Source: Rhodospirillales bacterium (GTDB taxonomy: Bacteria > Pseudomonadota > Alphaproteobacteria > Rhodospirillales > UBA2165). Taken from it: a stretch of 64,000 nucleotides of DNA. The notes below the pieces were generated by a model. The model was not told the origin of the DNA and did no database searches. It worked only from the letters and a program-made list of their open reading frames with translations. The position numbers and the translations under genes were made by a program. Positions 1-64,000 of the stretch are shown one piece after another. Within the stretch, counting starts at the first letter, position 1. Each line of letters starts with the position of its first letter. Location of the stretch: positions 1 to 64,000 of the forward strand of contig JAOMCN010000008.1 of NCBI GenBank assembly GCA_028345065.1, given 5' to 3'.

Positions 1-470
1 AGAGTGACGATCTTCTAGCCCTTCCCGGCCACAAAAGGGCCCCATTAGGCGTAGGATACATGCCCGAGGAACGTCGTCTAATTGGTTCTCTCTCAGTACA
101 AGACAATATCATGATGCCGGCGTGGGCTTGCAAAATGGATGGAGCCGATAAGCGGCTAGAATACATTTACAAATTGATGCCAGAAATTTCACCCTTTATA
201 AGCCGCCGTGCATCAATGCTGAGTGGTGGACAACAGAAGATGGTTGCGCTGGCTCGAGCTCTAATGAGCGGAAACAAAATTTTGTTATTGGACGAACCTT
301 TTGAAGGTCTCGCCCCAGCTTTACGTGAAAAGTTCGGAGAGACAATACAACGTCTCAAAGGAGAGGGTTTGACAATATTATTGGCTGAATCCGATACAAC
401 GAGTATAGGTTTCGTCGAAAAAACCTATACGATAGAACGTGGTCAAAACGTCGATAATGTAGAGACCTGA
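1..470 (+). CDS. livF: Branched-chain amino acid ABC transporter ATPase, C-terminal part
   Basis: This is the C-terminal part of a LivF-type ATPase; the reading frame is open to the left edge, so the gene starts outside the window. The protein reads GYMPEERRLIGSLSVQDN, the segment typical of LivF downstream of Walker A, then has the ABC signature LSGGQQ followed by a Walker B LLLDEPFEGLAP. LivF couples ATP hydrolysis to uptake of branched-chain amino acids or related acids through a LivHM permease at the inner membrane. The family has about 235 residues, so about one third is missing. Its partners would lie to the left. The substrate is unknown; with the following aldolase-like gene it may serve a catabolic pathway. 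Confidence 0.88.
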   Translation, partial: SDDLLALPGHKRAPLGVGYMPEERRLIGSLSVQDNIMMPAWACKMDGADKRLEYIYKLMPEISPFISRRASMLSGGQQKMVALARALMSGNKILLLDEPFEGLAPALREKFGETIQRLKGEGLTILLAESDTTSIGFVEKTYTIERGQNVDNVET

Positions 471-584
471 TCTAGTCTTACACCCTTGGGCAAAACTAGA
501 CCGTCGTAGTTATACCCAACAGTGCAAATGACACGATAGAAATTATCTGATATCATTGCCAGCGCAACCTAGGAGACACAAAGG

Positions 585-1541
585 ATGCCGCGATTCAAAA
601 ACTTTGAACCTCGAGGTGTAATCCCGGCAACGCTTTTGGCGTTCAATGAGGATTTCTCGATTGATGAGAAATCTACGCGTAAACACCTTCGGGATGTAGG
701 TAACGTGGATGGTATTGCAGCAATTGCTACCAATGCCCATGCTTCAGAGGTACATGCATGCTCGGTCGATGAGCAACGCCGCATATTGGACATTACATTG
801 GAAGAAATTGGCAACGAATTACCCGTCGTTAACGGAATATATGCTGATGGAAGCCAACAAGCAGCTGAACTTGCCCGTATGGCGGAAGCAAATCATGCCT
901 CGTGTTTACTGGTATTGCCGCCACATTCTATCGGTATGTTCGGTGGGCAGTTGCGCCCGGAAATGGCTCTCACACATTTTCGGATGATCGCGGAGGCTAC
1001 CGATTTACCAATTATAGTCTTTCAATATCCCGGGACCTACGCCTATCCTCTTCCAACTCTTTTGCGTATGGCAGATGAGATTCCCACAATTCGGGCCATA
1101 AAAGACTGGTCGCCACCGGCGCAACAGGAAGAGCATATCCGCGCGCTACAGAGTTTGTCGCGCCCAGTACACGTACTTAGTACTAATTCGGCATGGCTTA
1201 TGGCTTCTTTAACAATGGGCTGTAACGGTTTGTTATCCGGCTCCGGCAGCGTGATCGCAGATCTTCAGGTAGCGTTATTTCAAGCTGTTCAAAGAGGTGA
1301 TCTAAATTCAGCCAAAGAAATCAACGATCGCATCTATCCGACTGCAAAGTGCTTCTACACTGAGCCGTTTGGTGACATGCATAATCGTATGAAGGAGGCG
1401 CTCGTGTTGTTGGGCCGTCTTCCCCGCGCCGTCGTGCGGCCACCATTGATGAAGCTAAGCAAAAAAGAAATTAGTGATATCGAAATAGCATTAAATGAGG
1501 CTGGGATAAAGCGGGATGGCGCCTTGCCGAAGGCGGCCTAA
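585..1541 (+). CDS. DapA/NanA-family aldolase-lyase
   Basis: A 318-residue member of the dihydrodipicolinate synthase/N-acetylneuraminate lyase family, a TIM barrel that forms a Schiff base with pyruvate-like substrates. The likely Schiff-base lysine is K173 in AIKDW, and the family tyrosine is Y148 in FQYPG. The usual GTTGE motif is replaced by TNAHASE, so it is probably not a true lysine-biosynthesis DapA but a catabolic 2-keto-acid aldolase or dehydratase. The ATG is preceded by TAGGAGACACAAAGG, a clear ribosome binding site. It lies about 115 bases after livF on the same strand and could share its transcript. Its substrate cannot be told from sequence. Confidence 0.82.
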   Translation: MPRFKNFEPRGVIPATLLAFNEDFSIDEKSTRKHLRDVGNVDGIAAIATNAHASEVHACSVDEQRRILDITLEEIGNELPVVNGIYADGSQQAAELARMAEANHASCLLVLPPHSIGMFGGQLRPEMALTHFRMIAEATDLPIIVFQYPGTYAYPLPTLLRMADEIPTIRAIKDWSPPAQQEEHIRALQSLSRPVHVLSTNSAWLMASLTMGCNGLLSGSGSVIADLQVALFQAVQRGDLNSAKEINDRIYPTAKCFYTEPFGDMHNRMKEALVLLGRLPRAVVRPPLMKLSKKEISDIEIALNEAGIKRDGALPKAA

Positions 1542-1660
1542 AAAAGTTTGAATTAATAATAATTAGGCAGCCTCTACCAATACTTATACCAAACCCAATT
1601 CAGAAATTTATTTAAAACACCTCCTACTTACGCCAGAAGATAACCAATCGTTAGAGTGCC

Positions 1661-2191
1661 CTAACCAGATTTCAAGTGATCGTCTCGACGTTCGTATAGG
1701 TCGTCATCTGCGTAACCCATAGTTTCTGGTTTTCCACGACCAAGCATTACCTGGAACCAAACTGGTTCAAGACTATTATTATCGTAGCCGTGGATAACAC
1801 CAGGCGGGCAGGTTATACAATCCCATTTACCAAGATGCGTTGTCAGTCTATTGCCTTCCTCGTCTTCAATAAATGCGTCGAGGTAGCCTTGTAAAACGAA
1901 AAACGTTTCTTCAACTTCGTGAGTATGGGGTGCGTTACCTTGACCTGGCTGTACATACATTACACTAAGTGTATGTGCACGCGGGGGGATTGCTTTGGGA
2001 TCTGTATGTTTACCTGACCCACCACCTCCGATAAATCGGTGCTGTGCCCGCTTGTATCCTTCAATTTTGGCATCTTCGAAGGCCTCCCAGTCGGGGTCGC
2101 GTTCACTAAATCGCGCAACGTGTGTCTTCATAATTTTCTCAATAGAGATACCTTCTAATTCAGGGGGTCGGGGATGCCGCGCTATACTCAT
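1661..2191 (-). CDS. Single-domain cupin protein
   Basis: A 176-residue cupin starting at ATG with AAGGAA just upstream; a longer frame exists but its extra 27 residues have no such site. Cupin motif 1 is seen as GNAPHTHEVEETFFVLQG (H89, H91, E95), and motif 2 holds H134 in PPGVIHG, giving a full metal-binding set of three histidines and a glutamate. Such cupins are dioxygenases, isomerases or sensors of small acids. It is divergent from the molybdenum hydroxylase operon that follows, and the intergenic region probably holds both promoters. The function is not assignable beyond the fold. Confidence 0.75.
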   Translation of the reverse strand: MSIARHPRPPELEGISIEKIMKTHVARFSERDPDWEAFEDAKIEGYKRAQHRFIGGGGSGKHTDPKAIPPRAHTLSVMYVQPGQGNAPHTHEVEETFFVLQGYLDAFIEDEEGNRLTTHLGKWDCITCPPGVIHGYDNNSLEPVWFQVMLGRGKPETMGYADDDLYERRDDHLKSG

Positions 2192-2330
2192 TTTTTTATT
2201 CCTTCTAAAATGGTATATGAAGATAACTTGCAATCGCGTGTAACGCAGCAAAATTGTTTGGAAAATTGCCAAATTTAGGGTGTTATATACTCAATAAACT
2301 TTGGGGTTATAGGGAAACAGAAAATACATT

Positions 2331-3203
2331 ATGAAACCCGCTCCTTTTAATTATATTGTTCCAACAAGCATTGATGAAGCTCTGGCGTTGCTTGAAGAAC
2401 ATGCCCCCGACGCCCGTTTGCTTGCAGGTGGTCAAAGCCTTGTCCCGATGATGAATTTCCGGCTAAGTCGGCCGTCTCATTTAATCGATCTAAATTGTAT
2501 TCCCGACCTCGCCTTCATTCAAGATAACAAAGACCATATCTCAATTGGCGCAATGACCCGTGAACGAACTATAGAGGAAAGTAGTTTGGTACGGAGCTCT
2601 ATACCCTTGCTCTATGAGGCAACCCGACATATTGCTCATTTACCCATACGAAGCCGCGGAACAATTGGAGGGAGCATCTCCAACGCCGACCCTGCCGCCG
2701 AATATCCGGCGGCATTATTGACCTTAGATGGCGAAATGGTTGTACGCAGCAAACAAGGCAAACGACAGATTAAGGCCTCAGATTTCTTCAAAGGGATCAT
2801 GGAAACGGCTATAGAACCTAATGAACTACTTGTTGAAATTATCGTACCCAAGGTACCACCGGGTACTGGTTTTGCGTTTGTAGAAATTTCCCGTCGGCAT
2901 GGGGATTACGCGCTTGCCGGTATTGCTGCACAGATGACTTTGTCCGGCAAAACGGTAACGAATGTGCGGCTCGCGGCGTGTGGGGTGGGTCCATGCCCAA
3001 TTAGACTTAATGATGCCGAAAAACAAATTATTGACGATGGCTTAACTGAAAAATCGATACAGTCAGCAGCCAAAGCTGCAGCGCTTGAAGTCGATCCTGA
3101 AACCGATCTTCATGCAACGGCAGATTATAGAAGACGGTTGACGGCGGTCCTGACCCAACAAGCGCTATTAAAAGCAAAAGAACGAGCACAGGAAAATAAT
3201 TAA
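2331..3203 (+). CDS. Molybdenum hydroxylase, FAD-binding medium subunit
   Basis: The 290-residue CoxM/CutM-type subunit, which passes electrons between the 2Fe-2S subunit and FAD. The two FAD-binding motifs are present: AGGQSLVPMMNFR (residues 32-44) and TIGGSISNADPAAEYP (111-126). The length is normal for the family. It is the first gene of a medium-small-large order, the same order as the CO dehydrogenase coxMSL operon, and its stop overlaps the next start by one base, so the genes are translationally coupled. The catalytic subunit does not have the CO dehydrogenase active-site loop, so the substrate is probably a heterocycle or aldehyde. Confidence 0.87.
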   Translation: MKPAPFNYIVPTSIDEALALLEEHAPDARLLAGGQSLVPMMNFRLSRPSHLIDLNCIPDLAFIQDNKDHISIGAMTRERTIEESSLVRSSIPLLYEATRHIAHLPIRSRGTIGGSISNADPAAEYPAALLTLDGEMVVRSKQGKRQIKASDFFKGIMETAIEPNELLVEIIVPKVPPGTGFAFVEISRRHGDYALAGIAAQMTLSGKTVTNVRLAACGVGPCPIRLNDAEKQIIDDGLTEKSIQSAAKAAALEVDPETDLHATADYRRRLTAVLTQQALLKAKERAQENN

Positions 3204-3679
3204 TGGATGAACAAAGTATTTCGCTCACCGTCAATGGTACGGAGCAAAATGGAGAAGCGGAACCCCGCATGTCACTCGCAGATTTCCTACGGGAACGCCT
3301 AGGGTTAACCGGAACCCATATAGGATGTGAACACGGAGTTTGTGGTGTATGTACCGTTATTTGTGATGGCATGGCAGTCCGTTCCTGCCTGATGTTTGCA
3401 GTACAAGCTGATAAAAAAGAAATTAGAACAATTGAAGGTCTCGCGGATGGTGACACCATGCATCCGCTGCAAACACTCTTTTCAGAACAACGGGCGCTGC
3501 AGTGCGGATTTTGTACTCCAGGAATGTTGATGACGGCAGTCGATCTCGTGGATAACAATCCATCAATAACACCTCCAGAAATTAAGGCCGGCATGTCTGC
3601 AGTACTTTGCCGATGTACCGGATATGAAGGCATCCTCAAAGCCGTTGAAGCCTATGCAAAGCAGATTAAGGGGGTATGA
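3203..3679 (+). CDS. Molybdenum hydroxylase, 2Fe-2S small subunit
   Basis: A 158-residue CoxS/CutS-type ferredoxin subunit. All eight cluster cysteines are visible: C42, C47, C50 and C62 in the plant-type domain (GCEHGVCGVC) and C101, C104, C136 and C138 in the C-terminal domain (CGFCTPGML and CRCTGY). It carries electrons from the molybdenum centre to the FAD subunit. It overlaps the preceding gene by one base and precedes the large subunit by three bases. Confidence 0.9.
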   Translation: MDEQSISLTVNGTEQNGEAEPRMSLADFLRERLGLTGTHIGCEHGVCGVCTVICDGMAVRSCLMFAVQADKKEIRTIEGLADGDTMHPLQTLFSEQRALQCGFCTPGMLMTAVDLVDNNPSITPPEIKAGMSAVLCRCTGYEGILKAVEAYAKQIKGV

Positions 3680-3682
3680 AAC

Positions 3683-6085
3683 ATGCCTGACACTATCCCG
3701 GGTTATATTGGCCAATCAGTACCCCGTCGCGAAGATAAACGGCTGTTGCGAGGTGAAGGCTTGTTCGTTGCCGATATACAACTCCCTAACATGCTTCACG
3801 TAGCCATAGCTCGAAGCCAATTTCCTCATGCGCGCATTAAAGACATAGATTTAAGCAAGGCACTTAGTGCGGAAGGAGTGGAACTTGCCATTAGCGGTGA
3901 AGATATCCTTGAACAACTGCCACCCATAAGTGGAATGCAGTTAGCGACACCACCAGGCTATCAAGAACGCGTAGACACTGACATTCAAATACCCGATCAA
4001 CCGCTGATACCGCACGAAAAAGTCAGGTTCGTTGGTGAACCATATGCCTTGGTAGTGGCCAGGAACCGTTACCTGGCAGAAGATGCCTTAGAACTTATTT
4101 CTACAGATTTTGATCCCTTGCCCCCGGTAGCAACGACGGATAAGGCGTTAGACGAAAACGCTCCTCTTTTGCATGAAAAACTCGGCCGAAACGTCGCAGC
4201 TATTCTTCATACGAAAAAGGGGCAGGGTGCCGAAGCGCTGAAGACGGCTCCACACCGCCTGAAACGTCGGTTTTATCATCACCGTTACGCTGCAATGCCT
4301 ATGGAGTGTCGGGGTGTGGTTGCAGACTACGATGCCCGAACCGATACCCTTACCATTTGGTCTTCAACACAGGTAGTCCATTGGGTTAGTCGTGAGGTTG
4401 CAAACAGCCTTGGAATGCCGGAAGAAAATGTCAGATGTATTGCACCTGACGTCGGAGGGGGATTTGGAGGTAAAGGACACGTTTACCCAGAAGACATTTT
4501 AGTTGCTTATTTAGCCCGGCGTCTTCAACGACCAGTCAAATGGATTGAAGACCGTCATGAACACATTCTAAATTCAACGCATTCACGTGATAATATCTAT
4601 GACGTTGAAATTGGATTTGACAATGACGGCCGCATCGAAACCGTAGTAAGCGATTTTGTAGTCGACTCTGGTGCATATTCACCCATAGGTGCTGGTATCG
4701 CAGGAAATTCAATCGCCCATATGCTGGGTCCGTATGATATCCCTAACTATGAAGCCAGCAGTAAGATTGTCCTCACCAATCGAACGCCAAACGCACCTTA
4801 CCGAGGAGCAGGCCGACCTGAAGTAGGGTTCGCTATGGAAAGGGCGGTGGACCTCGTAGCGAATGAATTAGAACTTGATCCGGCAGAAGTCCGATTTCGG
4901 AATATGATCAAAGCGGATCAAATGCCATATTCAGTCGGCCTGACTTACCGTGATGGCGTTCCTATCGTTTACGATAGTGGGGATTATCCCAAAGCACTTG
5001 AGCGAGCGCTAGAGGAGCTTGGTGGCTTAAAATCAATCCGTAAACGTCAAAAAGATGCTCTGCGTCAGGGCCGTTACATCGGCCTCGGTCTTGGTTGCTA
5101 TGTGGAAGGAACCGGTGTGGGTCCATTCGAAGGTGCAACGGTAAAAATAGATGCGACTGGTAAGATTGTTGTTGCGACCGGTGCATGCCCTCAAGGACAA
5201 GGTCATGAAACAGTATTTGCGCAAGTAACCGCAGATTTGTGGAAAGTACCAATCGAAGATGTTTATGTAACAGTTGCCGATACAGCTCATGTCACTATGG
5301 GGTACGGCACCCTTGCTAGTCGAAGCACTGTTACCGCTTCAGGCGCAATACAGTTAGCTAGTGATCAAATTAAAGAAAAGGCGTTTGCAATCGCGAGTGG
5401 TATTTTAGAAGCCGGAGAGAAAGACCTGGAATTAAGAGATAGTGGTGTCGGCGTTAAAGGCGTGCCAGGAATGCATATATCCTTCCGCGACATCGCAACC
5501 GCTGCACGGCCGGGATGGGGTCACAAACGACCCGAGGGTATTGATGCTGGCCTCGAGGCAACTTCTTATTACGAACCACCAACTGTCACATGGGCCTACG
5601 CTTCAAATGCCGCGATCGTTGAAGTAAACCCCGGCACCGGGCAAGTATTGATAGAAAATTATGTTGAAGTTCACGATGCTGGTGTTTTAGTTAACCCAGC
5701 AATTGCGGATGGACAAGTCAAGGGAGGTTTGGTCCAGGGACTAGGTGGAGGATTGATGGAGGAAATTACCTATGATGAAAACGGTCAACTCCTAACCGGT
5801 AGTTTTATGGACTATCTTCTACCGTCAGCTTCGGATGTACCGCCGATAACCGTTATTCACCAAGAAACGCCCTCACCTTTGAATTCACTTGGGGTCAAAG
5901 GTCTAGGTGAAGGCGGCGCCATTGCACCCCCCGTCGTAATTGCAAATGCCGTCTGTGATGCATTACGTCCGTTCAAAGCTGAAATAAATAGTACACCCGT
6001 AAGGTGGGGAGAAGTCGCAGCAATTTTCGGCGATGACCCGTTTAAAGCGACCTCCACGACCACTACACCTGAAATGGAGAAGTAA
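3683..6085 (+). CDS. Molybdenum hydroxylase, catalytic large subunit (form II type)
   Basis: An 800-residue xanthine oxidase-family large subunit that binds molybdopterin cytosine dinucleotide and hydroxylates the substrate with water. The active-site loop reads APYRGAGR (residues 371-378), the form II pattern, instead of the AYxCSFR loop of genuine CO dehydrogenase, so oxidation of CO is unlikely. The Mo-binding GGGFGGKG segment and the catalytic glutamate near residue 743 (KGLGEGGA) are present. The gene ends immediately before the next start. Together the three subunits form the usual dimer of trimers in the cytoplasm. The substrate is unknown; nicotinate-, purine- or aldehyde-like compounds fit the family. 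Confidence 0.88.
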   Translation: MPDTIPGYIGQSVPRREDKRLLRGEGLFVADIQLPNMLHVAIARSQFPHARIKDIDLSKALSAEGVELAISGEDILEQLPPISGMQLATPPGYQERVDTDIQIPDQPLIPHEKVRFVGEPYALVVARNRYLAEDALELISTDFDPLPPVATTDKALDENAPLLHEKLGRNVAAILHTKKGQGAEALKTAPHRLKRRFYHHRYAAMPMECRGVVADYDARTDTLTIWSSTQVVHWVSREVANSLGMPEENVRCIAPDVGGGFGGKGHVYPEDILVAYLARRLQRPVKWIEDRHEHILNSTHSRDNIYDVEIGFDNDGRIETVVSDFVVDSGAYSPIGAGIAGNSIAHMLGPYDIPNYEASSKIVLTNRTPNAPYRGAGRPEVGFAMERAVDLVANELELDPAEVRFRNMIKADQMPYSVGLTYRDGVPIVYDSGDYPKALERALEELGGLKSIRKRQKDALRQGRYIGLGLGCYVEGTGVGPFEGATVKIDATGKIVVATGACPQGQGHETVFAQVTADLWKVPIEDVYVTVADTAHVTMGYGTLASRSTVTASGAIQLASDQIKEKAFAIASGILEAGEKDLELRDSGVGVKGVPGMHISFRDIATAARPGWGHKRPEGIDAGLEATSYYEPPTVTWAYASNAAIVEVNPGTGQVLIENYVEVHDAGVLVNPAIADGQVKGGLVQGLGGGLMEEITYDENGQLLTGSFMDYLLPSASDVPPITVIHQETPSPLNSLGVKGLGEGGAIAPPVVIANAVCDALRPFKAEINSTPVRWGEVAAIFGDDPFKATSTTTTPEMEK

Positions 6086-6997
6086 GTGGGTGGATCAAAG
6101 CGGATCGGCTTTATTGGGTTAGGCAATATGGGCGGCCCTCTCGCAAATCGGTTTGCGCAATCTACACCTTTGGTCGTATTTGATCTGGATCAAAGCAGAA
6201 TAAATTCGATCGTTGCGTTAGGGGCAAAAGCTGCCGATAGCGTAGCAGACCTTGCCGAAAAAACTGATTTGGTATTCATTTCTTTACCAAACTCTGAAAC
6301 TGTTAAAGAAGTTGTTCTGGGTGACGGGGGTTTATCGAGTAAACTCTCAAAGGGTAGCTTGATAGTCGACATGACGACGGGCGATCCAAATATGACCCGC
6401 GAAATTGCAAAAATTCTTTTACAAAAGAAAATTGAGTTTATCGACGCACCAGTTAGTGGCGGTCCCCGCGGAGCTCAAGAGGGAAATATAGCCATAATGG
6501 TTGGTGGATCGTTAGAGCAGTTCAATAGAATTTCACCAATTTTAAAAATAATTAGTACAAATGTAATTTATTCAGGTGAACTGGGCTCCGGTCACGCTAT
6601 AAAAGCTGGGAATAATCTCCTCAATCTTATCTGTCGATTAGCAACTTTTGAAGTTGTTTCTCTTCTCGTGAAAGATGGTGTCGACCCGGAGACCGCGGTT
6701 AATACAATACAAAAAAGCTCAGGACGAAACTATGCCACGGAAATTACACTCCCCGATAACATACTATCAGGAAAAATGAACCAGGGTTTTACGACAAGCT
6801 TGATGTACAAGGACAGTAACGTCGCACTCAATCTGGCATCTTTGCATGATCTAGAAATGCCCCTTGGCACCTTAGCTAGCGCGCTGCTCTCGGAAATTGG
6901 AAATGACTTCGGATGGCAAGCTGATTTGAGTACGATTGCACTAAGTTACGAGGCCGGAACTGGCGCTCGGATTAGACCAAAAGATAGAAATAAATAA
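6086..6997 (+). CDS. NAD(P)-dependent beta-hydroxyacid dehydrogenase
   Basis: A 303-residue member of the 3-hydroxyisobutyrate/tartronate semialdehyde dehydrogenase family. The dinucleotide-binding motif is GFIGLGNMG (8-16), the substrate motif is DAPVSGGPRGA (120-130), and the catalytic lysine is K173 in GHAIKAGNNLL. The start is GTG, placed directly after the stop of the large hydroxylase subunit, so it is very probably co-transcribed and acts in the same catabolic pathway, oxidising a hydroxyacid or reducing a semialdehyde. The exact substrate is not known. Confidence 0.85.
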   Translation: MGGSKRIGFIGLGNMGGPLANRFAQSTPLVVFDLDQSRINSIVALGAKAADSVADLAEKTDLVFISLPNSETVKEVVLGDGGLSSKLSKGSLIVDMTTGDPNMTREIAKILLQKKIEFIDAPVSGGPRGAQEGNIAIMVGGSLEQFNRISPILKIISTNVIYSGELGSGHAIKAGNNLLNLICRLATFEVVSLLVKDGVDPETAVNTIQKSSGRNYATEITLPDNILSGKMNQGFTTSLMYKDSNVALNLASLHDLEMPLGTLASALLSEIGNDFGWQADLSTIALSYEAGTGARIRPKDRNK

Positions 6998-7101
6998 AAT
7001 GACGAGAACACGAAGGTATTTGCATTCAACCAATACAGAAATCGATCTAATCGCAGACGTACATGCATAATTCCTTCCTTATCCTTTCAATAAAATTTAA
7101 T

Positions 7102-8874
7102 TCACTGGGTAAGAGGTATAAGACCTTCCTCACAAGCTTTAATTTGTAACCCCAGGAATTTCGAATATATTCGACACTGTGCAAAACTGCCTGCAATAAA
7201 CCAAAGACCCGCCTGCCCTGTTCTTACCCACATATTGCGCAACTCTTGTTGTTGAGAATTAAATCCCCAAATAGGACCAACACTATCTGCTATTTTAGCT
7301 CCAAACATTTCTTTAATGATAAATTCCTGTCCTTCAAAGCCCGTTGCGAGTACGACCAAATCTAAGTTCAGTCTATCGCCATTCTTGAATTCAACCCCAT
7401 CGGTTATTAGGCCATCAATTTCAGAGAACTGGACTAACCTGACTTTACGTTCAACAATTAAATTGGAGCATCCCACGTTAAAATAGTAGCCACCACCACG
7501 TCGAAGGTATTTAAATTGCCAACCAGTATCATCCTCACCAAAATCCAATTCGAAACCGACGTTAGAGAGACCCTTCAGGAGTTCTTTATCAAAAATCTTG
7601 GTTTGTTCGGTTATGAGTTGATGTGATCTTTTCAGCAACTGGAAAGGCGTAGATGCTGATATAAGATCACAATCTTCTATGGGTGGTCCTTCATCATATA
7701 ATGCATAAGGAAGCTGCGCGCTTGGCTCAATATCAACGATAGTGGTTGGGCTTCGCTGAACCAGTGTAACATCAGCATTATTCGAATACAGATCTTGTGC
7801 AATATCATGGCCACTGGTTCCACTGCCAATTATCAATACCCTGCTCCCCTTCCAATCCTTACCATTTTTATATTCACTAGAATGAATGACTTGGCCTCCA
7901 AATTGGCGTAAACTGGGTATATCGGGGAATTTAGGAACTCCACTTACGCCGGTCGCCATAATTATATGGCGGGGATGAATTTTTCGAGTTTCGCAACCAT
8001 CTTTATGTAAATCGACAGACCATTTTTTCTTATTGTGATCGTAAGCACCCCCCCGAAACTCCGTTTCTGTCCAAAAATTAAGCTCCATGCTTTCAGCATA
8101 AGCCTCAAACCAATTGGCAAGCTTATCTTTGGGTATATAGGCCGGCCAACTTGGTGGAAATGGCATGTAAGGCAAGTGGTTGACGTGTAATTGATTATGC
8201 AAAGTCAACCGATGGTATCGACTTCGCCAGTTATCCCCAATCCGTTTTTCAAGGTCAACGATGAGGGTGTCAACGTTTAATTGTCGAAGACGTGCTGCGA
8301 TAGATAATCCTGCCTGCCCTCCTCCAACTACAAGAACCGCCGGGTCTCTATCCGCATAAGCGATAGCAGTATTTCTCTCATCAAGCCAATTCGGTCCTTG
8401 AAAATCCCTTGAATAGGCATCACCTTTTGGTCTTTTTCTTCCAAGCTGCTCCCCAAAGCCGGATAGTTGGTCGAGAACTGTCACAAAAGTCCATGCTTTT
8501 AGAGGATGATTATTCTTACTACTTGGTAGCAATCGCAGGACACCACTTCCTTGTCCTAATTTAGTTTTAAAACAAAATATCGCTTCGATCACCTCTTCCC
8601 CTGCTCGGGTCACTATACGAGGTGCAGTCCGGTGACTATCCACCTTGAATCCAGAAGGCTTCACATTTGAATTATGAAATTTCAGCGCGTTTTTAATTTT
8701 TTCTATGCCACTTACGGTCTGTATGTGCCAGGTGAAGGCTAATAGATCACGCCAGTGACAATCATCATGAAACAATACCGTTAAGCCTTCATAATCTGAA
8801 TCCGTTATCGACTTCTCAAAATCCTGGAGCCATTGGTTCGAAACCGCGAACAAGCTTTCGTCTGTCTCGAGCAA
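7102..8874 (-). CDS. FAD/NAD(P) flavin monooxygenase with N-terminal NTF2-like domain
   Basis: A 590-residue enzyme. Residues about 1-150 look like a SnoaL/NTF2-like domain, and the rest is a flavin-containing monooxygenase of the YUCCA/Baeyer-Villiger group. The FAD motif is VVGGGQAGLS (182-191), a second Rossmann motif GSGTSGHD near residue 350 binds NADPH, and LATGFEGQ near the C-terminus matches the family's terminal ATG motif. Typical FMOs have 450-500 residues, and the front domain explains the extra length. It is transcribed leftward, in the same direction as the Rieske/LigB pair behind it, so it may act in the same oxidative degradation. The substrate is unknown. Confidence 0.84.
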   Translation of the reverse strand: MLETDESLFAVSNQWLQDFEKSITDSDYEGLTVLFHDDCHWRDLLAFTWHIQTVSGIEKIKNALKFHNSNVKPSGFKVDSHRTAPRIVTRAGEEVIEAIFCFKTKLGQGSGVLRLLPSSKNNHPLKAWTFVTVLDQLSGFGEQLGRKRPKGDAYSRDFQGPNWLDERNTAIAYADRDPAVLVVGGGQAGLSIAARLRQLNVDTLIVDLEKRIGDNWRSRYHRLTLHNQLHVNHLPYMPFPPSWPAYIPKDKLANWFEAYAESMELNFWTETEFRGGAYDHNKKKWSVDLHKDGCETRKIHPRHIIMATGVSGVPKFPDIPSLRQFGGQVIHSSEYKNGKDWKGSRVLIIGSGTSGHDIAQDLYSNNADVTLVQRSPTTIVDIEPSAQLPYALYDEGPPIEDCDLISASTPFQLLKRSHQLITEQTKIFDKELLKGLSNVGFELDFGEDDTGWQFKYLRRGGGYYFNVGCSNLIVERKVRLVQFSEIDGLITDGVEFKNGDRLNLDLVVLATGFEGQEFIIKEMFGAKIADSVGPIWGFNSQQQELRNMWVRTGQAGLWFIAGSFAQCRIYSKFLGLQIKACEEGLIPLTQ

Positions 8875-9082
8875 ACTGTTTTCCCCTCAATAAAGGTTTT
8901 TGAAGACTATCTTAAATATTACTCTTGGTCCAAAGTCATAGCGACATACAGGTATTTCGAAATGAGCAGGCGTCCTAGGGTCTTAGCCTTGCCTTTTAGG
9001 CAATGTGAGCCATTAGTTCTAGACCAAAGATGCATGCCTAGGCTTTATTTTCCAAGCTACACCTAAAGGATGGACGGATCCC

Positions 9083-10288
9083 TTAATCAAACGTAGCCAC
9101 CTTTGATCCCCTACCCTCCAATAACGCCCGCGCAACCCAAGCGTGAAAAGCGTGTGTCGTCTGTTCCATCACTGGTGAAAAGACACCGCCCTTAAAACCT
9201 GGAGATTGACGACCGCGTTGCATGCTTTCCACGGCACTCCTGTCTTCTAGAAAAATGCTTTGCCATTGTTTGCGATTGGTCTCCCTGGCGGCATCAAATG
9301 AGGATTTCCGGACTGCTTCGTCATAATAAAATATTTTGAGCCGCTCATGGGTTCGTCTTGAGTCTTCAGGCGTGATCAGAACAGCATAAAAGTGGTCCCG
9401 ATGAATACCCAAGAGAACATTCGGATAAAGGGCAATATACTCCGCGCGGGTCTCCCAAAATAAGGACAAGCCTGGAGCGGTTGGAAATTCTTTGACCTCA
9501 TGGGAGAAACTCGGCGAATAGCTATCACTCCCCTGACCCGAGAAATTCTCGCCTACAATTGAATAGTGACTTTCTAGTGGTGAATAGCTATTCAAGTTTG
9601 GGTGAACCCAAGGCAAATGATACGCCTCACAATAGTTTTCAATTGCGAGTTTCCAGTTACAGTCAATTTCGAGGGTGATGGTACTGTCAACGCCGGTATG
9701 GACAAGCGGGATACCCTCAAATTCTTTCCACCGCTGCACGACGGGAGAAATATACTCACTGAATTCCGGTGCCAAGCCAGATAGGTCTATAAAGACAAGA
9801 TTGAACCATTCGGCGCTTCGCACTTTACTGAGTGCAACGCTATGTTTGTCAAGGTACGGGCATGAATGCTTCCCTGGTCCGCCTATATGGGGTGATGAAA
9901 TAAGTTCTCCTTCCAAGCCGTATGACCAGCTGTGGTAGGGGCAAACAACGGATTTCTTGACCGTTTTTGGCTCCTCCACAAGGATGCGTCCCCGGTGACT
10001 GCAGACGTTATGGAAAACCCGGATCACGCTATCCACGCCACGGACCATGAAAAGCGGTAAACCAGAAAATTCAAACGGGAAAAGATCACCAATAGATGGC
10101 ACATCCGTAACAAACCCAGCGCAAACCCACCCCTCACCGAACAATCGCCGCTGTTCAGCTTCGATGCTTGCTGGTTCGGTATAACATGCATTGGGAAGGC
10201 CTCGCGCCGTCTCAATGGGTCCAAAAACCTGCTTCAAAGCATCAACAGATGGTTCGAGCTGGTAGCCTAAAATATTTTCAATACTCAA
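9083..10288 (-). CDS. Rieske-type ring-hydroxylating oxygenase alpha subunit
   Basis: A 401-residue Rieske non-heme iron oxygenase. The 2Fe-2S ligands are C96-x-H98 and C116-xx-H119 (CSHRG and CPYHSW). The mononuclear iron motif is in NWKLAIENYCEAYHLPWVHP (211-230), with E221, H224 and H229 in the usual places. It has no beta subunit next to it, as in the phthalate-type or monooxygenase-like homomeric members. Its start overlaps the end of the upstream LigB-like gene by four bases (ATGA), so the two are coupled. The expected role is to hydroxylate an aromatic or quaternary-amine substrate; a separate reductase is not visible nearby. Confidence 0.87.
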   Translation of the reverse strand: MSIENILGYQLEPSVDALKQVFGPIETARGLPNACYTEPASIEAEQRRLFGEGWVCAGFVTDVPSIGDLFPFEFSGLPLFMVRGVDSVIRVFHNVCSHRGRILVEEPKTVKKSVVCPYHSWSYGLEGELISSPHIGGPGKHSCPYLDKHSVALSKVRSAEWFNLVFIDLSGLAPEFSEYISPVVQRWKEFEGIPLVHTGVDSTITLEIDCNWKLAIENYCEAYHLPWVHPNLNSYSPLESHYSIVGENFSGQGSDSYSPSFSHEVKEFPTAPGLSLFWETRAEYIALYPNVLLGIHRDHFYAVLITPEDSRRTHERLKIFYYDEAVRKSSFDAARETNRKQWQSIFLEDRSAVESMQRGRQSPGFKGGVFSPVMEQTTHAFHAWVARALLEGRGSKVATFD

Positions 10289-11343
10289 GATTTTCCACCA
10301 TCGAGCCCAAGGTTCAGACGCGCCAAAAACGGTACCAGCGGATGAACTCCCATTGCCAACATGGCTGATACATCCATCTTGATTAGTGAATTTCGCTGTT
10401 CCGGGATCAAGTTAAAACGGTCTGCATACGCTGTTGGACTCTCCAAATACTGGTCGCGTTCATGTGTACCATGTGCTAGCCCATGTAACGCAGAAGTAAG
10501 TGCCACTAACTCTGGCTTGATTGACGGATAGTGTGCCTGATAATCCTCCGCTTGTGACTTGAACCAAGCGAGTGAAGCGTAGTTGTGATGCCAACTAGGT
10601 TCCATTGAGACCACATCTGGTTTGCGCTCGCCTAACATGCCGGCGGCACAGGCCCAACAACGCAACTCGATGTTACCGTTCTCGTCGAGCTCAGCTTCAT
10701 CGTACCCAGCCAAAGATTTAAGGTTACCTTCTGCAATTCTTGCAAGCACCCTCTTATCCCAAGATAAAGCGGGGTTACTATAGCGATCAGTGCCAGGAAA
10801 ATGTGACATTCCACCACTCGCAAGTACCACCGTGCGCAAACCCATCGCTGTGACACAAAGCTCCAGCGCCTGCCCAAAGGCGTAGCAACGTTCTGGGGTG
10901 GGCTGCGGCGGTAAATATGCGTTCACATAGATTGGTAAAACTGGCGAAGTCACACCGAGATGGGTGAGAGGAATACCTGTTGCGTAGTCAATACGTGCCG
11001 TACTGGTGAAGGCGGGGTCAAAGCCTTGCTTATAGAGTCGGCGGACCAATTCTAACGCAATCTCTCCCTGGATCTTCCAGTGGAAACTATGCCCGGCAAA
11101 ATTGCCCGACGCCTCGCCACCCACATGCAGCGTAAATGGCGGTGCGGTGTTGTGGAAAAATTGCTCTGCGTGATCATTGGAGAAGATTATCCAAAGATCA
11201 GGCTCTAACGCCTTCAGTTTTTTCCCAATTTTCGCGGCCACCTTTTTAACACGGGCGACGGTTTTCTTGTCTTCCGTTTCCGGCATAGTGAAAAACTGTG
11301 GTGCATGAGGCAACATCGCCCCACCGACAATCGTGGTATGCAT
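10285..11343 (-). CDS. LigB-family extradiol dioxygenase-like protein
   Basis: A 352-residue protein of the class III extradiol dioxygenase (LigB/MEMO-like) superfamily. It begins MHTTIVGGAMLPHAPQF; H13 is the expected first iron ligand. The NDHAEQFF segment near residue 60 gives the second histidine, and SGGMSHFPG near residue 190 carries the family's later active-site histidine. These enzymes open catechol- or protocatechuate-type rings. It is the first gene of a two-gene unit with the Rieske oxygenase, which could supply the dihydroxylated substrate after dehydrogenation. The C-terminal 60 residues resemble a fused LigA-type helical segment (PTAYADRFNLIPEQRNSL), as in some single-chain enzymes. 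Confidence 0.8.
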   Translation of the reverse strand: MHTTIVGGAMLPHAPQFFTMPETEDKKTVARVKKVAAKIGKKLKALEPDLWIIFSNDHAEQFFHNTAPPFTLHVGGEASGNFAGHSFHWKIQGEIALELVRRLYKQGFDPAFTSTARIDYATGIPLTHLGVTSPVLPIYVNAYLPPQPTPERCYAFGQALELCVTAMGLRTVVLASGGMSHFPGTDRYSNPALSWDKRVLARIAEGNLKSLAGYDEAELDENGNIELRCWACAAGMLGERKPDVVSMEPSWHHNYASLAWFKSQAEDYQAHYPSIKPELVALTSALHGLAHGTHERDQYLESPTAYADRFNLIPEQRNSLIKMDVSAMLAMGVHPLVPFLARLNLGLDGGKS

Positions 11344-11437
11344 GGCCTAGGCCTCCCCCGACATCATGATATTGTTACATTACTTCAATGTTACCCACTG
11401 AGAAAAGCTCTTAAACATTTGTAGCCGTGGTTACATA

Positions 11438-11478
11438 AATGTTTGTCTCTCAAGACCTTTGCTCCTCGATTACTATAC
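11438..11478 (+). repeat. 41-bp direct repeat, left copy
   Basis: It begins AATGTTTGTCTCTCAAGACC and is repeated at the far side of the ABC transporter with 39 of 41 bases identical. It lies between the LigB-like gene and the terminal permease gene, about 45 bases beyond that gene's stop. Confidence 0.85.
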
Positions 11479-11523
11479 GTTTGGGTGATTTTCATGACCG
11501 CTCTCCATTCGGGTCGTTTCGAC

Positions 11524-12330
11524 TCATGCCCGCCACCGCAAGAGTCGGCGTTCCAGCCGGCCCAATGCCCCCCGCTCTATCAGTTCCATCAGAATCGTGA
11601 ACAGGATGGCAAGCGCCAACATCTCCCGCATGCGGAGCAGGCGGAAGGACTGGAAGATCGCGGCCCCCAGTCCTTCGGGCTGGCCGAGAGCTTCAACCAC
11701 GACCACCAGTTTCCAGGAGAGCGCGAAGGAATTCCGAACGGCGGTCAGAAGAGCCGGGACCAATTGGGGAACCAGATTAGCCCAGAACGCCTCCCAAAAC
11801 GGGATGCGATACACCTGGACCATCTCGTCCAACGTTAAGTCTCGGGCCTGCACGCTGGATCGAACGATGTTGGTGACGAAGGGCGTTATGGCAATAGTCA
11901 ACGCCACGAATCCCGCCTGTTCCCCTATGCCTAGCGCCAGGATGGTGAAAATGATGTAGACCGGGTCCGGGACCGCCAACCCGATGGAAAGCAGGGGTCG
12001 AAAAAACGCATCGGCTCTCCGGGAGAGCCCGACCAGAATTCCCAAGACGGAACCTACGACCGTCGCTCCCGCAAACGCAGAGAGCACCCTCCAGAGAGTT
12101 AGCAAGAGATCTTGATAAAACTCCCCTGAGCCAAGGGCTCGATACATGGCAATGACGGTGTCAACCGGCGTCGGGATCCATGGACGAACGATGATGGAAA
12201 GAATGATCCACACGACCAACAGGCTGGCGAACGCCGCCATGGTCCCCCCCATCTTGTTGAACAGACTCCGTCGTTCCACCGTGGAGTCGTTCCCCCCCCA
12301 CAACGGCCTCGCCGTCCATCCCGTCGTCAT
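11524..12330 (-). CDS. ABC transporter permease (SsuC/TauC type)
   Basis: A 268-residue inner-membrane permease with about six hydrophobic segments and the BPD-transport EAA-like loop EAFWANLVPQLVPALLTAV. It belongs to the SsuC/TauC/ThiX group, which takes up sulfonates, taurine, pyrimidine precursors or aromatic acids. It is the last gene of a leftward operon of two permeases, an ATPase and a binding protein. The ATG is close behind the ATPase gene. Two different permeases in one operon suggest a heterodimeric channel. Confidence 0.82.
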   Translation of the reverse strand: MTTGWTARPLWGGNDSTVERRSLFNKMGGTMAAFASLLVVWIILSIIVRPWIPTPVDTVIAMYRALGSGEFYQDLLLTLWRVLSAFAGATVVGSVLGILVGLSRRADAFFRPLLSIGLAVPDPVYIIFTILALGIGEQAGFVALTIAITPFVTNIVRSSVQARDLTLDEMVQVYRIPFWEAFWANLVPQLVPALLTAVRNSFALSWKLVVVVEALGQPEGLGAAIFQSFRLLRMREMLALAILFTILMELIERGALGRLERRLLRWRA

Positions 12331-12347
12331 TCATGCGGTTCGGCATT

Positions 12348-13124
12348 TCACGTTTTCTCTAGCTCCCATACGCCGAGCACCCTTTTCACAATCTCCGCTT
12401 CAACTTGGCCAATGCGCGGATCCTCATAGTCGCGAGGTCGGCCGATGGGCACCGAATAGCTGTCATCCACGTTGGCCGGTCCCCGTGTAAGGAAAATGAT
12501 CCTGTCGGCGAGGAAGGTGGCCTCCCGTATGGAGTGCGTCACGAAAACGATGGTTGCGCCGGTGCGTTGCCAGATGTCGATGAGTTCCTGTCTGAGTGTC
12601 CGGGCCGTGAGTTCGTCCAGGGTGCTGAAGGGTTCATCCATCATGACGTAGGACGGTTCCACCAGCAGCGCCCGGGCAATGGAAACACGTTGTCGTTCCC
12701 CCCCCGACAAGCGCAGCGGCCATGAGTCCTTGTATCGGGAGATGTGAAGTATCTCCAGGATGTCGTTGATTTTATCGTCCCAGAGCTGCCGGGAAACACT
12801 GGACGCAGCCAGCACCAATTCGAGATTCTTCTTCACGGATCGCCATGGCAGCAAACGATGTTCTTGGAACACGTAGCCGACATGCGGAGCCTCGCTTTCG
12901 GGGCCATACATACGCCGACCCTCCACCGAGACGGTCCCCCTGGTCGGAGGCAACAGCCCGGACAGCACGTTCAACAAGGTCGACTTGCCACAGCCGGATG
13001 GGCCGAGAATGGCAATGAACTCACCCCTGGCGACGGAGAGATCGATCTTCCCGATGGCCTCTTGATCCTCAAACGAAACACCCAGGTCTTTCACTTCGAG
13101 GACAATGTCGGAACTTTTATTCAT
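12348..13124 (-). CDS. ABC transporter ATP-binding protein (SsuB/TauB type)
   Basis: A 258-residue nitrate/sulfonate/taurine-type ATPase. Walker A is GPSGCGKST, the Q-loop is YVFQEHRLLPW, the signature is LSGGERQRVSIARAL, Walker B is YVMMDEPFS and the switch histidine is in VTHSIREA. It drives the transport by the two flanking permeases and sits between them in the operon, 13 bases from the upstream permease stop. Confidence 0.9.
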   Translation of the reverse strand: MNKSSDIVLEVKDLGVSFEDQEAIGKIDLSVARGEFIAILGPSGCGKSTLLNVLSGLLPPTRGTVSVEGRRMYGPESEAPHVGYVFQEHRLLPWRSVKKNLELVLAASSVSRQLWDDKINDILEILHISRYKDSWPLRLSGGERQRVSIARALLVEPSYVMMDEPFSTLDELTARTLRQELIDIWQRTGATIVFVTHSIREATFLADRIIFLTRGPANVDDSYSVPIGRPRDYEDPRIGQVEAEIVKRVLGVWELEKT

Positions 13125-13137
13125 AAGACCTGTTTCC

Positions 13138-13893
13138 TTAACCTTTTTGCGCGCGCCATTGGAAGACCCGCCGTTCTACCGTCCTCAGCACTCCATACTC
13201 GGCGAACAAGACGAGGGCCATAAAGACCAACAACCAGAGATGTAGTTCGACCAAGAGGAAATAGTCGAAGGCATAGTTGAATTCAGCTCCAAACCCGTTC
13301 TTAGCCGCACCGAAGATTTCCGCCACCACGACGATCTTCCAAGCCAGGGCATGGGCGTTGCGCAGGGCGCTGAAAGTGTATGGAGCGAGGAAGGGCACGA
13401 GGAAATCCCTGATATGACGCAACGTCCCCACGCGATAGATTTTGGCGACGTCATCCAACTTGTGATCGGCGCTCCGCAACCCGTCGAGCAGGCCCACGGT
13501 AATGAAAGGGAAGGTAATGAAGCCAACGACCGCCATGTATCCGATCTCGTCTCTTTTGAATATGGCCAGAGCCATGATCGCGGCGATGGCGCTCGGCGTA
13601 CGCAGCGCGAAACTGACGTAGACAGACAGGAATTGATGCGCCATCGGGCTGCGGTGTATCGCAAAGGCAGAGGCCATACCCAGGAGGATGCCCCCACCCA
13701 ACCCCACGAGGACGCGCTGAAACGTAACCCCCATGTGGAACCAGGTCTCGGGGTCGCCAAGAAACTGGGGCAAGGCCCGGGCGACCTCCAGGGGATTGGC
13801 GATGAACTTGGTATGGCTGAAGCCAAACCACCATACCGCGATCAGCAGCAGGATTGCACTTATCGACCATAGTAATTCACTCGTTCGTGTCAT
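13138..13893 (-). CDS. ABC transporter permease (SsuC/TauC type)
   Basis: A 251-residue inner-membrane permease with several hydrophobic segments and an EAA-type cytoplasmic loop near residue 160. It is only distantly like the other permease of this operon, so the pore is probably a heterodimer. It lies 290 bases after the binding-protein gene and 13 bases before the ATPase gene. Confidence 0.82.
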   Translation of the reverse strand: MTRTSELLWSISAILLLIAVWWFGFSHTKFIANPLEVARALPQFLGDPETWFHMGVTFQRVLVGLGGGILLGMASAFAIHRSPMAHQFLSVYVSFALRTPSAIAAIMALAIFKRDEIGYMAVVGFITFPFITVGLLDGLRSADHKLDDVAKIYRVGTLRHIRDFLVPFLAPYTFSALRNAHALAWKIVVVAEIFGAAKNGFGAEFNYAFDYFLLVELHLWLLVFMALVLFAEYGVLRTVERRVFQWRAQKG

Positions 13894-14184
13894 CGATCCG
13901 TCCCAGTAATAAGAGCGGTTTCCAGGAATATGTAATAAATTTGATTGATTCTCATGGATTTCATTCAGGCAGGATGCGGTGGACAGTCTGGATATGGGCG
14001 AATACCGCCACCCGGCAGGGCGCCGGTTTACACTACCGTGGGCCGAGGGATTTCGCGCGCTGGCATCGTTTCTTGATCTTGTCCGGTGTCTCTCATGGTA
14101 AGTCAGACATCTTGTCGCCAGCGCGCGGAATATTTTCCCTCAATTAGTTCTATCTACCAGAAACCTTCCGGGGTATCCGGTTTC

Positions 14185-15210
14185 CTACGGCCGCGGGCCG
14201 ATGAAGTCCTCGAGAGTGACCATGACCCCATCGGGCACCGCTTTGATTAGAATCTTGTCGCTGGCCATCTTCGCAAGTAAAGCTTCGGCCTTGCCGATGA
14301 TTTCTTTGGACCAATCGTTGGTGAAGTACGGCGTTGAGCGGGCGTTCTCGATAAGGACGTCGAGAACCTTATCACTCTTAATGGACAGCCCTTTCGTGAT
14401 GTAGGGCTTGCGAAGGATTTCGTAATTCGTGTCCTTGAGCATCTTTATCGCCTCGTCGTACGCGTCCCGGACCGCATAGGCGAGCTTGGGATTCGCCTTC
14501 AGCCATTTTTCGCGGGCCACCATATTCGTAATCCAAGTTGCGTAGCCTTCCGGGGACGCCACAAACGCCTTATGCGTTTGCATAAGATATCTGCCCGGCG
14601 CACTGACGATGGCCTTGCTCACGAACGCCTCGAAGTCGAAGATTGCCTCAACCTCGCCGGCATCCAGCAACTTGACGAGAGCCGCGGGACCGGTCTCAAC
14701 CATCTTGTACTCTTTGGTAACGTCGAAGCCATACAGATTGTTCACGACGATCCGAATGAACGTGGTGGTCCCGGAATCGAACCCGAAGTGGCCCACTTTC
14801 TTGCCGATCAGGTCCTTGGGCGTCTTGTAGGGGGAATCCTTTTTGACCACGATGCCGGTATAATGGTTGCCGACCGGATAAAAGGCGGTGATCTTGAAGC
14901 CCTCGGTCCGAGCGATAGCGACACCCGCGATATCGTTGTCCATGGCGATATCCGAATTGCCCACCAGGAAGTTCTGAGAAGCGCCCTCGTGCGGCGGGAA
15001 CTCGAACTCGCCTTTAAAGCCGTGTTTCTTGTCGAGGCCTTCGTTGGCCATGATCATCAACGGGATTCCGCCGACGCTTCCGCTTACCGCCTGCAAGCGA
15101 ACCGTCTGGAGTTCCGCCGCCATGACAGGGGCCGTAGTGATAACCGTAAAAACCGCCCCCATCAATAATGGAACAACCAGTTTTAAGCTTTTGGATATGA
15201 ACGTTCTCAT
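14185..15210 (-). CDS. ABC transporter substrate-binding protein (NMT1/SsuA-like)
   Basis: A 341-residue periplasmic binding protein of the NMT1/SsuA family. It starts with a clear signal peptide (positive MRTFISKSLK, then a hydrophobic core ending near VMAA, residue 32). The mature part has the SGSVGGIPLMIMANEGLDKKH opening typical of the family. It delivers a small solute, such as a sulfonate, an aromatic acid or a thiamin precursor, to the permeases. It is the first gene of the operon, and the promoter should lie in the 400 bases to its right. Confidence 0.84.
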   Translation of the reverse strand: MRTFISKSLKLVVPLLMGAVFTVITTAPVMAAELQTVRLQAVSGSVGGIPLMIMANEGLDKKHGFKGEFEFPPHEGASQNFLVGNSDIAMDNDIAGVAIARTEGFKITAFYPVGNHYTGIVVKKDSPYKTPKDLIGKKVGHFGFDSGTTTFIRIVVNNLYGFDVTKEYKMVETGPAALVKLLDAGEVEAIFDFEAFVSKAIVSAPGRYLMQTHKAFVASPEGYATWITNMVAREKWLKANPKLAYAVRDAYDEAIKMLKDTNYEILRKPYITKGLSIKSDKVLDVLIENARSTPYFTNDWSKEIIGKAEALLAKMASDKILIKAVPDGVMVTLEDFIGPRP

Positions 15211-15611
15211 TTCATGCTCCCTAGTTTTGGGACAATGGCCTCAAACATGTCTTTCAACCGGATGAAGCCGAAGAGTCCCATGTTGAGACAACCAAGGTTT
15301 GGTCATCTAAAAACCATATTAAATCATTAAAATACAGAACTTCAAACCGTTCTATCGATAAATCAAAGAGTTTAACCACAAGCCGATAATGCCGCGCCTC
15401 TTATTGAACTGTTCCACGCCGACCATCTTACAATGTTTGTCTCTCAAGACCTTTACTCCTCGATTTCTATACTTTTTTTAATTACAAACTTTTACTACTT
15501 TCATGTTCTTTACCAGAAGCAAGCTCGACCAATTGAGAGACGGTTGTTAAGATTGCACTTACACCATTTAGAGGCCGACGTTCTCAATGTTGGTCAAGAA
15601 CTGGAGAAACC
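15211..15611. other. Intergenic region with the divergent promoters
   Basis: There is no gene here. The region separates the leftward transporter operon from the rightward 2OG oxygenase gene and contains the right copy of the 41-bp repeat followed by a T/A-rich tract. Apart from the repeat no defined operator or hairpin is evident. Confidence 0.6.
15432..15472 (+). repeat. 41-bp direct repeat, right copy
   Basis: It matches the left copy except for A in place of G at position 24 and T in place of A at position 35. It lies 140 bases before the 2OG oxygenase start and may also act in that gene's promoter region. Confidence 0.85.
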
Positions 15612-16613
15612 ATGACTAATGTTGGGGTACCCCTTATCGACCTATCACCCTCTTATAATGGAACATTTGATGGGAAAAAGATGGTGGCCGAGCAAATTAA
15701 TTCAGCGTGCATGGATCTTGGTTTTTTTGCCATTGCCGGACACGGCGTCGAGATGTCGCTTATCAATGAGTTTCGCAAAATTAGCCATGAGTTCTTTGAG
15801 CAACCTCTGGAAAATAAAATGAAATTCACTCATCCCGTAGACGGGACACCTCGCGGTTATCGCGTTTTTTCCGGAGAAGCACTCGGAAGAGCATCGATCG
15901 CTGGTGAACCCCCAGACTTGAAAGAATTTTACCATATTGGTCCCAACGAATGGCCCGATGACGAATACCACACGAGTAGAGAAGGTCAGAAATATTTCAT
16001 ACCAAATATTTGGCCTGATCGCCCATCAGGGTTTAAAAGCATTGCTCTTAATTATTACCGGGAAATGGAAATACTTGAGAAACATTTGATGCAGATATCG
16101 GCTATTGCGCTAGGCATAAATCAAAATTACTTCGATGATAAGATGGATAAACATGTCAGCGCAATGCGAGTTAATTACTACCCACCGCAACGACAATCGC
16201 CAATGAAGGGGCAACTCCGTGCGGGTCCCCATACAGATTACGGAGGGATGACAATCTTAATGGGTGAAGACGAAGTTGGAGGTTTACAGGTGCGTACTCG
16301 TCAAGGTGATTGGATTGAAGTTCAAACTCGGCCCGAATTTTTTGTCATAAATATTGGTGATTTGCTGATGCAATGGACCAACGACAAATGGATATCAAAT
16401 CTTCATCGTGTCTCCAACCCTCCATCAGAGGTGGCCACATCTGCACGTAGAATTTCAATCGTATTTTTTCATCAACCAAATTATGATGCTCTTATACGAT
16501 GTATTCCAACATGTACTGACAGAAAAAACCCTCCTCGTTATAAACCCGTGCTTTCGGGTAATTACCGCGACCAAAAATATACTGATACTTTGCTCTCTAA
16601 TTTGGAAAAATAG
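15612..16613 (+). CDS. 2-oxoglutarate/Fe(II)-dependent oxygenase (IPNS-like)
   Basis: A 333-residue member of the isopenicillin N synthase-like family. The iron facial triad is H207-x-D209 in HTDYGG and H265 in LHRV, and the oxoglutarate-binding RxS is R280-I-S282. The N-terminal DIOX_N domain (VPLIDLSPSYNGT and GFFAIAGHG) is complete. Such enzymes hydroxylate or desaturate small molecules with oxygen and 2-oxoglutarate. The ATG follows AACTGGAGAAACC, a good ribosome binding site. The substrate is unknown. A glycosyltransferase gene follows at about 110 bases on the same strand. Confidence 0.87.
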   Translation: MTNVGVPLIDLSPSYNGTFDGKKMVAEQINSACMDLGFFAIAGHGVEMSLINEFRKISHEFFEQPLENKMKFTHPVDGTPRGYRVFSGEALGRASIAGEPPDLKEFYHIGPNEWPDDEYHTSREGQKYFIPNIWPDRPSGFKSIALNYYREMEILEKHLMQISAIALGINQNYFDDKMDKHVSAMRVNYYPPQRQSPMKGQLRAGPHTDYGGMTILMGEDEVGGLQVRTRQGDWIEVQTRPEFFVINIGDLLMQWTNDKWISNLHRVSNPPSEVATSARRISIVFFHQPNYDALIRCIPTCTDRKNPPRYKPVLSGNYRDQKYTDTLLSNLEK

Positions 16614-16720
16614 TATCGGTGTGAGAATCCCTGATTCAGAGGATAGCGTGGCTTGTAGGTTCAATATCATACCATTTGCCGATACAGCACTTAAACTCCT
16701 TGTCGGATAAGTCTAAACTA

Positions 16721-17767
16721 ATGGATCTAAGCATCGTAATTGCTACTAGGAATCGCGCTTCGTCATTAGCCCGGACACTCGACGAATTGTTAAAATTAGA
16801 TAATCCCACTGAAAAAAAAATTGAAGTGATTGTTTCTGACAACGGCTCGTCCGATGCCACGAAGACCATCTGTCAAATGTTTGAAAATCGATTTCCACAT
16901 TTCCGCTATATTTTTGATCGGCGGCCTGGACAATTAGTAGGCTGGCATCGCGCGTTGTTAGCATCCAGATCGGAATTACTTGCTTTCATCGACGATGATG
17001 TTCGTCCCCTTCCCGGTTGGTCCAGTGCCGTGATTGAATGTTTCAATAATGAAGAAGTTGGAATAGCAACCGGAAAAATTCTTCCTGAATTTGAAGAAAA
17101 GCCGCCCCGCTGGCAGAGGGAATTTGTAAAGGAAAATCAATGGGGAATTTGGTCGGCACTATGGGGAATGCTCAATTTTGGTGATGAAATCAAAGAAATA
17201 TCCGCAGGTTTTGTTTGGGGAAGCAATTTTCTTGTTCGTCGAAAAGCTCTAATGGAGGCGGGCGGATTTCATCCGGGAGGCATGCCGGAACATCTTTCTC
17301 ATTTTGTTGGTGATGGCGAAGTTGGCGTGGGACGCAAAATTCAACAGTGTGGCTATAAGGCGCTCTATAACCCTGATGCCGTGGTCGCGCATTATTTGCC
17401 CTCTGCAAGAAGATCCGATCCACATGGAATACGCCATTTAATATTTGGTGAGGGGATGGTTACATCTTACATCTTAATGCGACTATTAGCGGAAGCTAAT
17501 CCGAGTTTGCCGTCTAAGGAGTTAATTGGTCTGGTTGGAAATACTATTGATCCCGAACAAATCTCTAATATTGGACAGTATTATCTAAAGTTGGATAGCA
17601 AGCTTCCAGATGAGCTTAAAAAATTATTTCAGACCAGCGGGAAAGAAGGATTTGACTTCCATCAATCCCGTTTCCAAAGGGATGATCTGTTTAGAAAATG
17701 GGTTCTTACGCCGGACTACTTGAACATAGATACTTGTTATACTCATCCCGAACTCCTCGCACGTTAA
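16721..17767 (+). CDS. Glycosyltransferase family 2
   Basis: A 348-residue GT-A glycosyltransferase. It opens with MDLSIVIATRNRASSLARTL, the classic family 2 start, has SDNGSSD for nucleotide binding and FIDDDV as the DxD metal site, and further on RKALMEAGGFHPGG. The ATG (Met before DLSIV) is preferred to an upstream TTG in the same frame because the domain starts there. Its acceptor is unknown; glycan or cell-surface decoration is likely. Confidence 0.8.
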   Translation: MDLSIVIATRNRASSLARTLDELLKLDNPTEKKIEVIVSDNGSSDATKTICQMFENRFPHFRYIFDRRPGQLVGWHRALLASRSELLAFIDDDVRPLPGWSSAVIECFNNEEVGIATGKILPEFEEKPPRWQREFVKENQWGIWSALWGMLNFGDEIKEISAGFVWGSNFLVRRKALMEAGGFHPGGMPEHLSHFVGDGEVGVGRKIQQCGYKALYNPDAVVAHYLPSARRSDPHGIRHLIFGEGMVTSYILMRLLAEANPSLPSKELIGLVGNTIDPEQISNIGQYYLKLDSKLPDELKKLFQTSGKEGFDFHQSRFQRDDLFRKWVLTPDYLNIDTCYTHPELLAR

Positions 17768-17974
17768 ATAAAATAGGCTCTCACAGATTGGAATAAAAAT
17801 AAATTCCATCACACTCTTTAAACGACATTACCTATTTTTATCTTCCGCCTATTTCCAAAAACTAGCCTGCCAATTTTTCGTCAACTAATTTATAGACACA
17901 CTTTTGATTAATCCGCCCGTTCAAATACATATTTAGAAGTCGTTACCGCAGGCAAGGTACAAATTATCGTTTTA

Positions 17975-18877
17975 CTAGGTGTGATTTATAGATGCTATTT
18001 CTGGCACTTGGTCTTTCTTTTGGGATTCTTCTCTTGTTAAAAGTAATGCTCCTATGATGATAATTACAGTGCCAATCCATGTCCAAATTTCAGGCACCTC
18101 GCCAAACAGTAGGAAACCAAACGCCGTTGCCCAGATTAAACGGAAATAGGACATTGGTTCTACCACCGTTATCTCTCCCAACCTATAGGAATGGGTTTGT
18201 ATTATATGGGCAAAACTCCCCCCTGCACCGAGCATTAACAACCAAAACCATAGTTCTAGGGGTGGCCATTTCCAAAAGAAAAGCGCGGGAAAAAATGAGA
18301 TAAACGTAACCATGAGGCTCATAAAAAAAACGATGGTAACGGGCGTGTCTGTGCGGGTGAGGGATTTTGCCATCAACTTTGAAGTGGCCATGGTAATCCC
18401 CGAGCTCACCACTAGAATCGAGCCTAAACTAATTTCTGCGAATCCAGGCCGTAGAATAACCAGCATACCAATGAACCCAATGGCGATGGCGATCCAACGT
18501 AGTTGTCGAGATGGTTCACCCATAATCAGGATTGCACCAACAGAGGCATAGATAGGGGTAAGAAAGGAAAGTGCCGTGGCGTCAGCCAAAGGGATGAGTG
18601 TAATCGCTATAAACCAAGAAATCATAGATGTAGAATGAATGCCCCCCCTAATAATGTGAAAACTCAATCGGCTGGTACGGAGTTGGTAAAATCCTGATTT
18701 CAGGAATAGTGGCAAAAGCACCACCAATCCAAATAAGTTTCGAAAAAAAACAATTTGAACTGGATGCATCCCCTCATTGGCGACAAACTTCACTACCGAA
18801 TCCAACCCTGACGCGGCGCCAACGGACATAATCATCAGGAAAATTGCAAGTACGTTAGGAGAAAGTTGAAAAGCCAT
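17975..18877 (-). CDS. EamA-family (DMT) transporter
   Basis: A 300-residue, ten-helix drug/metabolite transporter, with two EamA repeats of about 130 residues (LDSVVKFVANEGMHPVQIVFFRN opens the first). It is likely a proton-coupled exporter of amino acids or related metabolites in the inner membrane. It is a single gene with about 200 bases on either side that hold no other gene. Confidence 0.85.
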   Translation of the reverse strand: MAFQLSPNVLAIFLMIMSVGAASGLDSVVKFVANEGMHPVQIVFFRNLFGLVVLLPLFLKSGFYQLRTSRLSFHIIRGGIHSTSMISWFIAITLIPLADATALSFLTPIYASVGAILIMGEPSRQLRWIAIAIGFIGMLVILRPGFAEISLGSILVVSSGITMATSKLMAKSLTRTDTPVTIVFFMSLMVTFISFFPALFFWKWPPLELWFWLLMLGAGGSFAHIIQTHSYRLGEITVVEPMSYFRLIWATAFGFLLFGEVPEIWTWIGTVIIIIGALLLTREESQKKDQVPEIASINHT

Positions 18878-19086
18878 AAAGGTAAATTCTTAGCCTATTT
18901 AAATAATGTGGTTTGAGAGATAAATTTCGCTTAGATATTAATACGGAAGGACTGGTATCCCGAAAGATAGACCCCGCAATGCCCAGAACCTGTACTTTCG
19001 AAGAACCAGAAAGCCATTCTAAAAGCAACCTTCGCGTTCAATTTTCGTCAACACCAGGGACAAAATTGTAGAAATTGTTTATAGCG

Positions 19087-20178
19087 TCATGGTTCATCCA
19101 CCAACTGGAATCCTGGTGTTGAACGCATTAAAGACAACTCTTCCTCGTCCATTTCAGTTTCAATAGAATCAAACAGCATGGTGCTCAAATATCTCTCCCC
19201 GGTGTCCGGGAGCATAGCTAGAATGACAGAACCATCTTCTGCAGTTTGGGCTACTTTAACGGCAACTCCAAATGACGACCCCCCGGAAATACCCGTAAAT
19301 ATTCCTTCTTTTTGAGCCAGTTGAATTGACCATTCAATTCCTTCTGGGCCAGAAATAGGAATATTTTCGTCGAAAAGTTTTTGGTCAATTGTCTCCTGCA
19401 GTACGAGTGGGATGAAATCCGGCGTCCACCCCTGAATTAAATGTGGTTGAAAAGCGGAGTGACTAACCGCGGGAGCTCCAGCAGATGTTCGCTCTTGCTT
19501 AATTTCAGAAGATACTAAGGCCGCATTTTCTGGTTCAGTTAAAATAATTTTAGTATTTGGACGAGCTTTTCTAAGTTCTCGACCAACTCCCGTCACGGTT
19601 CCACCGGTTCCATAGCCTGTTACAAAATAGTCTAATTTATGACCATCAAAATCACCTAAAATTTCTTGCGCGGTCATGGATGCATGGATATCAGCATTTG
19701 CTTTGGTTTCGAATTGGCTTGCTAAAAACCAACCGTTTTCATTTGCTAACTCTACAGCCTTTTGGTACATGCCCATCCCTTTTGCTTCTTTAGGTGTCAA
19801 CACCACCTTTGCACCAAACATCCTCATAAGTTTGCGACGTTCGACAGAAAATGATTCAGCCATCGTTAGAACCAAGGGATATCCCTTTTGTGCACACACC
19901 ATAGCTAAACCGATTCCTGTATTTCCAGATGTTGCTTCAACAACCGTTTGACCTGGCTTTAATTCGCCACTTCTCTCCGCCTCTTCAATGATGTTAAGTG
20001 CAAGTCTGTCTTTTACTGAGCCTGCTGGATTAAAGAACTCAGCCTTGACATAAAGCTCAACATGACTGGGCGCTAAATGATTAATCCGAATTACTGGGGT
20101 ATCCCCTACAGTATCAAGAACACTGTGATAAAGGCGGCCTCGGCCATTAGTCTTTCTAATTTGATTGTTATTAGACAT
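19087..20178 (-). CDS. Cysteine synthase-family PLP enzyme
   Basis: A 363-residue fold-type II PLP enzyme of the O-acetylserine sulfhydrylase/cystathionine beta-synthase group. The Schiff-base lysine is K56 in GSVKDRLALN, the phosphate loop is SGNTG (84-88), and GTGGTVTGVGREL is the second PLP-contacting loop. It is about 45 residues longer than a typical CysK, with an acidic C-terminal tail (ETEMDEEELSL). It makes cysteine or a related beta-substituted amino acid from an activated serine. No regulatory site is evident. Confidence 0.87.
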   Translation of the reverse strand: MSNNNQIRKTNGRGRLYHSVLDTVGDTPVIRINHLAPSHVELYVKAEFFNPAGSVKDRLALNIIEEAERSGELKPGQTVVEATSGNTGIGLAMVCAQKGYPLVLTMAESFSVERRKLMRMFGAKVVLTPKEAKGMGMYQKAVELANENGWFLASQFETKANADIHASMTAQEILGDFDGHKLDYFVTGYGTGGTVTGVGRELRKARPNTKIILTEPENAALVSSEIKQERTSAGAPAVSHSAFQPHLIQGWTPDFIPLVLQETIDQKLFDENIPISGPEGIEWSIQLAQKEGIFTGISGGSSFGVAVKVAQTAEDGSVILAMLPDTGERYLSTMLFDSIETEMDEEELSLMRSTPGFQLVDEP

Positions 20179-20444
20179 CCTTCCCTCCAGTGATCAATAA
20201 TTCTTACTTTGAATTATAAACCATGTTAACAACACATTTGCCAGGCGATAATTACAATATGTGCGGCGGTTATTTTCAATGTCAAATCTCGGTTTGACGC
20301 GTGGTCCATACAAGCATCCTGGAGCTTGTTATTTATTTCGAGAGATAGCGTGAAACCGGTTTTCTGACGTAATGAGATATGGAAACGAAACGACAAACTT
20401 CCCCAATCCGGTCCCAGGTTTCGCTTGGATTATAGCGAACGATC

Positions 20445-21413
20445 TTAGGCCCCGTTTTTTGCGCTAGATAAAATATAGATTATTAAGGTTGCCAAGACTA
20501 TGGCAGCACCGAAAATCATCATAAAACTTGGTTGCTCCCCCGTTCCAAGCCATACCCAAAATGGTCCTAGAACCATTTCCAAAAGCATAAAAAGCGTCAC
20601 ATTCGTTGGCGCAGTATAACGAGGAGCAGTTGATAGCAGTGCCATAGCCAGTGGCATCACGCCAAATCCCATCAATAGTACTGGCCATAATGAACCGCTA
20701 AAGAGGGTATCCATAGAAACCCCAGCAAAACCTATTATACCGGATAAAATGTTTCCCAACGCAACTGCCAGCAGAATAGGCACACTTGGTGATTTTCGTA
20801 TAAACACAAATACCACAGCGAGGCCAAGTGCGCTCATGAGACCGAGAAGACCACCAAATAAAACGTTGCCTGTTGGTGCAGCCGTGGCCCCGTCACCATT
20901 GAAGATGACAATCATAACCCCTAAAAGGGTCACCATAATAGCCAACCAAGTCTTTGGTGTTGTCATTTCCTTGAGAACCAGAAGGCTCAAGCCGGCAGCA
21001 AGGACAGGTGCCGTGGCGAGGGCGGTTAAAACAACTGTGACAGATGTTTCGATGGTGGCGAAGTTAAAGGCTATATTGTTGCCAGCTGTTGCAAACAAAA
21101 TGACAACAAAAGACGTACTCCGACTCTGTCCAAGATCTTTTAAGATCTGACCTCGTGCCATGACTGCCCAGGTGACAAGTAGACTAATGCCAATCAACAA
21201 ACCGCGCCATACGGTGAGGCTCCACGCCTCCAACCCGGAAAGCCTGATGAGCAGCGTATCAGGCGTGATGATCAGCGCCCCAAGAAAGGCCAACCCCATT
21301 CCATAGATGGGGTGACGAAAAATAACGCCTTGAACCATGGAACGTGGTGTGCCCGTATTTTCTGTTCCGGGTTGGTTAGAAGGTTGGCGAGGCAGAGGAG
21401 AGTGATCAGTCAT
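20445..21413 (-). CDS. EamA-family (DMT) transporter
   Basis: A 322-residue inner-membrane transporter with ten predicted helices in two EamA domains. It has a hydrophilic N-terminal extension of about 35 residues before the first helix (ALIITPDTLLIRLSGLEAW). It is only distantly similar to the other EamA gene nearby. The exported substrate is unknown. It is transcribed alone. Confidence 0.85.
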   Translation of the reverse strand: MTDHSPLPRQPSNQPGTENTGTPRSMVQGVIFRHPIYGMGLAFLGALIITPDTLLIRLSGLEAWSLTVWRGLLIGISLLVTWAVMARGQILKDLGQSRSTSFVVILFATAGNNIAFNFATIETSVTVVLTALATAPVLAAGLSLLVLKEMTTPKTWLAIMVTLLGVMIVIFNGDGATAAPTGNVLFGGLLGLMSALGLAVVFVFIRKSPSVPILLAVALGNILSGIIGFAGVSMDTLFSGSLWPVLLMGFGVMPLAMALLSTAPRYTAPTNVTLFMLLEMVLGPFWVWLGTGEQPSFMMIFGAAIVLATLIIYILSSAKNGA

Positions 21414-21926
21414 GATTTCTGTCTAACCTATGCTTAACGTTGTATCAAGAAGGCTGGTTCATTCGGCTCTTGGACCAGAGGGGTTCAACGTTGACGAATG
21501 GGAGTTGGCCATTAAAGCTGTATTCGCGCACGACCAAAATAGATAAAATAGTTCAAGCTCCACAAATTTACTATTGTGTACGGAGTGTTTGGTGGGAGAG
21601 TCCCATACCTGTCTTTACCGAAAGTTGGCATGCTGGGGGCGCGCTCCTTGAAATAATGGTCTTCTTCAAGTGGTCAACTTGTAAATTGGTCCCAGCCTAT
21701 TATCTCTAATTTGGACAAGTTGTAGGTGGTTACGTTTAAGTCGGGAACTGTAATACGCTCGTTTTAGACATAGCCCGGAGCTGCCTTCCGGTAAAGCTTT
21801 ATCCTTCTGGTCCCGAGAGCCTGATGAGCGAGCAGATCGGGCGTGTTGGATATGCTTAAGGAAGATAGAAGCTTGACGGTTACATAGTGAACATAGGAAA
21901 CTCTTATTTTGATGAAGGATGGGAAG
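21414..21926. other. Intergenic region without a gene
   Basis: About 500 bases between a leftward transporter gene and a rightward cupin gene. No credible coding frame, tRNA or clear hairpin was found; it probably carries the two divergent promoters. Confidence 0.5.
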
Positions 21927-22331
21927 ATGGTTGCAATTACACCTCTTTTTAAGAGGCATGAGGGCCTGCCGGACCTCGCTTCAAGGTTTGTGGAGGTAGA
22001 TGAAATCCCCTGGAAACCAACACCCTGCGAAGGTATCGAAATGAAGGTGCTGATGGAGGACGAAGAGACGGGGATGATGACTGCCATGTTCAAATGGGCA
22101 CCGGGTTCTAAACTTACCTTTCACGAACATATAGAGCTGGAACAGACCTTTGTTCTCGAAGGCTCGCTCGTGGACGATGAAGGAACAGTGTTTGCCGGAA
22201 ATTATGTCTGGCGACCGGCGGGAAGCAGACACGATGCATGGGGAGGGCCGGACGGAGCACTGATCCTGTCGATGTTCCTCAAGCCCAATAGATTTTTGGG
22301 TGGCAAAAATGACGGAATTCGATTGAAGTAA
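21927..22331 (+). CDS. Small cupin protein (ChrR-like)
   Basis: A 134-residue cupin starting at the ATG of MVAITPLFKRH, which has AAGGATGGGAAG just before it; earlier TTG and ATG codons in frame are possible. Motif 1 is FHEHIELEQTFVLEG and motif 2 is GNYVWRPAGSRHDAWGG, giving the metal ligands H, H, E and H. It resembles the anti-sigma ChrR-type and acetylacetone dioxygenase cupins. It could be a sensor or a small-molecule dioxygenase. No partner sigma factor is next to it. Confidence 0.7.
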   Translation: MVAITPLFKRHEGLPDLASRFVEVDEIPWKPTPCEGIEMKVLMEDEETGMMTAMFKWAPGSKLTFHEHIELEQTFVLEGSLVDDEGTVFAGNYVWRPAGSRHDAWGGPDGALILSMFLKPNRFLGGKNDGIRLK

Positions 22332-22487
22332 AGTCTTTCTAATCATCGACGTACTCACCTAGCTACTAATCTTAATTCCAGTTACGAGTGTAAGCTCTAA
22401 GCAACCAGCACCCCCGGTTGTAGGTCAGAAACTCAACCGATAAACTCCAGGTGCGAGGATTAACTCTGCTAATAGGGAGGAACATCG

Positions 22488-22808
22488 ATGTCTATATACC
22501 TGATTTTAGGTTCTTATACGGATAAAGGCGCTGCGGGGCTCGTCGGTGCCGAACATGTTGATCGTAGGGCGGCGATGGTTTCTATGTGTAATAGCGTGGG
22601 AGCGAAATTGGTGGATTATCACATTACACGTGGGGCATACGACTTCTGCGTCATAGCCGAGGCTGATTCATTTGCACAGATCGCTTCAATGACCCTGACG
22701 GCCAAAGGTAGTGGAGCCGTTGATAATTTAGTCACGTTAGAATCGGTTGATGTTGAGAAAATACGCAGCGTCGCCAAGGGTGTGCAATATACGCCACCAA
22801 GTGGCTAA
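22488..22808 (+). CDS. GYD-domain protein
   Basis: A 106-residue protein matching the GYD family: LGSYTDKGAAGLVGAEHVDRRAA near the start and GAYDFCVIAEADSF in the middle. This is a small ferredoxin-like fold of unknown function. The start has AGGGAGGAACATCG upstream, a strong ribosome binding site. It is read in the same direction as the preceding cupin, with a 156-base gap. Confidence 0.78.
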   Translation: MSIYLILGSYTDKGAAGLVGAEHVDRRAAMVSMCNSVGAKLVDYHITRGAYDFCVIAEADSFAQIASMTLTAKGSGAVDNLVTLESVDVEKIRSVAKGVQYTPPSG

Positions 22809-22845
22809 TCATTATTAGCGCGGTTAGCCAAATGATGTCACTTTT

Positions 22846-23562
22846 TTAATGTGCTGGGTCAGTAATGACGTTGCGTCTGTTTGAAGCTTCGAGGCGCGCG
22901 CACAGTTCATCGGTGTTCTGGACGTCACCGAAGTTGGTGTAGAAGGCAATTAGTGCGTTTGCATGCTCCTCATCACTAAATGTAGCACAGCCATCGGCAA
23001 CCATGAGCGTGCGGTAATTCAGCATCATCGCATCACGAGCGGTAGAATCGCAACAAACGTTGGTAGCGACACCGCAAATCAGTATGTTTTCGATCCCATA
23101 ATCCCTGAGGATTAGCTCTATATCAGACGATCCCTGAATGAATGCGCTATAGCGACGTTTGATTATTTGATGGTCTTCTTCGCGTATATCGAGGGTTGGC
23201 CAAAATTCAAAAGGCCATGTACCGGGCTTCATCGACTTTAGCCGTACTTCTTGATTTTTAGGTGAATAACGTTCGTGGGCGGCCTTCCACGTCTCAGTCG
23301 AGTGATCGGGGATGAAGTTCTGAAGCCAAATCACCATACCGCCAGTTTGTCTCACTACATCAGCTATACGGTTCACGTTGCCGACAATCGTCTGGCCAAC
23401 AGGACAACCAGCGAGTTGGCTTTCGTCCATAAAGTAATTTTGCATATCGACAACGACTAGGGCAGTCTTATCAGTTTCTAGAGTTTCTTGCACATGCTCG
23501 CGCCCCAAACGTTCGACCATTCGATCAATGTATTTCTGGGGCATCTGAAACTTATGCGGCAT
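22846..23562 (-). CDS. Cysteine hydrolase (isochorismatase-like)
   Basis: A 238-residue isochorismatase-superfamily hydrolase. The catalytic triad is D39 (VVDMQNYF), K135 (IKRRYSAF) and C170 (GVATNVCCDSTARDA). Members hydrolyse amides such as N-carbamoyl-amino acids, ureas and nicotinamide, or the enol ether of isochorismate. The ATG of MPHKFQ is chosen because AGGAGA precedes it; 18 further residues in frame upstream lack such a site. It is convergent with the GYD gene. Confidence 0.84.
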   Translation of the reverse strand: MPHKFQMPQKYIDRMVERLGREHVQETLETDKTALVVVDMQNYFMDESQLAGCPVGQTIVGNVNRIADVVRQTGGMVIWLQNFIPDHSTETWKAAHERYSPKNQEVRLKSMKPGTWPFEFWPTLDIREEDHQIIKRRYSAFIQGSSDIELILRDYGIENILICGVATNVCCDSTARDAMMLNYRTLMVADGCATFSDEEHANALIAFYTNFGDVQNTDELCARLEASNRRNVITDPAH

Positions 23563-23664
23563 TTGGCATCTCCTATTGCTTGTCTCAATGGTAGGCCATG
23601 AGCCGATTGTCTGCAATGAAACAGAGGTTCCTCCCCGATATTCAGTACTTATTCACGCAGGGGG

Positions 23665-24480
23665 TCACGATTCGATCATTTGATCAATATCCTCAAACAA
23701 CGGATCAAGGCCACCCCAAGACCAATATTGTTTGAGTGGGATATCAGGCACTCCCATGAATGTGTCAAAGTCAACTATGATATATCCGTGGCGGTTAACT
23801 CTATCTAAGTAAGCCCCAAAGAGGGAGAATTCACTTAACCTGAGACCGTCTGAAGTGGGGCGAAAGAAATCAATGATGCTCAGACCGTACCGTTCTCTTA
23901 TTTGTGCTGCAAAACCAATCGTGGCTTCCCGCGTGAATAAGTACGGATTATCGGGATATTTGAGCATGTAATTCTTACAAACTGATTCGCCAAGGAACGA
24001 CTCAACACAGTTTTTCCATATCAAATCATTATCATTCGTTTTGTATGGCTCGGTTCGCCAATACGGTTGGCCATTCATAGTAAAATCCATAGCGCAAAAT
24101 TTACCCCAAGCAATCACGTCTGTGTCGAGAATGACGACGGCATCCGCATCTGAATATTCTGGCCAGGACATTTTCACCGCTTGCTGCCAGTAATAACCTG
24201 GGCCGCGGGGCGATTTTTCAGTAATTTTTCCTTGGCGGTTTACACCCCAGAAAGCTGGATTTTCGGTGTACCCTGCTTCTGTTGGATCAGTTTCAATGAT
24301 CTTAATCGGTATATTGGTCGCGGAAATTTCAAAGTCGAAACCCTTATCAGTAATAAGGACAAGTTGGCGGAAGTCTCTAGCGTATCTACTATGGCCTGCC
24401 AAACAGTATGGCAGCCACTTTGCATCACCGCTCCAAGTCTTGATGAATAAATCAACTACACTTTCAGTATCCAAGCGCAA
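23665..24480 (-). CDS. Putative glycosyltransferase-like protein (DUF6492-like)
   Basis: A 271-residue protein resembling DUF6492-type nucleotide-diphospho-sugar transferases. It has PGYYWQQAVKM followed by DADAVVILDTDVIAW; the LDTDV may be the DxD metal site. No signal peptide or membrane segment is present, so it is cytoplasmic. The following gene, with a methyltransferase-like core, is on the same strand, so the pair may modify a surface glycan. This assignment is from pattern memory only. Confidence 0.55.
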   Translation of the reverse strand: MRLDTESVVDLFIKTWSGDAKWLPYCLAGHSRYARDFRQLVLITDKGFDFEISATNIPIKIIETDPTEAGYTENPAFWGVNRQGKITEKSPRGPGYYWQQAVKMSWPEYSDADAVVILDTDVIAWGKFCAMDFTMNGQPYWRTEPYKTNDNDLIWKNCVESFLGESVCKNYMLKYPDNPYLFTREATIGFAAQIRERYGLSIIDFFRPTSDGLRLSEFSLFGAYLDRVNRHGYIIVDFDTFMGVPDIPLKQYWSWGGLDPLFEDIDQMIES

Positions 24481-24673
24481 TTGTTATCAACCTCTCTGTG
24501 ATTACTAACAATTTGTTCAAATGGGCTAATTCGTTAATACCCTACTTTGTTAGGCAGGAAATGTCCCCATTCATCGATCCTTCTGGGCGCCAATCAAATA
24601 TTTAAACTAATCCGTGGCTCCATTTAAGCGTTTTAACAAAGATCTCAACAAAAACACTGCTACCTTATGCCTT

Positions 24674-25303
24674 CTAAATACGCCTAATCTTAAGATAGCA
24701 AACATTCAAATTCTCCGGCAGTCCTAAACTTTTGTCCGGAATTTTCGAATTCCTAGGTGTCAGACGATCATCGTTCGAGTTGGGTATTTGTAAACCAAAA
24801 AGATTTTCAAGTTTTTTAATTTGCAATCCTGGCACATCAAACGTACCGAGAAATATTCCACCCCTTTTTAATTGTTTTAAGTGATTTTCTAATACTTTCA
24901 AATGGTCGAAAGGAACGTGTTCTAGGGTCGAAATATTCAAAACTGCATCAAACTTATTTACAATCTCGTCAGGCGGTCGTTGAGTAATATCCCAAACATA
25001 TGTTTTGTGAAATGTTGACGGGCGGACATCAGAATGAATTGATAGCGGGAAAAGAGCGTCTATCCACGTTTTAAAAACCAAGTGAATATCTTCAAAGCCC
25101 CAAGAACAGTTATGAACAAAGGGATCTTTACCCGCCGAAAACTCATTTTCCAACTCGTTTAATACCCAAGGATATTCGTAAATTCTAGACCAAGAAATCT
25201 CATGTTGAAACTTCATGTCCGAGACAGAACTTACTGTGAACCAATTCCACGCCTCAACAGAATAATTATAATCGCTAAGTTCGAAAAAAACTTTGTTATT
25301 CAT
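24674..25303 (-). CDS. SAM-dependent methyltransferase-like protein
   Basis: A 209-residue protein. The region FDAVLNISTLEHVPFDHL matches the motif of class I methyltransferases for loading the substrate, and GGIFLGTFDVPG follows as strand beta-5. The N-terminal Rossmann motif I is weak, so the SAM site is not certain. It probably acts on a sugar or small molecule, in line with the glycosyltransferase-like gene downstream. The gene ends with FLPENLNVCYL-like residues and no extra domain. Confidence 0.55.
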   Translation of the reverse strand: MNNKVFFELSDYNYSVEAWNWFTVSSVSDMKFQHEISWSRIYEYPWVLNELENEFSAGKDPFVHNCSWGFEDIHLVFKTWIDALFPLSIHSDVRPSTFHKTYVWDITQRPPDEIVNKFDAVLNISTLEHVPFDHLKVLENHLKQLKRGGIFLGTFDVPGLQIKKLENLFGLQIPNSNDDRLTPRNSKIPDKSLGLPENLNVCYLKIRRI

Positions 25304-25886
25304 TGTTGGCTCTGCAAAACCGTTTATCTATACACAAAGGAAAATCTCAAATTCTAATCAGCTACGTACTCCAAAATAGACAAAAACAGCTCCGCCGTGA
25401 ATTTATTTTTTGGAGCGACTCCTTCTTGATCCTGATTTTCAAATCACCGGCGGCCTGTGCGAGAGCGTGCCACTGGCTGGGCAACTTAGAATTTTGAGAA
25501 GAGTGGATTTGTCGGGGTCTTCAAGTTCTTGGTATCCTCTTTTTCGCAAAAATATATTCTAGCCAGATTGAACTGGGCACGATAATCCCCCTTCTTTGCT
25601 AGAATTTCCCATTCACACATGGCAGCTCCGAATTCGCCTCTTTCTTGGCAGCTTCCTAAGCTTTCTAAAAGTCAAGAATACTCTCCTCTATTCAACATCA
25701 GAACCGGCTGTAATCGTTTCATTCCGTGATCATGACCCTCTTCTAGACATAAAAATACTCAAGCTTTGCATCGCTTCCGAATGCAAGGTCGACGAGTTCA
25801 CCAGCGGTAGGTAGTATTGTAGATAGCATTAGGGCCTCTAAGGTTGGCTGAGAATATTTAACACTAATTGATATTAAGGGCGTGCT
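25304..25886. other. Intergenic region holding a decayed Sel1 gene
   Basis: No intact gene is present in these 580 bases. The leftward strand keeps pieces of a Sel1-repeat protein in two frames, listed separately. The rest (25670-25880) shows no coding sign. Confidence 0.55.
25385..25668 (-). pseudogene. Degraded Sel1-repeat protein fragment
   Basis: Reading leftward, one frame gives WEILAKKGDYRAQFNLARIY, which matches the Sel1 repeat pattern (LA..G...AQF.L...Y). After a frame change near 25500 another frame gives SQWHALAQAAGDLKIRIKKE, like the closing helices of Sel1 proteins. Stops lie in both frames, and no ATG leads it. It looks like a frameshifted remnant of a Sel1-like (TPR-type) gene; the island further right has an intact Sel1 gene. 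It might instead be a coincidence of composition. Confidence 0.5.
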
Positions 25887-26504
25887 ATGCGAAAGCCTAA
25901 ATCAATAAAATCCTTGGAAGAACTGGGTCGGACACGTCTTTCCAAGTCATTTTTTATGCGTGATTTTTTGTATAGTGAAATTTCAAATTTCTACAGTATC
26001 CCTAATATTCCAGATGACCCTGACTTGGCAATTGCTGCTGGCAAGAATCTTTGTGAGGCACTTCTTGAGCCTCTAAGTGATACATTTGGTGGTATCGCGA
26101 TAAGGTCTGCCTATCGATCTCGTGAAGTCAACGAATTTGGTAATAAGCACAATTTGAATTGCTCGACAAATGAACAGAGCTACGCCGACCACATTTGGGA
26201 CCAGCGTGATGCGGACGGATACATGGGCGCGACTGCATGCATCGTTGTCAAATGGTTTCTACCTGAATTCGAGAAAACAGGTGATTGGCGACCCTTGGCC
26301 TGGTGGATACACGACCACCTACCATACTCAGAAATGGATTTCTTTCCAAAACTCGCCGCCTTTAACCTCACGTGGCATGAAAAACCGAAGAAGATAATCT
26401 ACAGCTATGCAAAGCCTCAGAAGGGGTATCTGACTAATCCTAAAATGCATAATTATGGTGGGGATCACTCTGAGTATTACCAAGCATTTCCGAAACCTAA
26501 ATAA
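25887..26504 (+). CDS. Peptidase M15-like hypothetical protein
   Basis: A 205-residue protein without signal peptide. The pattern SYRS/SAYRSREVNEFG followed by NCS, DHIWDQRDADGYMGATACIVV and later HD resembles the D-Ala-D-Ala peptidase/VanY (M15) fold, which has the ligands H, D and H. The first part (SFFMRDFLYSEISNFYSIPN) is like the opening of VanY-type proteins that specify the start of a catalytic core. If right, it would cleave D-amino-acid peptides of murein, but the missing signal peptide argues against periplasmic action. I consider the family assignment tentative. Confidence 0.4.
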   Translation: MRKPKSIKSLEELGRTRLSKSFFMRDFLYSEISNFYSIPNIPDDPDLAIAAGKNLCEALLEPLSDTFGGIAIRSAYRSREVNEFGNKHNLNCSTNEQSYADHIWDQRDADGYMGATACIVVKWFLPEFEKTGDWRPLAWWIHDHLPYSEMDFFPKLAAFNLTWHEKPKKIIYSYAKPQKGYLTNPKMHNYGGDHSEYYQAFPKPK

Positions 26505-26585
26505 TATCCTTGAACGGACATTTCGATCAGAAATAATTATTAATGATAGAATATTATCCAACACCCTTGATTGTAGATCAAGAAC

Positions 26586-27185
26586 TCAGACACTAACGGA
26601 CGTAAATCGGCCTAGAACTTTTGGTGGATCAACAAAAATCGATTTATCGTTAAATCGTTCTTGAACTCTAGGGTCGGTGTGCAACTTATCCATCGCTTCT
26701 TGGCTTGGCCCCTGAAATATGACTACAGCGTTATTTGGATTGTCAACGTCCCGAAGCACCCTCCTTGCTCTGATACCAAGTTCCCCTTCGATTTGTTTTC
26801 TGACATCAGCGTCTTTGAAGATGGCAAACCATTTATCGTAATCAACAAGCTTATGCTCAACGTGGAACCCGTAGTTAGCCTCGGGATCTGGATCAGAGAT
26901 CTCTGTGGCAGTATACCGGCCTAAAGGTTGTGGTGGCACTGCAACGATGGATCTATCGCTCACTAACTCTTGTACTCTAGGGTCCGCACGAACCTTGTCG
27001 AAAGCTCCTAGGCTTTGTGCCGTAAGAACAACTATAACATGGTTGGGATCTTCGTCATTTCGAAGTATTCTAACTGGCTTCACCTCATACTTTGACAAAA
27101 TACCCTTTAAAAGACCGCTTGCCCACGCTCTTTCGTACCATTTATCGTAATCAACCAGTTTTACACTGTTATTTAGTTGATACAT
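26586..27185 (-). CDS. Protein with two tandem ferredoxin-like domains
   Basis: A 199-residue protein made of two copies of one domain of about 95 residues. Copy 1 has LVDYDKWYERAW and DPNHVIVVLTAQSLGAFDKV, and copy 2 has LVDYDKWFAIFKD and NPNNAVVIFQGPSQEAMDKL; both end in PPxxLGRxT. The pattern matches stress-responsive/DUF3764-like alpha-beta proteins related to the antibiotic-biosynthesis monooxygenase fold. The function is unknown. The gene has no close neighbour on its strand. Confidence 0.6.
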   Translation of the reverse strand: MYQLNNSVKLVDYDKWYERAWASGLLKGILSKYEVKPVRILRNDEDPNHVIVVLTAQSLGAFDKVRADPRVQELVSDRSIVAVPPQPLGRYTATEISDPDPEANYGFHVEHKLVDYDKWFAIFKDADVRKQIEGELGIRARRVLRDVDNPNNAVVIFQGPSQEAMDKLHTDPRVQERFNDKSIFVDPPKVLGRFTSVSV

Positions 27186-27325
27186 AGCCTTATCTCCCTG
27201 TTAACAAGGTTGGCCCCTGAATTTAAAGTGTATCGCCCAAGTTTCTAACCTGCAAGCGAGGGCGCTAAACCTTTAACCATGTTCAACGACAACGGGCCCA
27301 GATACGGGATCAGTCACACCTAGTT

Positions 27326-27538
27326 CTAGCGAAATTTCCTCCAACATGTCTCGCCCGTATCAAGAAGTGAAATCATCTGAGGTCTTACATCTACCATTGC
27401 GTTTTCATTTTTCCACAGCGCATAAGACATGTAACTGTGCTCACCAGTTTTGGCCAATACGTGAAGCATTAACCCGTTCCAATCCCGTGGGTTCCTGAAT
27501 AGGTTTTCAAATGCTTCTTGCTGACCTTCTTTGATCAA
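27326..27538 (-). CDS. Short monooxygenase-like remnant
   Basis: About 70 residues from a TTG start; the open frame continues upstream to a stop without any ATG (LTAKHTNSVCFLIK). The part EGQQEAFENLFRN and HSYMSYALWKNENAM resembles a dimeric alpha-beta barrel (ABM-like) protein that lost its front. It may be a pseudogene rather than an expressed gene. It lies upstream of the two-domain ferredoxin-like gene in the same direction, 140 bases away. Confidence 0.35.
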   Translation of the reverse strand: MIKEGQQEAFENLFRNPRDWNGLMLHVLAKTGEHSYMSYALWKNENAMVDVRPQMISLLDTGETCWRKFR

Positions 27539-27791
27539 AAAACAAACCGAATTGGTATGTTTTGCCGTTAACTTTCTTCTCCACGCTTAGGTGTTGTTTG
27601 GAGTGAGGGGGCGGTCCCAAGAAGAAATAACCAACCTCTGCGTCAAAAATCGATTATTTACGTTAAGGTGAAACAACGTTGCACTGATTCATTAAATTAA
27701 CCGCGTTTAACGTGATCTGGCCATTAATAGGTAGCATCGGCGGTAAAGTTCTCGATTTCGTTTACGACCGGTTGGCCCGCGATTCAGTCCA

Positions 27792-28280
27792 TCAATCAGG
27801 CATTAAGCCGGGCCACCATGTCGCTCTCGGAAACGGAACGTAGAAAAAGTACAGGAAGACAAAATAAAACACGATGCAGGCCCCAATAGGCACAATAATA
27901 GCTAACCATATGTTACGGCGTGTTTTGTTCACCGTCAGATAGATCGACGTTAGTGACACCATGAGGAAGCTGGACACCCAGAACCCGAGGCCGTACATCA
28001 CGAACATATAGACAAGCACGATTAAGAAGAAAACGAGTACGTCAATGGACGAAATGCGTTCTTCTTGGGAAAGATGAACGGTGTCCGGGACATGTTTCAA
28101 AATTGCCGCCAAACTAACCTTCGCGACAAGAGCCACAGCGATCACTAGAATGACGTAAGTCGCCAGAAGAGGAAATATCCAGTCTTTCACATCACTGCTG
28201 GAGCCTGATGCGAACACTGCATAGATGCAGAACAGGACCAGCGCAGTCAGAAGGTCTCGGTCTACTAATCTTTGCATTCT
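27792..28280 (-). CDS. tctB: Tripartite tricarboxylate transporter, small permease TctB
   Basis: A 162-residue membrane protein with about four hydrophobic segments, the usual shape of TctB. The ATG of MQRLVDRDLL is preferred because GAGGAG stands six bases before it. It forms, with TctA and the periplasmic TctC, a secondary transporter for tricarboxylates or similar acids. It lies downstream of TctA in the order C-A-B on the leftward strand. Confidence 0.82.
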   Translation of the reverse strand, partial: RMQRLVDRDLLTALVLFCIYAVFASGSSSDVKDWIFPLLATYVILVIAVALVAKVSLAAILKHVPDTVHLSQEERISSIDVLVFFLIVLVYMFVMYGLGFWVSSFLMVSLTSIYLTVNKTRRNIWLAIIVPIGACIVFYFVFLYFFYVPFPRATWWPGLMPD

Positions 28281-28310
28281 GCTCTCCTCTATCTCGACCA
28301 TCAATACCCA

Positions 28311-29819
28311 CTAGCTCCCGACGGAAGCGTTCTCGCGTTCCTGCGCCTGGTCCCTCCGGCGTGTCCATATTACAAAGGCAACTGAGAAAATACTGACAGC
28401 AATCAGTGTAATGTTAATTGTGCCGGTGAAGAAGACCCGGCCCACCCCAATTGCATCAGATATGTACAAGGCCTGTATAAGAGAGGGTTCAATGATGGGG
28501 CCCAATATTAAACCGAGCCCGATTGGGCCGGGATGGAAACCCAGCCGCCTGACAATGAAAACAAACACCCCAAGCCCAAGCATGATATAAACATCAAAAA
28601 TATTATTTCGGATCGCATAAGCTCCGATCGTGGCCAACAGCATGATCAGGGGGGCTAGAAGCCGCAAAGGGATGCGGATTATTCGAACCAGCAATGGCGC
28701 AAATAAGCTGCCAAGAATGAACGTCACGATCCCGGCCAGCAACAATGCCCAACCAAAGGAATAGACGAGTGCTCCGTCGCTCTGGAAAAGTTCTGGGCCA
28801 GGGTTCAAGCCTCGCAGCATGAGTGCACCCGCTATGACTGCGGCGGGTGATGAACCCGGAACTCCCAATGTAACCAAGGGGATCATCGCGGCTGGAGCCG
28901 CTGCATTATTGGCTATCTCTGAGGCGGTCACGCCGCGCAGGTCTCCTTTGCCATATTGGCTTTTATCCTTACTCCAGCGTACCGCCTCGTTGTATGACAC
29001 AATTGCGGCGATCGGGCTGCCGGCCCCAGGCAGGATTCCGATGAAACTGCCGATCACTGAAGAGCGAAGCACGTGCACCGGATGCGAGAGTACCTTTTTT
29101 ATCGTATTAAGAGTTTCACCGCCCTTGGGTTTGTACTCGGCGATAAATTCTTTTTTGCGCAATTCCGCGACCATTGAAAAAACCTGCGGTATGGCAAAGA
29201 TGCCGATCAACCCTGCCACGAGGGACACACCGCCACGAAACTCCGGGATACCAAAGGTGAAGCGCGCTAATTCATTACCATGACTAATTCCAACGGAGCT
29301 AATCAGTAGACCGATTGCGGCGCCGGCTAGTCCTTTCAAAATAGAATCGCCAGCCAAGCTACCAATAATTGTCAAGGCAAAAACCCCCAGCCAGAAAAAC
29401 TCGGCCGGACCAAATTTAAGTGCAATCGTGATCAACGGCCAAGCGAGAAGCAGGTAACATCCGGCACCAAATACAGTCCCCAAGGCTGAACTAAAGCAGG
29501 ATGCTACGATCGCCTCTTGTCCGCGTCCCTTCAGGACCATGGGGTGACCGTCGAAGGCGGTGGCCATCGCCGCCGGTGTTCCCGGAGTATTCACGAGACA
29601 CGCTGGAATGGCATCAGAAAACATCGCGCAAACATAAAGTCCACCCAACATGGCAATGCCTTCACCGGTTGGCAGGGCAAATGTGAAGGGTACGAGCAAG
29701 GCAGTACCCATCGTAGCGGTGAGTCCCGGAAGACACCCGACAAACATGCCAATCATGACGCCCAGGGTGAGGTAAAGCATGTAGCCCGGCGTAAGCGCCT
29801 GCATTAGACCTTCAATCAT
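28311..29819 (-). CDS. tctA: Tripartite tricarboxylate transporter, large permease TctA
   Basis: A 502-residue integral membrane protein with about twelve hydrophobic segments. It opens MIEGLMQALTPGYMLYLTLGV and has GCLPGLTATMGTALLVPFTF, the hallmark of TctA. The ATG follows CAGGAG, and a longer frame is thus unlikely. It is the transport channel of a TTT system. It follows the binding-protein gene by about 195 bases. Confidence 0.9.
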   Translation of the reverse strand: MIEGLMQALTPGYMLYLTLGVMIGMFVGCLPGLTATMGTALLVPFTFALPTGEGIAMLGGLYVCAMFSDAIPACLVNTPGTPAAMATAFDGHPMVLKGRGQEAIVASCFSSALGTVFGAGCYLLLAWPLITIALKFGPAEFFWLGVFALTIIGSLAGDSILKGLAGAAIGLLISSVGISHGNELARFTFGIPEFRGGVSLVAGLIGIFAIPQVFSMVAELRKKEFIAEYKPKGGETLNTIKKVLSHPVHVLRSSVIGSFIGILPGAGSPIAAIVSYNEAVRWSKDKSQYGKGDLRGVTASEIANNAAAPAAMIPLVTLGVPGSSPAAVIAGALMLRGLNPGPELFQSDGALVYSFGWALLLAGIVTFILGSLFAPLLVRIIRIPLRLLAPLIMLLATIGAYAIRNNIFDVYIMLGLGVFVFIVRRLGFHPGPIGLGLILGPIIEPSLIQALYISDAIGVGRVFFTGTINITLIAVSIFSVAFVIWTRRRDQAQERENASVGS

Positions 29820-30014
29820 AGAGAAACTCCTGAAATCCCTGCCGTGTCTGTTTTTCGGGTATTTTCTGCGAGCATTTCCTAACGCGCGCAAACATAAAGG
29901 TGAAAGGCTAACAAATACAAGGTGACAAACTAAATGGTCTACTCATGCTCCGAAGATTGGCTGTCCTAGCACCATCATTTTCGATACTAGGACAGCGTGG
30001 ATCTTCGATAGACT

Positions 30015-30947
30015 CTATTTAGAGTGTTTCTTCACCGCGGCGGCAACATATGCTGCGGCTTCCGCCACTGTCTGCCGCATTGGCTGTAGGCCGTTTTTTA
30101 TCACCATATTCCTGACTTTTGGGTCAGCGGTGGCTTTGAGGAGAGCCGCGTTGAGAACCTTGACGCGGTCAGCTGGTGTTCCTGGAGGTGCCATAACACC
30201 CCAAGTCGTCATATAACCCCATTTCTCAACATTTGGAATACCTGGGAGTGTACCGACTTCTGAAGGTCCGGCAACTGCAAGAGTGTTTAACTTCATTTTA
30301 TGCTTGGTCGCATGCGAAGAGGCGGTCATTCCAGCATCAACGTGGTTGCCCAACAGCATGGGAATCATTTTCCCCACGCCTCCTGAGACAGGCACATAGG
30401 CATGCTTGATGCCGAGTATATTTGCGAGGTCACCCATGTTCATCTTACCGGTACTACCGACGCCCGCGACCGTAATCTTGCCCGGATTTGCCTTAGCTTC
30501 CGCAACGAATTGATCGAGTGATTTGAATCTGCTGTTCTTGGGTACCATTAGGGCGCCCACAGCTCTTGCGGTCATCCCGATATAGGAGAACTTACCCGGT
30601 TTGAAGCCGACATCTTTTCCTTGGGCAGTTATGACAATGTTCGGAACGACCACGTTACTGATCGTATAGCCATCATTCTTCGAGCGCCACAGTTCGCCAA
30701 ATCCGACTGCTCCACCACCGCCTGTCTTGTAGACGATCCGTACCTTGACACCAAGTGCTTTTTCAAGACCGGGCTGGAGCCTTCGCGCCTGTTGATCGGA
30801 TCCGCCGCCCGGAGAGTACGGAACAATGAACGTGACGGGTTTATCGGGGTAGCCAGCCGCGCCGGCAGCGCCAGCGGTGATCGCCACGAATGCGCCCGCG
30901 ACGGCGCCAAGAATACCTCTTCGCAAATAATCATGTTGTGTCTTCAT
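30015..30947 (-). CDS. tctC: Tripartite tricarboxylate transporter, substrate-binding protein TctC
   Basis: A 310-residue periplasmic binding protein of the Bug/TctC family. A signal peptide with RRG and a long alanine-rich core ends near GAAGAAG, before YPDKPVTFIVPYSPGGGSDQQARRL, a typical TctC start. The ATG of MKTQHD follows AAAGGGAAAA. It captures a carboxylic acid for the TctA/TctB permease encoded downstream. Bug-family proteins bind many acids, so the ligand is open. Confidence 0.88.
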   Translation of the reverse strand: MKTQHDYLRRGILGAVAGAFVAITAGAAGAAGYPDKPVTFIVPYSPGGGSDQQARRLQPGLEKALGVKVRIVYKTGGGGAVGFGELWRSKNDGYTISNVVVPNIVITAQGKDVGFKPGKFSYIGMTARAVGALMVPKNSRFKSLDQFVAEAKANPGKITVAGVGSTGKMNMGDLANILGIKHAYVPVSGGVGKMIPMLLGNHVDAGMTASSHATKHKMKLNTLAVAGPSEVGTLPGIPNVEKWGYMTTWGVMAPPGTPADRVKVLNAALLKATADPKVRNMVIKNGLQPMRQTVAEAAAYVAAAVKKHSK

Positions 30948-31450
30948 TTTTTTTTCCCTTTGGTAGATTTTCATTTACTGTGGAGACGAGGTTGTTTCTC
31001 CGTCTCAATTAAGAATCCGATCATGCACCGCAAAGGTGAACCTCGGTTTATGCAGTCATAATCATTCACATGATAATAATAAACCCATAATTGTCCATAG
31101 TCTTATATAAGACCAAACACCAATTATATAAAAACATTACATAATGTATAAAAATGTATAAAACTAAGTAATTTATTTCATGCAAATCCTGCCGCCCATT
31201 GACATCGGCAGAAAAGCCGTCCTTGACGTATCAATATTTCTCGAACATGGATGAAGATGAACCGCGGAAGTATAGCCTCAGGCACTTACAACCGATTCAT
31301 TTCCTACGTCTCTCAGAAGGCCAGATACTGTGACACGTTCTACTGAAAGCTTGCTTCCCGTGGGCATGCTTATTGGGTGAGATGCTTAGGCAACGACGCT
31401 TTAAGCTGAAAAAGCAGGTCACCAAACCGCGTTAAGTCAGGTTTGATCTG
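30948..31450. other. Intergenic region, AT-rich, no gene
   Basis: About 500 bases between the tct genes and a cupin gene read in the same direction. The part near 31080-31190 is rich in A/T (ATGTATAAAAATGTATAAAAC) and may contain the tct promoter. No coding frame, hairpin or RNA gene was found. Confidence 0.5.
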
Positions 31451-31846
31451 CTACGAAACTTCAGCAAGGCGGCGGTTAAGTTCATCGACGTTGGGTATAT
31501 CGGTATAATCTTCACTTAGCTGTCCTGAGCCAGCCGGACTCTTGCACGTGAAGAAACGGCAAGGACTTTCGAGGATCCGTATGCCGTGGACAGTATTCCT
31601 AGGGATATGAACGAGATCTCCGGGACCGATAATGATGATTTCGTCGCCTAGTAGATGGGCGACGCGGCCCTCAAGCATGTAGACCCACTGCTCATCTTTT
31701 GGGTGATAATGCGGGGGAGGTGCCTCATCGCTTTCGTAGGTTACGATGCCAACCTTAATTAGCTCGCCACCGAATTGGTTCATCATGATGTTTGGTCTCT
31801 TGATGTCTGGGGTCGCCTGCATGTCCTGAGCCTTGTAGACCGGCAT
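31451..31846 (-). CDS. Small cupin protein
   Basis: A 131-residue cupin: motif 1 is PPPHYHPKDEQWVYMLEG and motif 2 GDLVHIPRNTVHGI, with three histidines and a glutamate. It resembles the many stand-alone oxalate-decarboxylase or dioxygenase-like cupins found next to carboxylate transporters. GAGGAGAGTAATCG lies before the start. It is divergent from the VOC-family gene. Confidence 0.73.
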   Translation of the reverse strand: MPVYKAQDMQATPDIKRPNIMMNQFGGELIKVGIVTYESDEAPPPHYHPKDEQWVYMLEGRVAHLLGDEIIIIGPGDLVHIPRNTVHGIRILESPCRFFTCKSPAGSGQLSEDYTDIPNVDELNRRLAEVS

Positions 31847-32144
31847 CGATTACTCTCCTCTTGCAAATTCACATGTGATGTTTATTGGACCAAGATCCAA
31901 CCAAATTCAACTCGATTCCAGCCTAACCCCGCATGCCTAGTATGGAAGGTTGTCTGAGCATCAGACTAGGCCGAATCGGCTTTCCTAGCAAGGTTGACCG
32001 TCTGCCGCGAAATTCTGTACTAATGCAATGGGAGCGATTTGTTTCCGCAGTTGGATGTCTTGTGAAATCGAACCCGATAGGCAAGGGACTCCCTTGTCGA
32101 GGTCACCTAATTTAGTACGAAAATTTGATGTCTTGGGAGGAAAC

Positions 32145-33059
32145 ATGACTAAGAAAACATCCAACTTTGGGCTAACTAGTCCGGAAATTGGGCGCATGCT
32201 TCATATGGATCACGTGAATTTCGAGACGCCTGACCATGAGATGGCAACAATTTTCTATATGAATGGTCTTGGATTTACACGTGATCCCTATCGTCGTGCA
32301 GATGAGCAGAACTTGGGTGTTAACGTCGGTCGCCAGCAGTTTCATCTACCCAAGAGAGGAGAGTACACCCCACCTTTCTATGGTATCGTCGGATTGGTTG
32401 TTCCGGACATAGGTGGCATCAAACAGCGCTTTGAGATTCTCAACGACTTAGGCAAATTTGAGGGTACGCCCTATGACTGGTTAGAGGAAGGTAACACAGT
32501 TCTAATGACTAGTCCTTTTGGATACCGTTTGCGGTTACATTCCTGCGGTACTCTTGAATTTACAAAGCCCTTGGGGATTGCATACGTGGAGGTGCCGGCG
32601 CCGCTCGGTAAAGCAGCGCGCATAGGAAAATTCTACGAGAAAATTGTTGGAGCACCGGTTCAGATCAGTGCGGTGGGCGGTACAGAGGCAGCAATTATAT
32701 CCGCGGGCCCGCATCAGGAGATAAAGTTCATTGAACGTGAGCTTGATGATTATGACACCTATTCGATGCATATTTCTTATCATGTGACGCATTACAATGA
32801 ATTGCGGCAGAGACTGAACGAACACGGTTCTTTGATGGGCCTTGGAGGAGGAGAAGCATACTTCTTCAACAAGATATTTGATCCTGAAACAGGCGAGATT
32901 TTGATGACATTCCAAAATGAGGTCAGAAGCGTATATCACCCTGATTTCATGCGACCACTCATAAATCGTTGGCCTATGAATGATGAGCCATTTACGGATC
33001 ACACCACTGCGATGCGTGAATTTGCCAAGAGCGCAGGTTTTATGCCGGGAAAACGTTAA
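32145..33059 (+). CDS. VOC-family glyoxalase/extradiol dioxygenase-like protein
   Basis: A 304-residue protein with two vicinal-oxygen-chelate halves. The first begins MLHMDHVNFETPDHEMATIFY and the second GIAYVEVPAPLGKAARIGKF. The ATG of MTKKTSN stands just after GGGAGGAAAC, and frames starting further upstream are ignored. The metal ligands H (HVNFET) and E (EIKFIE) are consistent. Members open catechols or act on glyoxal-type substrates; here the substrate is unknown. The sulfatase follows 31 bases later on the same strand. Confidence 0.68.
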   Translation: MTKKTSNFGLTSPEIGRMLHMDHVNFETPDHEMATIFYMNGLGFTRDPYRRADEQNLGVNVGRQQFHLPKRGEYTPPFYGIVGLVVPDIGGIKQRFEILNDLGKFEGTPYDWLEEGNTVLMTSPFGYRLRLHSCGTLEFTKPLGIAYVEVPAPLGKAARIGKFYEKIVGAPVQISAVGGTEAAIISAGPHQEIKFIERELDDYDTYSMHISYHVTHYNELRQRLNEHGSLMGLGGGEAYFFNKIFDPETGEILMTFQNEVRSVYHPDFMRPLINRWPMNDEPFTDHTTAMREFAKSAGFMPGKR

Positions 33060-33090
33060 ATAAAAAATTCTGCAGGAGTATTTTAAAATC

Positions 33091-34536
33091 ATGGAGCCCA
33101 AAAACCTTGTTGTTATAGTTGACGATCAGCACAATAAAAAGATGTTGGGATGCTATGGGCATCCAACGGTCAAGACCCCGAATTTAGACAAGCTTGCTAA
33201 ACGAGGGGTTCGGTTTTCGAATGCTTATACGCCATCTCCAATATGTGTGAGTGCTCGGGCTGCAGCCGCAACTGGACGATATGTTCATGACATTGGCTGT
33301 TGGGACAACGCATCAGCTTATGATGGAAAAGTTGCATCTTGGGGTCATCGATTACAACAAGCGGGGAATAGGTGTGTATCAATAGGGAAACTGCATTTTC
33401 GTTCAGAGGATGATCCAACCGGCTTTGATAAACAGATTATACCAATGCACATAGCTGATGGTGTTGGTGACTTAATGGGGGCAATTCGCCCCAACCTTCC
33501 TGTTAGATATCAAAGTAGAAAATATGTCGAAAGTGTAAAAGTGGGAACCTCTGCCTACATCAATTACGACTTGAATATTGTTTCAAAGGCTGAGACTTGG
33601 TTGTCAGAAAAGGCCAAGGAGAATGACAGCAAGCCATGGACGGTTTTCATCTCGCTCATTGCTCCACACTTTCCGCTAACGGTTCCAAAGAAGTATTTTG
33701 ATCTCTATCCATTAGACACAGTCGAAATGCCAAAACCAGCAGACTTAGAGTATCAGCGTAACCATCCATGGTGGAATGGGTTTATTAATAGCAACATATT
33801 TGATCAATACTTTAAAGATGATGAACATCGCAAGATGGCAATAGCGTGCTACCTAGGGTTGTGCACTTTTACTGACGAAAATGTCGGAAGCATTCTGGCA
33901 ACTCTTGACAAGACAGGCCTGAGTGAAAAAACTCGAGTGATCTTTTTTTCGGATCATGGTGACAACATGGGCGCAAGGGGGATCTGGGGGAAATCAACTA
34001 TGCATGAAGAGTCAGTTGGAATTCCATTGATAATGGCAGGGCCTGACATCCCTCAAAACAAAGTAGCTTTTACACCAGTTTCATTAGTAGATTTATTTCC
34101 TACGGTAATAGAAAATGCGGGCTTAGAGACGCTTGAAAGCGACGCGGGTCTCCCAGGCACTTCCCTGATGTCTATTGCAAGATCTGAAGATCAGAAAGAT
34201 AGAGTGGTTTTCAGTGAATATCATGGAGCCGCATCAGTTTCTGGAGTGTTTATGATAAGAAAGGGGTCTTTTAAATATGTTCATTATGTTGCATTTCCCC
34301 CAGAACTTTTTGATCTCGGTACAGATCCAGAAGAAATGAACAATTTGAGTGAAATACCGGAATACGCGGAAATTATTGACCAGTACGAGGCAATTCTAAA
34401 TGATATTGTTGACCCTGAAAAAATCGATGCAAGGGCCAAAAATGACCAAGCCGCTCTTATACAAAAGTTTGGGGGTGCTAGGAAAATAATCGAGGCCGGG
34501 GGCCTCAGTGGCACGCCTGTTCCTGACAAAATATAG
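33091..34536 (+). CDS. Sulfatase-family hydrolase with a variant C-x-S-x-R motif
   Basis: A 481-residue arylsulfatase/choline-sulfatase-like enzyme with the metal-binding D11 and D12 in VIVDDQ and DHGDNMGARG further on. The formylglycine motif reads C52-V-S-A-R56: the cysteine and arginine are kept, but the usual proline is a serine. Enzymes like this may still be modified by formylglycine-generating enzyme, or may act on phosphonates or phosphoesters. There is no signal peptide, so it is cytoplasmic. It directly follows the VOC gene and probably shares its transcript. Confidence 0.84.
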   Translation: MEPKNLVVIVDDQHNKKMLGCYGHPTVKTPNLDKLAKRGVRFSNAYTPSPICVSARAAAATGRYVHDIGCWDNASAYDGKVASWGHRLQQAGNRCVSIGKLHFRSEDDPTGFDKQIIPMHIADGVGDLMGAIRPNLPVRYQSRKYVESVKVGTSAYINYDLNIVSKAETWLSEKAKENDSKPWTVFISLIAPHFPLTVPKKYFDLYPLDTVEMPKPADLEYQRNHPWWNGFINSNIFDQYFKDDEHRKMAIACYLGLCTFTDENVGSILATLDKTGLSEKTRVIFFSDHGDNMGARGIWGKSTMHEESVGIPLIMAGPDIPQNKVAFTPVSLVDLFPTVIENAGLETLESDAGLPGTSLMSIARSEDQKDRVVFSEYHGAASVSGVFMIRKGSFKYVHYVAFPPELFDLGTDPEEMNNLSEIPEYAEIIDQYEAILNDIVDPEKIDARAKNDQAALIQKFGGARKIIEAGGLSGTPVPDKI

Positions 34537-34540
34537 AAAC

Positions 34541-34756
34541 CTACCAAGTCTGAGGCGCCTGCAAAACAGGACTTCCAGCTCCCCGAAGGTAGGCTCCCTC
34601 AACGTTGGTTTTTTCAAGATTGGCAAATCGAAGAACACAACTAGGACATTTATTTGTATATATATACCTCATCAAGTCCTTAGGATCAAAAGCCTGCGCT
34701 TGTTGTATTCCAAACAGCACCACAAACCCCGTGAGAACTGGCAGCAATCGTTTCAT
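34541..34756 (-). CDS. Short exported pentapeptide-repeat-like protein, truncated
   Basis: A 71-residue protein with a signal peptide (MKRLLPVLTGFVVLFGIQQA, then FDPK) followed by NKCPSCVLRFANLEKTNVEG, which resembles the CPxCxLxxANLxxAxLxGA start of exported pentapeptide-repeat proteins. Only about one repeat coil is present before the stop, and the stop is immediately next to the end of the convergent sulfatase. The full family has many repeats, so this is likely truncated, perhaps by a deletion. Confidence 0.5.
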   Translation of the reverse strand: MKRLLPVLTGFVVLFGIQQAQAFDPKDLMRYIYTNKCPSCVLRFANLEKTNVEGAYLRGAGSPVLQAPQTW

Positions 34757-34952
34757 GATGTGATGGTGGTATAAAGTAGGAAAGAGTTGAAGTTAGTTGG
34801 TGGGTAGGGATTCTGTCAGGGCCCTAGGAAGGGTTCTATTTAACACCCCCTATATTTTTGCTGATCCCATCGTCTAAGTACCCGATTTACCATCTTACGA
34901 ATGAATGTGCCCGGCAACTCCGTTTTCAACAATCCTAAGTGCCAGACACTAG

Positions 34953-35357
34953 TTACTGTTTTTCCACTTTATGCATATCGCCGATTTGGCCTAGCCATGC
35001 TTGGGCCGACCGGCACCAGAGTTGTTTTGACGGTTTCAGTTCGGATCGTTGGTTAATGGCACCGACACGCAGACCCAACATTTTTGGCGCTTCCCCCACC
35101 GACGTAGAATAGATAGATGAGCCGCAATTGGGGCAGAATGCCTGGATGCGTTGATTACCACTTTCAGCGATCTTGATATAGGTTTTTAACTCTCCGCTTT
35201 TGAGATCAAAATTCTCGTCTTCGGTAAAAACCGATGTTCGGAAAGCCGTGCCTGATAGTTTTTGACAGTCCGTACAATGGCAAATAACCACTTTTTCTGG
35301 ATTAACGTTTGCTTCGTAAGTGATGGCGCCGCAGTGACACCCACCTTCTATATGCAT
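34953..35357 (-). CDS. GFA-family (glutathione-dependent formaldehyde-activating-like) protein
   Basis: A 134-residue zinc protein: GGCHCGAITYE, then CHCTDCQKLSG and CPNCGS give the seven or so zinc-binding cysteines of the GFA/CENP-V family. True Gfa activity is uncertain for these small members. It stands alone, with 195 bases to the pentapeptide gene and 94 to the aminotransferase. Confidence 0.85.
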   Translation of the reverse strand: MHIEGGCHCGAITYEANVNPEKVVICHCTDCQKLSGTAFRTSVFTEDENFDLKSGELKTYIKIAESGNQRIQAFCPNCGSSIYSTSVGEAPKMLGLRVGAINQRSELKPSKQLWCRSAQAWLGQIGDMHKVEKQ

Positions 35358-35451
35358 CTCAATTTCCCCCTTAGTATCTGGTATTGGACGTTCTTTAGGT
35401 CTTGAACTTTGTTACTTAGATTTCATCCTCTTCCTCTAGTGGGCTGCAAAT

Positions 35452-36345
35452 CTAATCCGCAATGTGAAACCCGTATCCCGTTTCGGTAGCAAAAGCTTCA
35501 ATTAACTGTGTTGTGATTGGTCCAGGTACGGATCGTTTCGGGGTAAAACCATCTACGTCAGAAACGGGCGTAGCACAGATCGCACTCGATGTAATAAAAA
35601 ATTCCTCCGCCTGAGCCACATCATACATAGTGAAATATCTTTCTATGAGCGGGATCGATAGTCGACTGCAGAGCTCAAACACCACTTTACGCGTGACGCC
35701 CTCTAGTATGTTTCTGTCCGGTGGGGTCCAGACAGACCCTTCCCGAACAATAAAAAAGTTAGCGACCGAGTTCTCTGCCACATTCCCGTTTATATCCAGC
35801 ATCAGAGGTAAAGCGCTTCGACTACCAGCATCCAGTTCTGCCAAAATCTGGTTCATTTTACTTGTCACTTTGGCTCGGCTCTCAATACACTCAGGCGGAT
35901 TTCGGCGCACTGACGACACGGACAATTTGATCCCGTTGGCATGATTCCAAGCTATTGCCGACGTGTCTACCGGTCGAAAAAAGATCATTACAGTTGCCGG
36001 ACCAGCAGCACTGGTCATCATAGAGGGATCGTCAACACCACGTGTCACCCAATGCCCCACCCGGTACATTGCATCAGCGCCCAATCGATCGTGGTTTTCT
36101 GAGAGAAGTCGCTCGGTTTCCGAGACCATTTCCAACGGTGAAAGGCCTGGATCAATTCTAACGTACGACAAAGACCGGTAGAGACGATCCACATGATCCT
36201 GGAGGCGATAAAGATTGCGACCAAAACATGGGGTCACCTCGTAGATACCATCGCCCCACAAAAAACCCCGGTCGAAAGGCGAAATTCGTGTATCTTCGGC
36301 TTCTGCAATTTTACCGTTCAGAAAAATAAATGGTTCTTTGGGCAC
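35452..36345 (-). CDS. Class IV aminotransferase (BCAT/DAAT-like)
   Basis: A 297-residue PLP enzyme of the branched-chain/D-amino-acid transaminase family. The opening is FIFLNGKIAEAEDTRISPFDRGFLWGDGIYE, including the usual RGF.WGDG. The PLP lysine is in ESRAKVTSKMNQ, and LEGVTRKVV is another typical segment. GTG with GGGAGG five bases upstream is the best start; a TTG-led longer frame is less likely. It reads in the same direction as the hydantoinase pair and may process an amino acid made there. Confidence 0.83.
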   Translation of the reverse strand: MPKEPFIFLNGKIAEAEDTRISPFDRGFLWGDGIYEVTPCFGRNLYRLQDHVDRLYRSLSYVRIDPGLSPLEMVSETERLLSENHDRLGADAMYRVGHWVTRGVDDPSMMTSAAGPATVMIFFRPVDTSAIAWNHANGIKLSVSSVRRNPPECIESRAKVTSKMNQILAELDAGSRSALPLMLDINGNVAENSVANFFIVREGSVWTPPDRNILEGVTRKVVFELCSRLSIPLIERYFTMYDVAQAEEFFITSSAICATPVSDVDGFTPKRSVPGPITTQLIEAFATETGYGFHIAD

Positions 36346-36401
36346 GAAAACCTCCCTGCTAACTTTGTAATACAACAAGAAAAACTATAACAGCTAAAAG
36401 C

Positions 36402-38024
36402 TTAATCACCGGATTCATGAGGGTCGCCCCATCCACCGCCACCTGCAGTCTCGATTCTCAGTGCTTCCCCTTTCATAAGTCGACAACCAACCGTTTTCGA
36501 GGAAAGTGTAGTTTTAGTGCCGTCGACATGTTCCATGGCAAACCTGGCGCATCGGCCTGCTTCGCCGCCCAACATACCCGGAGCGGGGTGCAGGCCGCGT
36601 TCGTAGAGCAGCGAGAATTCGACGTCGTCGGTCAATGCACGAATTACCTTGCAGACCCCCCTGCCACCCGCATGCAGCCCCGCGCCGCCAGACCCGTCGA
36701 TTAGCTCATATGCGTCTATACGAAGCGGCATACTTGCTTCAATTGCCTCGCAGGGTAGGTTCATGGTGTTGCCCATATGGACGCGGTGGCCATCAATCCC
36801 AGGACCCTGCGCCGAGGCTCCCATCCCGCCACCGATCGTCTCGTAATGGACAAAACGCCCACCGCGCACTGCGTCCCACCCTCCGAGTGCAAAAACCCCA
36901 GCGCAGCCGTAGCTGCCGGCAACCGCTCGTTCAGGAATTGCTGGAGCCAGCGCATCCAAAAGCACGTCAACCATACGGTTGGCGGTTTCGGTATTACCGG
37001 CAACGACCGGTGCGGGATAGACTGGGTTCACCAACGAGCCTTCTGGTGCTACAACCTCTATTCCCCGATAAGCGCCCGAGTTTGGCGGCACAGCGCCACC
37101 CGCGAGTGCCAGCACGGTGTAATAGCAGACGGATGCCGTGACCGCGAAGGGGGAATTAATCGGCCCTTTAGCTTGTTTGTCAGTGCCTGTAAAATCGAAA
37201 CACAACCTGCGAGCTCGTTTCTCTATCATGACGGAAATGCCGAAAGGACCGTTACCAGCATCCTCGGTGAACCCGTCGCCATCAAGGTGATGTACCGCCC
37301 GATAGGTACCGTCCGGGATCTTATCCAGCATCGTATTGATCATGTGCTGACTCTGGTCCTGCGTCTCAGAAAAAATGCGACGCATTTGCGCGCCGCCATA
37401 ACGTGTGATTTGTTTCGAAACACGCTGAACTCCACGTGCGTTACAGGCGATCTGGGCTTGAAAGTCTCCTACTCTGTCGTGAGGAACACGGACATTCGCA
37501 AATAACAGGGTCCAGAGCCCCTGGTCCGGTTCGCCTGCTTTTATTATTTTCACTGGTGGCACCCGAATTCCTTCCTTTACGATCTCATCAGTCACGGAGG
37601 AAGATCCCGCCGCGGAACCACCAACGTCTGGCCAGTGTACCCGGCTCGCTGAAAAACCGACAACACTGCTTGCGTCGAAAATTGGCGAGAGTAAGGTCAT
37701 GTCTGGTAAGTGAGAGCCGCCTGAGTAGGGGTCATTGGACAGCACCGCATCGCCTGGCTTCCAGGAATCGAGTGCAAATGACTCTAGGATGCCCTTAGCC
37801 GAAAACGGCATAGCACCGAGGTGTACAGGAATGTCGTTCCCCTGGGCCACCACATCGCCCTTGTGGTCGAGGATAGCACAGGACAAATCAGCCGACAGAC
37901 TCAGAAGGGGCGAGAAGCTCGCCCGCATCATAACGGATTTCATCTCCTCGCAAATGGCGTAAAGATCGCTTCGCACCACTTCGAAGGTGATCGGGTCATC
38001 GTGCACTATCGACTTTTTTCTCAT
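36402..38024 (-). CDS. hyuB: Hydantoinase B / N-methylhydantoinase beta subunit
   Basis: A 540-residue hydantoinase B/oxoprolinase family protein. It begins MRKKSIVHDDPITFEVVRSD, and has GDAVLSNDPYSGGSHLPDM and CVYYTVLALAG, typical of HyuB. With HyuA it hydrolyses hydantoins, N-methylhydantoin, 5-oxoproline or acetone-like carboxylation substrates in an ATP-dependent way. Its start overlaps the HyuA stop by four bases, so both are translated together. The DNA here is clearly GC-richer than the flanks. Confidence 0.9.
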   Translation of the reverse strand: MRKKSIVHDDPITFEVVRSDLYAICEEMKSVMMRASFSPLLSLSADLSCAILDHKGDVVAQGNDIPVHLGAMPFSAKGILESFALDSWKPGDAVLSNDPYSGGSHLPDMTLLSPIFDASSVVGFSASRVHWPDVGGSAAGSSSVTDEIVKEGIRVPPVKIIKAGEPDQGLWTLLFANVRVPHDRVGDFQAQIACNARGVQRVSKQITRYGGAQMRRIFSETQDQSQHMINTMLDKIPDGTYRAVHHLDGDGFTEDAGNGPFGISVMIEKRARRLCFDFTGTDKQAKGPINSPFAVTASVCYYTVLALAGGAVPPNSGAYRGIEVVAPEGSLVNPVYPAPVVAGNTETANRMVDVLLDALAPAIPERAVAGSYGCAGVFALGGWDAVRGGRFVHYETIGGGMGASAQGPGIDGHRVHMGNTMNLPCEAIEASMPLRIDAYELIDGSGGAGLHAGGRGVCKVIRALTDDVEFSLLYERGLHPAPGMLGGEAGRCARFAMEHVDGTKTTLSSKTVGCRLMKGEALRIETAGGGGWGDPHESGD

Positions 38025-40093
38025 TTTTCTACTTCATTGTCCGAAACAACTAACACTCCTGACGGCCTGACTTCCACTGACTGGTTGTTGAGCACTCGAA
38101 TTGTGGAACCGAAATCCTCGATGATCAACGGCCCCTGGATTGTCATGCCGGACTCAAGCACCCCCCGGTGTTGGACTGATACATCATACGCCGTTCCTTT
38201 CTCGTCGACGACGCGCCGCGACCGATTTGGTGGCGTGTCAGCTTCCGTCACCGACGTCGGCCATTTACCGTCGTAGACCGTACTCGAAGCCACAAGCCGC
38301 AGATTGACGAGTTGTACCGTGTGGCCAGGAAGATCATAGCCGTAGGTATCGTAATGTGCGGAACGAAATGTGCGGTCAAGGTTATCACCCGTTAGCGTCT
38401 CGCCGTCCTTGAATGGCAGTGTAAGCTCGAAGAGCTGACCTTCGAACCGTGCATCCACCAGCTGTTTAAAGTGCCAATTTCCACCCGTGTTCTCGGCCGC
38501 GATTAGGTCGCGTGTCCGCCTCTTGAGTCTCGAAAATTCCTCGGTTACTTCCGTTTTACTGAGGTTTTTCGTCCGGCGTAATAAGGTCTGAACTAAGTCG
38601 TGGCGGACTTCCCCCAGCATCGTTCCAACGGCACTAAACAGTCCGGGTACGGTCGGCACGACAAACCTTGGTACGCCGACTTCGCGGGCAACCTCCGCCG
38701 CGTGAAGTGGACCCGCACCGCCGAAAGCAACCAAACTGAAGGCTCTTGGATCAAGCCCGCGGCGGAGTGTGGCGAGCCGCACTATCTCTGTAATGCTCGC
38801 GTTGGCAAGACGCAAAATTCCCCAGGCCGCTTGCTCTACAGTCCATCCGAAAGGCTCAGCGATATGACTCGCGATGGCGTCCCGTGCCCGATCGGGGCTG
38901 ATCCCCAGATCTTCGCTGCCAAAGCCATCGGCGGCAATGTGACCGACCACGACATGCGCGTCTGTCACTGTTGGCAGTTCGCCGCCTCGGTTATAGCAGG
39001 CCGGTCCCGGCTGAGCGCCGGCGCTATCCGGTCCGACCTTTATGGTGCCGTTGGTGTCGATCCAAGCGATCGAACCGCCACCCGAACCAATCTCGATGAG
39101 GTCAATTACCGGGCTCTGAATTGGATAACCTCCGACGTCTTTACCATCTACGAAACGGTCGGCATAAAATTCGGTACTGAGTTTCGGTTGACCGCCAACA
39201 ACAACCCCCGCCTTTGCAGTGGTTCCACCCATGTCGAAGGTGATAAGGTCGCCAAGGTGTTCCTCAGCACCGAGCGCAGCGCAGGCGATTACACCCGCAG
39301 CGGGCCCTGATTCAATGAGGTGGACAGGATAGCGGCAAGCGTTTGCGGCCGAGGTCAGGCCTCCATTTGACTTGATGATTGAGAGGCGCGGAATGTTACG
39401 TGCGGAGAGAGCATCTCCTAACCGGTCAATATAGCTTTGAACGACAGGCCCGATGAAGGCATTTACCACGACGGTACTAGTGCGCTCGAACTCCCGGAAC
39501 TCTCGGCAAACATCGCTCGACAGTGTTACGAAAACATCCGGCAACGCCGCTTCTAGTGCGGCCCCGATAGTGCGCTCATGCGCATCGTTGGCATAGGCGT
39601 GTAGTAACGAGACCGCAACGGCTTCGACATTAGCGTCACGTACCAGGCGAATGATGCGCTCGACCTCCTCAGGGGTGAGAGGCGTCAAGATTTCGCCCTC
39701 ATGCCCCATCCGCTCCGTAACTTCAAGACGAAGCTCCCTCGGTACAATCGGTGGCGAGATGCACGGCGAGAGATCGTAGAGCCTTGGCCTCGCATGCCGG
39801 CGTAACGCCAGAACGTCCCGGAATCCTTTTGTCGTGACCAGAGATGTTCGCGCCGCCTTCTTGGTGATTAGGGCGTTAGTACCGACTGTCGTACCGTGGA
39901 AAACGGCACCCGCTGGATCGCCATTGCGCTCGCGATATCTGTCGACCCCGGTCACCGCACCCGCTGCTAGATTCTCAGGGGTTGAGAGTACCTTGAAAGC
40001 GGACACCAACTTGCCCGTATTACGGTTGAGAGCGAGTACATCCGTAAAAGTACCACCTACGTCTATCCCGAGTGCGATATCCGGTTCCGCCAT
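38021..40093 (-). CDS. hyuA: Hydantoinase A / N-methylhydantoinase alpha subunit
   Basis: A 690-residue ASKHA-type subunit, with LGIDVGGTFTDVLAL at the N-terminus, HGTTVGTNALI, and DMGGTTAK in the middle, all ATP-binding motifs of the family. It forms a complex with HyuB, whose gene follows. The substrate (hydantoin, oxoproline, acetophenone or acetone) cannot be fixed. The gene starts about 40 bases from the first element gene and so marks the chromosomal side of the island's left edge. Confidence 0.9.
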   Translation of the reverse strand: MAEPDIALGIDVGGTFTDVLALNRNTGKLVSAFKVLSTPENLAAGAVTGVDRYRERNGDPAGAVFHGTTVGTNALITKKAARTSLVTTKGFRDVLALRRHARPRLYDLSPCISPPIVPRELRLEVTERMGHEGEILTPLTPEEVERIIRLVRDANVEAVAVSLLHAYANDAHERTIGAALEAALPDVFVTLSSDVCREFREFERTSTVVVNAFIGPVVQSYIDRLGDALSARNIPRLSIIKSNGGLTSAANACRYPVHLIESGPAAGVIACAALGAEEHLGDLITFDMGGTTAKAGVVVGGQPKLSTEFYADRFVDGKDVGGYPIQSPVIDLIEIGSGGGSIAWIDTNGTIKVGPDSAGAQPGPACYNRGGELPTVTDAHVVVGHIAADGFGSEDLGISPDRARDAIASHIAEPFGWTVEQAAWGILRLANASITEIVRLATLRRGLDPRAFSLVAFGGAGPLHAAEVAREVGVPRFVVPTVPGLFSAVGTMLGEVRHDLVQTLLRRTKNLSKTEVTEEFSRLKRRTRDLIAAENTGGNWHFKQLVDARFEGQLFELTLPFKDGETLTGDNLDRTFRSAHYDTYGYDLPGHTVQLVNLRLVASSTVYDGKWPTSVTEADTPPNRSRRVVDEKGTAYDVSVQHRGVLESGMTIQGPLIIEDFGSTIRVLNNQSVEVRPSGVLVVSDNEVEK

Positions 40094-40132
40094 GGGTGTT
40101 TCCTCTACGACCCATCGAGTTCGGTGAGAGCA

Positions 40133-40462
40133 TCAACGAAGTTCATGATCCGTAATATCTGCAAGGTACTTCTCCACTAAATTGTCTAGGTTAGGAGTAT
40201 TTGGACGTGCTTTATGGCGTTTACCGTCTCTAAGTTCTCCAATAACCTCAATGATTTTCTCTTTTAACTCTCTACCCTGGATTAAATTGGTCGGGGTTCT
40301 TGGACCAAGGGTTTCTAGAATTCGCATCATGTCTTTAGTATTTGACCATGCGAGGGAGTGACGCAACATCATTGGAATCGCAATTGAAAGTGCCTCCCTA
40401 ATTATTTGATTATCTCTGCCCACAATTTGTCCAAAAGCGTTGTCCTCGATTTTATTTTTCAT
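40133..40462 (-). CDS. Small helical protein of unknown function
   Basis: A 109-residue, mainly helical protein (ALSIAIPMMLRHSLAWSNTK and LKEKIIEVIGELRDGKRH). No recognised domain. The gene stands head-to-head with the truncated GIY-YIG fragment at 50 bases and is the first gene inside the island's left edge. It may form a unit with the fragment; that is a guess. Confidence 0.45.
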   Translation of the reverse strand: MKNKIEDNAFGQIVGRDNQIIREALSIAIPMMLRHSLAWSNTKDMMRILETLGPRTPTNLIQGRELKEKIIEVIGELRDGKRHKARPNTPNLDNLVEKYLADITDHELR

Positions 40463-40510
40463 CTTTCGAGTATAGCAATGAATCGCTAAGATTGAAAAAG
40501 CGAATGAGAC

Positions 40511-40681
40511 ATGAAAATGAAGAAAATTAATAATGACTATTATGTTTACTGCCTAATTGACCCCACTAATGATCACAAACCCTTTTATGTTGGAAAAGGG
40601 AAAGGTTCTAGAGGAGAAAATCATTTAGCAGAAAACCCGGATACGGATGAAAAAAGTTCCAACAAAATCCTTAGAAACTGA
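40511..40681 (+). pseudogene. Truncated LEM3-like GIY-YIG nuclease
   Basis: A 56-codon frame reads YYVYCLIDPTNDHKPFYVGK then GKGSRGENHL, the N-terminal signature of LEM-3-type GIY-YIG endonucleases (YVY..ID....PFYVGKGKG.R...HL). A TGA stop then ends the frame, whereas the family needs about 100 more residues with a conserved glutamate. The following 139-residue gene overlaps its end in another frame. It is probably a decayed nuclease; recoding by frameshift was considered but is not supported. Confidence 0.5.
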
Positions 40682-41066
40682 CAAGTTGATAAAAGAACTT
40701 GCTGAAATCCCCGGTATTCCACCGGTTATAACTCAAGTTTTCACCCTTTATCTGAGTATCTATGAGCGAGGAATACTGAAAATTAGAATTCCCGGACTGA
40801 CACTGGAAATGATGAGACGTCTGTTATCCGATTTTGCTGGATTTTGTGCTGATTACACGCTTGATGCGGGTCCGGACCCCAAAGCCGAAGGCTGGGCAGA
40901 AAAAAATCAATGGTTCGGTAAAAACGATACAATGACGTTAAGAACATTTTCCATTCATATGGAGCTCGTTTCGGAAGGATATGACACCGAATCCGACACC
41001 TACTACGCAGAAATTGATAAGAGACTGAAGGCGGAATTTCCTCAATACCTTGCTAATGAGCAATAA
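40647..41066 (+). CDS. Hypothetical protein
   Basis: A 139-residue protein with a helical start (LIKELAEIPGIPPVITQVF) and an acidic C-terminal half (DTESDTYYAEIDKRLKAEF). It overlaps the GIY-YIG fragment in a different frame, and its ATG has no clear ribosome site. No family is recognised; the reading frame may start later. Confidence 0.35.
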   Translation: MKKVPTKSLETDKLIKELAEIPGIPPVITQVFTLYLSIYERGILKIRIPGLTLEMMRRLLSDFAGFCADYTLDAGPDPKAEGWAEKNQWFGKNDTMTLRTFSIHMELVSEGYDTESDTYYAEIDKRLKAEFPQYLANEQ

Positions 41067-41079
41067 TTGTAACTTGAGT

Positions 41080-41820
41080 TTATAGAGCCCAGAGACTTTG
41101 ATCTAAGCATCTCTTAAACTGGTTTTTCACACACTCCCGGGCAAGTTTTTGTGCTTCTGCAATGAGCGAAGGCGACATCTTGGGTACAATTTTATTTCTG
41201 AGAAAATTATCCGCTTCATCATCGCCGCCGTTTTTTGCCAACGATACCCACATGTGGGCTTTTACAAGATAGTCAGGATATTTCCTGGTATGAAAATAAA
41301 TAGATCCGACAACCATTTGGGAAAGAGTGTCTCCTTTAGATGCTTTATTCAGCACATCTCTAAAGAAGGGACCCACTCTTAGTTTTTTGGCGGCGAAGTA
41401 TTTTGCCTTATAGTGCTCTCGTGCCATTGCCTTATGCACCCAGTATTGACGTCCTGACCAGGAAATCAAATACCACGAATAAAACTGTTTATGAACTTCA
41501 AAAGATTTGGATTTAACTCCTTTCAACACCTTGAGAACGCAGAACCTGATACCGGGACCTGCCCGCAAATTAACCTCGTCTAGCATGAATTGGTCTTTTG
41601 TGTTTTCGGGAGGTTTGGGTTTTACAAAATGCTCATAAGAAGGCGGAATATTTCTGATCCCGTCATTACATTTAAATTTCTTCCGAGATTTATCACTATC
41701 AATCAGGTTTTGTTGTTTACTACCCCCGGGCTCAACAACAACAGCAGCGAATACCGGCCCGCCCAGCATACCTGTCATAAACAGGGCGCACGTGATCACG
41801 AGTAAAGTTTTTCGAACCAT
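41080..41820 (-). CDS. Exported SH3b-domain/Sel1-like protein
   Basis: A 246-residue protein with a signal peptide (MVRKTLLVITCALFMTGMLG, then VFAAVV). A bacterial SH3-like domain has DEVNLRAGPGIRFCVLKVL, close to the N-x-R-x-GPG signature. The C-terminal part (GDTLSQMVVGSIYFHTRKYP and AHMWVSLAKNGG) resembles a Sel1 repeat. It may sit in the periplasm and bind murein or another partner. The start at MVRK is chosen since the signal peptide begins there, and the longer frame overlaps the NrdR-like gene. It is downstream of that gene. Confidence 0.6.
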   Translation of the reverse strand: MVRKTLLVITCALFMTGMLGGPVFAAVVVEPGGSKQQNLIDSDKSRKKFKCNDGIRNIPPSYEHFVKPKPPENTKDQFMLDEVNLRAGPGIRFCVLKVLKGVKSKSFEVHKQFYSWYLISWSGRQYWVHKAMAREHYKAKYFAAKKLRVGPFFRDVLNKASKGDTLSQMVVGSIYFHTRKYPDYLVKAHMWVSLAKNGGDDEADNFLRNKIVPKMSPSLIAEAQKLARECVKNQFKRCLDQSLWAL

Positions 41821-41845
41821 CTTCAGACCCCCGGATGTTCTCTCA

Positions 41846-42307
41846 TTAAATCGGATACTCCGTCCTAACTGCACCCGCAAACCGTTCAAAATCCTCCACT
41901 TTGTTGAAGTTTTGATAGACGGACGCAAAACGGACGAATGCTACTTTGTCGAGTTCTGCAAGGTTGGCCATCACCAGCTTGCCGATGGTTTCGCTGGTAA
42001 CCTCGTTTTCGATGGAGCCTTGCAGTTGCTGGTGAATTGACGCGACGATAAGATCAATATGCTTCCTATCCACGCGTCGCTTGCGAAGAGCCGTGTTCAG
42101 TGACCGGGTCAACTTATCGAAATCGAAGGGTTCCGTTTCGCCGTTTCGTTTGCAAACAGCAATTTCTTTGTGTTCTACCCATTCAACCGTGCTGAAACGA
42201 ATGTGACAGTTATTGCAATAGCGTCGTCGACGGATCGTCCGATTTTTCTTACCGGGACGCGAATCTTTGACGCCATTCTTATCCGTGTGACAATAGGGGC
42301 AAAGCAT
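41846..42307 (-). CDS. NrdR-like ribonucleotide reductase repressor
   Basis: A 153-residue protein with a zinc ribbon (C3-x2-C6 and C31-x2-C34, in MLCPYC and YCNNCHIRFST) and an ATP-cone (CKRNGETEPFDFDKLTRSLN, residues about 52-140). The length is that of NrdR. GGAGGAG stands eight bases before the ATG. NrdR senses ATP/dATP and represses ribonucleotide reductase genes. The gene lies on the island, where a core regulator is not expected, so it may set the host's dNTP supply for the element. No nrd gene lies in the window. Confidence 0.78.
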   Translation of the reverse strand: MLCPYCHTDKNGVKDSRPGKKNRTIRRRRYCNNCHIRFSTVEWVEHKEIAVCKRNGETEPFDFDKLTRSLNTALRKRRVDRKHIDLIVASIHQQLQGSIENEVTSETIGKLVMANLAELDKVAFVRFASVYQNFNKVEDFERFAGAVRTEYPI

Positions 42308-42426
42308 ATCTTTTTTCTCCTCCATACAGGCGGGAAGCTTCTTGAAAAACCATATCAAAAAGTCTCCTCAAATCTATTTTTATCCATCCCCGGGTCGCAA
42401 AAGTTAACTTTTTCGAGGATGGGCAT

Positions 42427-42467
42427 ACTATATATAGTTTTTCGATTCACAAAAATCAACATATAGT
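42427..42467. promoter_or_regulatory. Candidate NrdR-box pair
   Basis: ACTATATATAGT is a perfect 12-bp palindrome and matches the core of the NrdR box (acaCTATATATAGtgt). A second, imperfect copy (TCAACATATAGT) follows with its centre 29 bases away. NrdR boxes normally come as a pair roughly 31 bases centre to centre. The site is about 120 bases upstream of the NrdR-like start, so it may allow autorepression. Confidence 0.45.
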
Positions 42468-42534
42468 AGTTCCGTTACAAATTGGGAGGACGAACCTGGT
42501 TGGATAAGACAGTAGATATCATCACTTTATATCC

Positions 42535-42636
42535 CTACTGTCCCGAAAGGATGGCAATGAGCAGACACACGCCATAGAAAGCCGCAAGAGCCGTCGCTGA
42601 TGTCATTCGTTGATTATAACCCAAATCCCAGGACAT
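42535..42636 (-). CDS. Possible small membrane peptide
   Basis: A 33-residue frame: MSWDLGYNQRMTSATALAAF then YGVCLLIAILSGQ, i.e. a short polar start and one hydrophobic segment of about 18 residues. A second ATG at residue 11 would give 23 residues. The ribosome site is weak. It could be a small membrane toxin or leader, or chance. Confidence 0.25.
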   Translation of the reverse strand: MSWDLGYNQRMTSATALAAFYGVCLLIAILSGQ

Positions 42637-42894
42637 CTTCAAAATAAACAGCTAATACTCTTTTTGATATCGCTACTGTGCGGTACATACGGGGTCTAGA
42701 GATTCCCTCCCCTGACAAAATTAGTTTGTTATACTGCATATATTTAGTTCGAAATTTATCTTAAACTAGTTTAATTTATTTTAGAAACTAGTTTATAAAA
42801 AAGTTCGAAATAAGGTTTTTGAGCGAGCGCCGGTCCCCCTTCCGGGGTTACAACCTTCTCCATCGACGCAAAAACGGACAATGGAGAAAAACAT
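42637..42894. other. Intergenic region upstream of the DUF4258-like operon
   Basis: No gene. The region holds a cluster of palindromes, listed separately, followed by a C/G-rich stretch (GAGCGAGCGCCGGTCCCCCT) and then the start of the operon. It is the likely promoter and control region of the three-gene operon to its right. Confidence 0.5.
42746..42811. promoter_or_regulatory. Symmetric operator-like repeat cluster
   Basis: AGTTCGAAAT occurs at both ends (42746-42755 and 42802-42811). Between them are two copies of the palindrome AAACTAGTTT, the first extended to TTAAACTAGTTTAA (42761-42774) and the second at 42785-42794. Their centres are 22 bases apart, about two helical turns. This arrangement suits cooperative binding of a dimeric repressor. 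The DUF4258-like operon begins 84 bases further on. Confidence 0.55.
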
Positions 42895-43209
42895 ATGTCA
42901 CACCACGCTGAAGTTCGAAAACAACAACGCGGAATTACAGCCCAAATCATGTCCCTGCATGAAAGATACGCGGATCAGGAATGTTTTGTCGGAAATGGTT
43001 GTATCAGCCGCACATTGAGTAACGCCGCAGCAAAGAAGATGAAGGTAGTGGGCATCAAGCAACAGGAGATAGAGAAAGTGAGAAAGACGGCAATCGTTTA
43101 TGCACGGACAGACGAAGTTGTAACTCCACTCTTTGTATTCCCCGGACAAGGCCACACCTATCGCCGTGGCAGCCGCAAACGGTACAGCAAAAGAAACAAC
43201 CGCCGTTAA
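42895..43209 (+). CDS. DUF4258-like protein
   Basis: A 104-residue basic protein. HHAEVRKQQRGITAQIMSLH and NGCISRTLSNAAAKKM followed by KVRKTAIVYARTDEVVTPLF resemble DUF4258 (H..R..QRGI, a middle with K..K, then Y.V...D..V.T). DUF4258 is a RelE-like fold often met in toxin-like genes. It ends in a highly basic tail, RRGSRKRYSKRNNRR. It is the first gene of an operon after the symmetric operator. GGAGAAAA precedes the ATG. Confidence 0.5.
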   Translation: MSHHAEVRKQQRGITAQIMSLHERYADQECFVGNGCISRTLSNAAAKKMKVVGIKQQEIEKVRKTAIVYARTDEVVTPLFVFPGQGHTYRRGSRKRYSKRNNRR

Positions 43210-43238
43210 TTCACCCTACCAAGAGGTCCAGATTGATC

Positions 43239-44891
43239 ATGAATGACAAAACAGTGAAGCAAGAAACACCACCAACCAATTCCAATAAACCGGTACCGTC
43301 CCGGGAAACACCAAATGAATTACGCGCTCGAGAGGTCAGGGAAACGATGAAATCTGCCGGGCGAATACGGGATACCAAAACCAGGGAGCAAATTGCCAGA
43401 AATCTCGGGCGCATTATTCAAACAAGAAAAGAAAATTTGCATTATTCTGAATTGGTGGTCAACGCGGGACTGAGTGTAAACCCGGACCCCAACCGTCTAG
43501 CTAAGATCAGGATTTTACCCGATAAGAAAGTGTCACCGAAAACCATAGAGAAACTCAAGCACGACCCCATGAGCTATCTGAATATTGTTGATGAGATCGC
43601 CAAAAAGACTGGCGAAGACCATCTCAATCTTACACTCGATCTGGTAATTGGAACAAAATTTGATGCCGCGAACTTATCCCAGGTTTCTATCCAACCCCTG
43701 GAACAACTCCTCGCCAACATTCAAAAGAAGATCGACGTTCTGGACGCAAAATACGACCTCACCGGATATTTCCGCACACTGCGAGAAAAGGAATTGTTGC
43801 CGGTCTGGAAGGATGGGGTAAAAATGTTTAACAGGATGACTCCGCACCATGCCTATATTCCCTCTGAATTAGTCGGATGGGCTGAAAAGAGGAACTTAAG
43901 TTTTGGAGATGAGGAGACAAACGAGTGGATGCCATGCGTCCCCCTTGGCCGACAATTAAACAACATTAACGACACTGCGGAATACACTATAGGAGCAAAC
44001 ATTCAAATAGGTGAAGAGAAATCCGCTGCCGGTTTTATTGCGCAATATGAAAGAATTTACCTGGGAATTGGCATGAGGATTCGCCGCGATCCCTCTGAAG
44101 GTATCGTTCCGCCTAACCCAAGCAATAGTCGGCTTATCTTCGTCGGTGACGGGGAAAAATTGAATGCAATGGTGGAGAGCATTGATGAGACCAGGCCCCT
44201 TTGCCCATACATTATACTGGCAAAGGAGTTTCACGGACATACCGGATTTTATCAAATGCTCAACGAAGATGACCTGGAATATTTTACCGTAACCGGTTTC
44301 TTTCACTCAGGAAATGGAGAGGGAAATTGTTACGGTTACGACTCGGACAAAGGGATCGATATCGACATAATTCATGAATTTGTAAAATATTTTCCTGCTG
44401 ACAACTCCAGCAGTATTGGAACCGGTATGGACCCTGACAGAGTTGAGGTTTACCCACTTGACCTCCATTTATTTCGAAACTTGTTTGATAGCCAGACATC
44501 TTTCTGGTTTCCCGAGAGTGATTTTGATGATGAGGGTCCAAATGTAAAAAGTTATAGAAGTGAAAGTGGTGATCTCCTTCCGGAAATAGAAACACAGATA
44601 CCTACCCTATCTTCTAGCGGGACCCTCGCCGCCCTCCTTGAAACCAATATTCTCGGTCATGACATACCGTCTGAAAACCCGGAGCAGATGCCCTTAAAAA
44701 CAGTTCTGGATCATCTTGAAGACGATGTAAAACTTAGAATTCAAAGCCTTTCAGGCTGGATATCGGAAACAGATTCCAAACTCCAAGAAAAACATACAGA
44801 CCTCATAGAAAAACTTGATAAGGAACTCGAAGATGCAAAAGCCAATCCCAAGATGAATTTTGATCAAGGAGCATCAAGTGGAAAACAATAG
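43239..44891 (+). CDS. Large hypothetical protein with XRE-like N-terminal region
   Basis: A 550-residue protein of unknown function. After a charged, disordered start, residues about 45-130 (ARNLGRIIQTRKENLHYSEL and KLKHDPMSYLNIVDEIAKKT) resemble the prophage XRE-like 'LARAAGL' regulators. The large middle (KEFHGHTGFYQMLNEDDLEY) is not recognised, and the C-terminus is predicted coiled coil (LQEKHTDLIEKLDKELEDAK). AAGAGG precedes ATG. It lies 29 bases after the DUF4258-like gene and overlaps the next gene. Confidence 0.55.
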   Translation: MNDKTVKQETPPTNSNKPVPSRETPNELRAREVRETMKSAGRIRDTKTREQIARNLGRIIQTRKENLHYSELVVNAGLSVNPDPNRLAKIRILPDKKVSPKTIEKLKHDPMSYLNIVDEIAKKTGEDHLNLTLDLVIGTKFDAANLSQVSIQPLEQLLANIQKKIDVLDAKYDLTGYFRTLREKELLPVWKDGVKMFNRMTPHHAYIPSELVGWAEKRNLSFGDEETNEWMPCVPLGRQLNNINDTAEYTIGANIQIGEEKSAAGFIAQYERIYLGIGMRIRRDPSEGIVPPNPSNSRLIFVGDGEKLNAMVESIDETRPLCPYIILAKEFHGHTGFYQMLNEDDLEYFTVTGFFHSGNGEGNCYGYDSDKGIDIDIIHEFVKYFPADNSSSIGTGMDPDRVEVYPLDLHLFRNLFDSQTSFWFPESDFDDEGPNVKSYRSESGDLLPEIETQIPTLSSSGTLAALLETNILGHDIPSENPEQMPLKTVLDHLEDDVKLRIQSLSGWISETDSKLQEKHTDLIEKLDKELEDAKANPKMNFDQGASSGKQ

Positions 44892-45135
44892 AATTAAAAA
44901 AGAGTATTCCAAGAAGACAATCGTGGAAATAGGCGGCGCAGAGTTTACTATCGGGGTCTCCAAATCAACAGATAATCCAGATGACCAGTCACTGGCATTG
45001 AAAATAGTGGTCTATGGAATGGATAGTCTGGAAACAACGGAGAATGTCCTCGAAAGACTGTTCCAAACATTACAAGATATTGATCCAGAACTCCAATTGC
45101 AGGAATCCAATAAGGAAAAGTCCGCTTTACACTAG
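44878..45135 (+). CDS. Small hypothetical protein overlapping the large gene
   Basis: An 85-residue acidic protein (VEIGGAEFTIGVSKSTDNPD, then ETTENVLERLFQTLQDIDPE). GTG, with AAGGAG six bases earlier, lies inside the end of the preceding gene, an overlap of 14 bases that suggests coupling. No family is recognised; it may be a partner or inhibitor of the large protein. Confidence 0.5.
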   Translation: MENNRIKKEYSKKTIVEIGGAEFTIGVSKSTDNPDDQSLALKIVVYGMDSLETTENVLERLFQTLQDIDPELQLQESNKEKSALH

Positions 45136-45311
45136 GATAAACCACTCAACTAACCGGGAAGGTTAGCTGAATTGATATAGGCGACACCATTAGTATTGCC
45201 ATAGTTCCAGAAATGTGATTATGGGAAACAACCGGAGTCTCATTCGTCGTGATCGATCTTTATGGACCTGGCTGCGTAAATTTAACCCAGGATAAGCAAG
45301 AGTGCATGTAA

Positions 45312-45833
45312 TTGAGAATTGAAGACTACACGCCTGAAATAGAAAACCCGGATCATATTCAGGTGCTGTTCCTAGAGCAGCTTGAGATTACCCGGGGACA
45401 GCGGAAGGCTTATCTGAACGTGACAGAAGCCAAAAATTACATGGAATGGCACGACGCACACGAGAAACTCGACGTTAGTAAGTGGCAAAAAAAACGACAT
45501 TTTAAGAAAAACTGCCCAAAAACTATCAGGGACTTACGCTTGTGCGACGATGCACGTCGAAACCTTTATTATAAATGCTGGGCATTTATAAGTTGGCAAA
45601 AAAGAAAAGTAATATGGAAAAAGCCGGAGGTTGTTAACAAGGCATTATCGGGTTTGGAAGCAGGATTTCGGTCGAAAGTAGAAGATAAAAAATCTAAAAT
45701 AATTTCTGACCAGATAGACAAGAAGCTCTTATTAAACAGGATGGAAGGTAGGGGTTCACAATCTAAGGTAGTAAATTTTATAAAATATCGCAGACGAAAA
45801 ATGAAGTTACACTTTGACAAATTGTTTCCATAG
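45312..45833 (+). CDS. Hypothetical basic protein
   Basis: A 173-residue protein with many lysines (KWQKKRHFKKNCPKTIRDLR and KYRRRKMKLHFDKLF), so likely to bind nucleic acid. The start is TTG, directly after an in-frame stop, and lacks a clear ribosome site. It resembles no family that I know. It is read in the same direction as the operon before it, but is 176 bases away. Confidence 0.4.
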   Translation: MRIEDYTPEIENPDHIQVLFLEQLEITRGQRKAYLNVTEAKNYMEWHDAHEKLDVSKWQKKRHFKKNCPKTIRDLRLCDDARRNLYYKCWAFISWQKRKVIWKKPEVVNKALSGLEAGFRSKVEDKKSKIISDQIDKKLLLNRMEGRGSQSKVVNFIKYRRRKMKLHFDKLFP

Positions 45834-46244
45834 AATTTATTCAGCTTTTTAACTGCCAACAGCCCCTTCACTAAGTACCTTCCAAACACACAAAAACAAC
45901 TTCCGTGACAGACCGGGTCCCTTTTGATTCGGGCTCAAAAAAGTGCTGCCCTTTCCAGTTTAGGATGACCTGAAAGTGTCCGGGTTACTGAGAGGAGGCA
46001 GGTGAACCGTCGGGGTTGGACATATAGAGAAGGGGGGAAACTGAAAAAAGTACCTTGGAAGCGAGGTAATGGGAACTACATCGGTTCCCTTAAATAGGTA
46101 ATTAGGGCAATTAGCGGGAACTACCGTAGTTACACATCTAATATACCATGGGGGGTGGATCAATTTACTTTGTGTTGCAGATTTCTTAAAATTGATTTCT
46201 GCACAGTCGCTCAAATAAATTTTTGAAAACTAGGAATTATAGGT
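45834..46244. other. Intergenic region before the HNH/DGQHR pair
   Basis: 410 bases with no credible gene. It holds two GGGAACTAC repeats with hairpins, listed separately. The rest shows purine-rich stretches but no other structure. Confidence 0.5.
46071..46131. promoter_or_regulatory. Candidate operator: two GGGAACTAC repeats with hairpins
   Basis: GGGAACTAC is present at 46071-46079 and at 46116-46124. The first copy opens an inverted repeat (GGGAAC to GTTCCC at 46084-46089) and the second an almost perfect one (AACTAC c GTAGTT, 46119-46131). They lie about 115-170 bases upstream of the HNH gene, in the same orientation, so they may bind a regulator of that operon. Confidence 0.4.
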
Positions 46245-46982
46245 TTGTCAAAAAACAATGAAAATAGTGTCGATACTTTGAGGCTCATTCTTGAAAAAAC
46301 AGATGCAACCTATGGGTCAGACAACCATCATCTGTCTCAGTTACTCATTTCCATCGCCGAGTCGGTCTTCAATAATGGTCTAATACTGTCGAAGAATGGA
46401 TATACCGGTACACACGGGAATGACCCCAAATTTCGTACTCTCCTGTCCAAATTGTTTTGTGAGGGCGAAATATACAAAGGAGATCATGCACTCGGTAGCA
46501 TTTACACGATTTCGAAGCAGCTAAATGATGCCGTTCACGATAAAACTATAACAAAAGGCGCTGGTAAATATCGAGAACAAGTCATTGAAAAACAGGGTGG
46601 CGCATATTGCGCACTCTGTGGCAGTAAAAGCGACCTTTCCGTTGATCACTTAATCCCAGTTAATAGAGGTGGTAATGAAGAATGGTTGGGTAATATGCAA
46701 TTACTTTGTAAAACCTGCAATTCTTCGAAGTCAAATCACGAGGATGAAATTCTATATAGGCTCATTAAACAAAATACGGATTGTTCCGTCTCTCCCTCCG
46801 CGAAATTTGCCTTCTTGTTGCTGAAATCTATTCGTAAAGAAGAATTAGTGATTGGGAAGTGCGACTGCGGAAAACTGGCCAGTGACGAGGAATTGGAAGT
46901 AGTGCCTCGAGATCCAAATTTAGCCGCAAATTTTTTAAATTTAAAAATCAGATGTGATCACTGCTTTAATAACGAGCGATAG
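46245..46982 (+). CDS. HNH endonuclease
   Basis: A 245-residue protein with a helical N-terminal region, then an HNH domain: C122-x2-C125, D134-H135, N150, and C155-x2-C158 (YCALCG, VDHLIPVN, LGNMQLLCKTCN). A second zinc site follows (C206-x-C208 and C237-x2-C240, in KCDCGK and CDHCFN). The start is TTG, with AGGAATTATAGG before it. It stands 13 bases before the DGQHR gene and so forms a two-gene unit with it. Such HNH proteins nick or cut DNA. Confidence 0.75.
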   Translation: MSKNNENSVDTLRLILEKTDATYGSDNHHLSQLLISIAESVFNNGLILSKNGYTGTHGNDPKFRTLLSKLFCEGEIYKGDHALGSIYTISKQLNDAVHDKTITKGAGKYREQVIEKQGGAYCALCGSKSDLSVDHLIPVNRGGNEEWLGNMQLLCKTCNSSKSNHEDEILYRLIKQNTDCSVSPSAKFAFLLLKSIRKEELVIGKCDCGKLASDEELEVVPRDPNLAANFLNLKIRCDHCFNNER

Positions 46983-46995
46983 GGAGGCCGCCAAA

Positions 46996-48318
46996 ATGGA
47001 AAGTTTCAAACAATGGCACAAATTTTATGGACACCAAGTAATTCAGAACCCGAGCAATCTAAAACTATCAATGTACTGTGGCGCTATAGACGCAAAAATC
47101 CTTCGTGATATTGTTTCTGTGGATAATGCTGTCAAATGGGACTCTGCATCTAAAGTATGGAGAGAGGGAGGTAGAAATAGGACGATTATTGAATCTCATG
47201 TAAACTCAATTGAAGAGTTTTTAGCGTCCGGAAATGCCGAACGCATTATGCCAAATTCTATTGTTTTATCTATCACGGAAACAGCATTTTCATTTAAGGC
47301 TTTCCCACAAATGCCAGAAATTGATAACGTCACGCCTGGCATAATTAAGGTAATGGGACTTTATAAAAGAAGCGCAAACGGTGATATTGAACCCTGCCCA
47401 GAGAAGGACAGAACGGGGTGGGTACTGGACGGGCAACATCGTATAAAAGCGTTTCGACAATGGGCATCCCCAGACCCGTATCCCGTTAACGTCATTATTT
47501 TAAAGCATTGGATGGGTAATGATTACGAAGATGTGATGCGACATCAGACTTATGAGCTTAATATGGGGCGTCCACTATCTGAAGACTTTAAATCGTCTAT
47601 TCGTGAGCAATACAATGAACAAATTGGACACAAAGAGTATAAACGTCAGATAGCACTAAGCTGGATCCGGAGAGAACTTGAAGGCCGTGGTGCTGTTTTT
47701 TCGCAAAATGGGATAGTGGGAGCCAGCAACCTTCGTACTCCATATATTATTACTATGAGTTTTCTTGAAAAACTTATTCAGTTCGCTTTTGAATCCGATA
47801 GCATTCTAAACAATAAATATGTTTTAGAAAAAATGACTAAAAATGAAGCGAAGGAAGTAAGTAAATATCTATTCGATTTTTATGAAGGGGTACGGATCTC
47901 ATTAGGCTTAATCAATCCTCAAACTATAGGCACAATAGGAAGCGAACCAGAAGTGTCCACCGCAAAAGATTACTGGGACATTGCCTCAAAAACTAAACAT
48001 AAACAGCGCCTTCTTCATAATGTTGGATTGAAAGCTGTGACAAAAGGCCTTTTACACAAGGTAATGGCAAATAATCCACAGAACCCAAGCGAAGTTGCGG
48101 AATCTCTTAAACATATGAGGGGTATCCCATGGCATGATCCAGGACTCCAAGCGAAAAAAGATGACTGGGTCAACCCATTGGCAGAAGCACTTTTAAAAAT
48201 GTACGAATCCAAGGGGACAGAGGGAGCAAACAAGAAGTATCAGATTAGAGCTGAAAAGAGGAACAATGCAGGAAATGTAATTGATACCTTCAATTTACAG
48301 GCATTTGGCTGGCAATAG
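46996..48318 (+). CDS. DGQHR-domain protein (DndB-like)
   Basis: A 440-residue protein with GWVLDGQHRIKAF (DGQHR at 145-149), the signature of the DGQHR family, which includes DndB of DNA phosphorothioation and related proteins of DNA-modification islands. The C-terminal two thirds are helical and have no recognised domain. The start at MESFK, with AGGGAGG before it, avoids overlap with the HNH gene. No dndACDE or dpd gene is near, so the pair appears to be independent. It may regulate or guide the HNH nuclease. Confidence 0.72.
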   Translation: MESFKQWHKFYGHQVIQNPSNLKLSMYCGAIDAKILRDIVSVDNAVKWDSASKVWREGGRNRTIIESHVNSIEEFLASGNAERIMPNSIVLSITETAFSFKAFPQMPEIDNVTPGIIKVMGLYKRSANGDIEPCPEKDRTGWVLDGQHRIKAFRQWASPDPYPVNVIILKHWMGNDYEDVMRHQTYELNMGRPLSEDFKSSIREQYNEQIGHKEYKRQIALSWIRRELEGRGAVFSQNGIVGASNLRTPYIITMSFLEKLIQFAFESDSILNNKYVLEKMTKNEAKEVSKYLFDFYEGVRISLGLINPQTIGTIGSEPEVSTAKDYWDIASKTKHKQRLLHNVGLKAVTKGLLHKVMANNPQNPSEVAESLKHMRGIPWHDPGLQAKKDDWVNPLAEALLKMYESKGTEGANKKYQIRAEKRNNAGNVIDTFNLQAFGWQ

Positions 48319-48416
48319 ATAAGATTTCTCAAAGACAGTAATTAAAAAAAATCTCGCGAACATGTTGAAGGCGTTTTTGCATAATGCCTATATTATGTAA
48401 AATTGCCTGTTTGCCT

Positions 48417-48513
48417 TCTCGCACCTGCGCGAGACCTTAGATGAGAAGACAACCCCCCTGATTACCTGATTTCCAAACCCGGTTATCTTGCCATGGACCA
48501 TAATCCATGGTCC
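48417..48513. terminator. Hairpins between convergent genes, possible two-way terminator
   Basis: Two stems lie between the ends of convergent genes: TCTCGC/GCGAGA (48417-48434) and GGACCAT/ATGGTCC (48495-48513, loop of five bases). Neither is followed by a clear T-run, so the function as terminator is only likely from position. Confidence 0.35.
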
Positions 48514-48515
48514 TC

Positions 48516-48989
48516 TTACAGCGTCCGGATTGCTTCTACTAAACGACCTTCACGTCCAAGAACTGTGTCGGCAATCTTAACTACAAGCTTATTTGGCGTA
48601 CATAACCGCGCGACTTTCAATAACTCCTGTACAGCTTCTTCCTCCCTTCCTTCGCCCAACCAATCCGCAAATATTGCCAGGGCAATTGCTGGTGACCTGT
48701 GCATCCCGACGTGGCAATGGATCAGTAGTGACGGCTGTTCCCATTGACCGGCAAAACGTAACGCTGAACGGACATGCCGCTCCTCGGGCAACACGTAATC
48801 ATCCATCGGTATCGTAAGATCATCAAAGACGATCACACGCTGAGGAGGATGGTCGGTCTCTATTCTGAAGGGCTCTTCGATAGTGCTGTCTTCAATCGTG
48901 ATCACACCATCGTAGGCAAAGACATCAGCTTCTCTTGCCGCTTCAAGGCTGCAGATCTGTATGTAGGGAACGGCTTTATCGTTCCGCAT
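48516..48989 (-). CDS. Protein tyrosine/dual-specificity phosphatase-like protein
   Basis: A 157-residue protein with the active-site loop HCHVGMHRS (C92 and R98), exactly the CX5R pattern of phosphatases, and VIVFDDLTIPMDDYVLP before it, providing the general-acid loop. Similar small enzymes exist in alphaproteobacteria and in phages. It is convergent with the DGQHR gene. The substrate is unknown; a role in the element is not evident. Confidence 0.68.
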   Translation of the reverse strand: MRNDKAVPYIQICSLEAAREADVFAYDGVITIEDSTIEEPFRIETDHPPQRVIVFDDLTIPMDDYVLPEERHVRSALRFAGQWEQPSLLIHCHVGMHRSPAIALAIFADWLGEGREEEAVQELLKVARLCTPNKLVVKIADTVLGREGRLVEAIRTL

Positions 48990-49300
48990 TTCCGGTACAG
49001 TTGCGCATTCAGGGAGTGTATCACAAATGGGTTATAATTTACAGAGGCGTGGGGCGTGGTTCGTGCACCGTGGCCCATAGTCCACTGTCGCATGACCCCA
49101 TGCATCGTGTGTTCGGAAGCTAACCTTAATTAGATAACGATTTACCTGTTTTGCTATTTAAACCGAAAGCACGACTGCCAAGGTTGCATTTATAGATTAG
49201 GGAAGTTGTCGAACTTTGGTTTACGGTTTGTGAAAAAGACGCTAATCAACGCTACCTAGTTTAGTATTTGCTGCCATACTTGATATGGGAGAACACCAGT
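48990..49300. other. Divergent intergenic region without a gene
   Basis: About 310 bases between the leftward phosphatase gene and the rightward AlbA_2 gene. It should hold both promoters; no hairpin, repeat or small gene of note was found. Confidence 0.45.
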
Positions 49301-50437
49301 ATGGAAGAGGAACAGTTGGGACGCAGTTATTCGGATTTCGAAACATTTAACAAAATAAAATTCGATGAAATCGTGTGTGAAATAAATTCACTTTCACAAT
49401 ATGACCAGAAGCATGACCAGAAGCACAATTTGGAAAAAGAGAATACTGTTTATATTTCCTGGAAAGGATTTGGTCTGTGTTATACAGACTTAGCAAACTT
49501 TGAACCCAATCAACGGCATCGCATCGCCAACCGTTTCGTTAGCGGAACGCATCCAAAAAATTACTTCCAAGTTGTTTTGGATAAAGAAAAAGCGGTTTCG
49601 GGTTATGTGTGTAGTTATCTTAATTCCAGTCATGGTGTTTCAAATTTGGAATCAGTTAGAGATCAAGTGCTAACCGAAAGTGATCTTAGGGCAATAATGC
49701 TGCCATTACCCCCGCTTGAAGTGCAGAGTGAAATTGCGCTCGTTGGTAGAAAACTTGGCGATATTTTGCGAGAAATTGAAGGTTTAGAGACAAATATATC
49801 TCTAAACCCAATTACATCAAAAAATGATCTGAACAAACTAGATTTAGTAGTATCAGCAATTGGTGAATTAAGTGCTTCGGATCGGTTAAAGACACTTATT
49901 CGACAAGATGAGAGTATCTCGTTGGAATTCAAATCTTCGCTTCAAACCCCTTTCCCAGATTATCCGCCCGCTGAGATTGATGAAAAGGGTCAACAAATTT
50001 TTCGAATGGGCAAATTAACATTTAAATCAAAAGCGCAAATTCATAAACACTTGGAAGAAGCATGTCTAAAAACCATAGTTGCTTTCTTAAATTCTCGTGG
50101 AGGGACATTAGTTATTGGTTTAACTAATGATAAAGTTCCAGCGGGAATTGAAAGAGAGAAATTTGAAAATAGTGATAAATTTCTTCTACACCTTACTCAA
50201 ATTATTAACAATCGGATAGGAAATTGGTTTGAGGTAGATTCTGAGATAATAGAGCATGAGGAAAAAAAGATCTGCCTAGTAAAAGTCCAATCCTATATAC
50301 CAAAAAAGGGGCAGACGCCCGCCCACTTAGATAAAAAGACTGTCTACAGACGCAGTGGACCACGTTCTGATCCCATTGAAGGAGAAGAGTTAGCAAGATT
50401 TATTATTGATAGAGCAAGCGATAATGAATCAACATAG
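49301..50437 (+). CDS. HsdS-like / AlbA_2 (Schlafen-type) fusion protein
   Basis: A 378-residue protein with two parts. Residues about 1-165 resemble a type I restriction specificity half (YFQVVLDKEKAVSGYVCSYL, then SDLRAIMLPLPPLEVQSEIA with the IPLPPLEEQ-like end). Residues 200-378 are an AlbA_2/Schlafen AAA-4 domain: SISLEFKSSLQ and LNSRGGTLVIGL. ATG is preceded by GGGAGA. The two halves may bind DNA and ATP or RNA. There is no HsdM or HsdR gene near. A 12-base tandem repeat at the start encodes DQKHDQKH. Confidence 0.65.
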   Translation: MEEEQLGRSYSDFETFNKIKFDEIVCEINSLSQYDQKHDQKHNLEKENTVYISWKGFGLCYTDLANFEPNQRHRIANRFVSGTHPKNYFQVVLDKEKAVSGYVCSYLNSSHGVSNLESVRDQVLTESDLRAIMLPLPPLEVQSEIALVGRKLGDILREIEGLETNISLNPITSKNDLNKLDLVVSAIGELSASDRLKTLIRQDESISLEFKSSLQTPFPDYPPAEIDEKGQQIFRMGKLTFKSKAQIHKHLEEACLKTIVAFLNSRGGTLVIGLTNDKVPAGIEREKFENSDKFLLHLTQIINNRIGNWFEVDSEIIEHEEKKICLVKVQSYIPKKGQTPAHLDKKTVYRRSGPRSDPIEGEELARFIIDRASDNEST

Positions 50438-50557
50438 AAGACTACTGGTGATATTTAAATTGTAGTAAGCACAATAAGTGGGGAAGAATTGAAGTTAGTT
50501 GGGAGGATGTCAGGAACATTAATTGCACCTGCACTCTTTCGGGATTTTGGTCCGCCT

Positions 50558-50670
50558 GGTCTGGGCAGTCTGGGGCATTTTATAAATTTTGGTTCAGGTA
50601 ATCACTGCTGGAAGTAAAGGTGGAAGCGGGGCGCAGAAAACTTTTTCCTGTAATCAAGACTGCCCAGACC
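50558..50670. repeat. Perfect 14-bp inverted repeat at the 3' end of the primase gene
   Basis: GGTCTGGGCAGTCT (50558-50571) and its exact complement AGACTGCCCAGACC (50657-50670) are separated by 85 bases; the second arm ends one base before the primase stop. It may be an origin-type repeat or part of a transcript end. Confidence 0.5.
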
Positions 50671-50671
50671 G

Positions 50672-52999
50672 TCAGAAGGGAACCTCTTCCTCGATTGGAA
50701 CTAGGTACTGATCGCTCCAGTCAATATGAGGAACATCGAATGCCCCTTCGAAATTAAAACGCGCACTATCCAGATCACCGAACGCATAGCCATGGGGGCG
50801 CTCACCTTTCTCGCCATTAATGCTGATAACCTGATTACCGGATGGGCGCGAGTGTTCCGCGAATTTTGCAAACAGCTTCCCAACTTCTGCTAGACCCAGT
50901 TTTTTCGATTTGTATCTCTCCATCCTGTACCACCGCTCGTATAGCGCATAAAGAAGCTGGGTTGATCTAAATTCATGCCAATCGGAATGATCATTAAACT
51001 CTTCTGTCTCATAATTCGCGTAAAACGAACCGCGCTGAAGTGCCCAGAATATAAATTTCATCCCGCTGTTAAACATAAATGTTTTTTGTTCACTACGTGC
51101 CGCCGTTTCGGGGATCTGTCTGATATCAAAATCAGAGAGATCGTACTGGAGTAAATATTTGAGAAATCCGGACAATCGGGGACCATCAACGACGTCCCAC
51201 AGGGTGGAAAAGTAGGTTTCGTCATTTCGATGGCTATCGGATACATCGAGAACGACAAACCGCCGGTCATCAATTTCTGCGGGGACCACAAAATCCTCGT
51301 TGGAGGCCATCAGGATTGAGAGGTGGTTCCGTACCATTTTCGGTGGCCGGTATTTGGCTTCGATGGTCAGAAGGCGCTCGGTCACCAGCGACTTCAACTG
51401 GCCTTTGATTTTTGGATCACCCGGAAAAAAAGCCTCATCGGCGAAAAGAAACAGGCAGTCCTCAAGATGACTTTGAAAACGACCAACCAGATGTTCAGAC
51501 TGGCTAATATGTTGGCTGTGTTTGCCGAAAATATTAAGCATTGCCGTAGCCAGAACACCTTTCCCCGTTCCCTGGCGACCTCGAAGGACAAGGACCGTTC
51601 CAGCAAGAATCCCAGGTTTCTGCACGGCCTGGGCTAACCATCCTTTGGTATACTCTGCAAGATCAAGATCACCTGAGGCAATGGTTTGCTCGATATGCTC
51701 TATGAGCGGGGATGGATCCTCATCGGCGACCGAGATCGCAAATCCACGCCATGTGTTGAAATATCCATTTCCGGCCTTTTCGGTCGGATCGCAGACGGTG
51801 CCGAAGGGATATTCCCGGCGCCGGGCGTGTTCAAACCAGACTCTACTCGTTTTTTGATACTTGCCGTTTCTGAGGCAAGTCTTGTTTGCGAATATTTTAT
51901 GGAACTCTTCAGGCGTACAGTATTCCAGATATTCATGCCGGGTCCCAAGGTCAACACGTTGCCGACAAACAAAGACTTTGCCGCTTTCCACAACCACGAA
52001 CCACTCCTGGTTTAGATCCTCTATCATAGAGAGGATATCCTCGTTGTTTTCGGTGCCGCCGGGTTCGGGGCGGGAGTACCCGGCCGCTGCCGACAACTGC
52101 CAGATCACATTGAGAGAGGTTCGTTTGGGCTTGAAACTCGACCAGGTTTTGGCGACATCCTTTTCACCCTGATAATTCGCCGGGGTGGTCCCGTCGGGTC
52201 GGGTCCTGGACCATGTTTGATAAGGATCAAGACCGGCATCACCCAATTCAATCTTGAGTGCGTGTCCGACGGCAATCCAGTTGTCCCGGGGTTCTGGATC
52301 AATATAACTCAATGCCTCTTCTAACTCCTCCCAATCTTGGTCAGACAACACCCGCTTTTTCTGATCTCCGACGGTCTGTCGGGTATTGGCGTTCCGGTTT
52401 TTTCTGACGCCGCCCATGTCCTCGATGAGTCGGGCGAGATCATCTCGAATCATCTGGGCGCCCTCCTCCCTGATAGCGGGTAAATCGGAGCGCCTGATTT
52501 CAAGGGGAGACCTCTCGGGCCAATCATAGGGTTGTTTGGTTTCGGGATGCACGGCAAAGGCCACGAACATCTGGCCCTTTGCGAGTATTTCAACCTTATT
52601 ATTGTCAACCTCACCGATCGTGAACTCGGGCGTGACCAGTTTGCTGAAATTGCCCCCGATTACCTGGAACAGGAACAGGCGCTTGGGTCGCCGACCAAAA
52701 CGGAGCAATGGTTCCCCATCCGAAAGCTCCACAACCCTATTGGCACAAGCCTCTGCAATCTTCGGGTCATAAACATCGATGTCGATACCCGCAACGTGTC
52801 CGCAAACAAGGCCAATACCGCAGTCAGGATCGGTGCCGCACCACTCTTCTACCTGACCAGGGTCAGGGTCGATATGGCCGTTCCAACCGGGCTTCACGCA
52901 TTTCTTGGAACCTGGCAGGATCGGAATGGGCGAATAGCCCATCTTAAGGAGTTCCGGAGCTGCCTCCCGATAGGTGATGGCCTTCATGACAGCCGACAC
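50672..52999 (-). CDS. Primase-polymerase / D5-type helicase
   Basis: A 775-residue replication protein. Residues 1-190 are a bifunctional primase-polymerase domain (GYSPIPILPGSKKCVKPGWN, and GIDIDVYD with catalytic D73 and D75). Residues 220-310 match the PriCT-2 linker (DWEELEEALSYIDPEPRDNW). Residues 450-600 are an SF3-like helicase with Walker A GRQGTGKG (474-481) and Walker B LFLFADEA. It resembles the primases of satellite phages and integrative elements. The downstream inverted repeat is next to its stop. It overlaps the small gene upstream by 16 bases. Confidence 0.83.
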   Translation of the reverse strand: MSAVMKAITYREAAPELLKMGYSPIPILPGSKKCVKPGWNGHIDPDPGQVEEWCGTDPDCGIGLVCGHVAGIDIDVYDPKIAEACANRVVELSDGEPLLRFGRRPKRLFLFQVIGGNFSKLVTPEFTIGEVDNNKVEILAKGQMFVAFAVHPETKQPYDWPERSPLEIRRSDLPAIREEGAQMIRDDLARLIEDMGGVRKNRNANTRQTVGDQKKRVLSDQDWEELEEALSYIDPEPRDNWIAVGHALKIELGDAGLDPYQTWSRTRPDGTTPANYQGEKDVAKTWSSFKPKRTSLNVIWQLSAAAGYSRPEPGGTENNEDILSMIEDLNQEWFVVVESGKVFVCRQRVDLGTRHEYLEYCTPEEFHKIFANKTCLRNGKYQKTSRVWFEHARRREYPFGTVCDPTEKAGNGYFNTWRGFAISVADEDPSPLIEHIEQTIASGDLDLAEYTKGWLAQAVQKPGILAGTVLVLRGRQGTGKGVLATAMLNIFGKHSQHISQSEHLVGRFQSHLEDCLFLFADEAFFPGDPKIKGQLKSLVTERLLTIEAKYRPPKMVRNHLSILMASNEDFVVPAEIDDRRFVVLDVSDSHRNDETYFSTLWDVVDGPRLSGFLKYLLQYDLSDFDIRQIPETAARSEQKTFMFNSGMKFIFWALQRGSFYANYETEEFNDHSDWHEFRSTQLLYALYERWYRMERYKSKKLGLAEVGKLFAKFAEHSRPSGNQVISINGEKGERPHGYAFGDLDSARFNFEGAFDVPHIDWSDQYLVPIEEEVPF

Positions 53000-53478
53000 G
53001 AGCGCCGCAACTCGGACCTGTTCCTCCTGGCCAGTTGGTCATAAAACTCACAAAAACCGCCCGTTATGGTGGCAAGTTGTTTGCCCGGGCTATCAAATTT
53101 CCAGTCATTGGTCGGCAATATGCGGAAGCAGGGCGTTTCTTCGGGAAGAACATGTTCCCACTCTTCAAGATGTGGCGGTTGGGTCTGAATTTCCACGGTG
53201 CGCCAGTTCATCCCCATCATATCGATACCGAAACGTATCAACGGATCATATCCCCCCACCCAAACAACAATTGCGTCTGCCCTTGAGAGAACGCGACTGA
53301 TCCCTGCAAAGGCACTAGGGCCCATCGAGGATGATAAGGGGTCGTCTCCAATGGTGATGAGTGCCGCATCCCTATGGTTAAAGGTTGGATAAGCACGTGC
53401 GTTGGGAAGTATCGTTGAATACCTTAGGAGGTGGTGGCCACACAGACACGGTTTTTGATTGAAAGGCGGTTTTCTCAT
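52984..53478 (-). CDS. Hypothetical protein upstream of the primase
   Basis: A 164-residue protein with a possible zinc site (KPCLCGHHLL) near the start and an acidic, aromatic C-terminal half. GGGAGACCACA precedes the ATG of MRKPPF. No family is recognised. It overlaps the AlpA-like gene by four bases and the primase by 16, so it is probably part of the replication operon. Confidence 0.5.
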   Translation of the reverse strand: MRKPPFNQKPCLCGHHLLRYSTILPNARAYPTFNHRDAALITIGDDPLSSSMGPSAFAGISRVLSRADAIVVWVGGYDPLIRFGIDMMGMNWRTVEIQTQPPHLEEWEHVLPEETPCFRILPTNDWKFDSPGKQLATITGGFCEFYDQLARRNRSELRRSCRLS

Positions 53479-53741
53479 TGTGGTCTCCCTTCCCTGCATT
53501 TTAATGTTCTTGAACTTGGGGTTAGTTCCGTTTGGTATAGGTGAGAAGCTACTCCGCCCTCACCTCCCCTCTGCTCCACCAGCCAATCCAGGACCTGGGT
53601 TCGGGGCCACCCGATCCGGCGCTCACCCAGCCTGACGGGTTCGGGAAATTTGCGCTTGGTGATCCAGCGCCTCAGGGTGGTCTCCGACAGCGTCGTTAAG
53701 TCGAGCACTTCCTTGGTCGTTAGAATTTGTAAATCATCCAT
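53475..53741 (-). CDS. AlpA-like helix-turn-helix regulator
   Basis: An 88-residue MerR/AlpA-type HTH protein: LTTKEVLDLTTLSETTLRRW and ITKRKFPEPVRLGERRIGW are almost the standard AlpA sequence. GAGGAG precedes the ATG of MDDLQ. In P4-like satellites AlpA controls the integrase or excision. It is the first gene of the leftward replication operon. Confidence 0.78.
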   Translation of the reverse strand: MDDLQILTTKEVLDLTTLSETTLRRWITKRKFPEPVRLGERRIGWPRTQVLDWLVEQRGGEGGVASHLYQTELTPSSRTLKCREGRPQ

Positions 53742-54460
53742 CAATACTTTCTCCTCAAAAAACAAAAAAAGCCGTCCCCGGAAACGGGCCGACTTTCTTC
53801 TTTCTGGACAAACACGCCATCAAATGGCGCTATGACAGAGTTAGTTTACCACCTCCATGACTGACCGGGAACCCTCATAAGAGGTCAAGACGTGATATCC
53901 CATAAGTTGTCCCAGTAAACACCCTCCCGGATCCCTGGGTTGCCACGCGTTGGTTTGTTATAAGACTTCAATGCGGTTAGTTAGCTGGAACGTAAGACGG
54001 GCAAAGTCTAGTATCTTAAGGCTTCACTGAAGTTTATATATAATATCTTTACAATATATAATATATAGTTTATATATGTTTACTTATAATATATATTCTA
54101 CAGACAGATAGGTGACCAATGGAATTTATAGATAAAGTAATATGTGCCTATAGGAAAATGATGCTAATTACCTGGATTATAGTAATATACATAGTGGTAA
54201 CCTCGATATGAGTAAGATAGGTGCCTTATATTTCAACTGCTTGAATTGGCAGTCAGAGAATATAAAAATCATAGTGTTATGATACTCAATCTTAACTATC
54301 GGCACACATCTATTTGTATCAGCATTGCGATGCAGTTACAGACTTTAACAGACTAACATGTTGATCACTTCCAGCAGGTTTTAAACCCATAATGAGGGTG
54401 ATTCTATGAGGAGGCAGAACGATATGCACTTGGCAATAACGATATTAGGAGGTCAGTAAA
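53742..54460. other. AT-rich region with candidate origin, between the two halves of the island
   Basis: About 700 bases between the leftward replication operon and the rightward genes. A strongly AT-rich tract (54030-54110, TATATATAATATCTTTACAA and ATATATAGTTTATATATG) may be an unwinding element of an origin. Two short frames occur: a 30-residue peptide, listed separately, and a 17-codon frame (54406-54459) that ends one base before the next start and includes its AGGAGG. Confidence 0.45.
54119..54211 (+). CDS. Possible small hydrophobic membrane peptide
   Basis: A 30-codon frame: MEFIDKVICAYRKMMLITWI followed by IVIYIVVTSI. A charged start precedes about 18 hydrophobic residues, the shape of type I toxin or small membrane proteins. 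TAGGTGACCA precedes the ATG. It is in the AT-rich region, where chance frames are common, so it is only a candidate. Confidence 0.3.
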   Translation: MEFIDKVICAYRKMMLITWIIVIYIVVTSI

Positions 54461-54844
54461 TTGAAAAATATCCGAATATCTGAAGAGGTTTGGGACGCAA
54501 TCGCCGAGCGAGGAAAATTTGGAGAAACAGAGGACGATGTACTTCGCCGAGTGTTTGGCATGGGTGATTCTCTCGTTCCTCGAAATTCGAGACGCGCTTC
54601 TAAACGGAGCACAAATCGTTCGACCAATCGAATGAGTGCTAGATGTGAAAATAATCATTTGGTAATTGAATTTGAGTCTGGGGCCCGGAATTACTGGGTA
54701 CTGCCAAAAAAATCGGACAAAAGTGAGATTCGTAGAATTCGAGATGAAGCAGTCCAATTTGCTCTTAAAAACGATGCCACGCTCGGGCAAGTCAACGCTG
54801 TGAAAAAGGCACTAACAAACGAAGAATACTATTTGTCACGTTGA
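54461..54844 (+). CDS. SeqA_N-like ribbon-helix-helix protein
   Basis: A 127-residue protein. Its start, MKNIRISEEVWDAIAERGKF then GETEDDVLRRVFG, matches the RHH of the N-terminal part of SeqA and related DNA-binding proteins linked to modification and defence genes. The C-terminal half (CENNHLVIEFESGARNYWVL) is a beta-rich domain. TTG start with AGGAGGTCAGTAAA before it. It is probably a repressor or a DNA-organising protein and is followed by the Sel1 gene. Confidence 0.62.
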   Translation: MKNIRISEEVWDAIAERGKFGETEDDVLRRVFGMGDSLVPRNSRRASKRSTNRSTNRMSARCENNHLVIEFESGARNYWVLPKKSDKSEIRRIRDEAVQFALKNDATLGQVNAVKKALTNEEYYLSR

Positions 54845-54914
54845 ATGGAAATCATGTTGAAGGTGCTGTTCATACTCCTGAAGTATGGCTTGGATTTTGG
54901 AAAGGCTTTATTCG

Positions 54915-55898
54915 ATGAGTGATTTCCCGGGACCACCGGATGACCCGAGCGACGCCGAGGCGGTTTTTACTGAATCCAAAACCTTTAAGGAATGCTTTAG
55001 GGCATTTGATCGTGGTGATGACGAAACGGCAGTTTTAAAACTAAAAGAGCTGGCCGGATCGGGATACGCCAAGGCGCAGCATCACCTGGCATTTATGTAC
55101 CGGGAAGGCTGGGAAACGGAGCAAAACGATGAGTTGGCATTCTATTGGTACAAACGTGCAGCCGAACAGGGGCACGTGAAAGCCCAGGTGGTCCTGGGTG
55201 ATTTGTATGAAAATGGAAAAGGAGTTGCCAGGAATTTTGAGAATGCGGCCCATTGGTACGGGAAGGCAGAAGAGGAGGGAGAGCCATACGCTGCGGCATC
55301 TCTGGCCCGGATGTACTGGTCCGGAAGGGGTGTCACCCAGGATCACAAAGAGGCTGTCAGGTTAATGCGTATGGCGGCAGACTTGGGTGTTCCCGATGCA
55401 CAGGTAGATCTGGGTAACGCCTATGTGCAGGGGCTGGGGGTCGGGAAAGATATTGAGGAAGCCCTATGGTATTACCGGGAAGCTGCTGAACTGGGCCATC
55501 AAAATGCCCAGTTCGCCCTGGGTACATTGTACCTTCTCGGAAAAGACGTGGAAAAGGATATTAGTTCGGCCATTGATTGGTATTACGGTGCTGCCGAGCA
55601 GGGTCATCTCGACGCATTGGGGACACTGGGTCGTCTTTACTTTGAAGGGAAGGATGTCGAACGGGATATACCCAAGACCCACATACTGTTCCTGACGGCT
55701 CGTATGCTGGGGAGCGAAGGTGCAGATTTATTCGTTGAAGAGTTAGAGAAGGAACTGCCGAAGTGCGTTGTGCGAGAAAACCGGTTACTCGTGTATCATT
55801 GGTTAAACCGCAACTTTCAATTACTTGTACCCGGTGAAGCAGGGTTATGGGGAACCCAGGAATTTATATTATGGGGAAGGGCGAATGTTAAGATTTGA
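54915..55898 (+). CDS. Sel1-repeat protein
   Basis: A 327-residue cytoplasmic protein with six Sel1-like repeats of 36 residues, e.g. GHVKAQVVLGDLYENGKGVA, GVPDAQVDLGNAYVQGLGVG and GHQNAQFALGTLYLLGKDVE. No signal peptide is present, since MSDFPGPPDDPSDAEA is hydrophilic. Sel1 proteins act as scaffolds for interacting proteins, and are frequent in defence and effector loci. The start after GGAAAGG is preferred to an ATG ten codons earlier. The ADP-ribosylglycohydrolase gene follows at 37 bases. Confidence 0.82.
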   Translation: MSDFPGPPDDPSDAEAVFTESKTFKECFRAFDRGDDETAVLKLKELAGSGYAKAQHHLAFMYREGWETEQNDELAFYWYKRAAEQGHVKAQVVLGDLYENGKGVARNFENAAHWYGKAEEEGEPYAAASLARMYWSGRGVTQDHKEAVRLMRMAADLGVPDAQVDLGNAYVQGLGVGKDIEEALWYYREAAELGHQNAQFALGTLYLLGKDVEKDISSAIDWYYGAAEQGHLDALGTLGRLYFEGKDVERDIPKTHILFLTARMLGSEGADLFVEELEKELPKCVVRENRLLVYHWLNRNFQLLVPGEAGLWGTQEFILWGRANVKI

Positions 55899-55935
55899 GG
55901 TTTCAGATACTGAACCTCCCGTAGAGGTTGAGTAG

Positions 55936-56712
55936 ATGCTGGGAGCGATTGCCGGTGATGTGATCGGAAGCCGTTTTGAGTTCAACAATCATCGAAGCCG
56001 GGATTTTGAGTTATTTCTTGGTGATAGCTCTTTTTTTACCGATGACACAGCCTTGACCGTCGCAACTGCGAAATGGTTGCTTGGGAATGACGACCTTGCC
56101 GCGGTGATTATTGAGTTTTTTAATCGCTATCCGCACTTATCGTATGGTGGTAGTTTTTACAATTGGGCAAGAAGTGGGGGTGGTGAACCGTACAACAGTT
56201 ATGGAAATGGATCTGCCATGCGGGTTAGCCCTGTTGCTTATGCTGCCCGTGACGAGCAGGACTGTTTAGCACTTGCCGAGGAAAGTGCTGCAGTCACTCA
56301 TAGTCATCCGGAAGGAATTAAGGGTGCACAGGCAACGGCTTGGGCGACTTGGACAGCATTACAGGGACAGTCTGCTGATATTATCAGAACTGAAATAGAG
56401 AAGCGTTTTAAATATGATCTTCACCGGGACTGGTTCTCGGGTTATGAATTTGATGTGACTTGCCAGGGAACGGTGCCTCCAGCATTGATCTGCGCCCTGG
56501 GTGCGACGGATTATGAAGACTTTATAAGACAAGCTGTATCAATCGGGGGCGATACGGATACGATTTGTGCTATAGGCGGAGCAGTAGCGGCAGCACTATA
56601 TGAAATTCCAGACACAATTATATCCGAAACAAAGGCGCGACTGGATACCTTCCTCCTTGACATAATCGACCAATTTGAAAAACGATTTATCAGGAGGGTA
56701 GCTGATTTGTAA
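55936..56712 (+). CDS. ADP-ribosylglycohydrolase (DraG-like)
   Basis: A 258-residue enzyme with GAIAGDVIGSRFEF at its start, the metal-binding T35-D36-D37-T38 in FTDDTALT and GGDTDTICAIGG near the end, all hallmarks of DraG-family hydrolases. It removes ADP-ribose from proteins or nucleic acids. A matching ADP-ribosyltransferase is not visible. It may act as an immunity or reset factor for a toxin. Confidence 0.88.
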   Translation: MLGAIAGDVIGSRFEFNNHRSRDFELFLGDSSFFTDDTALTVATAKWLLGNDDLAAVIIEFFNRYPHLSYGGSFYNWARSGGGEPYNSYGNGSAMRVSPVAYAARDEQDCLALAEESAAVTHSHPEGIKGAQATAWATWTALQGQSADIIRTEIEKRFKYDLHRDWFSGYEFDVTCQGTVPPALICALGATDYEDFIRQAVSIGGDTDTICAIGGAVAAALYEIPDTIISETKARLDTFLLDIIDQFEKRFIRRVADL

Positions 56713-56732
56713 AAGGTCACATACTAGAACTG

Positions 56733-57332
56733 TTGGTATTGGACTGGTTTAGCAGGTGGTGGTATCGTTTAGAAATGAAACATCTGCTGCCAGTTCTGAT
56801 TGCAGGGTTGATCATATTGGTCCTGCCCACCAATGGACTTGCGTTGGATACATTAGGTACAGGTGGGTTACAATATGGCATTTTGGTCTGGTTTGTCATT
56901 TGTCTAGTCCCAGGCACTGGGATCGTTTTAGAAAGAACCGATATTAGGATGGGACGTCGGGACCTTTGGAGTTGGTGCGTTGGAGGTTCTCTGGTCTTTA
57001 TAATATTTCCAGCATTTTATTTATATTTTGCTGATCCCGCCCTTTTTAGTATTAGATATGTGATCATAGGTGGTTTTGTCACTTACCCTTACTGGCTTAA
57101 TTATATGTTTATTAAAGTTCACCCCTCCGAATTTTATATAGGTCTTATTGTAACATTTCCCTACGTTTATATATTCTATAGAAGATTGGTCCGCCGCGCT
57201 CGAGATGCGGGTTTAGGCAAAGGCATTGTGATTTTAGGCTTAGTCCCAATTTTAAATATGGTTATTATTACAATTCTCTTATTTAAAAAAAGTAAGCCTG
57301 TTAAAACAGAAATCCCCAACACCACCAGTTAG
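56733..57332 (+). CDS. DUF805-like membrane protein
   Basis: A 199-residue protein with about five hydrophobic segments and a loop RRLVRRARDAGLGKGIVILG near the C-terminus, like the charged loop of DUF805. It starts at TTG or, with 14 residues fewer, at the ATG of MKHLLPVLIAG. Function unknown; it may be part of the Sel1/DraG unit. Confidence 0.55.
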   Translation: MVLDWFSRWWYRLEMKHLLPVLIAGLIILVLPTNGLALDTLGTGGLQYGILVWFVICLVPGTGIVLERTDIRMGRRDLWSWCVGGSLVFIIFPAFYLYFADPALFSIRYVIIGGFVTYPYWLNYMFIKVHPSEFYIGLIVTFPYVYIFYRRLVRRARDAGLGKGIVILGLVPILNMVIITILLFKKSKPVKTEIPNTTS

Positions 57333-57386
57333 ACCCGTGCCCTTCCCCCTGCCGAGATCAAAGTAACTGTAGAGTCTGAGAAAACG

Positions 57387-58106
57387 ATGACTGCCAAGCA
57401 ACAATACAACGCATTTACGAGCGTTTTGAATGCAGCTTTAGGACCTTGCCCCTCTTTGTTAAATGGCGCGTGTCGCGATTTTGTGACCTGGGATCCGCAC
57501 CGGGGACAGGTGCCACGAGGCTGGTGGGGTGGACTTGGATCAACAGAAGAAATTGAACTGGTCATAGTTCTAGGAGAGCCATCCCTGAATACCCAGCCCG
57601 GTGAAAGCTATGGAGAATTTCCTACGGTGGCAGAGGTTTCTGGCTTCATAAATGGGTTATACCAAAATGTATTTCCGACAAAACCGCTAGGTACGGAGCT
57701 CCCAAGTGAAAGGGGAAGCGTTCACTACAATGTTATGCTTCTTCTCCAAATGTGTTTTGGCGAGGATCATTCTTTAGATGAATTAGCAAAACGGACATGG
57801 GTAACACAGGCCGTGCTATGCAGCGTGAAAAAAGGCACACTGCGGAGACACCACACCTCGGTACGCCAAACCTGTTGGCGAAAATATCTCAGGATGCAAT
57901 TAGATCTGGTGCCTGACGCCTTTATTATCCCCATGGGAAACAAGGCGAGAGACGCTGTCTCTTTTGTGGCACCCTCGAGACGCACACCATCCATAAACGT
58001 CATGGCGGCCGCAAGACCCTCGGCCAGTTCGCGCAGGAAGGATTCTCTTCAATCGTGGGAACATGCGGCAAGAGAATTTCGTCTCTGGAAAAATGCGGGT
58101 AGTTAG
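57387..58106 (+). CDS. Uracil-DNA-glycosylase-superfamily-like protein
   Basis: A 239-residue protein. VLGEPSLN (61-68) resembles UDG motif A (GEAPG-type), YNVMLLLQMCFG is a typical helix, and the C-terminal AARPSA (208-213) sits where UDGs have the HPSP loop, with R in place of H. IPMGNKARDAV between them matches the LG.A..A helix. If so it recognises a base lesion or modified base in DNA. I regard it as a divergent member, possibly without glycosylase activity. Confidence 0.5.
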   Translation: MTAKQQYNAFTSVLNAALGPCPSLLNGACRDFVTWDPHRGQVPRGWWGGLGSTEEIELVIVLGEPSLNTQPGESYGEFPTVAEVSGFINGLYQNVFPTKPLGTELPSERGSVHYNVMLLLQMCFGEDHSLDELAKRTWVTQAVLCSVKKGTLRRHHTSVRQTCWRKYLRMQLDLVPDAFIIPMGNKARDAVSFVAPSRRTPSINVMAAARPSASSRRKDSLQSWEHAAREFRLWKNAGS

Positions 58107-58389
58107 CTGGTAAGAGTTGAGACATTCAACGAGAAAGCCAAAAGGCGTTCGCCTTACGCCGTATGGGATGAGGATCTTTATATATGCCTTTACCGAGGAT
58201 TCGTCCGTCTGGTACCCCAAACTAAATGGCAGGGCTAAAAATAGACCAAAAGTCTTCTCTCAATTTCTACGGCTGTTGAAGCGGAAGACTGTCTCAACAC
58301 CCTTTGCCTGTAGAGTTTGCATGGATTTTGTGCAACGATGCTCGTTTATTTGGCGGATCTTTGTTAATGAGGAACTAGGCGAAGGTAAA

Positions 58390-59616
58390 ATGAAACCAAA
58401 GAATATCGATGCTCTTCAGGATCATCTTCCTGATGTTTTTAATCGAAAATCTCTTCCCGAGGACTGGGATGACGACGTCATCGTTATTCCGGTCGATCAA
58501 CTTGATGATGATAACCCTATTGACGAAACTTTGTATCCTGACTTTGAAGACGACCCTTTAACCGACCCGTCTCAAATTCCGGAGATCCTTGATGGGGTTT
58601 TAAGTTATCCCGACGATTTCCCCCCGGTTTCCTATGACGAAGTTTCCGGCGTAGCTGATGATCTTCGTGGAAAAATCGGGGGAGATTTTCCGGGAAGTCC
58701 AGGAGGTCTAGTAGGCGCGCCGGTACCCAGCACAGACACTTTGGGATTTTACCTTCCTTGGCATGAATTCAATACTGACGACTGGGGTATATATGTGATT
58801 GGTGAAGGAATTGACTCTCTAGGAAAAGATATTCACCAAATAACCCGTGGCTATCTGACCCTCAGTCAAAGTTGCCGCATAGCGAAGGGGTTCATATTCC
58901 ACCACGAAGCATTTCACAATGTTGTCGAAACCTTTGCAGCCCAAACCGAAATTTCTCATCGAACACCTTGTTATATCAGCGGGTTTCGAAAGCTTTATAA
59001 AACGGGATTCGCAAAAGGCTTAATGCATGAAGAGGGGATGGCAAACGCATATAGCTACGCCAAAATAGACACCGGCGCCTTTAAAAATATAAAGGATCTA
59101 TCCATCCGTCGCGCAAAAAAACAACTGGCATTACACGCACTTCGCATAATTATTCAAAGATCCCCGCCACCATACGATACGGCTGCAAAACTTCTCAAGC
59201 GGGCCCCATTTAAAAAAACGAGGAACCAATTCCAAGAAGAAGCTTTACAGACAAGCCTCCCCTCACTGATTGGCCTTCCACCGGACGCGTGGGAGGTGGC
59301 ACTGTTTTCCATGAGTCCTTCTCTGCGACGGAATGGACATTTCACATATGTAATTTCGCGAAATTCCAAATTAGCACATCGATCAAAGCTGTCGGTCTTC
59401 TACCTCAAAAGACGCCCGTTTTTAAAACAATTGGGGAAAGTCACTGGCGGGCAAGAGATAACGGCAGGCGGAAAACATCCCAGAAAATGGGTCACGCCCG
59501 GCGGATGGAAAGTGCCACTGCCCTATCACGGCAAGGAAATCGCGAGAGGAACCGCTCAAAAAATTCTAAAGGACTTAGGCGTTTCAGGACGCCTTGATGA
59601 CTTCATGAACCTCTGA
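58390..59616 (+). CDS. Putative HEXXH metallopeptidase with HicA-like C-terminal domain
   Basis: A 408-residue protein. The start at MKPKN follows AGGCGAAGG; an upstream extension is possible but looks non-coding. The first 110 residues are acidic and proline-rich (PEDWDDDVIVIPVDQLDDDN). A zinc-peptidase motif is H172-E173-A-F-H176, and HEEGMANAY (213-221) supplies the likely third ligand E215, as in gluzincins. The last 65 residues (AGGKHPRKWV, then GWKVPLPYHGKEIARGTAQK) match the HicA toxin pattern (GSHH..., vP.HG.kEi..GTl..Il). Together this suggests an internally controlled toxin. Confidence 0.6.
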   Translation: MKPKNIDALQDHLPDVFNRKSLPEDWDDDVIVIPVDQLDDDNPIDETLYPDFEDDPLTDPSQIPEILDGVLSYPDDFPPVSYDEVSGVADDLRGKIGGDFPGSPGGLVGAPVPSTDTLGFYLPWHEFNTDDWGIYVIGEGIDSLGKDIHQITRGYLTLSQSCRIAKGFIFHHEAFHNVVETFAAQTEISHRTPCYISGFRKLYKTGFAKGLMHEEGMANAYSYAKIDTGAFKNIKDLSIRRAKKQLALHALRIIIQRSPPPYDTAAKLLKRAPFKKTRNQFQEEALQTSLPSLIGLPPDAWEVALFSMSPSLRRNGHFTYVISRNSKLAHRSKLSVFYLKRRPFLKQLGKVTGGQEITAGGKHPRKWVTPGGWKVPLPYHGKEIARGTAQKILKDLGVSGRLDDFMNL

Positions 59617-59731
59617 GCAACTATTTACTACTTCCCGGAGAAGTAGCTCGTCGGTTAGGTAAAGACCGGTCGTCCCCTTCGGTCACACTTCTGTCACACT
59701 TTGGTCCCGGTTCCCGCCCGGCGGGGTATTC

Positions 59732-59766
59732 AAAAAACCATTTGCCCCGGTTCTCAAACCGGGGCA
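59732..59766 (-). terminator. Rho-independent terminator of tRNA-Lys
   Basis: Read leftward: the 10-bp stem TGCCCCGGTT/AACCGGGGCA (59766-59757 and 59752-59743) with a four-base loop, then six T's at 59737-59732. It lies just downstream of tRNA-Lys on the same strand. Confidence 0.7.
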
Positions 59767-59814
59767 GAATGTCTTTATTACGTTGGTTTCCGGGGGTTTT
59801 CCCGGGGAAAAGAT

Positions 59815-59890
<76 letters not shown>

Positions 59891-59960
59891 CCATTGCTTG
59901 CTCCACTAGAATACCTTAAAATGGAAGAGGTATATAGCAATCTACTGAATTCTTTCAAGA

Positions 59961-61106
59961 TTATCTGTCCGCGGCACCGGGCCTGAGGGTAACGTCGCGA
60001 TTGATAAAAATACAGAGTATTAATCCGAAGCCAATCATGTTCGTCAACAAAGATGTGCCGCCATAGGAAACTAGTGGTAACGGCATTCCTACCACTGGTA
60101 ATAATCCCATAACCATCGCGATGTTAACAAAAAAATTAAGAAAGAATACCATTGTAATTCCCATACCAACCAAACGCCCAAAATGGTGGCGGCATCGGAG
60201 TGAAATCGCAAATCCATAAATCATAATCAGAAAATAAAGACCTAATAAGACCAATCCCCCAATTAGGCCAAACTCCTCAGCGAGCATAGTAAATATAAAA
60301 TCGGTGTGTTTTTCAGGAAGAAAACTGAGGTGGCTTTGACTACCTGCCAGAAATCCCTTACCAGAAAGGCCGCCCGATCCAAGAGCAATTTTTGATTGCA
60401 TCACATGGTATCCCGCGCCGAGAGGGTCCTGCTCCGGTCGGAGGTAAATCAATACACGAGCTTTTTGATAGTCGAGGAGTACAAAATTCCAAATAGGCAC
60501 AATGGAAGCTATTCCCGCAATAGCACCAGTAATAAAAATCCACATTCGAACAGCGGCCAAAAAGAAGACAGCAATACCACTCGCACCCAATAGAATAGCC
60601 GTTCCTAGATCTGGCTGGAATAAAATAAGTGTTGTAGGGGCAGCTAAGAGGATAACGGGGAATATCAAATATGAGAGGCGCTCAACATCTTCCATTCGGC
60701 TTGCGTAAAAATATCGGGCCAAAGCCAATATGATAACCACTTTCATTAATTCCGAAGGCTGTAGCGACATAAATCCAAGATCAACCCAACGCTTCGCCCC
60801 CATACCTGTAGCCCCAAAGAATTCCACAACAATCAACAGTCCAAGACATGCTAGGTAGACGACGTAAGCGTAACGGAGCCAAAAGTGAATACTGCTTACC
60901 GCTATCAGAAGCATAACTACCAAGCCAATAGAAAAGCGGATCATTTGCCGGTAGGCCCACGGCTCAATATTGCCGTTGGCTGCTGAATATAGCATCACAA
61001 AACCAATTGAAGCTGTGGAGGTAATTAACAAAACTAACGACCAATTAAGCTGCCAAATTTTCTCAGCTAACGTCAACTCTGGATCCCGATTTTTAGAAAA
61101 AAACAC
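59961..61106 (-). CDS. rodA: Rod shape-determining glycosyltransferase RodA
   Basis: A 381-residue polytopic membrane SEDS protein with about ten hydrophobic segments. It has GAKRWVDLGFMSLQPSELMK, and VGMGLPLPVSYGG-like residues (PLVSYGGTSLLTNM) near the C-terminus, as in RodA. RodA polymerises lipid II glycan for elongation, together with PBP2. It follows the PBP2 gene by three bases, in the standard mreC-mreD-mrdA-rodA order. Confidence 0.92.
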   Translation of the reverse strand: MFFSKNRDPELTLAEKIWQLNWSLVLLITSTASIGFVMLYSAANGNIEPWAYRQMIRFSIGLVVMLLIAVSSIHFWLRYAYVVYLACLGLLIVVEFFGATGMGAKRWVDLGFMSLQPSELMKVVIILALARYFYASRMEDVERLSYLIFPVILLAAPTTLILFQPDLGTAILLGASGIAVFFLAAVRMWIFITGAIAGIASIVPIWNFVLLDYQKARVLIYLRPEQDPLGAGYHVMQSKIALGSGGLSGKGFLAGSQSHLSFLPEKHTDFIFTMLAEEFGLIGGLVLLGLYFLIMIYGFAISLRCRHHFGRLVGMGITMVFFLNFFVNIAMVMGLLPVVGMPLPLVSYGGTSLLTNMIGFGLILCIFINRDVTLRPGAADR

Positions 61107-61110
61107 GCGT

Positions 61111-63027
61111 TTAGCCTTCCCTAAGGAATTTCTTTGCCGGAAATTCGGGCTCTAAGCGTACCTCTCTACGTTCCTGCATAGCACCTGAACCTGAATTAGG
61201 ATCACGTTTTTGAAGCTCTAACAGAATATCTCGGGCAACAGGAGCTGCTGTCGAAGCCCCGCTGCCTCCGTGCTCCATTATGACAGAAATCGCATACTTG
61301 GGTATTTTCAGCGGAGCATACCCAACAAAAAGAGCGTGATCACGTTCATGCCACGCGAGTTCTTCGTTCTTTAATACTCCACTTTCACGCTCAGCTTCAG
61401 ATATTCGTCTTACTTGAACGGTGCCTGTCTTTCCACCCATAAAAAATTCTGGCTCCTTTATTCTTGCTTTATAGGCAGTACCAAAAGGTGAATTAATTAC
61501 TGCCGACATTGCTTTTTTAACAAGTCCCAAGTGCGAAGCATGGACACCCATACTTTTAAAAGAAGGCGGTGTTGAATATTCTGGTGGTTTTCCGGCAAAT
61601 GGGACCACCGTTCGAGTCATCCAGGGTACTACTAAGCGGCCCCCATTAACTAATCGGGAAATCATGACCGCCATTTGCAGCGGTGTCGCCAGGATGAACC
61701 CTTGGCCTATCCCAGCAAGAAGGGTCTCGCCTTGTTGCCATTTTGAACCCTTTACATTTCTTTTCCACGCACGAGTGGGAACTAGTCCAGCTTTTTCACC
61801 AGGAAGCTCTATTTTAAACTTCTTGCCTAGACCTAAGCGCCGGGCCATAGCCGCGATGCGATCGATACCTGTCCTTAGCGCAATCTCATAAAAATATACA
61901 TCGCAGGATTGGGCGATAGCATTAAATAAATCCATATGACCATGCCCTTTAACCCTCCAACAATGGAAAAGAGTTTCTCCAAGTTCAACTTCGCCATTAC
62001 AGAAAACCCGGAAATTTTTGGAAATAACGCCTTTTTCAAGTGCCGCCAATGCAACAATCATCTTGAATACAGACCCCGGCGCATATTGCCCGGCAATAGC
62101 CTTATTGGTCAAAGGTGAGTGGGGATTAGAAATAAGTTGCTTCCATTCAACCTGGGATAGACCCTTGTTAAAAATGTTTGGATCAAAACTCGGCGTAGAG
62201 ACCAGTGCCAATACCTCACCCGTATGGATATCCATTACCACGGCGGATGCTGGACTTTCACCAAGACGCTTAGCCACAAATTTCTGGACTTCATTATCTA
62301 TCGTCAACCAGGCTTCACTTCCGTGTTGCCCTTCTATCCTGGAGAGTTCCCTAATTTCTCGGCCAAAAGCATTTACTTCGACTTGACTAGATCCACCCTT
62401 ACCGCGGAGAGCTACGTCGTGAACCTTTTCCATACCCGCTTTACCAACTCGGAAGCCAGGTAACTGCAAAAGCGGATCCCTGACCATTTCCTGCTCGGAC
62501 ACCATTCCAACATAGCCTAAAATCGAAGCTGAGGCCTTTCCATCCGGATAATACCGACTTTCACCCACATCTATCATTACGCCAGATAATTCTAACGCAT
62601 TTGCTTCAATTTGTGACACCTGTCGCCAACTTAAGTTTTCTCGAATAACGATATTAGAAAAACGTTTTCTGCGCTTTACTTCACGGGCAATACGCTTCTT
62701 TTCTCTGGCGCTAACATTTAAGATCTGAGACAGTGCAGCTATCGTAGTATTAACATTTAAAATATTTGCCGGCACCAGCAGTGCACGATAGTTCTGCTGG
62801 TTTACAGCCATTGGTCTCCCAAACCGATCCAAGATTCGCCCCCTTGGCGGTGCAAGAAGTTTCAAATTAATTCGATTGTCTTCAGCGAGTGTTTTATAAC
62901 GCTCCCCCTCCATAACCTGAAGTTGATACATCCGGCCAATCAGTCCGGACAAAAGGATGACGTTACCTCCTAATAACAATACTGCACGCCTGCTAAAGGC
63001 CTTGTACCTGTCATTGTCCCGGTGCAT
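61111..63027 (-). CDS. mrdA: Penicillin-binding protein 2
   Basis: A 638-residue class B transpeptidase with an N-terminal membrane anchor (AVLLLGGNVILLSGLI) and a pedestal domain. The catalytic serine is S319 in GSVFK (S-x-x-K), with SCD as the SxN element and KTGT near residue 530 as the third motif. It crosslinks murein in cell elongation and works with RodA. The stop of mreD overlaps its start. Confidence 0.92.
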   Translation of the reverse strand: MHRDNDRYKAFSRRAVLLLGGNVILLSGLIGRMYQLQVMEGERYKTLAEDNRINLKLLAPPRGRILDRFGRPMAVNQQNYRALLVPANILNVNTTIAALSQILNVSAREKKRIAREVKRRKRFSNIVIRENLSWRQVSQIEANALELSGVMIDVGESRYYPDGKASASILGYVGMVSEQEMVRDPLLQLPGFRVGKAGMEKVHDVALRGKGGSSQVEVNAFGREIRELSRIEGQHGSEAWLTIDNEVQKFVAKRLGESPASAVVMDIHTGEVLALVSTPSFDPNIFNKGLSQVEWKQLISNPHSPLTNKAIAGQYAPGSVFKMIVALAALEKGVISKNFRVFCNGEVELGETLFHCWRVKGHGHMDLFNAIAQSCDVYFYEIALRTGIDRIAAMARRLGLGKKFKIELPGEKAGLVPTRAWKRNVKGSKWQQGETLLAGIGQGFILATPLQMAVMISRLVNGGRLVVPWMTRTVVPFAGKPPEYSTPPSFKSMGVHASHLGLVKKAMSAVINSPFGTAYKARIKEPEFFMGGKTGTVQVRRISEAERESGVLKNEELAWHERDHALFVGYAPLKIPKYAISVIMEHGGSGASTAAPVARDILLELQKRDPNSGSGAMQERREVRLEPEFPAKKFLREG

Positions 63028-63544
63028 CTGGCTCCTGCCTAAAAAAAGCCTGCTGCAATCGGAGGGAAACCCAAGCTACGATTGGAAAAATACCAAAAGA
63101 TATAAGATATTGAAAAAATATTGATTGAAAATTCAATAAAGAGGCGTACCAAACGGATGCCACAAACCAGCTTTCTAAAGCCGCTCCCAAAGCAATGATC
63201 CCATAGCCTAACCAATAAACAAAAAATGACTTTCCTATAATAAAACGCCTTTGAGAGACTACAATTCCGTAAACACTCAAAAAGACTAAAATGTAAAGAC
63301 CAAGTGGTACACCAGAGAGTAGATCGTACAAAATTCCTAAAATGAAAACTGCCCAGAGTGGTAGTAACGTAGGCCGATAAATTGCCCAATGATAAATTGA
63401 TATAAGTGGAAATACCGGTGCTATTTCTGTGTACCCTGGAACACGAATTGGAATGATGCTAATTAACACGAGTATAAAAGTGAATATAAAAGGTATGGTT
63501 TCTTTGACCTTTTGGTCCACCTTCTGCCAAACTATGGTACTCAT
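63011..63544 (-). CDS. mreD: Rod shape-determining protein MreD
   Basis: A 177-residue membrane protein with about five or six hydrophobic segments, the size and shape of MreD. It overlaps mrdA by 17 bases and mreC by four bases. It helps MreC position the elongation machinery with PBP2. The ATG of MSTIVWQKVDQ overlaps the mreC stop. Confidence 0.85.
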   Translation of the reverse strand: MSTIVWQKVDQKVKETIPFIFTFILVLISIIPIRVPGYTEIAPVFPLISIYHWAIYRPTLLPLWAVFILGILYDLLSGVPLGLYILVFLSVYGIVVSQRRFIIGKSFFVYWLGYGIIALGAALESWFVASVWYASLLNFQSIFFQYLISFGIFPIVAWVSLRLQQAFFRQEPDAPGQ

Positions 63545-64000
63545 TTCTCTTTAGAGGCACTGCCTCCTACCTTATTCTTTAACGATAATAGATCGACGAA
63601 GCCGTTCACACCAAAATCAGCAATACGCACGAACTCTATTAGGTGATAATCGGTAAATAGCTGCACCTCAACGCTAACATCATTTACCGAAGCGACTAAG
63701 CCCACTGGCAATCCAGGAGGGAAAACTCCGCCATGACCCGACGTAATGATCCGTTCACTAGACGTGATATGTGCGCCAGGTGGTAAATGGATAAGCCTCG
63801 GACGTTCCGTATTACCGCCAACCATCAGCGCCCGAGTGCGTGTAGACTCAAGAATTACCGGTATTCTCGAATTGATATCGGTAGCTAGAAGAATACGTGC
63901 TGAATTTTTTGATACTGCAATAATACGACCGACAAAACCTTTATCACTGAGGACCGGTTGCCCTTTTCCTACACCATTCTCAGAACCAGCATTTATGACA
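63541..64000 (-). CDS. mreC: Rod shape-determining protein MreC, C-terminal part
   Basis: The C-terminal part of MreC, with the frame open to the right edge. Read leftward it includes GKGQPVLSDKGFVGRIIAVS, SARILLATDINSRIPVILES and HGGVFPPGLPVGLVASVND, the beta-barrel region that binds PBP2. An internal methionine (MVGGNTERP) is not the start. The gene begins outside the window, as does mreB. Confidence 0.88.
   Translation of the reverse strand, partial: VINAGSENGVGKGQPVLSDKGFVGRIIAVSKNSARILLATDINSRIPVILESTRTRALMVGGNTERPRLIHLPPGAHITSSERIITSGHGGVFPPGLPVGLVASVNDVSVEVQLFTDYHLIEFVRIADFGVNGFVDLLSLKNKVGGSASKEK

Follow-up and report, generated by a model that had tools for sequence, protein, structure and literature searches.

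An HNH nuclease gene paired with a DGQHR gene is associated with Dpd and Dnd loci and may encode a two-protein restriction module

Adjacent genes for an HNH nuclease and a DGQHR protein were analyzed in 64,000 nucleotides of DNA from a Rhodospirillales bacterium (this whole stretch is called the window here). Gene pairs of this kind are strongly associated with Dpd and Dnd loci, occurring within Dpd islands across several phyla and, on two plasmids, next to dnd genes. The interpretation that we favor, with slightly better than even confidence, is that the pair is a two-protein restriction module coupled to unusual DNA marks, a counterpart of the fused proteins SspE and DndI. Restriction by a sensor-NTPase and an HNH nuclease linked to DNA marks is a known kind of system, of which the two-gene DGQHR-HNH form would be a variant. 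None of the papers found by a literature search, as far as their accessible text goes, names a DGQHR-HNH pair (most subscription papers lay outside the scope of the search).

The HNH nuclease gene lies at positions 46245 to 46982 of the forward strand and encodes 245 amino acids from a TTG start that is uncertain. The DGQHR (DndB/DpdB-like) gene runs on the same strand from an ATG at 46996 to a stop at 48318 (440 amino acids). The 13 bases between them (46983 to 46995) contain GGAGG, the ribosome-binding sequence of the DGQHR gene, 8 bases 5′ of its ATG. A first-pass annotation of this DNA had described two such genes 13 bases apart; both open reading frames (ORFs) were confirmed, their products passed the Pfam HNH and DndB cutoffs, and the genes are real. 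It had also given the pair its own candidate operator upstream. Two copies of GGGAACTAC (at 46071 and 46116, 45 bases apart) are indeed present inside an imperfect inverted repeat (46071 to 46124), and the window contains no further copy. Two copies also arose in 4 of 100 shuffles, however, which leaves a weak candidate operator 5′ of the pair. A terminator-like hairpin lies downstream on the forward strand (48369 to 48389); the hairpin scan found 2 against 3.5 expected from shuffles, and the hairpin alone is no evidence.

The window carries other genes around the pair. Immediately 3′ of it (49268 to 50437), one predicted protein combines a weak Type I specificity (Methylase_S-like) half with a Schlafen AlbA_2 domain. 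A Prim-Pol/DUF5906 primase-helicase follows (50672 to 53765), and a tRNA-Lys region (59815 to 59890) has an AlpA-type regulator nearby. The presence of the regulator and the primase-helicase near tRNA-Lys suggests a P4-like element; no integrase was noticed. A tRNA-Lys attachment repeat was considered and rejected, as the tRNA end has no second copy in the window. Genes for an ADP-ribosylglycohydrolase (55936 to 56712; 120.9 bits) and, below threshold, a uracil-DNA-glycosylase-like protein (57387 to 58106) were also seen.

The HNH protein belongs to Pfam family HNH (PF01844; 39.7 bits, gathering cutoff 21.4) and consists of a helical N-terminal part, an HNH core at approximately residues 120 to 165, and a C-terminal second zinc ribbon. 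The core residues are C122, C125, H135, N150, C155, C158, and N159. The "dual zinc" description given earlier agrees with two four-cysteine sets in the window sequence, one around the HNH motif (C122, C125, C155, and C158) and the other at the C terminus (C206, C208, C237, and C240). Loss of the HNH cysteines in homologues, which would have spoken against the first-pass annotation, did not occur: the four cysteines of the HNH motif, together with H135 and N159, were invariant in 10 of 10 aligned HNH sequences, while the second ribbon was missing from 2 of the 10 (loci L095 and L130). The structural model of the HNH protein is weak (mean pLDDT, 54.2), and the nearest solved structure to it was the Gme HNH nicking endonuclease, followed by EcoKMcrA. 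Searching the whole protein in 60 genomes recovered, except for its own gene, HNH cores only (present in 31 of the 60), as did a sequence-based search of solved structures. Identity with Septu (PtuAB), a system defined by a PtuB HNH protein and a PtuA ATPase, was rejected, because PtuB models matched the HNH core alone (30.4 bits, residues 112 to 169) and the sole PADLOC match of the DGQHR partner was DpdB.

The DGQHR protein falls within the DndB superfamily (PF14072; 34.9 bits, gathering cutoff 29.1) and just below the cutoff of NCBIfam TIGR03187 (55.4 versus 58.85 bits), with the motif itself present as D145-G146-Q147-H148-R149. The closest named family was DpdB (64.7 bits with NCBIfam NF041060 and 59.1 bits with the PADLOC DpdB model), and the score is far below the 300-bit equivalog cutoff of NF041060, placing the protein outside that family; PADLOC DndB models gave no match to it at an E value of ≤1. 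A core at approximately residues 21 to 192 is followed by a helical C-terminal half, and much of this N-terminal core was modeled at a pLDDT of 80 to 93 (mean for the protein, 72.7). The 20 best VIA rows for the model were ParB, Noc, PadC, KorB, and sulfiredoxin (Z, 5.2 to 7.3; 89 to 99 residues aligned; root mean square deviation, 2.8 to 4.0), with SspE lower in the list (Z, 3.5); every Z was below 8, which is moderate, and the rows were mutually consistent. They also agree with the published view, in the accessible part of PMC4619093, that the DGQHR domain is homologous to DUF262 and to the ParB/sulfiredoxin (Srx) fold. With moderate confidence, the model thus points to a ParB/sulfiredoxin-like core, so that the protein would share the fold and the D-G-Q-x-R motif of the GmrSD/SspE/DndI family. 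The domains of that family, DUF262 and DUF1524, were absent from the Pfam hits of both proteins up to an E value of 1. Foldseek with the DGQHR model gave no match at an E value of ≤0.001, and a sequence-based search of solved structures gave no true match.

To find relatives, 84,980 species genomes were scanned for patterns taken from a DpdB-like alignment, and 80 loci were kept. By far the best of these was in Mycobacterium asiaticum DSM 44297, where the DGQHR protein is 66% identical to that of the window and an HNH gene lies directly upstream (39% identity over 150 residues; 8-base gene overlap). A frameshift near L058:7016-7050, possibly a sequencing error, interrupts the DGQHR gene of M. 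asiaticum. A whole-genome search placed dpdA on the same contig approximately 25 kb from the pair, and the intervening DNA holds dpdE, dpdF, dpdH, dpdJ, and dpdD (by PADLOC scores), starting approximately 3 kb from the pair; dpdA was also present in all 79 of the other loci kept by the scan. This window-type lineage has two members only. No further relative was found by single-protein pattern scans of genome contigs and viral contigs, by tblastn searches of plasmids and phages with the window DGQHR protein (1e-5), by tblastn searches of plasmids with the M. asiaticum form, or with a two-row profile (A3) in viral contigs. The same profile recovered only its own genome among 398 genomes of the window phylum, only the M. 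asiaticum genome among 148 of that genus, and the M. asiaticum genome plus a weak match in genome G831 among 296 of that phylum.

The window represents one contig (C95) in a 2.22-Mb metagenome-assembled genome (completeness, 67%; contamination, 0.53%). Another contig, C29, carries genes for DpdC, DpdB, DpdA, a second DpdB, a QueC-like protein, DpdE, DpdH, DpdK, and DpdD, as scored with PADLOC models, with the QueC identity coming from reading of the sequence. At approximately 27,700 to 51,600 of C29 (loci L055 and L149), the Dpd system is apparently complete, and DpdA is flanked by two DpdB genes. Tetranucleotide usage in stretches of C29 correlated with that of the window at 0.75 to 0.85, and the two halves of the window correlated at 0.88; this fits an origin of C29 and C95 in one organism but is not proof of it, and the two contigs are linked only by metagenome binning. 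Both members of the window-type lineage therefore live in Dpd-positive genomes, with the M. asiaticum pair at an island edge. The annotation had placed neither dnd nor dpd genes nearby and had suggested that the pair is free-standing. For dpd, its first statement stands, as tblastn with nine Dpd/Que proteins of the same genome found none in the 64 kb. The wider claim of independence from dnd and dpd is not supported, since the genome has a Dpd system, the nearest relative adjoins a Dpd island, and all other HNH-DGQHR pairs found sit in Dpd-positive genomes or beside dnd; the pair is free-standing locally only.

Scanning the loci for HNH genes revealed more pairs beside dpd operons (loci L069, L095, L105, L109, L115, L123, and L130). 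At L061 (genome G1243), the HNH gene adjoins only a weak partial DGQHR frame (E value, 0.0022), which was counted as unproven. At L123 (genome G1245), the DGQHR partner of the HNH gene (L123:702-1937) lacks the DGQHR motif and is otherwise conserved. The HNH proteins of these pairs all have the helical-HNH layout, and part of them have the second ribbon. Plasmids were found through matches to two pair-type DGQHR proteins and were read without requiring modification genes. On a Pseudomonas aeruginosa plasmid, HNH-DGQHR directly adjoins dndE-D-C-B, and on an Agrobacterium larrymoorei plasmid, DGQHR-HNH is approximately 4 kb from dndE-A. An Agrobacterium vitis plasmid has an HNH gene, an IS5 element, and a DGQHR gene between dpdD and a queC-dpdA operon, and in Bradyrhizobium sp. 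41S5, DGQHR-HNH is approximately 5 kb from dpdB-dpdA-dpdB. The unnamed partner proteins of the plasmid pairs contain the HNH motif. A match on an Azospirillum plasmid was rejected as a pair, being DpdB only. DGQHR types on Acinetobacter, Leptospira, and Providencia plasmids (3) had no HNH partner, and no dnd or dpd gene was annotated in the stretch shown; Providencia plasmids made up 15 of the 20 records of the last of these searches, and one of them was read. On it, a DGQHR gene and a non-HNH partner lie between umuD and umuC (L164:11923-13793). The DNA of the P. aeruginosa pair had no match in Escherichia coli genomes.

A nine-row profile of pair-type DGQHR proteins was run genome-wide for 50 of the 80 loci. 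In these 50 dpd-positive genomes, picked to take in every locus in which an HNH gene had been seen, so that the pair frequency there is inflated, 11 matches exceeded 160 bits, and the next best scored 114. An HNH gene touched all 11, and 10 of the 11 lay on the contig of dpdA or dpdB within approximately 25 kb, in genomes of 5 to 9 Mb; one of two pairs in genome G1261 was on a short contig without dpd genes. The 11 comprised 5 query rows, 2 matches seen before, and 4 new ones (G1261 twice, G1283, and G1246), and all 4 of the new matches carry HNH. Two evenly drawn genome sets were also used, with 190 genomes from the window class and 159 from the phylum of M. asiaticum, counting both centers. 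Among the 347 without the centers, a pair-type DGQHR gene was present in one, the dpd-positive G831. For pairs found after the profile was built, HNH genes were present in 5 of 5 versus 0 of 20 lower-scoring DpdB-like loci fetched as controls; no P value is given for this contrast because the rows share ancestry. In a class sample of 385 genomes, no DGQHR gene (TIGR03187) other than that of the window had an HNH neighbor within the short flanks covered. The pairs show either gene order, with the two genes in contact and on the same strand in every case. These counts are subject to ascertainment, as inspection of dpd loci was the source of most pairs. The first-pass annotation had asked whether the pair is conserved as a unit in islands and had named rare co-occurrence as the result that would contradict it; the pair recurs in Dpd islands and beside dnd.

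Island order was determined by tblastn with the Dpd proteins of four genomes. In Methylomonas LW13 and G831, the pair forms the last two genes after dpdJ-K-D on the same strand (in G831, as HNH-DGQHR directly after dpdK-dpdD), and in A. vitis, a single gene on the opposite strand separates it from the preceding dpdD. Most pair-bearing Dpd islands keep matches to dpdD-K, so the pair is an add-on there. G1246 (42-kb contig) and Bradyrhizobium (41 kb) had no dpdD-K match beside the writers, which makes the pair one of few candidate nucleases in those stretches; that of Bradyrhizobium also encodes a helicase and a PD-(D/E)XK protein. Extracts of a genome-mining preprint report HNH PF01844 genes in dpd islands that lack the restriction operon, as well as 801 extra dpdB copies (PMC11888242).

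In a tree of 55 DGQHR proteins, 14 pair-type rows, including both Dnd-linked ones, formed one clade (support, 100/98), and L115, G1246, and the window-M. asiaticum pair grouped with DpdBs (97/90). Well-supported branches force at least 2 changes, in agreement with an earlier tree; that tree had warned of long branches, some of which were left out of the 55-protein tree, and the branch of the window protein is very long. Two or three DGQHR lineages thus appear to have gained, or to have retained, an HNH partner; a single gain followed by losses is also possible. Some loci had further unusual arrangements. At L069:4777-7152 (a Verrucomicrobiales metagenome-assembled genome) and L071:7069-9360 (Uabimicrobium), a DpdB-like DGQHR motif and DpdA similarity share one open frame, an apparent DpdA-DpdB gene fusion in each. 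At L053 (MT835580.1, labeled Bacteriophage sp.), reading of the sequence shows relaxase-like and conjugation-peptidase-like frames that adjoin a dpdC-B-A-B-queE-D-C operon, and the stretch resembles an integrative conjugative element more than a phage.

SspE and DndI are among the known systems closest to the pair. These also unite a ParB/Srx-type NTPase carrying D-G-Q-x-R with an HNH nuclease and are encoded with a DNA-modification system, but each is one fused protein with DUF262 and DUF1524 that responds to a phosphorothioate mark, whereas the pair has two genes, a DndB-type DGQHR protein, and an HNH PF01844 protein and is mostly linked to Dpd. The Type IV systems GrwAB, GmrSD, and BrxU share the logic of a sensor and an HNH nuclease. 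GrwAB, which restricts 7-deazaguanine phages and needs two genes according to the accessible text of PMC12137116, differs in that GrwA is itself a DUF262-DUF1524 fusion; these Type IV systems target foreign modified DNA. DpdB is alignable with the window DGQHR protein over most of its length and occupies a neighboring tree branch, but the window protein has a long separate branch and an HNH partner instead of DpdA. DndB shares its Pfam domain with the window protein, which, unlike DndB, is encoded outside any dndCDE operon. Pairs share islands with the dpdD-dpdK restriction operon, directly behind dpdD in two genomes, whereas the window copy is on a different contig from the Dpd genes of its genome. 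PADLOC lacks a dedicated model of the pair; its existing models recognize an HNH core and, weakly, DpdB. In excerpts, a Dnd survey describes nucleases near dnd in which the HNH protein is of the wHTH-SAD-HNH type (PMC10853773), and a ParB-fold survey describes ParB-CTPase domains fused to HNH PF01844 (PMC12704722).

In the favored interpretation, the DGQHR protein is a divergent relative of DpdB that would bind and hydrolyze nucleotide and would read a host mark on DNA, mostly the Dpd 7-deazaguanine and sometimes the Dnd phosphorothioate. The state of the mark would gate the HNH partner, which would nick or cut DNA without it; in the window cell, the marks would be written in trans by the Dpd system on C29. 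We infer physical interaction, NTPase and nuclease activities, the direction of discrimination, and a role of the pair in phage defense. Sparing of marked DNA is likelier than attack on it because the pairs live with mark writers. A precedent, as described in part of PMC11662687, is provided by DndI and SspE, each of which joins a ParB-like DGQQR NTPase domain to an HNH domain in one polypeptide. The ATPase of DndI is stimulated by phosphorothioate, ATP hydrolysis releases DndI from self-DNA, and unmarked phage DNA is nicked. GrwAB indicates that proteins of this sort can also respond to 7-deazaguanine, in its case as the target (PMC12137116). GmrSD was also taken as a precedent (extracts of PMC4619093). 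The earlier idea of a compact antiphage system is plausible.

The reverse direction, in which the pair would act as a Type IV system on foreign DNA bearing a phage's 7-deazaguanine or other mark and so serve as a complementary weapon beside Dpd or Dnd, is rather unlikely. GrwAB, with ParB/Srx-type DUF262 and HNH domains, restricts Queuovirinae phages that have 7-deazaguanine DNA, and its escapers carry dpdA changes according to figure legends (PMC12137116); GmrSD and BrxU act as modification-dependent enzymes in the excerpted text of PMC12707154 and PMC4619093. However, the pairs lie beside Dpd writers, where a cutter of 7-deazaguanine DNA would hit its own host unless it distinguished derivatives, and they also lie beside Dnd. 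An abortive or phage-triggered nuclease independent of DNA modification, close to the free-standing pair first proposed, seems improbable. The window copy, in 64 kb without dpd and on an island with an AlpA regulator and a P4-type primase-helicase near tRNA-Lys, would suit such a nuclease, but Dpd is present both in its own genome and in that of its closest relative, none of the pairs found came from a genome in which the absence of Dpd as well as Dnd had been shown, and no HNH gene accompanied the sampled DGQHR genes of genomes without demonstrated Dpd.

It is still less probable that the DGQHR protein is a DndB-like, ATP-modulated repressor of a modification operon with the HNH protein as an accessory. 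DndB is an ATP-dependent repressor of dnd in the accessible parts of PMC10853773 and PMC12704722, and the DGQHR protein scores above the DndB Pfam cutoff, but in two or three DGQHR lineages the HNH gene directly overlaps or almost touches its partner, which points to a nuclease complex, and the family nearest to the protein, DpdB, is itself tied to insertion of the mark (extracts of PMC12839542). A homing-type HNH gene that settled beside a DGQHR gene by chance or as a selfish neighbor is scarcely credible: HNH cores are common, as their presence in 31 of 60 genomes indicates, but both gene orders occur with the genes always touching on one strand, and chance adjacency was rejected on the HNH counts (11 of 11 pair-type matches and 5 of 5 later-found pairs versus 0 of 20 controls).

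As a two-protein restriction module, the pair would probably serve as previously overlooked scissors against invader DNA that lacks the mark. More tentatively, it may represent a mark-agnostic cassette, in which the DGQHR fold, otherwise that of writer or regulator proteins (DpdB and DndB), would have been adopted at least 2 times as the reader component of nucleases made of two proteins and able to work with chemically unrelated marks, 7-deazaguanine (Dpd) and phosphorothioate (Dnd), with the window lineage having left the island to use marks in trans. The restriction activity that accompanies the Dpd mark is described as not further explored in the accessible text of a 2025 review (PMC12707154). 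A two-gene pair that stands last in the dpd restriction operon of two genomes is a far simpler target than the eight-gene dpdD-K, and pairs from a single DGQHR clade that accompany Dpd writers as well as Dnd writers would make it possible to test whether the reader recognizes the chemical mark or is blocked by altered DNA of any kind.

Follow-up and report, generated by a model that had tools for sequence, protein, structure and literature searches.

A rare gene that joins a probable zinc-peptidase module to a HicA toxin fold

The gene at 58390-59616 of the window (the whole 64,000-nt stretch of DNA that was analysed) encodes a probable zinc-peptidase module joined to a HicA toxin fold, and this combination is rare. 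HicA is an mRNA interferase of a toxin-antitoxin system and is usually a small separate protein next to HicB. We favor, at about an even chance (roughly 0.5), a single-gene, HicB-less toxin of the anti-phage or abortive-infection kind in which HicA is the effector and the N-terminal two thirds of the protein are a built-in controller. An earlier sequence-only reading of this DNA had placed the ORF and its motifs exactly (forward strand, 408 residues) and had proposed that an HEXXH module and HicA share one chain. This was borne out, and both parts are kept in a distant homologue. The features are collected in Table 1.

Table 1. Positions of the fusion gene, its protein segments and its flanking signals in the window.
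Feature	Position	Strand	Basis
GAAGG, Shine-Dalgarno-like, 4 nt before the ATG start	58381..58385	+	sequence
Fusion CDS, 408 aa: acidic N-terminus, zincin-like domain, basic linker, HicA domain	58390..59616	+	ORF call
Acidic N-terminal segment, residues 1-100, net charge -22, pI 4.1	58390..58689	+	
Conserved Gly/Pro hinge FPGSPGG (possible), residues 100-106 (homologue FPGGPGG)	58687..58707	+	alignment
Zincin-like domain, residues 110-290, also found in the relative without HicA at a Druantia I locus	58717..59259	+	alignment
WGIY, residues 132-135, invariant in three relatives	58783..58794	+	alignment
HEAFH (HEXXH) putative zinc-binding motif, residues 172-176, inside modelled helix 158-190	58903..58917	+	
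E214-E215, invariant EE pair, candidate third zinc ligand	59029..59034	+	alignment
HicA domain, residues 338-400	59401..59589	+	Pfam/PHROG profiles, AlphaFold2 model, structure matches
G361-K362-H363, catalytic G-x-H of HicA	59470..59478	+	alignment, PMC3969222
Terminator-like hairpin, 12 pairs, strong, closes the fusion gene	59741..59768	+	sequence
tRNA-Lys(CTT)	59815..59890	-	related genomes cease to match inside it or at its end

Domains of the fusion protein

The C-terminus was compared with profile, sequence and structure collections. PF07927 matched with an E value of 8.9e-5 and 23 bits against a curated cut-off of 27 in a single-protein Pfam search and with 27.1 bits, just over the cut-off, in a genome-wide search; on Pfam alone the HicA assignment is borderline. 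PHROG 353, annotated as "toxin", matched residues 340-398 (E 1.6e-7), and in the PDB the C-terminus matched 1whz (E 0.005). Together these three matches back the HicA domain that the sequence-only reading had seen here. Using tblastn, the C-terminus also matched annotated HicA genes on a Ligilactobacillus plasmid and in Gordonia phages, and hicB lay downstream in those of these loci that were opened. The predicted G-x-H catalytic site is present as well, but the motif reads GGKH and the GSHH given earlier was wrong. Gly22 and His24, which are essential in the HicA of B. pseudomallei (PMC3969222), correspond to G361 and H363 of the fusion, and H363 is invariant in 20 of 20 aligned rows.

The fold was modelled with AlphaFold2 using an input alignment of the fusion, its homologue and 18 viral-contig HicA rows; a single-sequence fold of the fusion was discarded (pLDDT 34). 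Residues 339-408 were modelled at pLDDT 84-95 in the order helix-strand-strand-strand-helix. A structure search with this model returned 6hpb_A as the best match (Z 7.5, rmsd 2.0, 56 residues aligned) followed by 1whz (Z 7.4), 5yrz_B (Z 6.5) and 6g26_F (Z 6.3). All of these top four chains are HicA proteins, from E. coli, Thermus, S. pneumoniae and B. pseudomallei (Z 6.3-7.5, rmsd 2.0-2.8), and the fifth match is PI-PfuI, which has been named as a structural relative of HicA (PMC3969222). Model and structure matches thus gave a HicA fold for the last 70 residues. Because HicA rows were part of the alignment, the model depends in part on the family assignment and serves as support rather than independent proof.

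The HEAFH motif and, at residues 213-221, HEEGMANAY were both found where they had been reported. HEXXH occurs once in the ORF, and residue composition would lead one to expect 0.017 copies in this protein. As composition alone makes the motif merely suggestive, it is conservation rather than the motif itself that carries the argument. HEXXH proved to be conserved among homologues: H172, E173, H176 and E214/E215 are unchanged across three relatives, namely the fusion and two proteins at 35% and 27% identity to it. Aligned together, the three share D-x-W-G-I-Y, H-E-A-x-H-xx-V-E-x-F-A and, farther along, E-E-xx-A-x-A. In gluzincins the third metal ligand downstream of HEXXH is a Glu. The EE pair lies 38-39 residues past H176, a candidate for this ligand by its place in the sequence rather than in a structure. 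The model puts the EE pair in helix 213-222 and HEXXH in another, long helix, with most of this half at pLDDT <60; HEXXH in one helix and the distal ligand in another is the general zincin picture.

Searches of this half against Pfam, NCBIfam and PADLOC gave no family match, and a profile search of the PDB gave no match. A structure search with the peptidase part returned mostly unrelated helical bundles (Z <5), and this lack of a fold match is not evidence for a new fold. Kinship with M78/ImmA-IrrE found no support, with an hhalign probability of 1.4% against 18 alphaproteobacterial M78 matches, several of them degenerate, and no PF06114 match. Because of the missing family match, the low-confidence fold and the 1.4% M78 probability, the domain is best called zincin-like without a named peptidase clan, and its peptidase activity is predicted.

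Upstream of this domain the acidic N-terminus is mostly disordered in the model, in which residues 27-136 fall at pLDDT <50, and FPG[S/G]PGG sits between the acidic tail and the zincin-like domain as a possible hinge or cleavage site. The charge then reverses, with +14 over residues 231-333 and +9 over the last 75 residues. The homologue shows the same split in matching order (-14 at the N-terminus, +8, and +4 in HicA).

HicB antitoxins have a partial RNase H fold and HicAB is a type II toxin-antitoxin system. The claim that no HicB-like partner lies beside the fusion gene was supported. HicB_lk_antitox (PF15919) was absent from the genome, which is 67% complete with the neighbourhood of the fusion whole, PF05534 gave one match only, below cut-off and on another contig, and Pfam found no HicB family within the fusion protein. 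With no HicB family over cut-off, control must be exerted by the chain itself or by an unknown partner. At the homologue locus a 93-aa ORF (L010:3622-3903) without a family match lies 50 bp downstream of the fusion and is a possible partner; the window gene has no counterpart of it before its terminator.

Relatives and genomic setting

Homologues were sought in genomes of the same order, class and phylum (overlapping draws) and by pattern scans of a collection of 84,980 species. One full-length homologue that keeps both parts was found in an alphaproteobacterial MAG (JAPLOM010000030.1, our G172:C29, L010:2279-3571), a protein of 430 aa with 35% identity over residues 27-405 (E 1.1e-49). It retains the acidic N-terminus, HEXXH (as HEAYH), the EE pair and a HicA domain with GGRH at the catalytic site, and PF07927 matched it independently (E 7e-5). 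The HicA domains of the two fusions have drifted so far apart that blastp gives no alignment between the two; G-x-H is present in both. As the homologue keeps all of these parts at 35% identity, the peptidase-HicA fusion is, judged from the alignment, an inherited architecture that has lasted through deep divergence.

A profile search built from the two fusions detected a third relative of 308 aa (G987:C60, E 2.4e-15, 27% identity). It keeps HEAFH, EE and WGIY and consists of the peptidase half without HicA, which makes the zincin-like half a separable module. Plasmids, phages, viral contigs and the close-relative scans of the 84,980 species genomes yielded nothing beyond the one homologue. 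Weak partial matches in large ORFs or with stops (L003-L007, E 0.003-0.01) were rejected as relatives, as were L014 and L015, which matched in HicA only. The known family therefore comprises two full-length members and one partial member, all from draft assemblies and at least one of them a MAG; the genome carrying the partial member has about 6% contamination.

The gene for the relative without HicA precedes Druantia I genes by 43 bp and is co-directional with them. At this locus the peptidase-like gene is followed by a gene for a 955-aa protein, by DruD (E 2e-78) and by DruE (E 0); DruA (E 9e-197) is encoded on the opposite strand. A Druantia I locus on a Nitrosococcus plasmid has no peptidase-like gene between DruA and the next gene, and for this reason the gene looks like a Druantia I accessory. 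Its identification as DruB was dropped on the same ground and because no PADLOC model matched. The 955-aa protein (L031:12101-14968) likewise matches no PADLOC model and has relatives next to DruD on Nitrosococcus and Sinorhizobium plasmids. The genes tested around the fusion in the window included no DruA, DruD or DruE.

The fusion gene itself sits on a variable DNA island, between the island genes and tRNA-Lys. Similarity to a same-genus genome (G001, 94.6%) extends through rodA and breaks off within the tRNA at 59849; for several other relatives the break falls at the end of the tRNA. The island edge thus appears to lie at tRNA-Lys, the usual picture of tRNA-targeted integration. A direct repeat of the tRNA end was found nowhere else in the window, which leaves the far end of the element undefined. 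Past 59849 the same-genus genome carries unrelated sequence to its contig end (L020:1-120), which suggests a different element at the same tRNA.

Genes on the island side encode UDG-like, DUF805, ADP-ribosylglycohydrolase, Sel1, SeqA_N-like, DUF5906/Prim-Pol primase, Schlafen-AlbA, DndB/DpdB-like and HNH proteins. At 46245-48318 the HNH endonuclease gene overlaps the DndB-like gene (PADLOC DpdB, E 9e-17), a candidate modification- or restriction-type defence pair, and the product of 49268-50437 combines a Schlafen-AlbA domain with an N-terminal segment like a type I specificity subunit. At 54461-54844 a short protein that weakly matches the SeqA N-terminus is encoded next to the Sel1-repeat and ADP-ribosylglycohydrolase genes. 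Upstream of the fusion on the same strand lies a divergent uracil-DNA-glycosylase-superfamily protein of 239 aa (57387-58106), below the Pfam cut-off. The full-length homologue adjoins a tyrosine integrase, and all three relatives occur in mobile or defence contexts.

Control of the toxin and rival explanations

In the reading we favor, the C-terminal HicA domain would be the RNase effector and the acidic segment, the Gly/Pro hinge and the HEXXH zincin-like domain would form a controller replacing HicB. At rest the acidic segment, the zincin-like domain or both would cover the basic RNA-binding face of HicA, and the charge split and flexible hinge would fit such a cis-inhibitor. The sequence-only reading had proposed that the acidic N-terminus could be a self-inhibitor removed by the peptidase; the charges of both fusions and the modelled disorder of this segment are consistent with the inhibitory role. 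When triggered, for instance by infection, the zincin-like domain would cut at the hinge or shift, and the freed HicA would then cut RNA and stop growth. The conserved HEXXH suggests release by proteolysis, perhaps at the hinge; the direction of control, like inhibition, trigger and release, is what we infer from these features. A self-contained, protease-controlled defence toxin is made probable by the distant relative of the peptidase half found within a phage-defence operon. An anti-phage role has been proposed for HicA domains (PMC10865869), and HicA occurs in an experimentally validated defence system, with one domain tested as anti-phage (PMC13092281).

The roles could also be reversed, with HicA as an RNA-binding sensor and the zincin-like peptidase as an effector cleaving host or phage proteins. 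Of the two halves the peptidase is retained more widely, being present without HicA in the Druantia I locus, and the HicA fold is that of double-stranded-RNA-binding domains. A pure binding module, however, would not need the G-x-H, and its retention in both fusions despite otherwise diverged HicA domains favors an active HicA and leaves the reversed assignment unlikely. Conservation of HEXXH even where HicA is missing likewise favors an active metal site. This bears on a further reading, that of a fused HicBA of the Gerdes Class 13 type, whose N-terminal region would be a large cis-antitoxin with HEXXH as a structural or inactive remnant. The lengths of the fusions (408 and 430 aa) and the helical, low-confidence N-terminal model fit Class 13 as the main text of that paper describes it, but the relative without HicA also has HEXXH and EE unchanged, which points to a metal-dependent function rather than an antitoxin specific to HicA, and we regard a pure cis-antitoxin as improbable too. 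A last reading makes the gene an ordinary part of the island with an unrelated role, for instance in regulating the element, and with a decayed, non-toxic HicA-like tail, which would suit a rare, near-orphan island gene with a borderline HicA Pfam score. It is very improbable given that the ORF is intact, the catalytic residues are conserved in both fusions and the fold is confident.

Comparison with known systems

HicA toxins (PF07927; 6hpb, 1whz, 5yrz, 6g26) resemble the C-terminal domain in fold, G-x-H, basic charge and profile match. They differ in that HicA is here fused C-terminally to a 340-residue protein with no HicB beside it. The main text of Gerdes (2024) distinguishes 14 HicA contexts, of which Class 13 comprises proteins of 340-440 aa with a mostly helical N-terminus and a C-terminal canonical HicA (PMC10865869). 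Compared by this class description only, the fusion is alike in length, domain order and monocistronic layout; it differs in that the N-terminal part is there called a large HicB, the main text mentioning no peptidase or HEXXH (PMC10865869). By the same description, Class 13 fused HicAs may be the same architecture with an unrecognised peptidase. If so, the architecture is already catalogued with its N-terminal domain called HicB, and if not, the fusion is a further HicA context.

Zincins of the COG2856/ImmA-IrrE group have been linked to RelE and PIN toxins in a proposed three-component toxin system (PMC2701414). They share with the fusion the association of an HEXXH peptidase with an RNase toxin, whereas in that group an Xre HTH is joined to the peptidase and the toxin has a gene of its own. 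CapRel-type fused toxin-antitoxins, as cited in PMC10865869, also carry a toxin and its own control domain in one chain, but the CapRel toxin acts by tRNA pyrophosphorylation and its control domain differs. How fused toxins without a separate antitoxin stay silent and switch on is a question posed in the HicA literature (PMC10865869), and a built-in peptidase would be a concrete and testable answer. The widest version of this idea is a new form of toxin control in which an in-chain HicA is freed by its own zinc-peptidase acting on the acidic segment or hinge, the module doubles as a Druantia I accessory and the Class 13 N-termini are the same peptidase; taken as a whole it is unlikely. Druantia type I resembles the present case through the peptidase-only relative next to its core genes and differs in that the Nitrosococcus locus has no such gene and the window fusion no adjacent Druantia gene. 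A domain common to the fusion and a Druantia I operon suggests that phage defence includes a zincin-like component that has yet to be described.
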